41,865 nucleotides of DNA from Gemmatimonadota bacterium (GTDB lineage Bacteria > Gemmatimonadota > Gemmatimonadetes > Gemmatimonadales > GWC2-71-9), in contig QHVC01000007.1 in the NCBI GenBank assembly GCA_003222205.1, positions 1 to 41,865 on the forward strand, written 5' to 3'. The notes under the pieces were generated by a model. That model was not told the origin of the DNA, searched no databases, and saw nothing but the letters and a program-made list of their open reading frames with translations. Each line of letters opens with the position of its first letter. Positions within the stretch are counted from its first letter, which is position 1. Shown one piece after another: positions 1 through 41,865 of this stretch. The position numbers and the translations under genes were made by a program.

Positions 1-266
1 CAGCCGAGCCACGGGACGCCGACGTGGTCGCCGACCCGGAACCGGGACACGCCGGTCCCCAAGGCCGCGACCGTGCCGACGATCTCGTGGCCGAGCACCA
101 ACGGCAGCTTCGGATCGGGCAGGTCCCCGTTAGCGACGTGGAGGTCGGTGCGACACACGCCGCAGGCCGTGACCGCGATGAGGATCTGGCCGGGGCCGGG
201 CGCGGGGTCGGGGACCTCCACGAGGCGCAAGGGCCGGCGGGGAGCTTCGAGTAGCATCACCTGCAT
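1..266 (-). CDS. Zinc-dependent alcohol dehydrogenase, N-terminal part (runs off the window)
   Basis: Only the first 88 codons are present; the gene continues beyond base 1. The reading starts MQVMLLEAPRRPL and shows the GroES-like fold of medium-chain zinc dehydrogenases: GVCRTDLHV with the catalytic-zinc Cys at about residue 38, and GHEIVG with the His-Glu pair at residues 60-61. The family oxidises alcohols or reduces aldehydes with NAD(P). The start could instead be the second Met (base 257). It lies downstream of agmatine deiminase on the same strand, separated by a hairpin-forming repeat. Substrate cannot be told from this fragment. Confidence 0.85.
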   Translation of the reverse strand, partial: MQVMLLEAPRRPLRLVEVPDPAPGPGQILIAVTACGVCRTDLHVANGDLPDPKLPLVLGHEIVGTVAALGTGVSRFRVGDHVGVPWLG

Positions 267-278
267 GGGCTATCCACA

Positions 279-367
279 ATGCGGAATGGGGAATGCGGAA
301 TGCGGAATAGAAGGGTGCGCTTCGTGCTGGAACCCACCCTTCGATTCCGCATTCCGAATTCCGCATT
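279..367. repeat. Inverted pair of heptad repeats (ATTCCGC unit)
   Basis: Arm 1 (279-308) reads ATGCGGA tandemly on the plus strand, with degenerate copies. Arm 2 (344-367) reads the complement, ATTCCGC. Between them GAAGGGTG (310-317) pairs with CACCCTTC (335-342), so the whole element can fold into one long hairpin. On the minus strand the repeat begins directly at the stop codon of agmatine deiminase (369-367) and ends about 12 bases before the next start codon. Confidence 0.85.
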
Positions 368-1434
368 CATTCTGGCTCCTGCTGCGTCAGGCAGTGGATC
401 GTCCCCAACCCCCAGACCAGGTCCACGGCGTGGATACCGATCACCGGTCGGTCCCGGAACAGCTCGGCGAGCAGCCCCAGGGCGGCGCGGTCGTGGGGGT
501 CGTTGAAGGTCGGGACCAGGACGCCCGCGTTCGCGATGTAGAAGTTGGCATAGCTCGCCGGGAGCCGCCGGCCCTCGAAGCACAGCGGCTCGGGCATCGG
601 GAGGAAGGCGACCTCCGGCTTCGAGCCATCCTCGAGGCGCATGCCTTCCAGCCGCTCGCGGTTTTCCTCGAGGGCCCGATAGTTCGCGTCTTTGGGATCG
701 GTCTCTCGGCACAGGACGATTGTCCTGCGGCTCACGAAGCGGCACAGGTCATCCACGTGGCCGTGGGTGTCGTCGCCCGCGATGCCGCGGCCGAGCCAGA
801 GGACGTTCGTCGCGCCGAGGTAATCGCGCAGCACGCCCTCGAGGTCGGCCCGCGCGAGCCCGGGATTCCGGACCTGGGTCTTCGTATCCAGCAGACATTC
901 TTCAGTCGTCAACAGGGTGCCGACGCCGTTCACGTCGATGCTGCCCCCTTCGAGGATCACGGGACGTGTGGGCTCGATGCGCGGCAGCCGGAGCTGCTTC
1001 GCGACCAGATCCGGGATGCGGTCGTCCTTCTTCCAGTCGCGATACTTGGCCCAGCCGTTGAAGTGGAAGCGTGCGATCGCCGTCTCAGGGCGCGGCCCCG
1101 GTCGTTTGACGAAGATCGGGCCGAAGTCGCGAGTCCAGCCGCGGTTGGTGGGGAATCGGAAGAAGTCGATGCGCTCTCCCCCCACCCCGACCTTCTCGAG
1201 CACGCGCCGGGCCGCGGCCTGACGCGCGGGGGAGTCGACGAGGACGCGGACGCGCTCGCCGGGCGCCAGCCGGCGCACGATCTCCGCATACACCCAGGGG
1301 ATGGGGGGGAACTTGCCCGGCCAATCGGCGGCGTTGTGGGGCCACCCGATCCACGTCGCCGCGTGCGGCTCCCACTCGGCCGGCATGCGGAAGCCGAGCG
1401 CGCCGGGCGTGGGCGACTGCGCGGCAGGCGGCAC
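367..1434 (-). CDS. aguA: Agmatine deiminase
   Basis: Hydrolyses agmatine to N-carbamoylputrescine and ammonia, the second step of the arginine decarboxylase route to putrescine. The 355-aa product has the family's PAEWEPHAATWIGWPH opening, NRGWTRDFGP, the EGGSIDVNG block, GDDTHGHVDD and the C-terminal nucleophile Cys in GLGTIHCLTQQ (about residue 348). The start used is GTG, which follows the aguB TAA stop with no gap; the ATG 16 codons in (MPAEWEP) is an equally reasonable start because many relatives begin there. It is the second gene of a two-gene unit. No arginine decarboxylase is in view, so agmatine must come from elsewhere or from outside. Confidence 0.95.
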   Translation of the reverse strand: MPPAAQSPTPGALGFRMPAEWEPHAATWIGWPHNAADWPGKFPPIPWVYAEIVRRLAPGERVRVLVDSPARQAAARRVLEKVGVGGERIDFFRFPTNRGWTRDFGPIFVKRPGPRPETAIARFHFNGWAKYRDWKKDDRIPDLVAKQLRLPRIEPTRPVILEGGSIDVNGVGTLLTTEECLLDTKTQVRNPGLARADLEGVLRDYLGATNVLWLGRGIAGDDTHGHVDDLCRFVSRRTIVLCRETDPKDANYRALEENRERLEGMRLEDGSKPEVAFLPMPEPLCFEGRRLPASYANFYIANAGVLVPTFNDPHDRAALGLLAELFRDRPVIGIHAVDLVWGLGTIHCLTQQEPE

Positions 1435-2322
1435 TTACGAGGGGTCGTCTAAGAAACGGGCGGTGATGCCGCCGTAAGCGTCGATGCGGCGATCCCGCAG
1501 GAACGGCCACCCGTGCCGCACCTCCTCGAGACGGCCCGGGTCCACCTCGGCGTAGAGGATCGTCTCTCGATCGACGGGCGCCTCAGCGATCACCACGCCG
1601 AGCGGATCGGCGACGAACGACGTGCCCCAGAATTCGATGCCGTCACCGCCACCGCCCTCCGCCGGGCGCTCGAGGCCGACGCGGTTCACGGCGGCGACGT
1701 ACACGCCGTTCGCGATGGCGTGCCCCCGCTGCACCGTGCGCCACGCGTCCCGCTGCTCGGCGCCGAACTTCGCTTTCTCATTCGGGTGCCAGCCGATCGC
1801 CGTCGGATAGAAGAGCACGCTCGCACCCTGGAGGGCGGTGAGCCGGGCGGCCTCGGGATACCACTGGTCCCAGCAGATCAGCGTTCCCACGCGGCCGGCC
1901 CGCGTGTCGACCGCCTTGAACCCGAGGTCGCCGGGAGCGAAGTAGAACTTCTCGTAGTAGGCCGGGTCGTCCGGGATGTGCATCTTGCGGTACAGGCCGG
2001 CGGTGCGACCGTCCGCGTCGACCACCACGGCGGAGTTGTGATACAACCCCGCGGCGCGGCGCTCGAAGATCGGCACGATGACGACGCTTTCCGTCTCCCG
2101 CGCGACCGCGGCCAGAGCCTGCGTGCTGGGGCCGGGGACCGGCTCGGCGAGCCCGAACTGCGCGGGGTCCTCACGCTGCGCGAAGTAGCGCGAGCGGAAC
2201 AGCTCCGGGAGGCAGACGATCTGCGCTCCGGCCCGCGCGGCTTCGCGGACTTTGGCGACGCCGTTCGCGAGGTTGGCGTCGGGGTCGGCCGCCATCGCCA
2301 TCTGGACGAGCCCAATCTTCAT
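1435..2322 (-). CDS. aguB: N-carbamoylputrescine amidase
   Basis: Nitrilase-superfamily amidase that converts N-carbamoylputrescine to putrescine, CO2 and ammonia. The 295-aa protein starts MKIGLVQMAM and carries the Glu-Lys-Cys catalytic triad: Glu in CLPELF (residue 40), Lys in YRKMHIPDD (113) and Cys in LICWDQWYPE (150). CWDQWYPEAARL and the conserved GWPFLRDRRIDAYGG end are typical of the plant/bacterial AguB type. The open frame extends far upstream through the amt region, but the ATG at 2322 is where similarity begins. It is directly followed by aguA. A short TTACGTTC box lies about 10 bases before the ATG and may be a -10 element, with little 5' leader; this is weak evidence. Confidence 0.95.
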   Translation of the reverse strand: MKIGLVQMAMAADPDANLANGVAKVREAARAGAQIVCLPELFRSRYFAQREDPAQFGLAEPVPGPSTQALAAVARETESVVIVPIFERRAAGLYHNSAVVVDADGRTAGLYRKMHIPDDPAYYEKFYFAPGDLGFKAVDTRAGRVGTLICWDQWYPEAARLTALQGASVLFYPTAIGWHPNEKAKFGAEQRDAWRTVQRGHAIANGVYVAAVNRVGLERPAEGGGGDGIEFWGTSFVADPLGVVIAEAPVDRETILYAEVDPGRLEEVRHGWPFLRDRRIDAYGGITARFLDDPS

Positions 2323-2342
2323 GCGGGGAACGTAAGAAAGAC

Positions 2343-2386
2343 CGGGGAAGGGGGAAGGGGGATGGGGGAAGGGTCCCATCCCCCCG
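2343..2386. repeat. Heptad G-rich tandem repeat with hairpin potential
   Basis: Units of 7 bp (GGGGAAG, GGGGGAA, GGGGGAT, GGGGGAA) fill the amt-aguB gap, starting about 14 bases after the amt stop codon. GGGGATGGG can pair with TCCCATCCCC across the GAAGG segment. Confidence 0.75.
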
Positions 2387-2396
2387 GCGCGAGAAA

Positions 2397-3710
2397 CTAC
2401 GTCACGGTGGCGGGCTCGCGAGCGTGCACGATGACGCTGCCGCCGAGCGCAGAGCCGGAGCCCGCGAGGCTCCCCAGGTCCGTCCCGAAGTAGGCTTCTT
2501 CGCCGTGCTCGCTCAGGTCCAACCCGGCGAGCTCCTCGGAAACGCCCGCCCGCGCGCCGATGGTCACCTGCAGGAGCTTCAGGATCACGGCGGTGCCGGC
2601 GGCGGCGAAGGCCGCGGCCGCGACGACCGCGAGCAGCTGCACGCCGAGCTGCGCCGCGTTGCCGGCCAGCAGGCCATTGGCCCCGGCGGGGTTCACGAGC
2701 TTGGTGGCGAAGACGCCGGTGAGCAGGGCGCCCGTCGCGCCGGCGAGGCCGTGACACGAGAACACGTCGAGCGCATCGTCGAGCCGGCTGGCCGAGCGGA
2801 TCTGGATCGCGGTATAGCTGATCCCGGCGGCGACGGCGCCGATGACGAGCGCCGCGAGCGGCGTCACGTAGCCGGCGGCCGGCGTGATGCCCACGAGCCC
2901 GACGACGAGCCCGGTCGCCGCACCGACCGCCGTGATCCTGCCGCCGCGGGACAGGTCGAGCAGCGCCCACGTGACCAACGCGGTGGCGGCGGCGGTGTTG
3001 GTATTCACGAAGGCGAGCGTCGCGAGTCCGTTGGCCGCCAGCGCCGACCCGGCGTTGAAGCCGAACCAGCCGAACCACAGCAGCCCGGCACCGAGCAGGA
3101 CGATCGGCACGTTGTGGGGAGCGAGCGGGACGCGGCGAAAGTCCTTGCGCGGCCCCAGCATCCAGGCCGCCACCAGCGCCGACACGCCCGCGCTGATGTG
3201 CACCACCGTGCCGCCGGCGAAGTCGAGCGCCCCGCGCTTGAAGAGCCACCCGTCGGCGCCCCACACCCAGTGCGCCAGCGGGTCGTAGACCAGGGTCGCC
3301 CAGAGGACGAGAAAGACGGCATACGACCGGAACCGCATGCGCTCGACGATCGCCCCGGAAATGAGCGCAGGGGTGATGATCGCGAACATCCCCTGGAACG
3401 CCGCGTGCGCCTGATGGGGGATCGTGGCTGCGTAGGTGGGGTCGGGTGTGAGACCGACGCCGTGCAGGCCGACCCAGCCGAACCCGCCGAGCCACCCGCC
3501 GCCGGTGTGGAAGGCGAGCGAGTACCCCGCCACCACCCACTGCACGCCCACGAGCCCGAGGGCGATGACGCTCATCATCATGGTGTTGAGGGCGTTCTTG
3601 GGACGCACCAGCCCGCCGTAGAAGAGCGCCAGCCCGACGGTCATCAGGAGCACGAGGGCACTGCAGAGGAGCACCCAGGCCGTATCGCCGGCGGAGAGCC
3701 CGGCGTTCAT
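2397..3710 (-). CDS. amt: Ammonium transporter
   Basis: Trimeric inner-membrane ammonium channel. The 437-aa product begins with hydrophobic segments and FYGGLVRPKNALNTMMMS, the family signature near the extracellular end. The binding/conduction residues are present: Phe in AAFQGMFA (105), Asp in ALDFAGGTVVH (163), the twin His at 171 (GGTVVHISAG) and 320 (FSCHGLAG), and Phe in WFGFNAGS (218). About 11 membrane helices are expected. The start ATG overlaps the glnK stop (ATGA), so the two are translationally coupled, the usual pairing in which GlnK plugs the channel when nitrogen is plentiful. Confidence 0.97.
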   Translation of the reverse strand: MNAGLSAGDTAWVLLCSALVLLMTVGLALFYGGLVRPKNALNTMMMSVIALGLVGVQWVVAGYSLAFHTGGGWLGGFGWVGLHGVGLTPDPTYAATIPHQAHAAFQGMFAIITPALISGAIVERMRFRSYAVFLVLWATLVYDPLAHWVWGADGWLFKRGALDFAGGTVVHISAGVSALVAAWMLGPRKDFRRVPLAPHNVPIVLLGAGLLWFGWFGFNAGSALAANGLATLAFVNTNTAAATALVTWALLDLSRGGRITAVGAATGLVVGLVGITPAAGYVTPLAALVIGAVAAGISYTAIQIRSASRLDDALDVFSCHGLAGATGALLTGVFATKLVNPAGANGLLAGNAAQLGVQLLAVVAAAAFAAAGTAVILKLLQVTIGARAGVSEELAGLDLSEHGEEAYFGTDLGSLAGSGSALGGSVIVHAREPATVT

Positions 3711-4099
3711 GGGGTCGCCGCCTCGATCGCGGCGCGCTGCACCTCCTCGGCGTTGACGGCCGTCAGCGCGGCGTTATCCGCCTCACCCGTGCGGATGCGG
3801 ATCACGCGCTCGATCGGCTGCACGAAGATCTTCCCGTCGCCCACCTCGCCGGTCCGCGCGGCCGAGAGGATCGCGTCGATGCACGGCTGCACGAAGGGCT
3901 CCGAGCAGACCATTTCGATCTTCACCTTCTCGCGGAACTCCATCACCACCGCGGTGCCGCGGTAGTGCTCGATCTGCTGGTGCTCGCCCCCGTGGCCGCT
4001 CACGCGGCTCAAGGTGATGCCGGTGATCCCGGCGCGAAACAGCGCCGCCTTGACCTCCGGTAGGCGCTCGGGGCGGACGATCGTCGTGATGAGTTTCAT
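3707..4099 (-). CDS. glnK: Nitrogen regulatory protein PII (GlnK type) with altered T-loop
   Basis: Small trimeric signal protein that binds ATP/ADP and 2-oxoglutarate and blocks Amt. The 130-aa product has GDGKIFV (ATP-binding B-loop region), VIRIRTGE and the T-loop around residues 36-55. The T-loop reads EHYRGTAVVMEF where classical PII has YRGAEY: Tyr46 is kept, but the uridylylation site Tyr51 is Val, and position 49 is Thr. PII uridylylation at the usual site is therefore impossible. The C-terminus is about 18 residues longer than E. coli GlnB. GGAG lies 7 bases before the ATG. A sigma-54-type promoter sits upstream. Confidence 0.95.
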   Translation of the reverse strand: MKLITTIVRPERLPEVKAALFRAGITGITLSRVSGHGGEHQQIEHYRGTAVVMEFREKVKIEMVCSEPFVQPCIDAILSAARTGEVGDGKIFVQPIERVIRIRTGEADNAALTAVNAEEVQRAAIEAATP

Positions 4100-4134
4100 G
4101 TGCGACTCCGGGTACGTGGCTTGCTGGTGTGAAG

Positions 4135-4151
4135 CGCAAGAACGGTGCCGC
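4135..4151 (-). promoter_or_regulatory. Candidate sigma-54 promoter of glnK-amt
   Basis: On the minus strand the sequence is GGCACCGTTCTTGC, matching the -24/-12 consensus (GGCAC, five bases, TTGC) with the required 12-base GG-to-GC distance. It would start transcription near 4124, giving a leader of about 25 bases before glnK. Sigma-54 control of glnK-amtB is well known elsewhere. No enhancer-binding-protein site was identified. Confidence 0.6.
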
Positions 4152-4171
4152 CTGGGGGGCAGGGCGCAAAC

Positions 4172-4199
4172 GAAGAGCCCGCTCCGGGGGAGCGGGCTC
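4172..4199 (-). terminator. Intrinsic terminator after the kamA operon
   Basis: A perfect 11-bp stem, GAGCCCGCTCC paired with GGAGCGGGCTC around a 3-base loop, starts 4 bases beyond the kamA stop codon. It is followed on the minus strand by a short T-rich tract (CTTCGTTT). It separates the kamA operon from the glnK promoter. Confidence 0.75.
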
Positions 4200-4202
4200 G
4201 TG

Positions 4203-5318
4203 TCATCCGACGAGGACCGGTTCCAGGACCGGCGCCTTTTTCCTGATCGCCGTCTTCGTCGGGTCCTTCCCCTGTTTGTATCGGTACAGCTTCCCGGCGT
4301 AGTTGCGGAGCACGACCTCCTTGTCGGTCAGCTTCACGACGTACTCGGGGAGCAGCGGGATCTTGCCGCCGCCGCCCGGGGCGTCGATCACGAAGTGCGG
4401 CACCGCGAGCCCGCTGGTCCAGCCGCGCAGCCCCTGAATGATCTCCAGGCCTTTTTCGACCGTCGTGCGGAAGTGCTCGGCGCCGGCCACCTGGTCGCAC
4501 ATGTAGATGTAGTAGGGCCGCACCCGCGCCGCCAGCAGCCGCTGCATCAGCTCCTTCATGACGTCGACGTCGTCGTTGACGCCTTTGAGCAGCACCGTCT
4601 GGCATCCCAGCGGGATCCCGGCGTCGGCGAGGCGGCCCAGCGCCTCGACGGCGGCGGGCGTCAGCTCGCGCGGGTGGTTGAAGTGCGTGTTGATGTACAG
4701 CGGGTGGTACCGCCGCAGGATGTCGCACAGCTCCGGCGTGATCCGCTCGGGGAGGTGGCACGGCACCCGGCTGCCGATGCGCAGGATCTCGAGGTGCGGG
4801 ATGCCGCGCAGCCGCTGGCAGATCTCGTCGATGCGACGGTCGGAGAGCAGCAGCGGATCGCCGCCCGACATGATGACGTCGCGGATCTCCGTGTGCTCCC
4901 CGAGGTAGCGGAACGCCGACTCCAGCTGCGCCATGGGAATCTTCTCGGGGTCGCCCACCTTGCGGCGCCGCGTGCAGAAGCGGCAGTACGAGGCGCAGAC
5001 CGGAGAGATGAGGAACAGCGCCCGGTCCGGATAGCGGTGCGTGATGTTCGGCACCGGGGAGTTGGCGTCCTCGTCGAGCGAGTCGACCAGGCCGTCGCGG
5101 ACCTCGAGCTCCTGCACCGTCGGCACGTACTGCCGCCAGATCGGATCGTCGGGCGCCTCGATCAGGTCGACCATCGCCGGGGAGATCCGGAACTCGAAGT
5201 TCTCGACCGCCTGCTTCAGGCGCTCGATCTCCCCCACGTGCTCGGCCCCGAACCGCTGGGCGAGCGCTTCCAGGGACGCGATACTCCGCTTACGCAGTCG
5301 TTCCTGCCAAGTCTCCAT
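4203..5318 (-). CDS. kamA: Lysine 2,3-aminomutase (radical SAM, PLP)
   Basis: Converts L-lysine to L-beta-lysine using SAM, a [4Fe-4S] cluster and PLP. The 371-aa protein has the radical-SAM CxxxCxxC at residues 108-115 (CASYCRFC), SGGDPLLL for SAM binding, THFNHPRELT, and the PLP lysine in PGGGGKIP (319). Asp275 (YMCDQVAG) and Asp312 (VIDAPGGGG) match the two Asp residues that hold the lysine side-chain amine in the Clostridium enzyme; in glutamate 2,3-aminomutase these are Lys and Asn. Lysine is thus the likely substrate. EF-P modification (EpmB) is less likely given the length and neighbours. It is the last gene of the four-gene operon and its start overlaps the GNAT gene by 29 bases. Confidence 0.9.
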   Translation of the reverse strand: METWQERLRKRSIASLEALAQRFGAEHVGEIERLKQAVENFEFRISPAMVDLIEAPDDPIWRQYVPTVQELEVRDGLVDSLDEDANSPVPNITHRYPDRALFLISPVCASYCRFCTRRRKVGDPEKIPMAQLESAFRYLGEHTEIRDVIMSGGDPLLLSDRRIDEICQRLRGIPHLEILRIGSRVPCHLPERITPELCDILRRYHPLYINTHFNHPRELTPAAVEALGRLADAGIPLGCQTVLLKGVNDDVDVMKELMQRLLAARVRPYYIYMCDQVAGAEHFRTTVEKGLEIIQGLRGWTSGLAVPHFVIDAPGGGGKIPLLPEYVVKLTDKEVVLRNYAGKLYRYKQGKDPTKTAIRKKAPVLEPVLVG

Positions 5319-5790
5319 CCGTCAAGTCCTTGCTGTAGATCACCAGGTCGTCACCGGGGGCGTAGTACCCCGGGATCGTCGCGGCCCTGGTGTAGCCGCG
5401 GTGCTCGTAGAAGGCCCGCGTCGGCGCGTAATCGCCGCGCGAGCTGGTTTCCGTGACCAACAGGCGGCCCTGCGCCGCCCGCAGCCGCCGCTCCACCGCC
5501 GTCAAGAGCTCGGTGCCGAGGCCCTGTCCCTGCCGTGCGGGATCGACGACGAGCCAGTACAGGTCGTAGGTCCCCTCCGTTCCCGGCGTCGGCCCCCAGC
5601 AGATGCAGCCGACCAGCGATTCGCCGTCGAATGCGCCCAGCCAGCGGTAATCGTCCTCGCCGGCGAGCGACTCGTCCAGCACTTGGACGGCGGTCTCGAC
5701 CTCGGACGGCCGGAACATGCCGGTCGCCCGGAGGAGCGCCTCAACCGTCCCGCGGTGCGCGCGCTCGACGGGGCGCAGCGAGCAGCTCAC
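5290..5790 (-). CDS. GNAT-family N-acetyltransferase
   Basis: A 166-aa single-domain acetyl-CoA-dependent acetyltransferase. The core reads LYWLVVDPARQGQGLGTELL, where QGQGLG is the acetyl-CoA pyrophosphate loop (about residues 88-104), followed by FYEHRGYTR near the end. It starts at GTG 5790, inside the 3' end of the upstream ATP-grasp gene (50-base overlap), and overlaps kamA by 29 bases. In methanogens and some bacteria, lysine aminomutase is paired with an acetyltransferase (AblB) that makes N-epsilon-acetyl-beta-lysine; this protein is shorter than AblB and may be unrelated in detail. Inference: it acetylates beta-lysine or a beta-lysyl peptide. Confidence 0.85.
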   Translation of the reverse strand: MSCSLRPVERAHRGTVEALLRATGMFRPSEVETAVQVLDESLAGEDDYRWLGAFDGESLVGCICWGPTPGTEGTYDLYWLVVDPARQGQGLGTELLTAVERRLRAAQGRLLVTETSSRGDYAPTRAFYEHRGYTRAATIPGYYAPGDDLVIYSKDLTDGDLAGTTA

Positions 5791-6775
5791 GCGCGGCCTT
5801 CGCCCCCTGGGCCTCGCGCAGCGCCGCCTCGGCGATGCGCCGCACCAGCTCGGGGTATTCCCACCCGGCGGCCTGCGCCATCCGCGACAGGCCGGCGTCG
5901 TCGGTCAGGTCGGGGTTGGGGTTGACGTCGAGCACCCACGGCCGCCCCTGCTCGTCCACGCGCAGGTCGACGCGTCCGTAGCCCCCGCCCACCCCCTCCG
6001 GTCCCTGCACCACCTCCCACGCGCGCGTCGCCACGCGCACGAGCCGTTCGGCGAGTCGCTGGGCGACGAGGGCCGGGACGACGGGCACGCTCCCCAGGTC
6101 CTCGGCGGAGCCCACGTCCCACTTGGCGGCGTAGGTGAGGATCGGCCAGTGCCCCTCGGGCATGCCGGTGTAGTCGATCTCGGCGACGGGGAGCGCGCGG
6201 GTGCCGACGAAGCCGACGTTGAACTCGCGGCCGGTGACGTATTCCTGGACCAGCACCTCGTCGAACCGCTCGGTCATCGCGGCGACGCGCGCGCGCAGCG
6301 TCTTGCGGTCGGCGACGACGGACCCGCGATCGAGTCCCGCGCTCGCGTCTTCGGCAGCGGGTTTCACGATCGCCGGCAGCGGGAAGTCGTCCGCGATCGT
6401 GCCGCGCGCCAGCGTCCAGCGCGGGACCGGCAGCCCCTCGCGGGCGAGCAGCGTATTGGCGATCGCCTTGCGGCGGCACACCGCCATCGTCCACGAGCCG
6501 CAGCCGGTGAACGGGATGCCCGCGAACTCGAGCAGCGCCGCGACGTGATCCTCCCACACCGCGACGCCATGGACGCCCTCGCACAGATTGAAGACCAGGT
6601 CGGCCCGCCGGCAGGCGGCGAACCAGCGGCAGTCGTGGCGGACGGGGAGCTTCTGGACCTGATGGCCCAGCCCGGTGAAGATGGCCACGATCTCGTCCAC
6701 CGCCTTCATCACGCCGGCGATGTCGTCGGCCGTCCAGTCGTCGGCCCCGGGGTCGTAAAGGACGGCGACCCTCAC
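5741..6775 (-). CDS. ATP-grasp ligase, D-Ala-D-Ala ligase-like (second of a pair)
   Basis: A 344-aa ATP-grasp enzyme of the carboxylate-amine ligase type. Visible motifs are VFNLCEGVHG near residue 60, the KPAAEDASAGLD phosphate-binding loop, VQEYVTGREFNVGFVG, and the metal-binding VLDVNPNPDLTDDAGLSR. The glycine-rich loop and the NTLPG-type motif differ from true Ddl. The start is GTG 6775, overlapping the previous stop (GTGA). The open frame continues upstream, but only as a shadow of the first ATP-grasp gene. A Ddl role in peptidoglycan is unlikely given the pairing with another ligase, a GNAT and kamA; peptide-bond formation involving beta-lysine is inferred. Confidence 0.85.
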   Translation of the reverse strand: MRVAVLYDPGADDWTADDIAGVMKAVDEIVAIFTGLGHQVQKLPVRHDCRWFAACRRADLVFNLCEGVHGVAVWEDHVAALLEFAGIPFTGCGSWTMAVCRRKAIANTLLAREGLPVPRWTLARGTIADDFPLPAIVKPAAEDASAGLDRGSVVADRKTLRARVAAMTERFDEVLVQEYVTGREFNVGFVGTRALPVAEIDYTGMPEGHWPILTYAAKWDVGSAEDLGSVPVVPALVAQRLAERLVRVATRAWEVVQGPEGVGGGYGRVDLRVDEQGRPWVLDVNPNPDLTDDAGLSRMAQAAGWEYPELVRRIAEAALREAQGAKAARELLAAPRRARAPRDG

Positions 6776-7833
6776 GCGGTCGCTTCCTGCGCCGGCGTCC
6801 CCGCGAGCGACTGCCCCGTGATCCGTTTCCAGGCGATGCGCACGACTTCCTGGATCAGCTCGTAGTAGCTCAGCCCGGCGACGCGCGCGGCCTTGGGGAA
6901 GCAGGAATTCATGTTCGGGTCGGGGATGACGCCGGGGAGCGGGTTGAGCTCGACCACATTCGGCGCGCCGGCGGCGTCGAGTCGCACGTCCACCCGGCAC
7001 CAGTCGCGACACCCGAGGGCGTGGTAGGCGGCGAGGGCGACCCCCTCGATGTCCCGCGCCAGGGACGCCGGCACCGGCGCCGGGCACTGGAACAGGTCGA
7101 GAGGACGCTCGGGGGTGTCCCAGACCCACTTCGCCTCGTAGCCGTACACGGGGGTGGCGCCCGCGGGCAGCGCCGCGAAGTCGATGCCGACGATAGGGAG
7201 GCACGCCGCTGCGGCGCCGTTGCCGAGGATCGCGACCGTGAACTCCGCGCCCGGCAGGTACGCCTCGACGAGCACGGGTTGGCGGTAGCGCTCCAGCAGC
7301 CACGCGACGCGCTCCCGCAGCTCCGCCGGCGAGCGGCATAAGTTGTTGACGAATATCCCCTTGCCGGAACCCTCGTGGACGGGCTTCACGAACAGCGGGA
7401 ACGGCAGCTCGACGCCTCCCAGCTCTTCGAGGCGCGCAACTTCAGTGAACGGCGCCGTCGCCACGCCGCACTGCGCGAGGATCTGCTTGGTGCGCGTCTT
7501 GTGCAGCGCGAGGGCGAGCGTGAGGGAGTCGCTCGCGGTGCAGGGGACGTTCAGGAACTCGCAGATCGCCGGGACGTGGGCCTCGCGGTTCGGGCCGTGG
7601 AGGCCTTCGGCGATGTTGAAGACGAGGTGCGGGCGGGCGAGGGCGAGTTTTTGCGGGAAGAGAACGTCGGCTTCGAGCCGGACGACGTCGCCGAAGAGAC
7701 TCAGAGCCTGCTCCACCGCCTCAATGGTGGAGCGATCGTCCCACTCGACGAATGCGTCGCTGCGAGTACTCGATGGGTCGTCGAGACTGCCGTCGGGGTC
7801 GGGTTTCTCGTTGTACGCGAGACCGATGCGCAT
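6772..7833 (-). CDS. ATP-grasp ligase, D-Ala-D-Ala ligase-like (first of a pair)
   Basis: First gene of the operon, 353 aa. It has MRIGLAYNEKPD (N-terminal Rossmann-like strand), VFNIAEGLHGPNREAHV, the phosphate loop KPVHEGSGKGIF, VEAYLPGAEFTVAILG and the metal-binding VVELNPLPGVIPDPN. These place it in the D-Ala-D-Ala ligase-related ATP-grasp family, which activates a carboxylate as acyl phosphate and couples it to an amine. AGGAGGT lies 13 bases before the ATG, rather far. A plausible promoter precedes it. With the second ligase it could build a di- or tripeptide; which amino acids are used cannot be read from the sequence. Confidence 0.87.
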   Translation of the reverse strand: MRIGLAYNEKPDPDGSLDDPSSTRSDAFVEWDDRSTIEAVEQALSLFGDVVRLEADVLFPQKLALARPHLVFNIAEGLHGPNREAHVPAICEFLNVPCTASDSLTLALALHKTRTKQILAQCGVATAPFTEVARLEELGGVELPFPLFVKPVHEGSGKGIFVNNLCRSPAELRERVAWLLERYRQPVLVEAYLPGAEFTVAILGNGAAAACLPIVGIDFAALPAGATPVYGYEAKWVWDTPERPLDLFQCPAPVPASLARDIEGVALAAYHALGCRDWCRVDVRLDAAGAPNVVELNPLPGVIPDPNMNSCFPKAARVAGLSYYELIQEVVRIAWKRITGQSLAGTPAQEATA

Positions 7834-7911
7834 GTGGTCTCGGGTGACCTCCTACAAAAAAGGCCGCGTCCCAATGCGGTCGTGAACGATGACAACCCGT
7901 TGTTGGATACC

Positions 7912-7940
7912 ACGATAAGAAAGAAAGGCGAGATGCGCAA
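7912..7940 (-). promoter_or_regulatory. Candidate promoter of the ATP-grasp/GNAT/kamA operon
   Basis: On the minus strand TTGCGC (7940-7935), a 17-base spacer and TATCGT (7917-7912) resemble a housekeeping promoter. The leader to the first ATG would be about 70 bases and contains the AGGAGGT ribosome site at 7853-7847. Confidence 0.35.
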
Positions 7941-7964
7941 TAGGTAAGCCGAAAAAAAATTCGG

Positions 7965-8026
7965 AGAACCGACGACCGAAAACCGAGAACCATCGTTCTC
8001 GGTTGTCGGTTTACGGTTGTCGGTAA
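7965..8026. repeat. Heptad repeat hairpin (ACCGACA unit) after thyX
   Basis: On the minus strand ACCGACA, ACCGTAA, ACCGACA and ACCGAGA follow the thyX stop codon directly. Then GTTCTCGGT (7995-8003 on plus) pairs with ACCGAGAAC (7982-7990) across a 4-base CATC loop, and the units continue on the other arm. The stem may act as a thyX terminator. Confidence 0.8.
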
Positions 8027-8779
8027 TCAAACCTTGTGGTAGGTGACCCGCGCTGCTTCCTGTTTGTCGTCGGCGACGTAGATCTCGAAGTCGGAGAACA
8101 GCGCCGGCGCTTCGCGCTGGAGGATGCCCAGACACGCGACCGCCATCCGCCGGATCTCGAGCTCGGCGCCCTCGCCGCAGCGCAGCTCGAGCGTGGTGCG
8201 CCACGCGCGCGCGTTGCCGGAGACGACGATCTTCACCTCGGTCGCATTGGGGAGCACGCTGCGCGCGGCCTCGCGGGCCATCTTGCGGCGGTGCACCTTG
8301 TCGGCGATCCACGTGTAGCGCTCCATCAGCCCTTCGACCGCGCGGACGTACGCCGCCTGCGCTTCCGCGACCTGCTTGGTCCATTCGGCTTCCAGCTTGG
8401 GGTCGCCGAGCACCGCGGGTGGGACGACGAACGCGGCATGCGACTCGTCCACGTAGCGCTGCGAGATCTGCGAGTACCCGAACCCGGCGCGATGCCGCAC
8501 CAGCTCGTGCGAGCAGGAGCGCGAGATGCCCTCGATGAGCAGGACGTAGACCGAGTGCTCGAGGACGGAGCCGTGCCCCTGTTTCTTGATGTTCTCGAGG
8601 TAGTCGGCGGTGGTGCGGTTGACCGGGTTGTGCTGGCTCATGTAGCAGAGCCGCCCCGCGTACTCAGCCAGGCGCTCGCCGGGCGTTGACTCCCCGAGCC
8701 AGCGCACCTTCAAATGCTCGGGCTCGAGGAACTCGGGCCGGGCAATCAGCGTGACGCGCGGTTCGCGGAAGATCTCCAT
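8027..8779 (-). CDS. thyX: FAD-dependent thymidylate synthase
   Basis: Makes dTMP from dUMP with methylene-tetrahydrofolate and FAD/NADPH, in place of ThyA. The 250-aa protein has CSHELVRHR and the nucleotide-binding ThyX motif RHRAGFGYSQISQRY, which is one residue longer than the textbook RHRxxSxxxxSxRY; Ser and the final RY are kept. Later NARAWRTTLELR is the conserved block near the dUMP site. ATG 8779 follows a heptad repeat that also supplies the upstream gene's stop codon. A dCMP deaminase in the window (22.2 kb) would feed dUMP. Confidence 0.95.
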   Translation of the reverse strand: MEIFREPRVTLIARPEFLEPEHLKVRWLGESTPGERLAEYAGRLCYMSQHNPVNRTTADYLENIKKQGHGSVLEHSVYVLLIEGISRSCSHELVRHRAGFGYSQISQRYVDESHAAFVVPPAVLGDPKLEAEWTKQVAEAQAAYVRAVEGLMERYTWIADKVHRRKMAREAARSVLPNATEVKIVVSGNARAWRTTLELRCGEGAELEIRRMAVACLGILQREAPALFSDFEIYVADDKQEAARVTYHKV

Positions 8780-8812
8780 CGGGTGCCGGGTGTCGGGTGT
8801 CAGGTGCCGGGG
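8780..8812. repeat. Heptad repeat (GTGCCGG/GTGTCGG unit) between FAD oxidase and thyX
   Basis: GTGCCGG, GTGTCGG, GTGTCAG, GTGCCGG in 7-bp steps. On the minus strand the TGA stop of the FAD oxidase lies inside the repeat and the thyX ATG follows it at once. A second copy of the same unit lies inside the FAD oxidase gene at 9834-9864. Confidence 0.85.
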
Positions 8813-10395
8813 GAATCCGCGAGAGACGTTTTCGGCGTCGCCCAGGAGGCGGTCCGCTCCAGCTGGCGCAGCCGGGCCGCGATGTCGTCTGCAATCGGGG
8901 TGGCGGCGGCGCCCACCTTGAGGTCCACCAGCGGCGCCCAATCGGCGGCGGGAAGTATAACACCCGGGTTGAGGACTTCGCCCGGATCGTACGCCCGCTT
9001 GACCTGCCGGAACAGGGCCATGACCTGGGCGCCGAACACGCGCTCCAGGAGCCCCGCGCGCAGCCGGCCGTCGCCGTGCTCGCCACTGGGCGTGCCGCCC
9101 AGCCGCACCTGCAGCGCGGTGACCGCGTCGAACAACGCGCTCACACCGTCCTCCCACCCGGGACGGGTCACGTCCGGCAGCGTGTTGACGTGCACGTGTC
9201 CGTCGCCCGCATGCCCGAAGAGCACTACCTGGACGCCGCAGCGATCGGCCGCCCCGCGCACGCCCGCCACGTACTCGCCGAGCCGCTCGATCGGCACGCA
9301 GCCGTCCTCGATCACCTGCAGCGAGCGCCGCGTCTCGGAGAGGCGGGCCAGGGCGGGACTGGCGAGTGTGCGGACCTTCCACAGCCGCTCGAGCCCCGGG
9401 CGGTCCACGGCCGTCTCCACGTGCGCGGTGAGGTGCTTCAAACCCCGCACGGCGTCGCCCACCACCCCCCGGGCCGCCATCGCCGTCTCGCGCTCGAACT
9501 CGACCAGGAGGAGGCAGGCGAGCCCCGCCGGGAGGGCCACGCCGGCTTCCTCTACAAAGGAAAGGATGGTGCGGTCCAGGAGCTCCACGGCGGAGGGGTT
9601 CAAGGCGAGCAGGTAGGGGACGGCGTCGCTCAGCGCCTCCAGCTCGCCGAAGCCGAGGGCGACGCCGGCCACGTCCGGGAGAATGGGCTCGAGCCGCCAC
9701 TCGATCTGGGTGATGAAGGCGAGCGTGCCCTCGGAGCCGATCAGCAGGTCGAGCTCGTCGCCGGACTCGGCGAACGCGTCCAGCGCGTAGCCGCTGGAGT
9801 TCTTCCGGGTTCTGGGGAAGTGCCCGTCCACGAGGTGTCGGGTGTCAGGTGCCGGGTGCCAGGGCCCCGCGCCGCCCCCCCGGTGCACTGTGCGGGGTTC
9901 ACCGCTCGCGTCGACTATTTCAAGGCTCTCGATCCATTGACGCACGCTGCCGTAACGAAGGGAGCGGGGGCCCGCCGCGTTGGTGGACACCATCCCGCCG
10001 GACGTCGCGAACGCGCCAGAGGAGGGATCGGGCGGCAGGCGCAGACCGAGGCCCCGCGCCGCTGCGTTGATTTCCGCCCAGGTGACCGACGCCCCGGCCC
10101 GCGCGAGGCGTCGCGCGGGGTCCACAGTCAACGCGTGGAATCCCTGGCTCAAGTCGACGATCACGCCGCGCCCCACGTTGCCGCCGGCCATGCCACTACC
10201 CGCGCCGCGTGGCACGAGCGGCGTGCGGGTGTCCGCGGCCCAACGCACCAGCGCCGTCAGCTCCGCGACGCTCCCGGGAACGGCGACGGCCCGCGGCAGG
10301 ATGCGGTAGATGCCCGCGCCCTCCGAGTAGGCGGCGCGGCTCCGGTCGTCGGCAAGGAGCGCTGGTGTCGCGGTCACGATGTGTAAACTTGACAT
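8800..10395 (-). CDS. FAD-linked oxidase, GlcD/D-lactate dehydrogenase-like
   Basis: A 531-aa VAO-family flavoprotein that oxidises a 2-hydroxy acid such as glycolate or D-lactate. The N-terminal FAD domain shows LVPRGAGSGMAGGN (pyrophosphate loop), PPDPSSGAFATSGGMVSTNAAGP and LLIGSEGTLAFITQIEWRL. The C-terminal cap has FGHAGDGHVHVN and GGTPSGEHGDGRLR, both typical of GlcD/DLD. A run of heptad repeat is translated in frame within the FAD domain, about residues 178-188 (WHPAPDTRHLV), where relatives have a variable loop; the last codons and stop also fall in such a repeat. ATG 10395 is used; the frame stays open upstream. Its start is only about 34 bases from the divergent DUF116 gene. Confidence 0.88.
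   Translation of the reverse strand: MSSLHIVTATPALLADDRSRAAYSEGAGIYRILPRAVAVPGSVAELTALVRWAADTRTPLVPRGAGSGMAGGNVGRGVIVDLSQGFHALTVDPARRLARAGASVTWAEINAAARGLGLRLPPDPSSGAFATSGGMVSTNAAGPRSLRYGSVRQWIESLEIVDASGEPRTVHRGGGAGPWHPAPDTRHLVDGHFPRTRKNSSGYALDAFAESGDELDLLIGSEGTLAFITQIEWRLEPILPDVAGVALGFGELEALSDAVPYLLALNPSAVELLDRTILSFVEEAGVALPAGLACLLLVEFERETAMAARGVVGDAVRGLKHLTAHVETAVDRPGLERLWKVRTLASPALARLSETRRSLQVIEDGCVPIERLGEYVAGVRGAADRCGVQVVLFGHAGDGHVHVNTLPDVTRPGWEDGVSALFDAVTALQVRLGGTPSGEHGDGRLRAGLLERVFGAQVMALFRQVKRAYDPGEVLNPGVILPAADWAPLVDLKVGAAATPIADDIAARLRQLERTASWATPKTSLADSPGT
9834..9864. repeat. Heptad repeat inside the FAD oxidase coding sequence
   Basis: GTGTCGG, GTGTCAG, GTGCCGG, GTGCCAG in 7-bp steps, the same unit as at 8780-8812 about 1 kb away. 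It is read in frame and adds roughly 10 residues to the protein. Confidence 0.8.
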
Positions 10396-10429
10396 TCCCA
10401 GGACAGCGCGTGAAGCTACACCCTTCCCC

Positions 10430-11251
10430 ATGACTCCGACCGCCGCACCCGCTCCGCCGGCGCCGCCGCGCGCGCAGCTCATCCATATCGAGACCGACCG
10501 CCGCCTCGGCCACGAATGGGACGAGTGGGATGGGAAGCCACTCCCCAACCGCGGCGATTTCAGCGCGCCCGCCCGCCTGTTCTTCGGCTACGCGGCGCTC
10601 ACGCTCGCCGTCGCCCTCGGGGCCTTCGCAGCGGTGTTGTTCCTGCTCCAGCCGCGCCTGGCCACGTTCCACCCGCTCGTCCCCCGCGTGTTGTGGCTGA
10701 CGCTCGGCGGCGCGGGCGTCGTCGCATGGGCGTGGCTGGCCGTGCTGGCCGTTTCCTTCTATACGGGCGCGAGCCTCTTGCCCGAGCGGCTGCTGGAGCG
10801 CGGACCGTTCCTGTGGCTGATGAACGTCACGTCGTTCGTCTCACGGGCGTTCGGCCGGCGCGATTGGGTGGAGCACGCGGCGATCGACATCTACAATACG
10901 CTCGCCGAGCGGCGCCGCCGCCGCGTGGGCAAGGGCGAGCTGCTGGTGCTGATCCCGCGGTGTCTTTCGAAGGGGGCGCTGGACGGCGTGCTGGCGATCG
11001 CGGGGCGCTACGACGTGCCGGTGTTCGTCGCGACGCGCGGGCAGCTGGCGCGCCGCGTGATCCGCGAGCGGCGGCCGCGCGCCGTCGTGGCCGTCGCGTG
11101 CGAACGCGACATGATGACCGGCCTGCGCGACGTGGCGGGCAAGCTCCCCGTCTTGGGGCTCACCATGCGCCTCCCCAACGGCCCCTGCCGGGACGCCGAG
11201 CTGGACCTGGACCGGATGGATGTCTGGGTGCGGGGGTTGGTGGGGGCGTAG
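10430..11251 (+). CDS. DUF116 membrane protein lacking the usual cysteine cluster
   Basis: A 273-aa protein of unknown function. Two strong membrane helices lie at about residues 45-75 and 85-115, then a soluble DUF116 domain: LIPRCLSKGAL, VFVATRGQLARRVI, AVVAVACERDMMTGL and LPNGPCRD. Typical DUF116 proteins have a CxxC-rich insert after the PxCL motif that probably binds metal; here that segment is absent and only three isolated Cys remain. ATG 10430 is preferred over earlier in-frame starts because it lies past the possible promoter TTGACA (10389-10394). It is the only plus-strand gene in this part of the window, and it faces the lipoprotein gene that ends 4 bases away. Confidence 0.75.
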   Translation: MTPTAAPAPPAPPRAQLIHIETDRRLGHEWDEWDGKPLPNRGDFSAPARLFFGYAALTLAVALGAFAAVLFLLQPRLATFHPLVPRVLWLTLGGAGVVAWAWLAVLAVSFYTGASLLPERLLERGPFLWLMNVTSFVSRAFGRRDWVEHAAIDIYNTLAERRRRRVGKGELLVLIPRCLSKGALDGVLAIAGRYDVPVFVATRGQLARRVIRERRPRAVVAVACERDMMTGLRDVAGKLPVLGLTMRLPNGPCRDAELDLDRMDVWVRGLVGA

Positions 11252-11254
11252 GCT

Positions 11255-11785
11255 TCAGGTTCCCAGCTTCTTCTTCAGCTCGTCGATCATCCGCTCCACC
11301 AGCTTCGCTCCCTCGTGCCCCGGCGGCACGAGCACCTCGAGGTCGCGCTCGGGGCGCGAGGGGTCGAGCACCGGCCGGTACACCGCTTCAACGGTCAGCC
11401 GCGACTTTCCCGGGGCGTCGGGATCGGCCCAGCAGCGGATCTTGAACGTGCCGGCGAGGTCGCCGGGATCGCGATCGCCGCGGATCGAGCGTTTGCTCCG
11501 CGGTTCGAACCACGCCGTTTCCACGTACGCATCCTGCGCATTCGCGAGCTCCACCTGCAGGCCCTGGGCGGTCAGCCAGGCCTGGACCTCGGCGGCGACG
11601 CGCGGCGGCCGGGCGTAGAGCACGACGCTCGGCGCCTCCGGCAACGGCATGAAGTCGGGGCGGGTGGTCGTGGGAGTGCAGGCGAGAAGAAACAACACGA
11701 GCAGGGTCGGGCGGAGACGGGCGGGGACGGGCCGTGTCGGACGCTCGTGCCCGACTCTGCCCGACCCTGCCCGACTCTGTCGCAT
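11255..11785 (-). CDS. Small predicted lipoprotein of unknown function
   Basis: A 176-aa protein. A lipobox-like segment, TLLVLFLLACTP, suggests secretion and lipid anchoring. The rest is a globular alpha/beta domain that I do not recognise (VVLYARPPRVAAEVQAWL early, ending in an amphipathic helix KLVERMIDELKKKLGT). The ATG at 11785 comes one base after the upstream stop (TGAGATG), suggesting coupling. The first 25 codons, however, are tandem repeat (11703-11783), giving an Arg-rich n-region; the true start could lie later. It is transcribed with the DUF2231 gene. Confidence 0.65.
   Translation of the reverse strand: MRQSRAGSGRVGHERPTRPVPARLRPTLLVLFLLACTPTTTRPDFMPLPEAPSVVLYARPPRVAAEVQAWLTAQGLQVELANAQDAYVETAWFEPRSKRSIRGDRDPGDLAGTFKIRCWADPDAPGKSRLTVEAVYRPVLDPSRPERDLEVLVPPGHEGAKLVERMIDELKKKLGT
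11703..11783. repeat. Tandem repeat with 10-bp period and inverted arm
   Basis: CCCGACTCTG, CCCGACCCTG, CCCGACTCTG run in 10-bp steps (about 11750-11780). A degenerate opposite arm (GGGTCGGGCGGAGACGGGCG) lies at 11704-11723. On the minus strand it starts just after the DUF2231 stop codon and overlaps the 5' end of the lipoprotein gene. Confidence 0.7.
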
Positions 11786-11786
11786 C

Positions 11787-12374
11787 TCAGTGCGTATGCG
11801 GAGGCGTCCCAGGAGCATGCACATGCGACGTATCTCGGGCCGCGCTCCCGTGCTCGTGCTCCATCGAGTCCGCATCTTCACCGGCCTCGTGGTTATGCCC
11901 CGCGCGCCGGTCCAGCATCTCCCGCTCCATCGTGCGCATCGGGACCCCCGCGGCGTGCTCGAACACCATCTGGCCGCCGACGACTCCGGTCCACGTCACC
12001 AACACGAGACCGGCGACGGCCAGGACGCGCAGCACCCATTCTTCGGCCGCGGTGGTGCGGAACCGTCGCCACAGCCGCCACACGAGCAGCGCGGTGAACA
12101 GGCTCATCGTGATAAGGCCGAGCGTCTCGTGCTTCTCCATCAGCTCGTGGATGGCGTCGCCGTGCTCGATCACGTCGCTGGCCTGCTCGCCGGCGATCAC
12201 GGCGAGCCAGCCCCCCAGCACCCCCGCCCACAGGGTCCAGATCGCCGCCCACCTGAGCGACTCGCGCTTGAACGCCCAGGCGGCCAGGTCGAACAGCACG
12301 CCCACAGTGAGCAGGGCGGCCGGTAGGTCGTTCAAGGCGGCGTGGAGCCGCGGCCAGTCGTAGCCCAGGATCAT
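11787..12374 (-). CDS. DUF2231-like membrane protein with His-rich tail
   Basis: A 195-aa protein with four predicted membrane helices (about residues 17-35, 42-62, 88-100, 117-135) and conserved-looking polar residues such as HAALNDLPAALLTVG and HGDAIHELMEKHETLG, as in DUF2231 proteins, whose function is unknown. The last 45 residues are hydrophilic and contain many His (HNHEAG, EHEHGS, HVHAPG, HTH), which could bind a metal. It lies between the hydroxyacyl-CoA dehydrogenase and a lipoprotein, with short spacings that suggest one transcript. Confidence 0.72.
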   Translation of the reverse strand: MILGYDWPRLHAALNDLPAALLTVGVLFDLAAWAFKRESLRWAAIWTLWAGVLGGWLAVIAGEQASDVIEHGDAIHELMEKHETLGLITMSLFTALLVWRLWRRFRTTAAEEWVLRVLAVAGLVLVTWTGVVGGQMVFEHAAGVPMRTMEREMLDRRAGHNHEAGEDADSMEHEHGSAARDTSHVHAPGTPPHTH

Positions 12375-12404
12375 GGTGCCGGTTCTCCCGAGAGGGGTGG
12401 CGGT

Positions 12405-13292
12405 CTAGAGGCCCAGATTCGCGACGGCGGGTGGGGTCGCCGAGTAGTCGTAGAACCCCTTCCCGCTCTTCTTCCCGTACATCCCTGCGAGCACCATGCG
12501 CTTGAGCAGCGGCGGCGGGGCGTAGTGCTGCTGCTTATACTCGGCGAACATGATCTCGGCGATCTTGTAGGTGGTGTCGAGCCCGACGAAATCGAGCAGC
12601 GTGAGCGGCCCCATCGGATAGCCGCAGCCCAGCTGCATCGCCTTGTCGATGTCGGGGATGGTGGCGACGCCGTGCTCGACGGCGCGGATCGCGTCGAGCA
12701 GGTACGGTACCAGCAGCAGGTTGACGATGAACCCCGAGTTGTCCTTCGCCGCCACCGCCTCCTTGCCGAGCGACTTGGCGAACGCGAAGGCGCGCCGGAA
12801 CGCCTCGTCCGACGTCGTCACCGTGCGCACGACCTCGACGAGCGGCATCAGGGGCACGGGGTTGAAGAAGTGCAGCCCCACGAAACGGTCGGCGCGCTTG
12901 GTGGCCGCGGCCATCGCGGCAATCTTGAGGCTGGAAGTGTTGGAGGCGAAGATTGTGGACGGCGGGCAGAGGCCGTCCAGCTCCTTCCACATCTGGTTCT
13001 TCAGGTCCAGGTCCTCGGTCACCGCTTCGATGATGATGTCGCAGCTCTTCAGGTCCGCCACCGCCGTCGTAAAGCTCAGGCGCTTCAGCACCGCGTCGCG
13101 ATCGGGGGCGGCGAGTTTGGCCTTCTCGACGAATTTCGCCAGGGACTTCTCGATGCCGGCGCGCGCCCGCTCGCCGATCTCTTTGGAGACGTCGCGGGCG
13201 ATCGTCTCGTAGCCGGCGGTTGCCGCGACCTGGGCGATGCCGCTGCCCATCAGGCCGCAGCCCAACACGCCTACACGCTCAATGTCGGCCAT
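12405..13292 (-). CDS. 3-hydroxybutyryl-CoA dehydrogenase
   Basis: NAD-dependent oxidation of 3-hydroxyacyl-CoA. The 295-aa length and domain order fit the stand-alone Hbd/PaaH type: N-terminal Rossmann fold with GVLGCGLMGSGIAQ (residues 8-21), IIEAVTEDLDLKN, SNTSSL, the catalytic His in VGLHFFNPVPLMPLVEVV, then the C-terminal helical domain with GFIVNLLLVPYL and GYPMGPLTLLDFVGLD, ending KSGKGFYDY. A thiolase gene lies about 1.7 kb upstream on the same strand, so the pair may serve butyrate/poly-hydroxybutyrate or fatty-acid metabolism. Confidence 0.95.
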   Translation of the reverse strand: MADIERVGVLGCGLMGSGIAQVAATAGYETIARDVSKEIGERARAGIEKSLAKFVEKAKLAAPDRDAVLKRLSFTTAVADLKSCDIIIEAVTEDLDLKNQMWKELDGLCPPSTIFASNTSSLKIAAMAAATKRADRFVGLHFFNPVPLMPLVEVVRTVTTSDEAFRRAFAFAKSLGKEAVAAKDNSGFIVNLLLVPYLLDAIRAVEHGVATIPDIDKAMQLGCGYPMGPLTLLDFVGLDTTYKIAEIMFAEYKQQHYAPPPLLKRMVLAGMYGKKSGKGFYDYSATPPAVANLGL

Positions 13293-13299
13293 GTTTGAT

Positions 13300-13331
13300 C
13301 GTTATCGGTTCACGGTTACCGGTTGTCGGTC
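13300..13331. repeat. Heptad repeat (ACCGACA-like unit)
   Basis: On the minus strand ACCGACA-type units (ACCGGTA, ACCGTGA, ACCGATA) fill most of the gap between the stop codon at 13330-13332 and the start of the hydroxybutyryl-CoA dehydrogenase gene. It is the same unit type as at 7965-8026. Confidence 0.8.
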
Positions 13332-14142
13332 ACTTCAGCGCACGACGGATTTCTTCGGCTATCCGGACGATCGGGCTGCCGCCGGGGCCGGGCAGCGCGC
13401 GCTCCGCGCGGACCTCGCCGCGCTCGAGGCGGTCCAGCACCTGCTCCAGTCCCACCTGGATCTTCTCGTTCTCGGCGCGGTGCCGGCGCGTGACCACGAG
13501 GCCGAGCAGCGCCAGGATCGGCGCGGGCAGGTACGCCCACGGCAGCAGCACCCCGAGCGGGATCGCGGCCACGGTGGCGGCGATGCCCAGTCCCGCGATC
13601 ACCAGGGCGCCCTGGATGCGGACGGCGCGCTCGCGCCGCACGTCGGCGGTGAGCTGCACGTGGCAGAAGCCGGGCTCGAGCTGCGTGGCCTGGCCCAGAA
13701 CTTCGTTGGTCCGTGCCAGGGCGTAGTGCTTCCCACCCGCGCCCAACGCCCGCTGGATGGAGGCGAACGCGCCGCGCTTGGCTTCCCAGGAGGTGCGGTC
13801 CGGGTAGCGGCGCTTGACCTGGAGCGATTCCTCTTCCTCCATCCAACGGGAGAGGGCGCGCTCGACGTTCGCCCGGTCGCCGGGGACGACGCGCGCCGCC
13901 GCCAGCCGGTCCGGTCCGACCAGCCAGGCGCCGAGGCCGCGCGGGACTTCGACGACGGCGCGCGTGCGCTCCTCGAGCAGCGCCTGCCGCAGGTACGCCG
14001 CCGGGATCCCGACATCCTTGCCGAGGGCGACCAGCTCATTCTCGGTGAGCCCCTCGCCGATGTCGCGCTCGGAAGCCTGGAGCTCCGCCGCCCGCTGAAT
14101 GATGCGCTCCAGCGCCTCGCGACTGATCAGCTCCTGGCCCAT
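13330..14142 (-). CDS. Conserved-looking membrane protein of unknown function
   Basis: A 270-aa protein that I do not recognise. The first third is acidic/helical (LERIIQRAAELQASERDIGEGL), and a GIPAAYLRQALLEE stretch resembles helical regulatory segments. Two adjacent membrane helices lie at about residues 178-215 (GALVIAGLGIAATVAAIPLGV and LLPWAYLPAPILALLGLVV). A charged coiled helix follows (ENEKIQVGLEQVLDRLERGEV). It starts one base after the stomatin-like gene's stop, so it is probably co-transcribed with it. Confidence 0.7.
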   Translation of the reverse strand: MGQELISREALERIIQRAAELQASERDIGEGLTENELVALGKDVGIPAAYLRQALLEERTRAVVEVPRGLGAWLVGPDRLAAARVVPGDRANVERALSRWMEEEESLQVKRRYPDRTSWEAKRGAFASIQRALGAGGKHYALARTNEVLGQATQLEPGFCHVQLTADVRRERAVRIQGALVIAGLGIAATVAAIPLGVLLPWAYLPAPILALLGLVVTRRHRAENEKIQVGLEQVLDRLERGEVRAERALPGPGGSPIVRIAEEIRRALK

Positions 14143-14143
14143 C

Positions 14144-14971
14144 CTAGACCTTGGCCCGGTCGCGCTCCGGCGCCGCCGGCACGGACTCGCCCGTCCGGGC
14201 GGGGAGCGCGGGGGCGCCGCCCCCTCCCCGAATGGCCTCGAGCAGCCCCTTGAACAGGTCGATCGGGATCGGGAAGATCGTCGTCGAGTTCTTCTCGGAA
14301 GCGATCTCGGTGACCGTCTGCAGGTAGCGGAGCTGGATGGCCGCGGGCTCGGCGCCGATGATGCGCGCCGCCATGGCCAGCTTCTCGGACGCCTGCAGCT
14401 CCCCTTCGGCGTTGATGACCTTGGCGCGGCGCTCGCGCTCGGCCTCCGCCTGGCGCGCCATGGCGCGCTTCATCTCCGGCGGCAGGTCGACGTCCTTCAC
14501 CTCCACCGCCGACACCTCGATGCCCCAGGACTCGGTGCGCGAGTCGATGATGTTCTTCAGGATGGCGTTGATCTTCTCGCGGTTCATCAGCAGCTCGTCC
14601 ATCTCGGTCTCGCCGAGCACCGAGCGCAGCGTGGTCTGCGCGAGCTGGCTGGTCGCGTAGAGGTAGTTCTCCACGCCGATCACCGCCTTCACCGGGTCTA
14701 TGACCCGCATGTACAGCACGGCGTTGACCTTGATCGAGATGTTGTCGCGGGTGATGACGTCCTGCGGGGGGATGTCGAGCGCGACGACGCGCAGCGACAC
14801 CTTCTGCATCCGTGCGAACAGGGGCGGGAGGTAGATCAGCCCCGGCCCCTTGGAGCCCCACGAGCGGCCCAGGAAAAAGTACACCGCGCGCTCGTACTCC
14901 CGGAGCACGCGCAGCCCCGAGAAGAGATACAATCCGACGATCGCGAGGATGGGAACCAGTGCGTCGCCCAT
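14144..14971 (-). CDS. Stomatin-like SPFH protein (slipin)
   Basis: Membrane-anchored scaffold protein of the stomatin/prohibitin superfamily. The 275-aa product has one N-terminal membrane segment ([16 protein letters not shown]), then the SPFH domain: [45 protein letters not shown], and the helical region [43 protein letters not shown], which is typical of slipins. Its usual partner, an NfeD-type protease, is not adjacent. Instead a membrane protein of unknown function follows immediately and a thiolase precedes it by 15 bases. Confidence 0.92.
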
Positions 14972-14986
14972 GGCCGCTCCTTCCTG

Positions 14987-16192
14987 CTAGGTGGGGAAGG
15001 CTTCGACGACGACCGCCGCGCCCTGACCGCCCCCGATGCACGCGGACCCCAACCCGAACCTTCCCTTGCGCTGCCGCAAGGCGTGGAGCAGGTGGATCGT
15101 GATGCGGGTGCCGCTCGCCGCGAGGGGGTGGCCGATGGCGATGGCGCCGCCGTGCACGTTCGTCCTGGCCCGGTCCAGTCCCAGCTCCCGCTCCACGGCG
15201 AGGTACTGCGGGGCAAACGCCTCGTTCACTTCGACGAGGTCCATCTGCTCCAGTTTCATCCCCGCCTTGGCGAGCGCTTTGCGGGCCGCGGGGGCCGGGC
15301 CGATGCCCATGTACTGCGGCTCGACGCCGACTACCGCCCACGACACCAGCCGCCCCAATGGCTTCAATCCCTGCGCTGTGGCGAACGCTTCGCTCGCGAT
15401 CACCGTCGCCGCCGCGCCGTCGCAGATCCCCGAGGCGTTCCCGGCGGTCACCAGACCGTCCTTCTTGAAGTACGGCTTCAAGCCACCGAGCCCCTCGAGC
15501 GAGGTCTCGGGCCGCATGTGCTCGTCGGCGCGGAACTCGACGTCCTTGCCCTTCACTTTGACGGGAACCGCCACGACCTCGTCCTGGAAGACGCAATCGT
15601 CCCAGGCCTTCTTGGCGCGTTGCTGGGAGCCGAGGGCGACTTCATCCACCTCGCGCCGCGTGAGTTTGTACTTCTCCGCGAGCTTTTCGGCGGTTTCCGC
15701 CATCGAGAGGCCGCACTGCGGGTCCTTGAGCGCTTCCCACAGCAGGTCTTCGAGCGGTGCCGGGGGCCCCAGTCGCAGGCCCCAGCGGGCGCCGTGCACG
15801 ACGTGGGGTGCCTGGCTCATCGATTCCGCCCCGCCGCACAGCACGGCCTCGGCCTCGCCGAGCAGGATGAGCTGAGCGCCTTGGGTGATGGCCTCGAACC
15901 CTGAGCCGCACAGGCGGTTGACCGTGACGGCGGGCACCTCGATCGGCAGACCGGCTTTGAGAGAGACGTGGCGGGCGCAGTAGATGGCATCGTTCGACGT
16001 CTGCAGCGCGTTGCCGAACACCGTGTGGCCGATCTTCTCGGCCGCGACGTGGGAACGTTCGAGCGCGTGCCGCGCGGCGACCACGCCGAGCTGGGTGGCT
16101 GAGAGATCCTTCAGCGATCCGCCGAAGGTGCCGAAGCCGGTGCGCACGCCGGAGAGGAACACGACGTCGCCACCGGCGCCCTGGGTTTTCAT
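14987..16192 (-). CDS. Acetyl-CoA C-acyltransferase (thiolase)
   Basis: A 401-aa thiolase that forms or cleaves beta-ketoacyl-CoA. The acylation Cys is in VNRLCGSGFEAI (residue 95), the His in GGAIAIGHPLAASGTR, and the second Cys in GSACIGGGQGAAVV. NEAFAPQY is also present. The start used is ATG 16192 (MKTQGAGGDVVFLSG), since the upstream extension is not thiolase-like. It fits functionally with the hydroxybutyryl-CoA dehydrogenase downstream, although two unrelated-looking genes lie between them. Confidence 0.95.
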   Translation of the reverse strand: MKTQGAGGDVVFLSGVRTGFGTFGGSLKDLSATQLGVVAARHALERSHVAAEKIGHTVFGNALQTSNDAIYCARHVSLKAGLPIEVPAVTVNRLCGSGFEAITQGAQLILLGEAEAVLCGGAESMSQAPHVVHGARWGLRLGPPAPLEDLLWEALKDPQCGLSMAETAEKLAEKYKLTRREVDEVALGSQQRAKKAWDDCVFQDEVVAVPVKVKGKDVEFRADEHMRPETSLEGLGGLKPYFKKDGLVTAGNASGICDGAAATVIASEAFATAQGLKPLGRLVSWAVVGVEPQYMGIGPAPAARKALAKAGMKLEQMDLVEVNEAFAPQYLAVERELGLDRARTNVHGGAIAIGHPLAASGTRITIHLLHALRQRKGRFGLGSACIGGGQGAAVVVEAFPT

Positions 16193-16228
16193 GGAAACAC
16201 AGCTCCCCTGGTCAGACCGGTGAATATC

Positions 16229-16260
16229 GGCGGTCGGGCGGGGGGGCGGTAGGGCGGCGC
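16229..16260. repeat. Degenerate 8-bp tandem repeat after the permease stop
   Basis: On the minus strand CGCCCTAC, CGCCCCCC, CGCCCGAC, CGCCG in 8-bp steps, starting within a few bases of the permease TAG stop. It is less regular than the other copies. Confidence 0.55.
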
Positions 16261-17591
16261 TACGCCGCGACGCGTCCGGAGAAGCGCTTCCACACCGCGA
16301 ATGCCGGTACCCCTGTCGCGACGATGCCGAGCCCGACCAGCGCCTGCCTGGGTTGGGCGGCAAGTGTGTTCGCCACGATGGCTGCCGCGGCGAGGATGAA
16401 CAGCGCCGGCGTCACCGGATAGCCCGGCGTGCGGAACGGTCGCGGCGCATCCGGGAAACGGCGCCGGTACACGAACACGGCCGCCGCGCCGAGCGCGAAA
16501 AAGATCCAGCTCGTAAACACGACGAACCGGTACAACTGTTCAAAGGTGCCGGACGCGGCGAGCACCGCAGCCCACGCGGCGCTCACCCCCACCGCGACCG
16601 CTGGCGTGCCGAACCGCGGGTGGACCTCCGCCAACCGCCGGAAGAACAGGCCGTCGCGGGCCATTGCGTAGAACAACCGGGGCGTGGTGAGGACCAGCCC
16701 GTTCGCGGCGCCGAAAATGGACACCAAGATCGGCAGCGTCACGATCGTGCCCAAGCCAACGCCGAAGAGGGAGCCCGCCGCGTCGGCGGCGACGCGCTTG
16801 GAAGCCACGACGCCACCAGGTCCCAGAGCGGCGATGTAGCCGACGTTGGCGAGCAAGTAGATCCCGATGAGCAAGGCCGTCCCGACGACGATGCCGCGCG
16901 GAAACGTGCGCTGCGGGTCCACCGTCTCCCCGGCCGAGAACGTCACGTATTGCCACCCCTCGTAGGCCCACAACACGCCGATCAATCCGATCCCTGCACT
17001 CGAGAGCAGCGTCGTCGTCATCGGGGCCGCGAAGAGCTTCACATCGCTGCCGCCCAGGCCGCGCCCCACCGCGAGCAGGCCGACGGAGAGGAGGAGGAGC
17101 GCTCCCACCTTGATGGCGGTGGCCACGTTCTGGACCGTGGCCCCGCGCCGGGTGCCGCGGATGTTCACCCAGGTCACAGCCGCGATGACGAGCAGGGCGG
17201 CGAGCTTGCTCTCCAGAGGGCCGATCTTGACCAGCTGCGGCAGGTAGCGCGTGCCGAACGCGACCGCGAGCGTCGCGATCGAGCCGCTCGCGATGACGAA
17301 GAACATCGCCCACCCGTACAGAAAGGCGACCAGCGGCCCGAACGCCTTGCGCATGTACACGTAGATCCCGCCGGCGTCGGGTTCCATCGCGCCCAACTCC
17401 CCGTAGGTGAGCGCCCCGAGGAGCGAGAGCACGCCTCCCCCCGCCCACACCAGCAGCGCCCACCCAACGTCCTGCTGGGCGTGGGCGAGTACGTCGCTGG
17501 GGACGAGGAAAATGCCGGACCCGATCACCGTCCCCACCACGATGAGAATCAGGTCCCGAAGACCGAGAACCCGCGCCAGTTCGCGCGGCAT
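16260..17591 (-). CDS. APC-family amino acid permease
   Basis: A 443-aa inner-membrane transporter with about 12 predicted helices. The first helix has GTVIGSGIFLVPSD, the substrate-binding unwound motif of the APC superfamily. YGELGAMEPDAGGIYVYMRKAFGPL, WAYEGWQYVTFSAGE and the C-terminal RRRFPDAPRPFRTPGYP are typical of LAT-like bacterial permeases. The ATG shares its A with the TGA stop of the gamma-glutamyltransferase gene (TGATG), so the two are coupled. Inference: it takes up amino acids freed by the transferase. Substrate is not known. Confidence 0.93.
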   Translation of the reverse strand: MPRELARVLGLRDLILIVVGTVIGSGIFLVPSDVLAHAQQDVGWALLVWAGGGVLSLLGALTYGELGAMEPDAGGIYVYMRKAFGPLVAFLYGWAMFFVIASGSIATLAVAFGTRYLPQLVKIGPLESKLAALLVIAAVTWVNIRGTRRGATVQNVATAIKVGALLLLSVGLLAVGRGLGGSDVKLFAAPMTTTLLSSAGIGLIGVLWAYEGWQYVTFSAGETVDPQRTFPRGIVVGTALLIGIYLLANVGYIAALGPGGVVASKRVAADAAGSLFGVGLGTIVTLPILVSIFGAANGLVLTTPRLFYAMARDGLFFRRLAEVHPRFGTPAVAVGVSAAWAAVLAASGTFEQLYRFVVFTSWIFFALGAAAVFVYRRRFPDAPRPFRTPGYPVTPALFILAAAAIVANTLAAQPRQALVGLGIVATGVPAFAVWKRFSGRVAA

Positions 17592-19237
17592 CAGTGGCCC
17601 GCCGCCATGCCGTCCTTGCGGGGATCGGAGCCGCCGGCGTAGCCGCGCGGCAGCCGGATGATCGCCTGCGCGCCGCCGAACGCCACGCCGCGCTCGTCGG
17701 CGATCTCGTGGCCCAGCGCTTGGAGCGCGCGCCGCACGTCGTCACCGATCGCCGGCTCCAGCGCCACGCGGCGGTGGTCCAGATGCCGAAACCGCGGCGC
17801 GTCGATCGCCTCCTGCAGATCCATCCCGAACACCAGGAGATTGAGCAGCACCTGCACGTGGCCCTGCGGCTGCATCGAGCCGCCCATCACCCCGAAGCTC
17901 ATCCACGGCTGATCGACCCCGGCGCTGTCGGGCCTGGTGACGAACGCGGGGATGATGGTGTGGAACGGCCGCTTCCCGGGGGCGGCGGTGTTGGGCAAGC
18001 CGGGCTCGAGCGTGAACCCCGCGCCGCGGTCGTGCAGGGCGAATCCCGTGCCCGGCACCACGACCCCCGAGCCGAACAGGTCGTAGAGGCTGTTGATGAA
18101 CGAGACCATGTTGCCCGCGGAGTCGGCGACCGTGAGGTAGATGGTTTCGCTCGCCGTCGCCGCTTTGCCCGGCGCGGGGCGGTCGGCGGCGCGCGCGGGA
18201 TCGATCTGCGCGCGCCGCTGCGCGACGAACGCGTCGCCGAGCAGCGCCGCGACCGGCGTCGTCATCTCGGCCGGCTCGCCGACGTACCGCGCGATGTCGG
18301 CGTACGCGACCTTCTTGGTCTCGATCAAAAGATGGAGGTAGGCCGCGGTGTTGTGCCCCAGGCTTTTCAAGTCGTACGGCTCGAGGATGCGCAGCATCTC
18401 GAGCGCCGCGACACCCTGGCCGTTGGGCGGCAGCTCCCAGACGCGGTAGCCCCGGAACGGCGCGGAGATCGGCTCGACCCACTCGGGCCGGTGCGCGGTG
18501 AGGTCGTCGAGGGTCAGGTAGCCGCCCAGCGCACGCACGCGGTCCACGACGCGCCGGCCCAGCTCGCCGCCGTACAGCGCGCCGGGACCCTGATCGGCGA
18601 TGAGCCGCAGCGTGCGGGCGAGGTCCGGATTCCGAAACCATTCGCCGGCATGCGGCGCGCGGGCGCCGTCCACCAGGAACGTGGCCCGTGCGCCGTCGTC
18701 TTTCTTCAACTTCTCGGTCTCGTCAGCCCACTCGCGCGCGATGATCGGCGTGACGGGAAAGCCCTCGTCGGCGTAGCGGATCGCGGGCGCGAGGGCCTGC
18801 GCGAGGGTGATCGTGCCGAAGCGCTTGAGCAGCGCGTCCCACCCCGACAGCGCGCCGGGAACGGTGACGTCTTCCACGGTCTCCTCCGGCATCGTCTGGT
18901 GCCCGCGGGCGAGCAGCGCGGCACGCGTCATCAGGCTGCCCGCGCGGCCGCTGGCGTTCAGGCCGTAGAGCCGGTGGTCCTTCGCCGACCACACGATCGC
19001 GAACATGTCGCCGCCGATGCCGGTCATCTGCGGTTCGACGACGTTGAGCACGGCCGCCGCCGTGACCACCGCGTCGATCGCGTTGCCGCCGCGCTCGAGC
19101 ACCCCCAAGGCGGCGGCGGTGGCGAGTGGTTGGCTGGTCGCGGCCATCCCGTGGGGGGCGTAGACGGTGGAGCGATGGGCCATGGTCGAGGGGCGGGGGG
19201 TTTGGGCTACAAAGCACAAGAGAAGAAGAGTCTTCAT
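17591..19237 (-). CDS. ggt: Gamma-glutamyltransferase, secreted
   Basis: A 548-aa N-terminal-nucleophile hydrolase that cleaves gamma-glutamyl bonds (glutathione, gamma-glutamyl peptides). A short hydrophobic start (MKTLLLLCFVAQ) suggests export. HGMAATSQPLAT, GGNAIDAVVTAAAVLNVVEPQMTGIGGDMF and the autocleavage site are visible; the catalytic Thr is the first residue of TIYLTVADSAGNMVSF. FGSGVVVPGTGFALHDRG follows, as in the YwrD-like branch. The single frame should give two subunits after self-cleavage. It is coupled to the downstream permease, and its start overlaps the stop of the dehydrogenase gene. Confidence 0.93.
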   Translation of the reverse strand: MKTLLLLCFVAQTPRPSTMAHRSTVYAPHGMAATSQPLATAAALGVLERGGNAIDAVVTAAAVLNVVEPQMTGIGGDMFAIVWSAKDHRLYGLNASGRAGSLMTRAALLARGHQTMPEETVEDVTVPGALSGWDALLKRFGTITLAQALAPAIRYADEGFPVTPIIAREWADETEKLKKDDGARATFLVDGARAPHAGEWFRNPDLARTLRLIADQGPGALYGGELGRRVVDRVRALGGYLTLDDLTAHRPEWVEPISAPFRGYRVWELPPNGQGVAALEMLRILEPYDLKSLGHNTAAYLHLLIETKKVAYADIARYVGEPAEMTTPVAALLGDAFVAQRRAQIDPARAADRPAPGKAATASETIYLTVADSAGNMVSFINSLYDLFGSGVVVPGTGFALHDRGAGFTLEPGLPNTAAPGKRPFHTIIPAFVTRPDSAGVDQPWMSFGVMGGSMQPQGHVQVLLNLLVFGMDLQEAIDAPRFRHLDHRRVALEPAIGDDVRRALQALGHEIADERGVAFGGAQAIIRLPRGYAGGSDPRKDGMAAGH

Positions 19238-20325
19238 ATCCGATCGATGATGGCGGCCGCCACGTCGCGGGTCGTCGCGGTGCCGCCCGCGTCGGGGCTG
19301 CGGACACCGGCGGCCAGGGTCTCCTTGACTGCTCGCTCGAGAGCGCGCGCGGGCTCGGCGTGGCCGAGCTGCTCCAGCATCAATGCTCCGGTGAGCACGG
19401 CGGCGACCGGGTTCGCGACGCCCTTGCCCGCGAGCGGCGGCGCGGAGCCGTGCACCGGCTCGAACAGCCCCGCGCGGCCGGGGTGCAGGTTGGCGCTCGC
19501 CGCGAAGCCCAGCCCGCCGACCAGTCCCGCGCCCAGGTCCGACAAGATGTCACCGTAGAGATTGTTCGTCACGATCACCTGGAAGCGCTCGGGCTTGCGC
19601 ACCAGGTCCATCGCCAGCGCGTCCACGTAGCGGTGCTCGGCCTCGATCCCGGCGTGCGCGGCCGCCACCGCCTTGAACTGTTCCTGCCACACCCGGTGTG
19701 CGGGGACCGCGTTCGACTTGTCGCTCATCGTGACGCGGGTCTTGCCGTGCGTTCTCGCCCACTCGAACGCCGCCCGGATGATGCGCTCGACGCCCCTGGC
19801 GGTGTTGATCTCCTCAGCGATGTACGTCTGCCCTTCGACGCGACCCCGCCCCAGGTAGACACCTTCGGTGTTCTCCCGAAAAATTACGAAATCGATGTTG
19901 CGGTCCGACTGTCCGACCGTCCGACCGTCCGACCGGAGGGGGGTGAGGTCGGGGTGGAGAAGGCGAACCGGCCGAAAGTTGATGTAGAGATCGAGCTTGA
20001 AGCGCAGCCCGAGCAGGATGTCGCGGGCGTGCTCGTTGCCGGGGACGCGTGGGTCGCCGATGGCGCCGAGGAAGATCGCGTCAGTGTCGTCCCGCAGTTT
20101 CCGAAACGCCTTCTCCGGTAACGTTTCACCCGTCTTCAGGTAGTGGTCGGCGCCGTAGGGGAGCCGCTCCCACGCGAGCGCGACGCCGTGCTTCCCGGCG
20201 GCGCGCTCGATGATCGGGATCGCGGCCTCGATCACCTCAGGGCCGATGCCGTCGCCGGCGATCACGGCCACGCGGTGGGTTGCCTTCTCAGTCCGACGGT
20301 CCGACCGTCCGACCGTCCGACTCAT
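19234..20325 (-). CDS. Isopropylmalate/isocitrate dehydrogenase family protein with repeat-encoded insertion
   Basis: NAD(P)-dependent decarboxylating beta-hydroxy-acid dehydrogenase, up to 363 aa. It shows VAVIAGDGIGPEV, NFRPVRL, IDFVIFRENTEGVYLG, KSNAVP, NNLYGDILSDLGAGLVGGLG and FEPVHGSAPPLAGKGVANP, so the catalytic residues appear intact. LeuB, isocitrate and tartrate dehydrogenases share these, so the substrate is uncertain. Residues 131-142 are encoded by an 8-bp tandem repeat inserted in the loop before IDFVIFREN. The annotated ATG (20325, overlapping the upstream stop) lies in a second copy of the repeat. A GTG 19 codons later, at VAVIAGDG, preceded by AGAAGG, may be the true start. 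Confidence 0.88.
   Translation of the reverse strand: MSRTVGRSDRRTEKATHRVAVIAGDGIGPEVIEAAIPIIERAAGKHGVALAWERLPYGADHYLKTGETLPEKAFRKLRDDTDAIFLGAIGDPRVPGNEHARDILLGLRFKLDLYINFRPVRLLHPDLTPLRSDGRTVGQSDRNIDFVIFRENTEGVYLGRGRVEGQTYIAEEINTARGVERIIRAAFEWARTHGKTRVTMSDKSNAVPAHRVWQEQFKAVAAAHAGIEAEHRYVDALAMDLVRKPERFQVIVTNNLYGDILSDLGAGLVGGLGFAASANLHPGRAGLFEPVHGSAPPLAGKGVANPVAAVLTGALMLEQLGHAEPARALERAVKETLAAGVRSPDAGGTATTRDVAAAIIDRI
19902..19935. repeat. 8-bp tandem repeat (GTCCGACC) inside the dehydrogenase gene
   Basis: Four near-identical 8-bp units on the plus strand, read in frame on the minus strand as residues 131-142 of the dehydrogenase. The same unit occurs at 20291-20322. Confidence 0.85.
20291..20322. 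repeat. 8-bp tandem repeat (GTCCGACC) at the 5' end of the dehydrogenase gene
   Basis: GTCCGACG, GTCCGACC, GTCCGACC, GTCCGACT. On the minus strand it follows the stop codon of the zinc-ribbon gene at once, like the other post-stop repeats. Confidence 0.85.
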
Positions 20326-21002
20326 TCAAACCCCGTCGCGCGGCCGCAGCCCGCGCAGTACGCCCAGCCCACGTCCACCTCCGCGCCGCACGCCGGGCAC
20401 TTGAGCTCGCCGAGCGGCGGCTGCCCGCAATGCGGACAGAAGTTGACCTTGCGGCCGGCCGGGAGCCCACCACCGCAGTAGGGGCAGCGGCGCGCTGCGG
20501 CCGGCTCGCCTTCGTCAGCCAGCTCGAACGTCGGCTCCTCGGCATCCGGTCGCGGTTCGCCCGGCGCCGGCGAAATGGGGTTCTCTCCCGTCCAGCTCAC
20601 CGGTTCCTCCTCCTCGGCTTCTTCCTCTTCTTCCGGCTGGGGCGGCCCGTAGCGGGTGTCGCCGCGCAGGAACCGCTCGGCCGCGAGGCGGTTGATCATC
20701 ACGCGGCAGTCGGGGAAGTTGCGGAAATACGCCGTGTCGGGGCTGGTGGCGGTGACTTCGCGCTGCATCGCCTCGCGCACGTCATCGGGCTCCAAGCGCA
20801 GGTACCCGCGCTCCCCGGCGAGCAGCCGCAGCACCGTCATCTCGTAGTCCTGGTGCGTCGCCACGTTCAAGTGCGAGCGGTTCGACCGATACGGCACGAG
20901 CCGCTCGTAGACCTCCGCGGCGGGGAACGGCACCGCGAGGCGGTTGTCCTTCGAGAGCCCCGTCACCAGCAGCTCAAACAAGCGATCGAGTTCATCGGGC
21001 AT
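20322..21002 (-). CDS. Double zinc-ribbon protein of unknown function
   Basis: A 226-aa protein. The N-terminal two-thirds is helical (DELDRLFELLVTGLSKDNRL, DVREAMQREVTA, RVMINRLAAERFLRG) and not recognised. A run of Glu (EEEEEAEEEE) forms a linker. The last 60 residues carry three CxxC pairs in order, CPYC-CPHC, CPAC-CAGC, consistent with two zinc ribbons. ATG 21002 is chosen because GGAG lies six bases upstream; an earlier TTG (21014) lies in a repeat. It could bind nucleic acid or protein; nothing in the context decides. Confidence 0.75.
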   Translation of the reverse strand: MPDELDRLFELLVTGLSKDNRLAVPFPAAEVYERLVPYRSNRSHLNVATHQDYEMTVLRLLAGERGYLRLEPDDVREAMQREVTATSPDTAYFRNFPDCRVMINRLAAERFLRGDTRYGPPQPEEEEEAEEEEPVSWTGENPISPAPGEPRPDAEEPTFELADEGEPAAARRCPYCGGGLPAGRKVNFCPHCGQPPLGELKCPACGAEVDVGWAYCAGCGRATGFE

Positions 21003-21012
21003 TGGGAACTCC

Positions 21013-21111
21013 AATGCGGAATGCGGAATGGGGAATGCGGAATGCTAAGGCGAGGTCGTGCGCCACGACGCCCACCGGGAAATTCCGCATTCCGCACTCC
21101 GCATTCCGCAT
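21013..21111. repeat. Inverted pair of heptad repeats (ATTCCGC unit)
   Basis: Arm 1 (21013-21044) and arm 2 (21081-21111) carry the same ATGCGGA/ATTCCGC unit as at 279-367, in opposite orientation. A different inner hairpin lies between them, GTCGTG (21055-21060) pairing with CACGAC (21064-21069). On the minus strand arm 2 touches the cupredoxin stop codon and arm 1 ends about 10 bases before the zinc-ribbon ATG. Confidence 0.85.
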
Positions 21112-22148
21112 CACCGCACCACCACCACGCCCTTCATGTACGGATGTGGCGTGCAGTGGTACGTGTACGTCCCCGCCCGGTCGAAGCGCCGCACGAACGT
21201 CGCCCGCTGCGCGAGCCGACCCGAATCCGGGCCGTCGTCGAAGGTGACGGAGTGTTCCAGGGGATCGGCGTTGGTCCAGCGCACGGCTTCGCCGACCGCG
21301 ACCGTCACCGTGTCGGTGCGGAAACGGAACCCGTGGATCTCGACCGCCGCCGCCGCCGGGCCCCCCGCGGCGAGCGCAGGGGCTGTTGGGCGATGGAACC
21401 ACGGGCTGAAGCGGGAGAGGTGGAGCGGGATCGTGAATTCGAAGCCGTAGAGTTTCTTCGCGAACCCTCGCGAATTGCCCTCGATCGTGCTGGTCGTGGC
21501 GTTGCTGACCTGGAGCGAGAAGGTGTGAGGCGAGCCGGGGATCACGAAGTCCAGCGCCGCGCTCCACGCGGCGCGTGTGGTGGGTCCCACCAGCGATCCC
21601 ACGTCCGCGCTCACGGCGATGTAATCGCTGAGCCGTGCGACCACGCCGCCGGCGAGCGCCGCGCGCGCCGTCGTGGCCCGGTACGGATGGCTCATGGCGC
21701 GCGCCGCGCCGGAGAGCGTCACCGGCCCGCGCGTGTAGTCGACGCCCACCTCGGCGTCGCCGCTCTGGGCGAGCGCGTTGTAGGCGGGGGTTACCGCGAC
21801 GGCGAGCCCCGGGGCTCCTTCGGCGCCCAGCGCCCGCCAGCGCACGGACCACTCGCTCTCGTTGTTGTCCGGTTGCCCCGGCCCGACCAAGGAGTTCGTG
21901 CCGAAGTGCCAGCCCACGGCGAGGGCGCGGCCCAGGCCGGCGGCGACCGTGAAGGTGGGATAGTTGATCACTTCATGGACCGGCCCGGGGCTGACGGAGA
22001 AGCGGTGCACGAAGTTGAATTGGACGACGCCGCCGTCGGGCACCCAGGTGCCGCCGAGGTTGGGCGGCCGGTACATCAGGGACTGTGCGCTCACCGGTGC
22101 GACGGCGAAGATCAGCACTCCCAAGGCACGGACGACGCGTGTGTGCAT
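21111..22148 (-). CDS. Exported protein: beta-rich barrel-like domain fused to a plastocyanin-like copper domain
   Basis: A 345-aa protein with a signal peptide (MHTRVVRALGVLIFAVAPVSAQ). Residues about 30-245 are rich in alternating beta strands and aromatic residues, ending in a strand-like LYGFEFTIPLHLSRF; they resemble an outer-membrane barrel (possibly DUF5777-like, not certain). Residues about 265-345 form a cupredoxin: EHSVTFDDG supplies the first His and TYHCTPHPYMKG the Cys, second His and Met of a type-1 copper site. It could pass electrons or bind copper at the cell surface. GGAGG before the ATG sits in a small hairpin (GCCCT/AGGGC). Confidence 0.78.
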   Translation of the reverse strand: MHTRVVRALGVLIFAVAPVSAQSLMYRPPNLGGTWVPDGGVVQFNFVHRFSVSPGPVHEVINYPTFTVAAGLGRALAVGWHFGTNSLVGPGQPDNNESEWSVRWRALGAEGAPGLAVAVTPAYNALAQSGDAEVGVDYTRGPVTLSGAARAMSHPYRATTARAALAGGVVARLSDYIAVSADVGSLVGPTTRAAWSAALDFVIPGSPHTFSLQVSNATTSTIEGNSRGFAKKLYGFEFTIPLHLSRFSPWFHRPTAPALAAGGPAAAAVEIHGFRFRTDTVTVAVGEAVRWTNADPLEHSVTFDDGPDSGRLAQRATFVRRFDRAGTYTYHCTPHPYMKGVVVVR

Positions 22149-22173
22149 GTGAAGCCCTCCCTCAGGGCAGTTC

Positions 22174-22207
22174 AATTCCGCATTCCGCATTCCGCACTCC
22201 GCATTCG
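22174..22207. repeat. Single-arm heptad repeat (ATTCCGC unit)
   Basis: Four to five copies in 7-bp steps between the dCMP deaminase stop and the cupredoxin gene. It is the same unit as at 279-367 and 21013-21111 but without an opposite arm. Confidence 0.8.
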
Positions 22208-22209
22208 TT

Positions 22210-22713
22210 TCACCGCCACTCGTTCTGCCACCGATCGTAGAGCACGGGCACGACCCCGCCTTGCTGCAGCACCTCGACGCCCGTCGGGTCGCGATAGGCC
22301 TTGCGGTAGAACAAGTGGGTGACGCCCGAGTTGATGATGAGCTTGGCGCACATCACGCACGGCGAGGCGCTCACGAACACCACCTTGTCGCGCACGTTCC
22401 CCGGCGCCTTGACGAGGGCGTTCATCTCTGAGTGGATGCACCCGCAGTTGCCCGGCACCGAGGAATCGCACTTGTTGGGGAGGCCGCGGGCGTTGCCGTT
22501 GTACCCGATCGCCAGGACGTTCTCCAGAGCCTGGTCGGTGATGACCGTGCCGACCTGCAGCCGGCCGCACGTCGAGCGCTTGGCCAGCTCCTCCGCCATC
22601 CGCATGTAAACCTCGTACAGAGGAATACGGGAGGGAGACGCCTCAGACGGCGCAGTGGATGACAGGTTCAAAGGGTGAGTGTTTTGCTTCACCCCGTCCT
22701 TGAAGCCGCTCAC
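22210..22713 (-). CDS. Deoxycytidylate deaminase
   Basis: Zinc enzyme that turns dCMP into dUMP for dTMP synthesis. The 167-aa protein has the zinc site in CIHSEMNAL (His, catalytic Glu) and SPCVMCAKLI (two Cys), plus TCGRLQVGTVI and YNGNARGLPNKCD, which are typical of dCMP deaminases rather than of cytidine deaminases. The extra Cys/His cluster (KCDSS, NCGC) may hold a structural zinc. The ATG overlaps the RNase H stop (ATGA). It supplies substrate for ThyX at 8.0-8.8 kb. Confidence 0.93.
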   Translation of the reverse strand: MSGFKDGVKQNTHPLNLSSTAPSEASPSRIPLYEVYMRMAEELAKRSTCGRLQVGTVITDQALENVLAIGYNGNARGLPNKCDSSVPGNCGCIHSEMNALVKAPGNVRDKVVFVSASPCVMCAKLIINSGVTHLFYRKAYRDPTGVEVLQQGGVVPVLYDRWQNEWR

Positions 22714-23285
22714 GGGATCTCCCGATCAGGATCGTAATCAGCGTAGCGGCCGCGGGCGCGCTGCTGCGCGAGCCAGGTGTCGAAGCCGGAAGGGACGAGG
22801 CCGTTGGAGCGCTCCTGCCGCTCGGCGGCGGTCGTGGCGAGGTGGTCGGCGTAGTCGTTCTTGGGGTTGTCGTTGTGGCCCCGGACCCACCCCCATTCCA
22901 CCTCGTGGGCCGCCAGCACCTGATCCAACTTCTGCCACAGCTCGAGGTTTTCGAGGGCACCGCCCTTGCGGCGCCACCCCTGGCGCTTCCACGCCGGCAT
23001 CCACTCCGTGACACCCTTCACCAGGTACTCCGAATCCGAGACGTAGCGCACCCGCGCGTGCTGCCATTGGCGGCGGATCCACTCGAGCGTCGCGATCGCC
23101 CCGGCGATGGCCATCTTGTTGTTCGTCGTCTGCGGCGAGCACTCGTAGAAGTCCCAGCGCGCGACGCTGTCACCCGCCGGCGCCTCCAGCAGCGCGCCGT
23201 TGCCGCCGGGGCTGGGTTTCGTGGAATCGTTCCCGAGACAACTCTCGTCCGCGTGCACCAGCACCGTGATCCGGCGCTCCGCCAT
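22710..23285 (-). CDS. Ribonuclease HI-like protein missing the catalytic Glu
   Basis: A 191-aa RNase H-fold protein. Aligned by eye with E. coli RNase HI: the first Asp is kept (LVHADESCLGN, usually TDGSCLGN), Asp70 is kept (YVSDSEYLVKG), as are the substrate-loop His (VRGHNDNPKN) and the last Asp (NDYADHLA). However, Glu48, in the TTNNRMEL motif, is Ala here (TTNNKMAI). A 20-residue insertion follows the first strand. Full metal-dependent activity is therefore doubtful. The tail beyond the last Asp is about 40 residues. The ATG shares a base with the stop of the universal stress gene. Confidence 0.85.
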   Translation of the reverse strand: MAERRITVLVHADESCLGNDSTKPSPGGNGALLEAPAGDSVARWDFYECSPQTTNNKMAIAGAIATLEWIRRQWQHARVRYVSDSEYLVKGVTEWMPAWKRQGWRRKGGALENLELWQKLDQVLAAHEVEWGWVRGHNDNPKNDYADHLATTAAERQERSNGLVPSGFDTWLAQQRARGRYADYDPDREIP

Positions 23286-24028
23286 CACGGCTGGATCACG
23301 ACGGGGATGTCGGTGTGGCGCAGGATCTCTTCCGCGTGCGAGACGACGACGCTGGGCCGCTCGCCACCGTGCGGCACGTGGGCGCCGGCGAACAGGGCGT
23401 CGCAACGCGTGCGGCGCACCACCGCCGCGACGACTTCGCCGGGCTTCCCCGGTTCGACGTGCGTCACGAACGGGACGCCGAGCAACGACAGCGCCGCCTC
23501 CGCCTCGCCGACCACCGCGCGCCCGGCCTCCTGGTCGGCGGCGGCGTGAATCACGTGGACCGTGCTGCCGACGATGCTGGCGAACCGCCCGCACAAGTCG
23601 AGCGCGCGGCGGCTGGTCTCGCGGCCGTCGAATGCTGCAGCGCACACGCGCATCGGCGACGGTGTTCCCCCGCACACGATGACGCACCGCTCTGACACGC
23701 GGATCAGCGCCGCCACCGTGGCGCCGAGGCTCTCGGCGCTGCGAGTCGCGCCGCGGCGCCCCACGAGCGCCGCGTCCACGTCCTTCGCCAATTCGGCGAG
23801 CACGAGCGCCGCGTCGCCCTCGCGCTCGACGACCTCGACCTTGAGCCGCGCCGCGGCGACGCGCTCGCGGGCCCGCCCCAGCATCGCGCCGTCCACACCG
23901 CCGCCCGCCTCGTGGACGTGCACGACGAGCAGCGCGGCGTCGAAGCGCTGGCCGAGCACCACGGCCTGCTCGAGCGCCGCATCGGCCTGGGGGCTGCCGT
24001 CCAGCCCGATCAGGAGTCTGGTGAACAC
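23285..24028 (-). CDS. Universal stress protein, two tandem Usp domains
   Basis: A 247-aa soluble protein. The first domain begins FTRLLIGLDGSPQADAALEQA and the second begins near residue 128 (MRVCAAAFDGRETSRRALDLC), ending SHAEEILRHTDIPVVIQP. Usp proteins respond to stress, many by binding ATP. The ATP-binding GxxG(S/T) loops are partly degenerate (GRRGATRSAESLG; GAHVPHGGERPSVV), so nucleotide binding is uncertain. It is part of a run of overlapping genes from selD to dCMP deaminase. Confidence 0.9.
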   Translation of the reverse strand: MFTRLLIGLDGSPQADAALEQAVVLGQRFDAALLVVHVHEAGGGVDGAMLGRARERVAAARLKVEVVEREGDAALVLAELAKDVDAALVGRRGATRSAESLGATVAALIRVSERCVIVCGGTPSPMRVCAAAFDGRETSRRALDLCGRFASIVGSTVHVIHAAADQEAGRAVVGEAEAALSLLGVPFVTHVEPGKPGEVVAAVVRRTRCDALFAGAHVPHGGERPSVVVSHAEEILRHTDIPVVIQP

Positions 24029-24038
24029 GTCGCCGTCC

Positions 24039-24293
24039 TCATGGGAGCACCGCGAACCACTCCAGGTCGCCCAGCGCGAACTCGAGCACCTCCCCCGTCA
24101 TCGGCAGGCGCCCATGCAGGACCTCGGTGCCGCCCCCCACGCCCCGGGCTTCGAGTCGCTCGGCCACGACCACATATTCGGTCCCGCGGCGCATCAGCGC
24201 CACCCGGTGGTGCTCCCGGACGGCCCGTTCCAGCGCGTCGATCGCCTCCGGGGTGCGCGCGTGGTACTCGGGGATGGCGGGGGTCGGCATCAC
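24039..24293 (-). CDS. Small hypothetical protein
   Basis: An 84-aa protein I do not recognise. The GTG start (or ATG at 24290) overlaps the selD stop, so it is probably co-translated with selD. A short helix (TPEAIDALERAVREHH) is followed by beta strands (RVALMRRGTEYVVVAERLEARG, EVLEFALGDLEWFAVLP). No signal peptide or Cys. The fold looks like a small alpha/beta domain. Confidence 0.6.
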   Translation of the reverse strand: MMPTPAIPEYHARTPEAIDALERAVREHHRVALMRRGTEYVVVAERLEARGVGGGTEVLHGRLPMTGEVLEFALGDLEWFAVLP

Positions 24294-25327
24294 GCGACAG
24301 CGACGCGCCCCGGCGGCCCGGCGACCACGCGCCCGACCTGCGCGGCTGCGGGAGCCCGCTCGCGCTCCAGCGCGGCGCGGAGCGCGGGGACTTGGGGCTC
24401 CGGCAGGGCGATCAGCAGTCCCCCCGACGTCTGGGCGTCGGCGAGCAGGAGACGGGTGGTCTCGTCCACGCCGGCGGCAAACTCGACGGCGCCGGCGAGG
24501 CTCTCGAGGTTGCGGCGCGTGCCGCCGGGAATGGCGCCGCGCTCGGCCAGCTCGCGTGCGCGGGTGAGCAGCGGCACGGCTGCGGCCTGGATTTCAGCCG
24601 CCGCGCCGCTGGCGGTGAGCAGGGAGCACAGATGCCCCAGGAGCCCAAAGCCGGTCACGTCGGTGGCGGCGTGGACGTCCACCGCGCGCAGCGCGCGGGC
24701 CGCGCCCGCGTTCAGCGTCGTCATCACCGTGACTGCCGGCGCCAGGTCCGCGGCGCTGAGCAGGTCGCGCTTCAGCGCCGTGGTGAGGATGCCGGTGCCG
24801 ATCGGCTTGGTGAGCACGAGAGCGTCGCCGGGCCGCGCGCCGGCGTTGGTCACGATGCGCGCCGGGTGCACCTCGCCGATCGCCACCATCCCGTACTTGG
24901 GCTCGGGGTCGTCCACCGAGTGCCCGCCCAGGACGAACGCGCCGGCCTCGCGCGCGATGTCCTGGCCGCCGCGCAGTACGTCACCGAGCAGCTCGAGCGG
25001 CACCGTGTCGCGCGGCCAGCCGACGAGGTTCAGGGCGATGAGCGGCGTGGCGCCCATCGCGTAGACGTCGGAGAACGCGTTCGCCGCCGCGATGCGGCCG
25101 AAGTCGTACGCGTCGTCGACGATGGGCGTGAAGAAGTCCACCGTCGCCACGATCGCGCGATCGGCCGTCATCTGGAAGACGGCGGCGTCGTCGCGGGTGG
25201 CGGCGTCGACGAGGATCCGCGGATCGCTCGCGACCGGCACGTGACGCAGGACCTGCGCCAGCTCGGCGGGGCCGAGCTTGCAGGCTCAGCCCGCGCCGTG
25301 CGAGAACGCGGTGAGGCGAATGGTCAT
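24290..25327 (-). CDS. selD: Selenide, water dikinase, itself a selenoprotein (in-frame UGA at codon 14)
   Basis: Makes selenophosphate from selenide and ATP for selenocysteine and selenouridine synthesis. Starting at ATG 25327 the frame reads MTIRLTAFSHGAG, then TGA (25288-25286), then ACKLGPAEL. This aligns with the SHGAGCGCK active site of E. coli SelD: the UGA replaces the catalytic Cys17, and the next Cys and the essential Lys are Cys16 and Lys17 here. Translation past the UGA continues without a break for 331 more codons, including DDAAVF, GGHSVDDPEPKYG and TDVTGFGLLGH. A simple start after the UGA (GTG 25240) would lose the active site. A hairpin follows the UGA. SelA/SelB/tRNA-Sec are not in this window. 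Confidence 0.92.
25252..25288 (-). promoter_or_regulatory. Candidate bacterial SECIS element of selD
   Basis: Directly after the UGA (25288-25286), CCTGC (25284-25280) pairs with GCAGG (25256-25252). AGCTCGGC (25278-25271) pairs with GCCGAGCT (25267-25260) around a short C loop, with a bulge of A opposite GGC. The position and size fit a bacterial SECIS hairpin. The apical loop is unusually small if all pairs form; opening two pairs gives a 7-base loop starting with G. Confidence 0.65.
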
Positions 25328-25340
25328 GCTCGGAAATATG

Positions 25341-25374
25341 ACGGGGATGGGGGATGCGTGATACGGGATGCGGA
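25341..25374. repeat. Heptad repeat (ATCCCGT-like unit)
   Basis: ATGGGGG, ATGCGTG, ATACGGG, ATGCGG in 7-bp steps. On the minus strand it begins at the stop codon (25377-25375) of the upstream membrane protein and lies just before selD. Confidence 0.7.
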
Positions 25375-25743
25375 TCAGCCGAGTCGCCACGCCAGGACCG
25401 CGCCGGCCAGGACATAGCGGAGCACATCGCGGGCTGTGCGGATGATCGTCTCCCGCCGCTGCGGCGGGGCCGGGCCCTGCACCCGGGCGGACGACACCAT
25501 CAGGCCGACGAGCAGGAACACCAGCCACCACTCGCCGCTGCCCAGCGAGTCGAACCACAACGAGCCGAAGAGCGTGGCGACCAGCGCCTCGAGCGCCCGC
25601 CAGGCCACGTCACTCTTCGTAAACATCCACATTCGGCCCGGTTTCGTCGGGTCGGCGTTCCGGAGGGGGATCCCGACGCCACCGACGATGATGAAGACTA
25701 TCGCGACCGGGATCCAGGCGAGGACGAGCCGGCCGAGCGTCAC
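25375..25743 (-). CDS. Small membrane protein of unknown function
   Basis: A 122-aa protein with about three membrane helices: LVLAWIPVAIVFIIVGGVGIPL, a second around ALEALVATLFGSLWF, and WWLVFLLVGLMV, with a further hydrophobic end. A basic stretch (PPQRRETIIRTARDV) lies between the last segments. The GTG start overlaps the stop of the D-aminoacylase-like gene (GTGA). Not recognised. Confidence 0.65.
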   Translation of the reverse strand: MTLGRLVLAWIPVAIVFIIVGGVGIPLRNADPTKPGRMWMFTKSDVAWRALEALVATLFGSLWFDSLGSGEWWLVFLLVGLMVSSARVQGPAPPQRRETIIRTARDVLRYVLAGAVLAWRLG

Positions 25744-27428
25744 TCGCCGCGGCGCGTCCGGGGCACGTAGCCCGGCCCGCGCAGCCCCCGGCCGGGCCGG
25801 GCGCGCGTCACCTTGCCGTGATCGAGCACCTTCTGGCCGTTCACGAACACGTAGGCGATTCCGGCCGACGGCTGGTGCGGATTCTCGAAGGTCGCGCGGT
25901 CGATGATCGTCGCCGGGTCGAAGACGGTGATATCGGCGAAAAAGCCAGGCTTGAGGAGCCCGCGCCCGGTAAGCCCCACGCGCTGGGCCGGGAGCGAGGT
26001 CGCCTTGCGGACCGCGAACTCGAGCGGCATCAGCTTCTCGTCGCGGACGTAACGTCCCATGATCCGCGCGAACGAACCGTAGGTGCGGGGATGCGCGCCG
26101 TCACGGCCGAACGGCCCGTCCGGCGCGACGCCGCCGAAGTCGGTGTCGAACCCGGTCCACCACGTCTGCAGCGCCACGCGCACGTCGGGCTCGCTCATCA
26201 GGAAGTAGATCGCCCCGGTGCGCGCTCGCTCGGCGGTCACCAGCTTGAACAACGTCTCATACGGATCCTCGTGGCGCAGCGCGGCGACCTCGCTGAGCCG
26301 CTTGCCCGTGTACTGCTTGAGTGAGTCCGCGAACGGCAACACGATCACGCCGCCGGGGCCGCCCGCCGCCCGGATGAAACGGTCGGTCGACCGGGGCGAG
26401 GCCACGAGCTCGGCGCGGATGCGGGCGCGCGTCGCGGGGTCGGCGAGCCGCTGCAGCATCGAATCCACGCCGCCCGAGTGGGCCCACGCCGGGATCGAGG
26501 CGTCGAGCGAGGTCGCGCCGGCGAGGTAGGGGTAGAGATCCGCCGTCACGTCGAGCCCCGCGGCCCGCGCCGAATCGATGCGGGCGATCACGTGCGGCAT
26601 CCGCCCCCAGTTCAAGCGCCCCGCGATCTTGAGGTGCCAGATCTCGGCGGGGATCTTCGCCTCGGCGGCGATGCGGAACACCTCGTCGAGGGCCGAATCG
26701 ATGGCCCCGCCTTCGTTGCGCATGTGCGTCGCGTAGATCCCGCCGTGGCGGCGGGCCGCCCGCGCCAGGGCCACGAGCTCTTCGGTGGGCGCGTAGAACG
26801 CGGGGGCGTACTCGAGGGCGGTGGACACTCCCAGCGCGCCCTGCCGCATCATCGTGTCCACCAGCGCCGTCATGTGGGCGAGCTCGGCCGGCGTGGCGCG
26901 CCGGTCTTCCTTCCCCACCACGGCGAGGCGCACCTGCGTCGCACCGACGAAGGTGGCGATGTTCACCGTCGAGCCGCTGCCCGCCAGGACGGCGAAGTAG
27001 CCGTCGAGGTCGCGCCAGTCCTCGCGGTAGCCGTACTTCTTCATCACGTCGGAATCGTCGACGACGAGCTGGTCGGTGAGCGGCGCGACCGAACCGCCCT
27101 CCCCCGTGACTTCCGTGGTGATCCCCTGGGTGACCTTGCTGAGGACCCGGCTGTCGGCGAGGGCGTTGGTCTCGGACTGCCCCAGCATGTCGATGAATCC
27201 GGGCGCCACGACCAGCCCGCGCGCGTCCACCGTGTCCCGGGCCCGGGCGCCGGGCAGGTACCCGACGGCGACGATGCGATCGCCCCGGATCCCCACGTCT
27301 CCCTGCCAACGGGGGTTGCCGCTCCCGTCCACGATCCAACCGCCGGTGAGCAGGACGTCGTAGGGGCCGTGGTCGCAGCCGGCCACGGCGATGACCAACA
27401 ACGCGGCGACGAATCTCAGTTTTTCCAT
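25740..27428 (-). CDS. D-aminoacylase-like amidohydrolase lipoprotein
   Basis: A 562-aa protein with a lipoprotein signal (MEKLRFVAALLVIAVAGC), so probably in the periplasm. The amidohydrolase barrel shows VLLTGGWIVDGSG, VVAPGFIDMLGQSE, TQGITTEVTGEGGSVAP, YATHMRNEGG, EIWHLKIAGR and the C-terminal VFNPAT-like block VFDPATIID. Compared with D-aminoacylases, the HxH motif after GFID is replaced by MLGQSE, and the bridging Cys by Gly in TGEGGS, while the two downstream His are kept. It probably hydrolyses N-acyl or peptide substrates with one metal. ATG 27428 overlaps the upstream amidohydrolase by 13 bases. Confidence 0.85.
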   Translation of the reverse strand: MEKLRFVAALLVIAVAGCDHGPYDVLLTGGWIVDGSGNPRWQGDVGIRGDRIVAVGYLPGARARDTVDARGLVVAPGFIDMLGQSETNALADSRVLSKVTQGITTEVTGEGGSVAPLTDQLVVDDSDVMKKYGYREDWRDLDGYFAVLAGSGSTVNIATFVGATQVRLAVVGKEDRRATPAELAHMTALVDTMMRQGALGVSTALEYAPAFYAPTEELVALARAARRHGGIYATHMRNEGGAIDSALDEVFRIAAEAKIPAEIWHLKIAGRLNWGRMPHVIARIDSARAAGLDVTADLYPYLAGATSLDASIPAWAHSGGVDSMLQRLADPATRARIRAELVASPRSTDRFIRAAGGPGGVIVLPFADSLKQYTGKRLSEVAALRHEDPYETLFKLVTAERARTGAIYFLMSEPDVRVALQTWWTGFDTDFGGVAPDGPFGRDGAHPRTYGSFARIMGRYVRDEKLMPLEFAVRKATSLPAQRVGLTGRGLLKPGFFADITVFDPATIIDRATFENPHQPSAGIAYVFVNGQKVLDHGKVTRARPGRGLRGPGYVPRTRRGE

Positions 27429-28792
27429 GCCGTCCTCAACGAATCGGGCCGCACGATGCGGCCGCGGATCATCACCCACGCGATGTCGCGGGTGTTGTTG
27501 ATGTTCTGGGCGGGGCTCGCGTTGAGCACGACGAGATCCGCCACCTTCCCCGGGACCAGAGAGCCCACCGAGTCGGCGTCCAGCAGCTGGGCGCCGTGCC
27601 GCGTCGCGGCCGTGATCGCCTCGAGGGGGGAGAGGCCGGCCTCCGTCAGCAACAGCAGCTCTTCGTGGAGCGACGCACCGGGGACGAGCAGCTGGTTGGC
27701 GGCGTCGGTCCCCGCGGCCACCAGCCCGCCGGCGCGCTTAAACTCGCGCACGAACAGATCCTGTCGTGGCCGTGCCCGCTGGAACGCGGCGAAGTCCGCG
27801 GCGCGCCAGTTGGTGCGCCTGAGCAGGCTCGTGACCTGTCGCACGACGTTGCCGGTGTCCGCCGGCACGTCGGCCATCTCGGCCCGCGAGCGTAGGCTCG
27901 TGTCCGCGAGGTGAGCGAGCGTCTCGTGGACCACCAACGTCGGGACGATCGCCACGTGGGTTTGGGCGAGCGCGCGCGCGGTCCGCGATATGGTCGCCGA
28001 GTCGAGCGCGGTCCAGCCGGTCTCCTCGCGCGTCCAGCCGGCGAGGAACAGGTCGTGGGCGCGGAAGTACGGGGCCGGGTTGCGGACCGCCGCCTCGACG
28101 ACTCCCGACATGTGCTCGAGCGATGTGACGCCGGCCCGCGCCGCGGTGAGGGCGTCGGTCTTGCCCAGGTGCGCCGCCACGCGAAGGCGCAGGGTTGTCG
28201 CCTCGTCCATCAGCGGCCGCAGCAACGCGGGCGTGATCTTCGTGTAGATCTTGAGATAGTCCGCGCCCGCCGCGCCGGGTGCGGCCCGCTGATCCACCGC
28301 GCGCCGCGCCTCGGGTCCCGTGGCGACGGCCGTCGCGTTGGGGTACGTCGCCGGCACGCCGTCGATCATCGCGCCCGAGGTGTACATCCGCGGGCCGAAG
28401 ACGGCGCCGGCGCCCAGATCCGCCTTGAGCGCGAAGGCGGAGTCGTTCGACAGCGCGCCCAGGTCGCGCACCGACGTGACCCCCCACGCGACGTAGCGCG
28501 GCAGCGCCCAGCGCTCCACGTGCGCGTGCGCGTCGATCAGGCCGGGGATGATCGTCTTGCCGGCGAGGTCGATCACCACGGCGCCGCGCGGAACCTTGAT
28601 CTCGTTGACGCGCGCCACCGCGGTGAGACGCCCATCCTTGATGAGCAGCAGGGCGTCGGTCACGGGGGGCCCGCCCGAGCCGTCGATGAGCGTCGCGCCT
28701 TGCAGCGCGATCATGCCCTTCCCGGACGACGTGCACGCCGCCACCACGAGCGCCACGAGACCCAAGAGCAGCGGGAAGCGGGGAGCCGTCAC
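27416..28792 (-). CDS. Imidazolonepropionase-like amidohydrolase lipoprotein
   Basis: A 458-aa protein with a lipoprotein signal (LLLGLVALVVAACTSS). It shows the metal-site motif IPGLIDAHAHVE (HxH), the likely carboxylated Lys in ADYLKIYTKI, VAAHLGKT and SLEHMSG for the two further His, and the Asp in VAAGTDAANQ. This site is complete, unlike that of the next gene. Such periplasmic enzymes often act as Xaa-Pro or other dipeptidases; the substrate is unknown. It sits between an NTF2-like lipoprotein and the D-aminoacylase-like gene, both overlapping. Confidence 0.88.
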   Translation of the reverse strand: MTAPRFPLLLGLVALVVAACTSSGKGMIALQGATLIDGSGGPPVTDALLLIKDGRLTAVARVNEIKVPRGAVVIDLAGKTIIPGLIDAHAHVERWALPRYVAWGVTSVRDLGALSNDSAFALKADLGAGAVFGPRMYTSGAMIDGVPATYPNATAVATGPEARRAVDQRAAPGAAGADYLKIYTKITPALLRPLMDEATTLRLRVAAHLGKTDALTAARAGVTSLEHMSGVVEAAVRNPAPYFRAHDLFLAGWTREETGWTALDSATISRTARALAQTHVAIVPTLVVHETLAHLADTSLRSRAEMADVPADTGNVVRQVTSLLRRTNWRAADFAAFQRARPRQDLFVREFKRAGGLVAAGTDAANQLLVPGASLHEELLLLTEAGLSPLEAITAATRHGAQLLDADSVGSLVPGKVADLVVLNASPAQNINNTRDIAWVMIRGRIVRPDSLRTAWKN

Positions 28793-29238
28793 TTGGGATC
28801 CGACGACGTGTGGTCGTGGAGGATCTGCCAGCGGTCGCCGCGTTTCTGCAGGAGCAGCGTGAACGGCCCGCTCGCCGTCACCGAGTCACCGCGCCGCAGC
28901 GCGAAGCGCGCGGTGGCGAGCGCGAGGTCCGGCGCCACGGCCCGCACGTGCAGCTCCTCGAAGGTGAGCGAGTCGCGGTGCTTGCCGGCCGCGAAATAGT
29001 CCGCCTGGTAGTGGTCGTGGAGCGCCTGCCACCCGTACTGCACGTGCCCGCGGCGCAGGTAGCTGGTGAGCGAGTCGCGGGCGTAGTCGCTCATGAAGCC
29101 CTCGAGGTCGCCGCGGTTCCAATCCGCCGCCGAGCGGCGCAGCATCACCCCGACTTCGGCCTCGGGGTCGCCGGGTGGACGTTTGGGCGCCGCGCACGCG
29201 GCCACACCGATCGCCACTACGCACCACGCACCGCGCAT
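28789..29238 (-). CDS. NTF2/SnoaL-like (DUF4440-type) lipoprotein
   Basis: A 149-aa protein. MRGAWCVVAIGVAACAAP is a lipoprotein signal, then AADWNRGDLEGFMSDYA and DSLTFEELHVRAVAPDLALATARFAL..GDRWQILHDHTSSDPK match the small cone-shaped fold of DUF4440/SnoaL-like proteins. These bind or hydrolyse small molecules, but no function can be given here. ATG 29238 is preferred to earlier in-frame starts because the signal peptide begins there. Its stop overlaps the start of the amidohydrolase gene, making a three-gene lipoprotein operon. Confidence 0.82.
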   Translation of the reverse strand: MRGAWCVVAIGVAACAAPKRPPGDPEAEVGVMLRRSAADWNRGDLEGFMSDYARDSLTSYLRRGHVQYGWQALHDHYQADYFAAGKHRDSLTFEELHVRAVAPDLALATARFALRRGDSVTASGPFTLLLQKRGDRWQILHDHTSSDPK

Positions 29239-29378
29239 GCCGCGCCTCTGCAGTTCGCGAGTCGCCCCAACGTACCGTCCAACATGGCTGCCGCAACCCC
29301 GAACGTGCCGCGGGAGCGCCTGCCCGAGATGACCGTGGTCATCCGGCAAACGCTCCCGCGTGTCGTCGTCGAGGTGTT

Positions 29379-29645
29379 CTAGCGGCGCCTGCGGCGCGAC
29401 GCCTTCTTCCGACCCTTGGCGCGCTTCGCCTTTTTCTTGGCTTTCGGGCGCGCGGCCTTCCTCTTCTTGGCCTTCTTCTTCGCCTTCTTGCGGGCTGCGG
29501 GCTTCGGCTTCGGGGCGGCCATCGGCTCGCCCATCGGCCTCATCGGGGCCGGTGTCGGCGGCGCGGGCGGCATCGGCGGGAACATGGGCTCCGACATCCC
29601 CGGACCGGACCAGCCGCTTTCCGTCACCTCCACATGCTCAAGCAT
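29379..29645 (-). CDS. Small histone H1-like basic protein
   Basis: An 88-aa protein. The first 45 residues are Pro/Met-rich (MFPPMPPAPPTPAPMRPMG). The last 40 are almost only Lys, Ala and Arg (AARKKAKKKAKKRKA, KGRKKASRRRRR), like the tails of bacterial H1-like nucleoid proteins (AlgP/HctB style). Such tails bind DNA non-specifically. GGAGG lies 8 bases before the ATG, which supports a real gene despite low complexity. It is divergent from the glycosidase. Confidence 0.7.
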   Translation of the reverse strand: MLEHVEVTESGWSGPGMSEPMFPPMPPAPPTPAPMRPMGEPMAAPKPKPAARKKAKKKAKKRKAARPKAKKKAKRAKGRKKASRRRRR

Positions 29646-29685
29646 CGGATCTCTCCTCCGCTGGTAGTGTTCGGGCGTGGCCTAT

Positions 29686-29713
29686 AGCTTATCCCGCTCA
29701 CTTCCCTCCGCAA
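29686..29713 (-). promoter_or_regulatory. Candidate promoter of the basic-protein gene
   Basis: TTGCGG (29713-29708), a 16-base spacer and TAAGCT (29691-29686) on the minus strand. The A/T-rich CTATAGCTTAT in an otherwise GC-rich gap supports a promoter between the two divergent genes. Confidence 0.3.
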
Positions 29714-32317
29714 GTGACGATACGCACCCGTTTTTGGGCCTTGCTGCTGGCGCCGACGGCGCTCGCGGCGCAGGGCGCGCCGCGCCCCATCTCGTTGCCG
29801 TGGCGACAGTTCGCCGAGGACCTGACGGGCCCGGCGCGGCCCGCCGGGTACACAAGCGTGGTGGGACGCCGCAGCGCCCTCATCGGTACGGAAACCGGGA
29901 CATTCGAGGCGTGGGCGTGGCCGCTCAAGCTGCTGCACGGCTTCGAGCTCAGGTTCAAAACGCCACTGTACGACCAACCCGTCCCCGGACGCGACATCGC
30001 GCGGCGGGTCGAGGTCACGCCTGCCGGCGTGACCATCGTGTACGTGCACCCTGCGTTCACCGTACGGGAGCGGTTGTTCGCCCCGGAGGACGAGCCAGCC
30101 GTCGTCGCCGTGCTCGAAGTGGAGGCGGTACGGCCCCTCGAGATCATCGCTCAGTTCCGGCCCGACCTCCAGTACGCCTGGCCCGCGGGGATGGGGGGGC
30201 AATACGTCGCCTGGGACGACGCCGAGAAGGCGTTCGTGCTGTCGGAGAGCCGCCGCCAAGTGAACGCCTTCGTTGGGTCGCCGTCCGCCACGTGGGCCAC
30301 GAACAACCCGTCCCACATGCTCGCCGACGCCCCCAGCGAGCTGCACATCGCCGTCGGCGACCAGGGTGCCGTGGCGATGCCGCGCCCCGGCGAGCCCGCC
30401 GGGCGCCTCACGGTGGTGCGGGCGGCGGGCATCCCGATCGTGATCGTTGGGGCAGCGGCTCCGCGCGACACGGTTCGGGCGATCTACCGCCGCGTCCTCC
30501 GGGACGCCGAGCGGCTCTACGCCGCGCGGGCGACTCACGCGCAGGCGGTGTTGGACTCCACGCTGGTGCTGCACTCGCCGGACGCGGAGCTCGATCTGGC
30601 CGTGCGTTGGGCCGAGCTGAACCTCGACGCGACACTCGCCTGCAACCCCGACCTCGGGTGTGGCCTGGTCGCGGGGTTCGGGCCCTCGGGCCCGACGAGC
30701 ACCCGGCCGGGGTTCGGGTGGTACTTCGGCGGGGATGCCGCGATCAACTCGTTCGCCATGAGCTCGACGGGGTTGTGGAGCGTGGCGCGGGACGGGCTGG
30801 CGTTCTTCGCGACCTATCAGGGCAAGAACGCGCCGAACCTCGGCAAGATCCCGCACGAGATCTCACAGGGGGCCGCGCGCATCCGCTGGTTCGAGGAGTA
30901 CCCCTACGCCTTCTATCACGGCGATACGACGCCCTTCTGGATCCTCGCGCTCGCCGAGTACTGGCAGGCCTCCGGCGACACGGCGACGATCCGCCGCCTG
31001 TGGCCGAACCTGCGCCGCGCCTACGACTGGGCGAAGGCGACGGACGCCGACGGCGACGGCTTGATGGACAATGCGCGGGCCGGAGCGGGGGCGATCGAGG
31101 TCGGGGACCTTCAGCAGGGGCTCAAGTCCGACGTGTACATGGCGGCGGTGTGGGTGAAGGCCCTCGAAGTGTTTCCCCGGATGGCGCTGGCGATGCGCGA
31201 ACCCCAGGTGGCCGACGAGGCGCGTCGCCTGCACGAGCGCGCGCTCGCCACGCTACGCGACAAGCTGTGGCTTTCCGCCGAGCGTCGCTACGCGTTCGCG
31301 CTCCTCGATGGCGACAAGCTGTCGGGCGAGCTGACGGTGTGGCCGGCGACCGGCCTGGCGTTCGGCCTGTTCGACGAGCGCCGCGGTCAGGCGACGGCGG
31401 CGGCGCTCGCGGGCGCGGGAATCACGACCGACTGGGGTGCGCGCACCCTCGCGCCGTCGTCGCCACTGTTCGATCCGCTGCACTACAACAACGGAACCGT
31501 GTGGCCGTTCGCCACCGGGTTCGACGCGCTGGGGCTGTTCCGCTACCACAACGCGGCGATGGGGTGGGCGGCGACGTCCGCGGTCGCGCGCACCGCGTTT
31601 CTGTGGGGTCTGGGGGACAACCCCGAGGTGCTCTCGGGCAGCGTGTACGAGCCGCTCGAGACCGCCGTACCACAACAGTTCTTCGCGACCTCGATGCTGC
31701 TGACGCCGCTGGTGCGCGGGCTCCTGGGCTGGGAGGCTGATGTGCCGGCAGACCGCGTGCGGCTCGCGCCGCACCTGCCGCCCACGTGGGACTCGGTAAC
31801 GGTCGAGCGGTTGCCCGCCGGCTCGGGGCGCTACACGGCGCGCCTCGTGCGCACGCGGGACACGTTCCGGGCGGCGATCGAGCGAACGAGCGGTCGCGGG
31901 GTGGACACCGTGGAGTTCTCCCCCTCGCTCCCGCTCGGGGTGACGCTTCGCGCCGTCACCGTCAACGGGCAACCGGCGGCCTGTGGCGTGCGAACTCCCG
32001 GACCGGACGTCCACGTGGACTGCACCGTCCCGCTCGGCGAACGCACGGAGATCGTGGTGCGCCACACCGCGGGATGGGAGGTCCTCCTCGAGGCGCCGCG
32101 TCCGCGGCGGGGCGAGCGCTCGCGGGCGCTCAAACTCCGCGGCCAGCGGCTCGCCGGCGACACGCTCGTGCTGGACGTGGAGGGCGTGGCGGGGACGACT
32201 TACGTGGTGCCAGTGCGGATGCCAACGGGTATGAAGGGAGTGACTATCGAGTTTCCACCGGGAGGCGATTCGGTCGACGGCTATGTGGCGCTCTCGGTGC
32301 GCGTTCTCCCACGCTGA
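29714..32317 (+). CDS. Secreted six-hairpin glycosidase (amylo-alpha-1,6-glucosidase-like)
   Basis: An 867-aa protein with a signal peptide (TIRTRFWALLLAPTALAAQ) from GTG 29714. The N-terminal half is a beta-sandwich (LPWRQFAEDLTG..., SALIGTETGTFEAWAWPLKLLHGFELRF). From about residue 330 an alpha/alpha barrel begins, with GWYFGGDAAINSFAM, FYHGDTTPFWILALAEYWQ, ADGDGLMDN and NGTVWPFATGFDALGLF, the pattern of glycogen-debranching/GH15/GH63-like enzymes. It probably releases glucose from alpha-glucans outside the cytoplasm. The last three codons and the TGA lie in the first copy of the multi-hairpin element. The catalytic acids were not assigned. Confidence 0.85.
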   Translation: MTIRTRFWALLLAPTALAAQGAPRPISLPWRQFAEDLTGPARPAGYTSVVGRRSALIGTETGTFEAWAWPLKLLHGFELRFKTPLYDQPVPGRDIARRVEVTPAGVTIVYVHPAFTVRERLFAPEDEPAVVAVLEVEAVRPLEIIAQFRPDLQYAWPAGMGGQYVAWDDAEKAFVLSESRRQVNAFVGSPSATWATNNPSHMLADAPSELHIAVGDQGAVAMPRPGEPAGRLTVVRAAGIPIVIVGAAAPRDTVRAIYRRVLRDAERLYAARATHAQAVLDSTLVLHSPDAELDLAVRWAELNLDATLACNPDLGCGLVAGFGPSGPTSTRPGFGWYFGGDAAINSFAMSSTGLWSVARDGLAFFATYQGKNAPNLGKIPHEISQGAARIRWFEEYPYAFYHGDTTPFWILALAEYWQASGDTATIRRLWPNLRRAYDWAKATDADGDGLMDNARAGAGAIEVGDLQQGLKSDVYMAAVWVKALEVFPRMALAMREPQVADEARRLHERALATLRDKLWLSAERRYAFALLDGDKLSGELTVWPATGLAFGLFDERRGQATAAALAGAGITTDWGARTLAPSSPLFDPLHYNNGTVWPFATGFDALGLFRYHNAAMGWAATSAVARTAFLWGLGDNPEVLSGSVYEPLETAVPQQFFATSMLLTPLVRGLLGWEADVPADRVRLAPHLPPTWDSVTVERLPAGSGRYTARLVRTRDTFRAAIERTSGRGVDTVEFSPSLPLGVTLRAVTVNGQPAACGVRTPGPDVHVDCTVPLGERTEIVVRHTAGWEVLLEAPRPRRGERSRALKLRGQRLAGDTLVLDVEGVAGTTYVVPVRMPTGMKGVTIEFPPGGDSVDGYVALSVRVLPR

Positions 32318-32410
32318 AGCGTGGGCTCGGCACGGCACCACGCTGAAGCGAACGAACATGAGCTCGCTTTAGCGTTCTGTCTGACGAGCCCGTCCTTGAA
32401 GGATGGGAAC
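32307..32410. repeat. Multi-hairpin element, copy 1
   Basis: About 104 bp with three hairpins: CCCACGC/GCGTGGG at the left end (loop TGAA), a central pair built on AAGCGA and TCGCTT, and GTCC/GGAT with flanking pairs at the right end. It is an inverted copy of the element at 35834-35934. The left hairpin contains the glycosidase stop codon. Confidence 0.8.
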
Positions 32411-32448
32411 ACACGACGCCCATCACGGTGTGAAGGTGACAACTTCGC

Positions 32449-32477
32449 TTGACAACGTCACTTAGCGGGGCTTACGT
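32449..32477 (+). promoter_or_regulatory. Promoter of the Ig-like/TolB gene
   Basis: TTGACA (32449-32454), a 17-base spacer and TTACGT (32472-32477), a near-consensus -35 with a plausible -10. The expected start point is within a few bases of the ATG at 32488, so the transcript may be leaderless or nearly so. Confidence 0.6.
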
Positions 32478-32487
32478 TCGCCCTGCC

Positions 32488-34755
32488 ATGAGCGCGCGAT
32501 TCCTGCGCGCGGCCCCCGCGGCCCTGCTGGTGGTCCTGCCGGGCGCCGCGCTGGCCCAGAACGTCGCCGAAGTCCAGGTCGCCCCCCCCTCCGTCACCAT
32601 CAAGGTGGGCGAACGCCTCGGCCTCCTGGCCACGGCGTTCGATCGCGTCGGCAACGTCATTCCCACCGTCCGTCCTATCTGGACCTCCAACAACGTGAAC
32701 GTGGCCAAGGTCGACAACAACGGCACGGTAACGGGGGTCGCCTCGGGGGCGGCGATCGTCGAGGCCCGGGTGGGCACGCGGCGCGGCCAGGCCGTCGTGC
32801 AGGTGACGGGGTCGGGCGGCGCCCCGCCGCCGGTAACCCCTCCGGTATCCCCACCGACGGACGCGGGGACGGATGTTTTCTCCGGCCAGCCCGCCGGCTC
32901 AGGCCCGGCGGCGGCCCTCAAGATCGACCCGGCCGTCATTTACCTGTTGCCGTCGGAGAATACCCACGCCTCGCCGCGCGCCCTGCGGGACGACGGCTCG
33001 CCCGCCGCGCCGGTGCGCGTGGTCTGGAAGTCCTTGCGCGAGGACATCGCGAGCGTGGACCAGAACGGCAACATCGTCGCGCTCGCCTCGGGGCAGGGCA
33101 CGATCCAGATGTCGAGCGGGACGCTGACCGCCACCGCGCCGGTCGTGGTGCAGGCGGCGGAGGTCGCGATCGCGGAACGGGGACCGCTGATCCTCGCGCC
33201 CGGGGAGCAGGACACGCTGCACGTCGTCGTGCCGACGCAGAACGGCCGCCTCGTGAGCCCCCTGGCGCTGTCCTGGCAGACGAGCAACCCGGCGGTTTTT
33301 CAGGTCAACCTGGTCGGCGCGGTGCGGGCCGTGGGCCCGGGCGTCGCGACGCTCACCGTCGGAGGCCTGCTCCAGACCAAGACCCTGGAGATCCGGGTGC
33401 ACCGCGCGGTGGAGGCGTTCGCCGTGCTGCCGCGGGCGAGCGCCGAAGTCGCGGTGCCGGTCACGGCGACGGCCCGGTTCCAGGCGACCCCGCTCGCGGG
33501 CGACAACAGTCCCGTGCCAGAGGCGCGGGTGACGTGGAGCCTCAGCGACACGTCGGTGGCGGGGTTCGATCCGGCCACGGGGACGCTCACCGCCCGCAAG
33601 CTCGGCCGCACGCAGCTCGTGGCGCGCGGGCCGGGGCAGGGGCTGCAAGTCTCATGGACCGTCAACGTGATCGCGGGCTCCTTGAAGCTCGCGGCGACGC
33701 GGCTGGCGCTGGCCCCGGGCGAGCGCTATACGCTGCGCGCCAGCTTCACCGACGATTCGGGCGCGGTGCTGGGCCCCGCCTCGGGCCTGACTTGGGGCTC
33801 GGACAACACGCAGATCGCCTCGGTGGCCGAGGACGGCACCATCACCGGGCAGGGCTACGGCCACGCGCGCATCACCGGCACCGCGCCGGGCGGCAAGACC
33901 GCCGCGGCCACGGTGTACGTGCTGGGAGAGATCGTGGTGGCGAGCTCGCGGGGCGGGAAGTTCCGCCTCTACTCGATCGAGCGATCCAACCTGTCGCAGT
34001 TGCGGCCCGTCTCGGCCGACACCGGCCAACAGATCGATCCGGCGTTCTCGCCGGACGGCTCGCGCATCGCCTTCGTCTCCAACCGCGACGGCAACGCCGA
34101 GATCTACGCGATGGACGCGGACGGCACCAACGTCACGCGGCTCACCAGCGACCCGCAGCTGGACGGCCACCCCGTCTTCGCGCCGGACGGCCAGGCGATC
34201 TTGTTCCAGTCGCAGCGCGCCGGCGGGAAGCTGCAGGTCTTCTCGATGAACGCCGACGGGACGGGAGTGAAGCAGCTCACCCAGGATTCGGTCAGCTTGG
34301 CGCCGGCCATTTCGCCCGATGGCCGCACGATCGCCTACGTCTCCCTGCGCAACAAGAATTACGACATCTGGCTCATGAACCGCGACGGCTCGAACCAGCG
34401 GCAGTTTACGCGCAGCCCGCAGTGGCGGGAGAGCGAGCCGCGGTTCCTCAAGGACGGCACCCTGGCCTACCTCGTCGAGCGCCAGGAAGGCGGCCGTACC
34501 GTCCAGCAGGTGATGAAGGCGGACCTGCCCACCGGCCAGGTCACCGCGCTCTCGGGGACGGACCTGGCCCTGTTCTCGTTCGCGGTCGCGCCGGCGGGGG
34601 ACCTGCTCGCGCTGGTCGTCAACGCCGAACCGGAGAACCGCCGCAACCCCTCGTATCGCGTGTACGTGCAACCGGTCGGGTCGGGTGCCGCGGTGCCGAT
34701 CCCCACGCTTGGCCCCGAGCAGATGATCACACCGACGTTCCTGCCGCTGCCGTAG
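32488..34755 (+). CDS. Secreted protein with bacterial Ig-like (BIG2) repeats and a TolB-type beta-propeller
   Basis: A 755-aa protein. Signal peptide MSARFLRAAPAALLVVLPGAALAQ. Then several BIG2-like repeats (about residues 25-110, 145-230, 230-320, 320-400, 400-485) with phrases such as IWTSNNVNVAKVDNNGTVTGVASG and LTWGSDNTQIASVAEDGTITGQG; a Pro-rich linker (APPPVTPPVSPP) separates the first. From about residue 490 a propeller of PD40 blades follows (IDPAFSPDGSRIAFVSNRDGNAEIYAMDADGTNVTRLT). Ig-like repeats suggest surface adhesion or scaffolding, and TolB-like propellers bind proteins. No enzyme motif was seen. The gene has its own promoter. Confidence 0.88.
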   Translation: MSARFLRAAPAALLVVLPGAALAQNVAEVQVAPPSVTIKVGERLGLLATAFDRVGNVIPTVRPIWTSNNVNVAKVDNNGTVTGVASGAAIVEARVGTRRGQAVVQVTGSGGAPPPVTPPVSPPTDAGTDVFSGQPAGSGPAAALKIDPAVIYLLPSENTHASPRALRDDGSPAAPVRVVWKSLREDIASVDQNGNIVALASGQGTIQMSSGTLTATAPVVVQAAEVAIAERGPLILAPGEQDTLHVVVPTQNGRLVSPLALSWQTSNPAVFQVNLVGAVRAVGPGVATLTVGGLLQTKTLEIRVHRAVEAFAVLPRASAEVAVPVTATARFQATPLAGDNSPVPEARVTWSLSDTSVAGFDPATGTLTARKLGRTQLVARGPGQGLQVSWTVNVIAGSLKLAATRLALAPGERYTLRASFTDDSGAVLGPASGLTWGSDNTQIASVAEDGTITGQGYGHARITGTAPGGKTAAATVYVLGEIVVASSRGGKFRLYSIERSNLSQLRPVSADTGQQIDPAFSPDGSRIAFVSNRDGNAEIYAMDADGTNVTRLTSDPQLDGHPVFAPDGQAILFQSQRAGGKLQVFSMNADGTGVKQLTQDSVSLAPAISPDGRTIAYVSLRNKNYDIWLMNRDGSNQRQFTRSPQWRESEPRFLKDGTLAYLVERQEGGRTVQQVMKADLPTGQVTALSGTDLALFSFAVAPAGDLLALVVNAEPENRRNPSYRVYVQPVGSGAAVPIPTLGPEQMITPTFLPLP

Positions 34756-34765
34756 GCCGGGCGCG

Positions 34766-35806
34766 ATGCGCGCCTGCGTCCTGACCGCCACGGGCGGTCT
34801 CGCCCATCTCGCCGTCACCGAAGTCCCCGACCCCGGGCCACCGGGGCCTGGACAGGTGCGCGTCGCCGTCCAGGCCGCGGCCCTGAACCACCTCGACCTG
34901 TTCGTCGCGCAGGGCCTTCCCGGCGTCGAGTACGGGTTCCCGCACATCATGGGAGCGGACGGCGCGGGGCTGGTGGACGCGGTCGGCGCCGGCGTCACGC
35001 GGGCGGTGCCCGGGGAGCGCGTGCTGATCAACCCGGGGGTCGCCGACTACAGCTGTGCGGCCTGCCGCGCGGGTGAGCATCCCCTGTGTCCCAACTTCCG
35101 GCTGCTCGGCGAGCATTTGCCGGGTACGCTGGCGGAGTTCGTCGTGGTGCCGGAGCAGAACGTGGAGCGGCTGCCACCGCTCGATCCCGCGCTCACGTGG
35201 GCGGAGGCCGCCGCATTCTCGCTGGTGACGCTCACCGCGTGGCGGATGGTGGTGACCCGCGCGCGGGTGCAGGCGGGCGAGACGGTGTTGGTGTGGGGGA
35301 TCGGCGGCGGGGTGTCGCTGGCGGCCATGCGCATCGCGAAACTCGTGGGGGCCAAGACCATCGTGACCAGCTCCAGTGACGCCAAATTGCACGCGGCCCG
35401 CGCGTTGGGTGCCGATGTGACGGTGAACCATCGCACCCAGAACGTCGCCCAGGAGGTGCGCGCGCTCACCGGCAAGCGCGGGGTGGAGGTGGTCGTCGAG
35501 AACGTCGGCGAGGCGACGTGGGACACTTCCCTGCGCGTGCTGGGGCGCGGCGGGCGGCTGGTGACGTGTGGGGCCACGACGGGGCCCCAGGTGGCGATCG
35601 ATCTGCGCCGCGTGTTCTGGTACCACTGGACGATCATGGGCTCGACGCTGGGGACCCTCGCCGAGTACGCGGAGATCGTGCGGCGGTTGGGGCGGGGCGA
35701 GCTGCGGCCGGTCGTGGACCGGGTGTATCCGCTGGCCGAGGCGCGCGCGGCGCTCGAGCGGCTGGCGGAAGGAGGGCAATTTGGGAAGATCGCGATTGAG
35801 ATCTAA
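34766..35806 (+). CDS. Zinc-containing MDR dehydrogenase / quinone oxidoreductase-like
   Basis: A 346-aa medium-chain dehydrogenase. The structural-zinc loop is present (Cys in SCAACRAGEHPLC; a fourth ligand was not clearly placed). The usual catalytic-zinc Cys is replaced by Asn in AALNHLDLF, as in many quinone-oxidoreductase-like members. VLVWGIGGGVSLAAMRIAKLVGAKTIV is the NAD(P)-binding fold, with SSSDAKLHAARALGAD after it. It starts 10 bases after the previous stop codon. The substrate is unknown; it is possibly an NADPH-dependent enone reductase. Confidence 0.88.
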   Translation: MRACVLTATGGLAHLAVTEVPDPGPPGPGQVRVAVQAAALNHLDLFVAQGLPGVEYGFPHIMGADGAGLVDAVGAGVTRAVPGERVLINPGVADYSCAACRAGEHPLCPNFRLLGEHLPGTLAEFVVVPEQNVERLPPLDPALTWAEAAAFSLVTLTAWRMVVTRARVQAGETVLVWGIGGGVSLAAMRIAKLVGAKTIVTSSSDAKLHAARALGADVTVNHRTQNVAQEVRALTGKRGVEVVVENVGEATWDTSLRVLGRGGRLVTCGATTGPQVAIDLRRVFWYHWTIMGSTLGTLAEYAEIVRRLGRGELRPVVDRVYPLAEARAALERLAEGGQFGKIAIEI

Positions 35807-35833
35807 CTGCGATGGCGGGCCGCTGTCGTTGTG

Positions 35834-35934
35834 TTCCCATCCTGAAGGATGGGCTCGGCGAGCACAACGCTGAAGCGAACCAAGGGCCGTTCGCTTTAGG
35901 CCGTGTCTGCCGAGCTCACGCTTCGGCGTGGGAT
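35834..35934. repeat. Multi-hairpin element, copy 2 (inverted relative to copy 1)
   Basis: About 101 bp: hairpin CCCATCC-TGAA-GGATGGG (35836-35853), a CTCGG/CCGAG closing pair, a central AAGCGAAC/GTTCGCTT stem, and hairpin CACGC-TTCG-GCGTG ending GGGA. It starts 28 bases after the dehydrogenase stop. No transposase is nearby. Confidence 0.85.
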
Positions 35935-36151
35935 ACCAGGGCCGGGCGCCGTTCGAACCGCGTGATTCGATTTCGCTCCGCTCGTGGTCCGGTGCAGTCG
36001 CCCGAGCCCCAGGTCACCGCAACCACACGGTAGCCGCTCTCCGTCAACGAATCGTCAACGTTCACACCCCACTCCCCACACGCCACATCCCACGTCTGTA
36101 AGTCCCGCTCCGACCCTCGTTTAGGGGCCCGGTTACCGTTGCTTTTCATGT
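35935..36151. other. Long non-coding stretch upstream of gyrA
   Basis: The dehydrogenase-gyrA gap is about 410 bases; this part lies between the hairpin element and the palindrome. I see no gene, tRNA fold or clear terminator in it. A GTTCGAACC at 35950-35958 resembles a tRNA T-loop, but the flanking arms do not pair. It may hold the gyrA promoter, which I could not place. Confidence 0.5.
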
Positions 36152-36180
36152 CCTAAGTGTTTACTTTTCCTACACTTAGG
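36152..36180. promoter_or_regulatory. Palindrome upstream of gyrA (operator or attenuator candidate)
   Basis: A perfect 9-bp inverted repeat, CCTAAGTGT and ACACTTAGG, separated by the 11-base A/T-rich spacer TTACTTTTCCT. It begins 65 bases before the gyrA ATG. The sequence contrasts with the GC-rich surroundings. It could be a repressor site or a weak hairpin; the regulator is unknown. Confidence 0.5.
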
Positions 36181-36189
36181 GCGTTCCCG

Positions 36190-36212
36190 TCCGACTGACC
36201 GATTGACCGACA
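36190..36212. repeat. Short 8-bp repeat in the gyrA leader
   Basis: CCGACTGA, CCGATTGA, CCGACA in 8-bp steps just before the gyrA ATG. It is related in style to the minus-block repeats. Confidence 0.5.
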
Positions 36213-36216
36213 GGCT

Positions 36217-38763
36217 ATGACCGCTCCCAACGTCCGCGAGCGCATCCTCCCCCGGCTCATCGAAGACGAGCTCAAGGAGTCGTTCCTCGACTACTCGATG
36301 AGCGTGATCGTGGCGCGCGCGCTGCCCGACGTGCGCGACGGCTTGAAGCCCGTCCACCGCCGCATCCTCTACGCGATGCACGAGCTGGGGCTGCACCCCG
36401 GCCGCCCGTTCAAGAAGAGCGCCACGGTCGTCGGCGACGTGCTCGGCAAGTACCACCCGCACGGCGACGTCGCCCTCTACGACGCCCTCGTCCGCATGGT
36501 GCAGGACTTCTCGCTGCGCTACCCGCTCATCGACGGCCAGGGGAACTTCGGCTCGGTCGACGGGGACTCGGCCGCCGCCTATCGCTACACCGAGGCGCGG
36601 CTGACCCGCATCGCCATGGCGATGCTGGAGGACATCGAGAAGAACACCGTCGACTTCGTCCCCAACTTCGACGGCCGCCTGCAGGAGCCGCTGGTGCTGC
36701 CGTCGCGGATCCCCAACCTCATCGTCAACGGCTCGGCGGGGATCGCGGTGGGGATGGCGACCAATATTCCGCCGCACAACCTCGCCGAGGTGGTCGAGGC
36801 GATCACCCATCTCGTCGATCACCCCAACGCGACCGTCAAGGATCTCCGGAAGTTCATCAAAGGGCCGGATTTCCCCACGGGCGGGATCATCTACGGGAAG
36901 CAGGGGATCAAGGAGGTCTACGAGAAAGGGCGCGGCCGCATCGCCGTGCGCGCGCGGGCGGTGATCGAAGAGAAAGAATCCACGGGCCGCCACCAGATCG
37001 TCGTGTCGGAGTTCCCCTACCAGGTGTCGCCGGAGAGCGTCATCGAGCAGACGCGCGACCTCGTGCTTTCGAAGAAGCTCGAGGGCATCTCGGACCTGCG
37101 CAACGAATCGGACAAGGAGGGGATCCGTGTCGTCATCGAGCTGAAGCGGGACGCCGTGCCCGCGGTCGTGCTCAATCAGCTCTACAAACACACGGCGATG
37201 CAGACGACGTTCGGCGCCATCATGCTCGCCCTCGTCGACGGCGTGCCGCGGGAGCTCACGCTCACCGAGATCCTGCAGCAGTTCATCGAGCACCGCCACA
37301 CCGTCATCACCCGCCGCACGCAGTTCGACCTGCAGCGCGCCGAGGACCGGGCCCACATCCTCGACGGGCTGAAGATCGCCGTCGACCACATCGACGAGGT
37401 GATCCGCATCATCCGCCGGTCCAAGGACACGCCGACGGCCGACGCGGCGCTGCGCAAGCGCTTCAAGCTCTCCGAGAAGCAGTCCGCCGAGATCCTCAAC
37501 ATGCGCCTCGCCCGCCTCACGGCCCTCGAGGTCACCAAGCTCGAGGAGGAGCTCAAGGAAGTCCGCAAGTTCATCAAGGAGTGCAAGGAGATCCTCGCCT
37601 CGAAGCCGCGCCGCATGAAGATCCTCAAGGAGGAGCTGGGGGAGCTGGCGCACGGCTTCGGCGACGAGCGGCGCACCGAGATCGTCGCCGACCAGGGCGA
37701 GTTCTCGATCGAGGACCTGATCGCCGAAGAGGACATGGTGATCACCATGTCCCACGCCGGCTACATCAAGCGGCTGCCGACCACCGCCTACCGGCGCCAG
37801 CGGCGCGGCGGCAAGGGCGTGATCTCCGCCCACACGAAAGACGACGACTGGGTCGAGCACCTGTTCATCGCCTCGACGCACGACTACGTGATGTTCTTCA
37901 CGCAGCAGGGACAGTGCTACTGGCTCAAAGTCCACGAGATCCCGCAGGCGGCTCGCGCCGCGCGCGGCAAGCCCGTCGTCAACTGCGTCGCCATGAAGCC
38001 GGACGAGCGCATCGCCTCGCTCGTCCCGGTGCGGGAGTTCTCGGAAGATCAGTTCCTGTTCTTCGCCACGAAACAGGGCGTGGTGAAGAAGACCCGGCTC
38101 TCCGAATTCGGGAACCCGCGCTCGGTCGGCATCCGGGCGATCAACATCGAAAAGGGCGACGAGCTGATCGACGTCCAGGTGACCGACGGCCGCAACGACA
38201 TCGTGCTCGCGACCCGGCACGGGATGAGCATCCGCTTTCACGAGCAGGACGTGCGCGACATGGGGCGGACGGCGACGGGGGTGTGGGGGATCGCGCTCGA
38301 CAAGAAGGACCAGGTGGTGGACCTGGTCGTGATCCGCCGCTCGGCGACGCTGCTCGCCGTCACCGAGAGGGGGATGGGCAAGCGCTCGGAGCTCGACGAG
38401 TATCGGGTGCAGCATCGCGGCGGCCGCGGCATCATCACCCTGAAACGCAACGAGAAGACGGGCGCCATCGTCGCGCTCAAGGAAGTACAGCCCGAGGACG
38501 AGCTGATGATGATCACCAAGAAGGGGATCATGATCCGCGTGCCGGTGGACGGCATCCGGGTGACCGGGCGCAACACCCAGGGCGTGAAAGTGATGAACCT
38601 GACGCCGGGCGACCTCGTGGTGGACGTGGCGCGCATCGTCAAGGAAGACGAGGACGACGCGAACGGCGACGAGGACGAGACGCCCAAGAAGCCAAAGGCG
38701 GTAAAGGCGGCAAAGGCGGCAAAGGCAGCAAAAGCGGCAAAGAAGGGCGGCGGCAAGAAGTAG
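36217..38763 (+). CDS. gyrA: DNA gyrase subunit A
   Basis: An 848-aa type II topoisomerase subunit that cuts and rejoins DNA. The catalytic Tyr is in YRYTEARL (residue 124). [13 protein letters not shown] is the quinolone-binding region, where Val85 stands at E. coli Ser83 while Asp89 (Asp87) is kept. The C-terminal domain has the GyrA box QRRGGKG (about residue 530), which separates GyrA from ParC, and six blade-like repeats. The end is a Lys/Ala tail ([19 protein letters not shown]) encoded by 9-bp GGCGGCAAA repeats at 38697-38750. ATG 36217 is typical of the family ([22 protein letters not shown]). gyrB is not nearby. Confidence 0.97.
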
Positions 38764-38764
38764 C

Positions 38765-39694
38765 GTGATCCCCGCCGAGGCTGTCCGGGACGCCGCGGTC
38801 GCGCTCCGCGGCATCGCCGTCCGCACGCCCCTCCAGCGCGTGGACGCGCTGGGCGCCTGGCTGAAACTCGAGAACCTCCAACCGGTCGGCGCCTTCAAGC
38901 TGCGCGGCGCCTATAATGCCGTTCGCCGGTTGCCCGAAGCCAGTCGTCGGCGAGGCGTCATCACCTACTCCAGCGGCAACCACGGCCAGGCGGTCGCGTT
39001 CGCGGCTCAGAAGTTCGGCGTGCGCGCTGTCATCGTGATGCCGGAGACGGCGCCTGCGGTGAAAGTCGCTGGGGTCAAGAAATGGGGCGGCGAGGTCGTG
39101 TTCGCGGGCCGCACCTCCGCCGACCGCCACCAGAAAGCCGAAGCGCTCGCGGCCGCCGAAGGGCTCGCGGTGATCCCCCCCTTCGATCACCCCGACGTCG
39201 TGGCCGGTCAGGCCACAGTGGGCGTGGAGATCGCCGAGCAGCTCCCCGACGTGGAAACCGTGGTCGTGCCCGTGGGCGGCGGCGGCCTCATCTCGGGCGT
39301 GGTTCGCGGCCTGGCGGTGGCGGGGAGCCGGGCCACCGTGTGGGGCGTCGAGCCCGCGGGCGCGCCCAAGCTGCACGACTCGCTAGCCGCCGGACACCCG
39401 GTCACGCTGGCGCGCACCGCCAGCATCGCCGACGGGCTCATCACGCTCACCGTGGGGGAGATCCCGTTCGCGGTGCTGGCCGAGCACCGGGAGCGGGTGG
39501 GGGGGGTCGTGCTCGTCGAGGATGACACGATCCGCGCGGCGGTGCATTTTCTCCACGACCGCGCGGGGCTCGCCGTCGAGCCCTCGGGCGCGGCCACCAC
39601 CGCCGCTGTGCTGAGCGGCGCCCTCAAGGTGCGGGGGCCCACCGTGCTCGTCGTGAGCGGCGGCAATGTGGACCCTGCGATGCTCCAGGATTAG
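38765..39694 (+). CDS. Threonine/serine dehydratase-like PLP enzyme
   Basis: A 309-aa fold-type II PLP enzyme. The PLP lysine is in GAFKLRGAYNAV (about residue 46). The phosphate-binding SSGNHGQAVAFAA and the VVPVGGGGLISGV loop are clear. Length and motifs match catabolic threonine dehydratase or serine racemase (no C-terminal regulatory ACT domain), so it probably deaminates Thr/Ser to 2-oxobutyrate/pyruvate. The GTG start is one base after the gyrA stop, and the next gene starts right after its own stop, suggesting an operon. Confidence 0.9.
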   Translation: MIPAEAVRDAAVALRGIAVRTPLQRVDALGAWLKLENLQPVGAFKLRGAYNAVRRLPEASRRRGVITYSSGNHGQAVAFAAQKFGVRAVIVMPETAPAVKVAGVKKWGGEVVFAGRTSADRHQKAEALAAAEGLAVIPPFDHPDVVAGQATVGVEIAEQLPDVETVVVPVGGGGLISGVVRGLAVAGSRATVWGVEPAGAPKLHDSLAAGHPVTLARTASIADGLITLTVGEIPFAVLAEHRERVGGVVLVEDDTIRAAVHFLHDRAGLAVEPSGAATTAAVLSGALKVRGPTVLVVSGGNVDPAMLQD

Positions 39695-41149
39695 ATGCCC
39701 GACGCTTCCGTGCCCGCCGGCCCGCCCGCCAAGATCCTCGTCGCCGACGACGACCAGTCGCTGGTGCGCACCCTGACGTGGATTCTCAAGGAGCACGGGT
39801 ACACGGTGGTCGCCGTGCCGGGCGGCGAAGGGCTGCTCACCAAGCTCGAGGAAGAGCGGCCGCAGCTGCTGCTGCTCGACATCATGATGCCGAAGGTGGA
39901 CGGGCTGCAGCTGCTCGAGCGCCTGAAGAGCGACGAGCGCTACCGCGACCTCCCCGTGCTGATGGTGTCCTCGATGCCGCCCGAGGAGGCGACCGTGAAG
40001 TCGCTGGGGCTCGGGGCCGCCGACTTCATCGCCAAGCCATTCCGGGTGCGCGAGCTGTTGGCGCGGGTCGAAGCGCACCTGCGGGTGGGCCAGGCGCTCT
40101 CCCAGGCAAAGGAGGAAGCCCGCAGCCGCGCGGCGATGGTGGACATCCTCCACGAGGTCACCGACTCGCTCAAGCCGGACGAGATCTACCACATCCTGGC
40201 GCGGCGCGTCGCGCGCGTGCTCAACATCTCCAAGTGCTCGATGGTGCTGGCCAAGCCGGGCGACCGCGCCGGGATCGTCGTGGCGGCGTACGAGAATCCG
40301 ATGCTGCGCAACCTCGAGATCGAGCTGGCGCGCTACCCGGAGATCGAGGCGGCGCTGGCCAACGGCCGGATGGTGCTGGTGCGCGATGTCACCACGGACC
40401 CGCTCTACGAAAAGGAGCGGGTGCGCTGGGATCGCGAAGGCATCAAGGTGCCGACGCGCTCGGCGGCCGCCCTGCCGTTCAATATGCGGGACCGCCAGGT
40501 GGGCGTGTTCTTCCTGCGCACCACCGGCGATGACCCGCCGCTCACGTCCGCGGACGCGCAGTTCGCGGAGTCGGTCATCAAGACCGCTGTCGCCGCGATC
40601 GAGAAAGCGTACGATTTCGAGACCGCGGTCTCGGACAAGCAGCGCCTCGAGAAGCTGGCGTCGACGGACGCGCTGACCGGGACGATGAACCGCCGCGCCC
40701 TCCAGGAGGCGCTGGAGCAGGAGCTCGACCGCGCGCGGCGCTACGGCCTGGCGCTCAGCATCCTGCTCGCCGACATCGACCGCTTCAAGGGCATCAACGA
40801 CACCCGCGGGCACATTGCGGGCGATTCCGTTCTGCGGCAAGTTGGGGAGTTGTTGCGCCGCGAGGCGCGCTCGGTGGACATCGTCGCGCGCTACGGCGGA
40901 GAGGAGTTCGTGATCGTGATGCCGGAGACCGCCCTGCACGGCGCCGCGATCTTCGCGGAGCGGCTGCGGCGCCGCATCGCGGCGCGCGACTTCGCCGACC
41001 CCGGCGAGGACCCGCTGTACATGACGGTGAGCATCGGGATCGCCTCGTACCCGGACGAGCGGGTCGCGAGCGCCGAGGGCTTCGTAGCCCTCGCCGACCA
41101 GGCCCTGTACCGCGCGAAGAACGAAGGCCGCAATCTGGTGCGCGAATGA
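39695..41149 (+). CDS. Response regulator with REC, GAF and GGDEF domains (diguanylate cyclase)
   Basis: A 484-aa protein. The REC domain (residues 12-130) has ADDDQ and the phosphoacceptor Asp in LLLLDIMMPK. The GAF-like domain (about 150-300) contains RDVTTDPLYEKERVRW. The GGDEF domain (about 320-480) has the active motif RYGGEEF, NRRALQEALEQEL, and a likely product-inhibition site RSVD five residues before GGEEF. It should make cyclic di-GMP when phosphorylated. No partner kinase is visible before the window ends. ATG follows the dehydratase stop directly, and the next gene overlaps (ATGA). Confidence 0.94.
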   Translation: MPDASVPAGPPAKILVADDDQSLVRTLTWILKEHGYTVVAVPGGEGLLTKLEEERPQLLLLDIMMPKVDGLQLLERLKSDERYRDLPVLMVSSMPPEEATVKSLGLGAADFIAKPFRVRELLARVEAHLRVGQALSQAKEEARSRAAMVDILHEVTDSLKPDEIYHILARRVARVLNISKCSMVLAKPGDRAGIVVAAYENPMLRNLEIELARYPEIEAALANGRMVLVRDVTTDPLYEKERVRWDREGIKVPTRSAAALPFNMRDRQVGVFFLRTTGDDPPLTSADAQFAESVIKTAVAAIEKAYDFETAVSDKQRLEKLASTDALTGTMNRRALQEALEQELDRARRYGLALSILLADIDRFKGINDTRGHIAGDSVLRQVGELLRREARSVDIVARYGGEEFVIVMPETALHGAAIFAERLRRRIAARDFADPGEDPLYMTVSIGIASYPDERVASAEGFVALADQALYRAKNEGRNLVRE

Positions 41150-41865
41150 GCGACCGCCGCTGTCCCAAGTGCAAGTCGGTCTACTCCGACGCCGCCCGCT
41201 TCTGCCCCAAGGACGGCTCGATGCTCGTCGAGGTGCAGTCGAGCGGCAGCACCTCCGTGCGCACCCCGCCCACGCCGACGAAACGGCCGGGCCTGGACCG
41301 CGCCTCGACCCTCTCGCACCAGATCCTCGACGTCCGCTACCAGGTCCTGAAAAAGCTCGGCGAGGGCGGCATGTCCTACGTGTACCTCGCCAAGGAGATC
41401 GCCACGGGGCAGGAGGTGGCGATCAAGGTGCTCTCGCCCAAGCTCGCCAGCGACAAGAGCTCGGTGGAGCGGCTGCGGCGCGAGGCGGGCCTCGCGATGC
41501 GGCTCGACCATCCGAATGTCTGCCGCATCTTCCGCCTCGGCGAATCCGAGGACGGACTCATCTACCTCGTCATGCCGTTCCTGAAGGGCGAGCTGCTGTC
41601 GGACCGCGAGGTCAAGGGCGGCCCGATGGACGTCGCGACCGGCGTGACGCTGCTGCGCCAGGTGTGCGCGGGACTCCAGCACGCGCACGAGCTGCAGATC
41701 GTGCACCGGGACCTGAAGCCCGAGAACATCATGCTGGTCCCGGACACGAACGGGCGCGACAAGGCGGTGGTGATGGATTTCGGCCTCGCCAAGGAGCGCC
41801 GCGCCGACCCCGCCATCCAGAAGCTCACCGCCACGGGCATCATCCTCGGGACCCCCGAGTTCATG
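41146..41865 (+). CDS. Ser/Thr protein kinase with N-terminal zinc ribbon (truncated by the window end)
   Basis: The first 240 residues are present. The N-terminus has a zinc ribbon (RCPKCKSVYSDAARFCPKDGS, Cys pairs CPKC and a later Cys). The kinase domain begins near residue 65: KKLGEGGMSYVYLA (Gly loop), VAIKVL (ATP-binding Lys), HRDLKPEN (catalytic Asp) and DFGLAKE. ILGTPEFM marks the activation segment at the cut. This is the Hanks-type kinase form common in Gemmatimonadota/Acidobacteria. Membrane and sensor parts would lie beyond the end. The start overlaps the diguanylate cyclase stop, so the two probably share a transcript. Confidence 0.93.
   Translation, partial: MSDRRCPKCKSVYSDAARFCPKDGSMLVEVQSSGSTSVRTPPTPTKRPGLDRASTLSHQILDVRYQVLKKLGEGGMSYVYLAKEIATGQEVAIKVLSPKLASDKSSVERLRREAGLAMRLDHPNVCRIFRLGESEDGLIYLVMPFLKGELLSDREVKGGPMDVATGVTLLRQVCAGLQHAHELQIVHRDLKPENIMLVPDTNGRDKAVVMDFGLAKERRADPAIQKLTATGIILGTPEFM

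Follow-up and report, generated by a model that had tools for sequence, protein, structure and literature searches.

What are the two hairpin-rich elements of about 100 bp, here called A and B, that lie in opposite orientation in the window (the whole analysed stretch of 41,865 nucleotides from a Gemmatimonadota bacterium), and what could have placed them there? The initial annotation offered two explanations, either a small, non-autonomous mobile element whose palindromic ends resemble those of IS200/IS605, or a structured transcriptional element. Our analysis indicates that A and B are very probably REPIN/BIME-like non-autonomous elements of a RAYT/IS200-like transposase. The first explanation therefore fits best, in view of the dispersal of the elements, the covariation of their hairpins and their linkage to a Y1 transposase gene in relatives.

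Both elements have the same layout, consisting of a first end hairpin (H1), the arm CTCGGC, a core, a GCCGAG-like arm and a last end hairpin (H4). Their cores lie at the positions originally proposed (Table 1), and the end hairpins, the CTCGG/CCGAG arms and the central AAGCGA/TCGCTT stem described there are all present. In BLAST the minus strand of B aligns with A over almost the entire length (79%, E 3.5e-16). A and B also align in direct orientation (76%, E 2.5e-8), a consequence of the quasi-palindromic structure of the element, but the inverted match is the stronger one, as had been claimed, since the CG-type end comes first in A and the TC-type end last, and this order is reversed in B. 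Folding z-scores range from -2.5 to -3.9 for the two elements as single-stranded DNA and from -4.4 to -6.1 as RNA. Placement of the elements at or just after stop codons also holds, with the difference that A in fact contains the stop codon of its upstream gene, whereas B begins 29 nt past the stop codon of the ADH gene. Two genes do lie between A and B, but this bracketing, emphasized at first, is incidental because other copies are single and scattered.

Table 1. Coordinates of elements A and B and of their parts in the window
Feature	Position	Strand	Remarks
Element A, whole	32308..32407		100 bp; vacant counterpart site in relative G018
A end hairpin H1, CCCACGC-TGAA-GCGTGGG	32308..32325	+	TGA in the loop (32315-32317) ends ORF 29360-32317
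A conserved inner arm, CTCGGC	32326..32331	+	kept at +18 to +23 of the end hairpin in 104 units
A central stem, ACGCTGAAGCGA / TCGCTTTAGCGT	32340..32375		
A end hairpin H4, CCCGTCC-TTGAA-GGATGGG	32389..32407	-	
Element B, whole	35836..35932		97 bp; intergenic, between ADH and gyrA
B end hairpin H1, CCCATCC-TGAA-GGATGGG	35836..35853	+	
B inner arm, CTCGGC	35854..35859	+	complementary to GCCGAG 35909-35914
B central stem, CTGAAGCGAAC / GTTCGCTTTAG	35870..35899		
B end hairpin H4, CTCACGC-TTCG-GCGTGGG	35915..35932	-	slightly degenerate

A and B are members of a dispersed repeat family. The end hairpin CCCANNCTGAAGNNTGGG occurs 18 times, with at most one mismatch, in the 2.97-Mb genome to which the window belongs, while the reversed pattern used as a control has 0 occurrences there. 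Matches to A at E < 0.001 were obtained by BLAST on 13 contigs of this genome. Several of the copies are shortened or halved (for example on contigs C13, C17, C104 and C133), so that the set looks decayed. In a survey of genomes, a strict repeat pattern had matches in 12 of 81 (the window genome counted), and in a wider one a longer pattern was present in 21 of 395 Gemmatimonadota genomes, every one of them in the taxonomic family of the window; the reversed control of the longer pattern gave one match overall in the 395. The case of only two copies without relatives, which the initial annotation had held against a mobile element, is therefore not what is seen. Individual genomes have between a few and about 30 end hairpins, and 36 distinct inverted doublets of 60-118 nt were collected from the own genome and relatives. 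Core length varies, giving elements of about 63 to 118 nt, while the ends stay conserved.

Pairing within the end hairpins has been maintained during their divergence. For 92 end hairpins the alignment was anchored on nothing but the loop and the right arm, so that the left arm was unconstrained. Of the 184 cells at the variable NN/NN positions, 176 formed Watson-Crick pairs, whereas 10,000 shuffles gave 75 on average and never more than 108. Seven fully paired NN types were found (GG/CC, CG/CG, TC/GA, CC/GG, CT/AG, GC/GC and TG/CA). The inner CTRAAG hairpins covary as well (157 of 188 cells; shuffle maximum 120). These shuffle values are not exact probabilities, as related copies are non-independent, but the changes recur across many combinations and genomes, and the excess of compensatory change expected of such an element is evident. 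Among the 36 elements in which both ends are fully paired, none has the same NN at its two ends, whereas the pool would predict 7.6 such matches (P about 1e-4, copies non-independent). Each end is thus kept as its own hairpin, and a perfect palindrome of the whole element is not seen. A preference for heterodimers has been reported in many REP families, where it has no obvious explanation and protection from hairpin-cleaving enzymes has been suggested (PMC3733652); the elements studied here, whose two ends always differ, are a further case of this unexplained excess. A logo of 104 units displays an outer TT and the inner CTCGGC, and neither a GTAG nor a CGTC tag is present beside the hairpin. 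Tyrosine transposase genes with untagged repeats have also been described (PMC3733652).

The search for a transposase with similar ends, suggested at the outset, was successful in relatives, where such elements contain or adjoin a Y1 (HUH) transposase gene. It was reached through hairpins spaced about 500-580 bp from each other, and its product matches PF01797 (70.5 bits, cut-off 23), with the HxH motif read as THVHV and the C-terminal tyrosine motif as REYLRNQ. Named records carrying the linked transposase are Gemmatimonadetes MAGs. Two half-elements enclose the gene exactly in G026 and G038, and its flanks are whole or worn elements in G030, G024, G237, G280, G219 and at a second locus of G038. 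The embedded units contain the Y1 gene only, with no TnpB, and no transposase gene was recognised between hairpins 500-1300 bp apart in G033 (contig C3), G014 (C12) and G024 (C68). Repeats are present in all 12 genomes with the transposase, compared to 11 of 78 without it, when two sets are pooled. In the first set, from the family of the window, the counts are 5/5 with an orthologue (at least 56% identity) versus 6/44 others, and in a second, separate set 7/7 (at least 50% identity) versus 5/34. One-sided Fisher values, calculated by hand and ignoring relatedness, are about 2e-4 and about 4e-5, respectively. Draft incompleteness may explain some of the eleven genomes that have repeats without an orthologue.

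Between ADH and gyrA, where B lies in the window, the transposase gene is present in seven genomes (G038, G030, G014, G237, G392, G228 and G238), in each case antisense to gyrA. It is intact in five of them, while that of G030 has one internal TAG and that of G238 is without its 5' half. The same site holds the element alone in the window genome and in G040, a worn element in G024, and neither element nor gene in G026 and G018. One fixed orientation beside gyrA in several genera suggests vertical inheritance of the gene at this place, and pairwise identities of transposase and ADH are correlated (r = 0.69, 15 non-independent pairs). Taken together, the sequences fit a gene that would have been inherited vertically at the gyrA site and would then have decayed in some lineages, with repeated insertion at the site as a residual alternative.

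Another way to look at these units is as an active, ordinary IS200/IS605 element that is itself mobile, with A, B and their like being its internal-deletion derivatives (MITEs or PATEs). With 62.6 bits, the transposase exceeds the cut-off (55) of the NCBIfam IS200/IS605 model NF033573, whereas its score with the RAYT model NF047646 (29.1 bits) stays below the cut-off of 80. Its nearest solved structures are the single-strand transposases (TnpA) of ISDra2 and ISHp608. The precise position of the gene between half-elements, and its occurrence away from gyrA in G024, G026, G219, G280, G374 and G038, are also what such an insertion sequence would give. However, each genome has one or two clearly related, diverged orthologues (61-62% within G038), and neither a recent multi-copy expansion nor near-identical gene-bearing units were seen in the genomes searched, unlike an autonomous multi-copy element. 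The identical site and orientation in the seven genomes with a gene beside gyrA, as well as ends that are mutual inverted repeats, argue against it too. In IS608-type elements the ends lie on the same strand, unlike the inverted ends of elements such as A and B. Because the units carry the Y1 gene alone and their end hairpins are mutually inverted, they are not TnpB-type IS605 ends. We therefore regard derivation from an active IS200/IS605 element as unlikely, although with an appreciable residual chance.

REPIN/BIME-like elements of a RAYT/IS200-like transposase account for these observations better. Two inverted REPs within about 100 nt form dispersed doublets, each palindrome is kept as a hairpin, and in relatives the Y1 gene is flanked by the same REPs. 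The gene has the HxH and tyrosine motifs of a RAYT, a low copy number and a pattern of vertical inheritance. With the GTAG/CGTC tag missing and the score below the RAYT cut-off, we place the family in the broad class of REPIN/TIR-type repeats linked to tyrosine transposases and not in any described REP family with a GTAG or CGTC tag. A tentative idea, to which we give only a modest chance, is that the system is intermediate between IS200 insertion sequences and REPIN-RAYT, its IS200-class transposase being low-copy, fixed beside gyrA and sometimes still located between element halves. If so, the gyrA site would display across genera the stages of an intact gene, a gene with a stop codon, a truncated gene and an orphan element.

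The genome of the window itself apparently lost the transposase gene. No orthologue was found in it (its best Y1 relative is about 40% identical), and a search of positions 35807-36216 gave no transposase remnant. As first noted, this contig has no transposase, PF01797 matches being confined to contigs C72, C215 and C206. These three were considered as mobilisers of A and B and rejected. Repeats of other kinds, such as AACCCCGGGCGCAAGCCCGGGGTT, flank the genes on C215 and C206, and the one on C72 is flanked by a related yet distinct hairpin, CCGTGGGCTGAAGCCCCGG followed by CTCGGC, so that all three probably serve other families. With no orthologue here, mobility of A and B would be a thing of the past, or would depend on another enzyme.

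A second alternative is that the hairpins, whatever their origin, are kept for a role of RNA or DNA at gene ends, namely transcription termination, protection of mRNA 3' ends or binding of gyrase or nucleoid proteins. A does sit at the 3' end of a gene, to which it gives both a stop codon and a strong hairpin, and B follows the ADH stop codon. REPs have been placed mainly downstream of coding regions, and many are plausibly transcribed (PMC3733652). However, there is no T-run after the hairpins of A or B, and the patchy presence of the repeats across the 395 genomes, together with their strong tie to the transposase, speaks against a conserved local function. The same applies to the empty site for which the initial annotation proposed to look in relatives. 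In G018 the same genes surround the site of A without any element, and the upstream gene reaches its own TGA, the context of which (GTGACAA) is still recognisable after A in the window. The hairpin loop of A now provides the stop codon of this gene. Exact element ends are unreadable from G018 because the upstream protein segment is only 61% identical to that of the window. A gene-end role, which is the weaker of the two options raised initially, is compatible with a mobile origin, but as the explanation of the elements it is quite improbable. That A and B are two copies of a described structured RNA (riboswitch, ribozyme or sRNA) is extremely improbable in spite of their stable RNA folds, as no Rfam family matches either element even at E 10, and the quasi-palindromic motif, the variable core between conserved ends and the transposase linkage all speak against it.

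For elements of the REPIN/BIME type, the following mechanism can be envisaged. The unit consists of two inverted REP-like hairpins joined by the CTCGGC...GCCGAG arms and a structured core. Where the DNA is single-stranded, as on the lagging strand, the two ends would each form a hairpin of their own, which would be recognised by the Y1/HUH tyrosine transposase, a PF01797 protein that may stand between TnpA-IS200 and RAYT. Cleavage by this enzyme beside the end hairpins would allow the unit of roughly 100 nt to be copied or joined elsewhere. An element resembles a transposase unit minus its gene, a likeness suggested by the location of the gene in relatives between two half-elements or whole ones. 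Loss of the gene in the window genome would have left B at its site and decaying copies elsewhere.

Several known systems resemble the present one. E. coli BIMEs, in which Y is combined with Z1 or Z2 REPs, also have two different REP types per unit, but the present elements have no GTAG and no conserved bulge, and their hairpins are perfect palindromes. IS200/IS605 elements with their PATE/MITE derivatives share the Y1 HUH transposase, the hairpin ends and the existence of gene-less elements, and differ from the present units, which have no TnpB, inverted ends and a low-copy, syntenic gene. TIRtrons, with their TIRYT genes, comprise tyrosine transposase genes flanked by non-GTAG inverted repeats, as here, and some of these repeats are dispersed as families of moderate abundance, as in Koribacter versatilis (PMC3733652); that paper makes no mention of Gemmatimonadota. 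A limited literature search likewise yielded no previous account of REPIN-like elements in this phylum, and the best reading is that of a known kind of element in a lineage for which no earlier report was found.

REPINs and RAYTs of Pseudomonas and E. coli (PMC3116915, PMC8049555) share with the present family inverted REP doublets of about 100 nt, hairpin-forming REPs, dispersal and a low-copy Y1 gene that keeps its place between genomes. Persistence of the repeats without the gene is a further likeness, as E. coli REPINs are commoner in genomes with the RAYT gene, yet persist without it (PMC8049555). The present family is unlike them in its low copy number, the lack of GTAG, the extra CTGAAG hairpins in the core and a transposase that scores as IS200. 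One possibility raised earlier derives REPINs from an IS200-like element, whose palindromic ends would have given rise to them and whose transposase would then have been captured (PMC3116915). Here a single bacterial family displays nested genes, a gene fixed beside gyrA, decaying genes and orphan elements, so that both this proposal and what becomes of REPINs once the transposase is lost are open to comparative study.

The loop of one hairpin of element A, a member of the inverted pair of REPIN/BIME-like elements, holds the stop codon of a glycosidase-like ORF. The homologue of this ORF in the related genome G018 ends at a stop of its own, located in sequence that is found after element A in the window.

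In the related genome G030, the transposase gene beside gyrA (loci L128/L158, AG29) carries a single in-frame TAG while its frame is open elsewhere, reflecting either decay of the gene or an assembly error. Upstream of gyrA, the window also contains a CTAAGTG...CACTTAG inverted repeat with a T-rich middle (CTAAGTGTTTACTTTTCCTACACTTAG). Sequences resembling it occupy the same position in G014, G018, G024, G026, G030, G038, G040 and others, and it is likely to be a conserved promoter or operator.

A shorter class of elements, of about 75 nt (L110, L117, L122 and L087), has a single central palindrome in place of the two inner hairpins, and its ends combine GG-type with CC-type. The window's own genome, G000, also harbours a second element family, consisting of CCGTGGGCTGAAGCCCCGG and CTCGGC, one copy of which is adjoined on contig C72 by its own Y1 transposase gene. 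Two more Y1 transposase genes, on contigs C215 (L052) and C206 (L053, apparently broken), are bordered by a third kind of hairpin repeat, exemplified by AACCCCGGGCGCAAGCCCGGGGTT.

Positions of the features in the window and of the second element family in G000
Feature	Contig	Position	Locus
Glycosidase-like ORF	window	29360-32317	
Stop codon of this ORF	window	32315-32317	
CTAAGTG...CACTTAG repeat	window	36153-36179	
CCGTGGGCTGAAGCCCCGG + CTCGGC	C72	about 1500-2040	L051/L141
CCGTGGGCTGAAGCCCCGG + CTCGGC	C82	6388-6455	
CCGTGGGCTGAAGCCCCGG + CTCGGC	C34	2513	
CCGTGGGCTGAAGCCCCGG + CTCGGC	C135	3794
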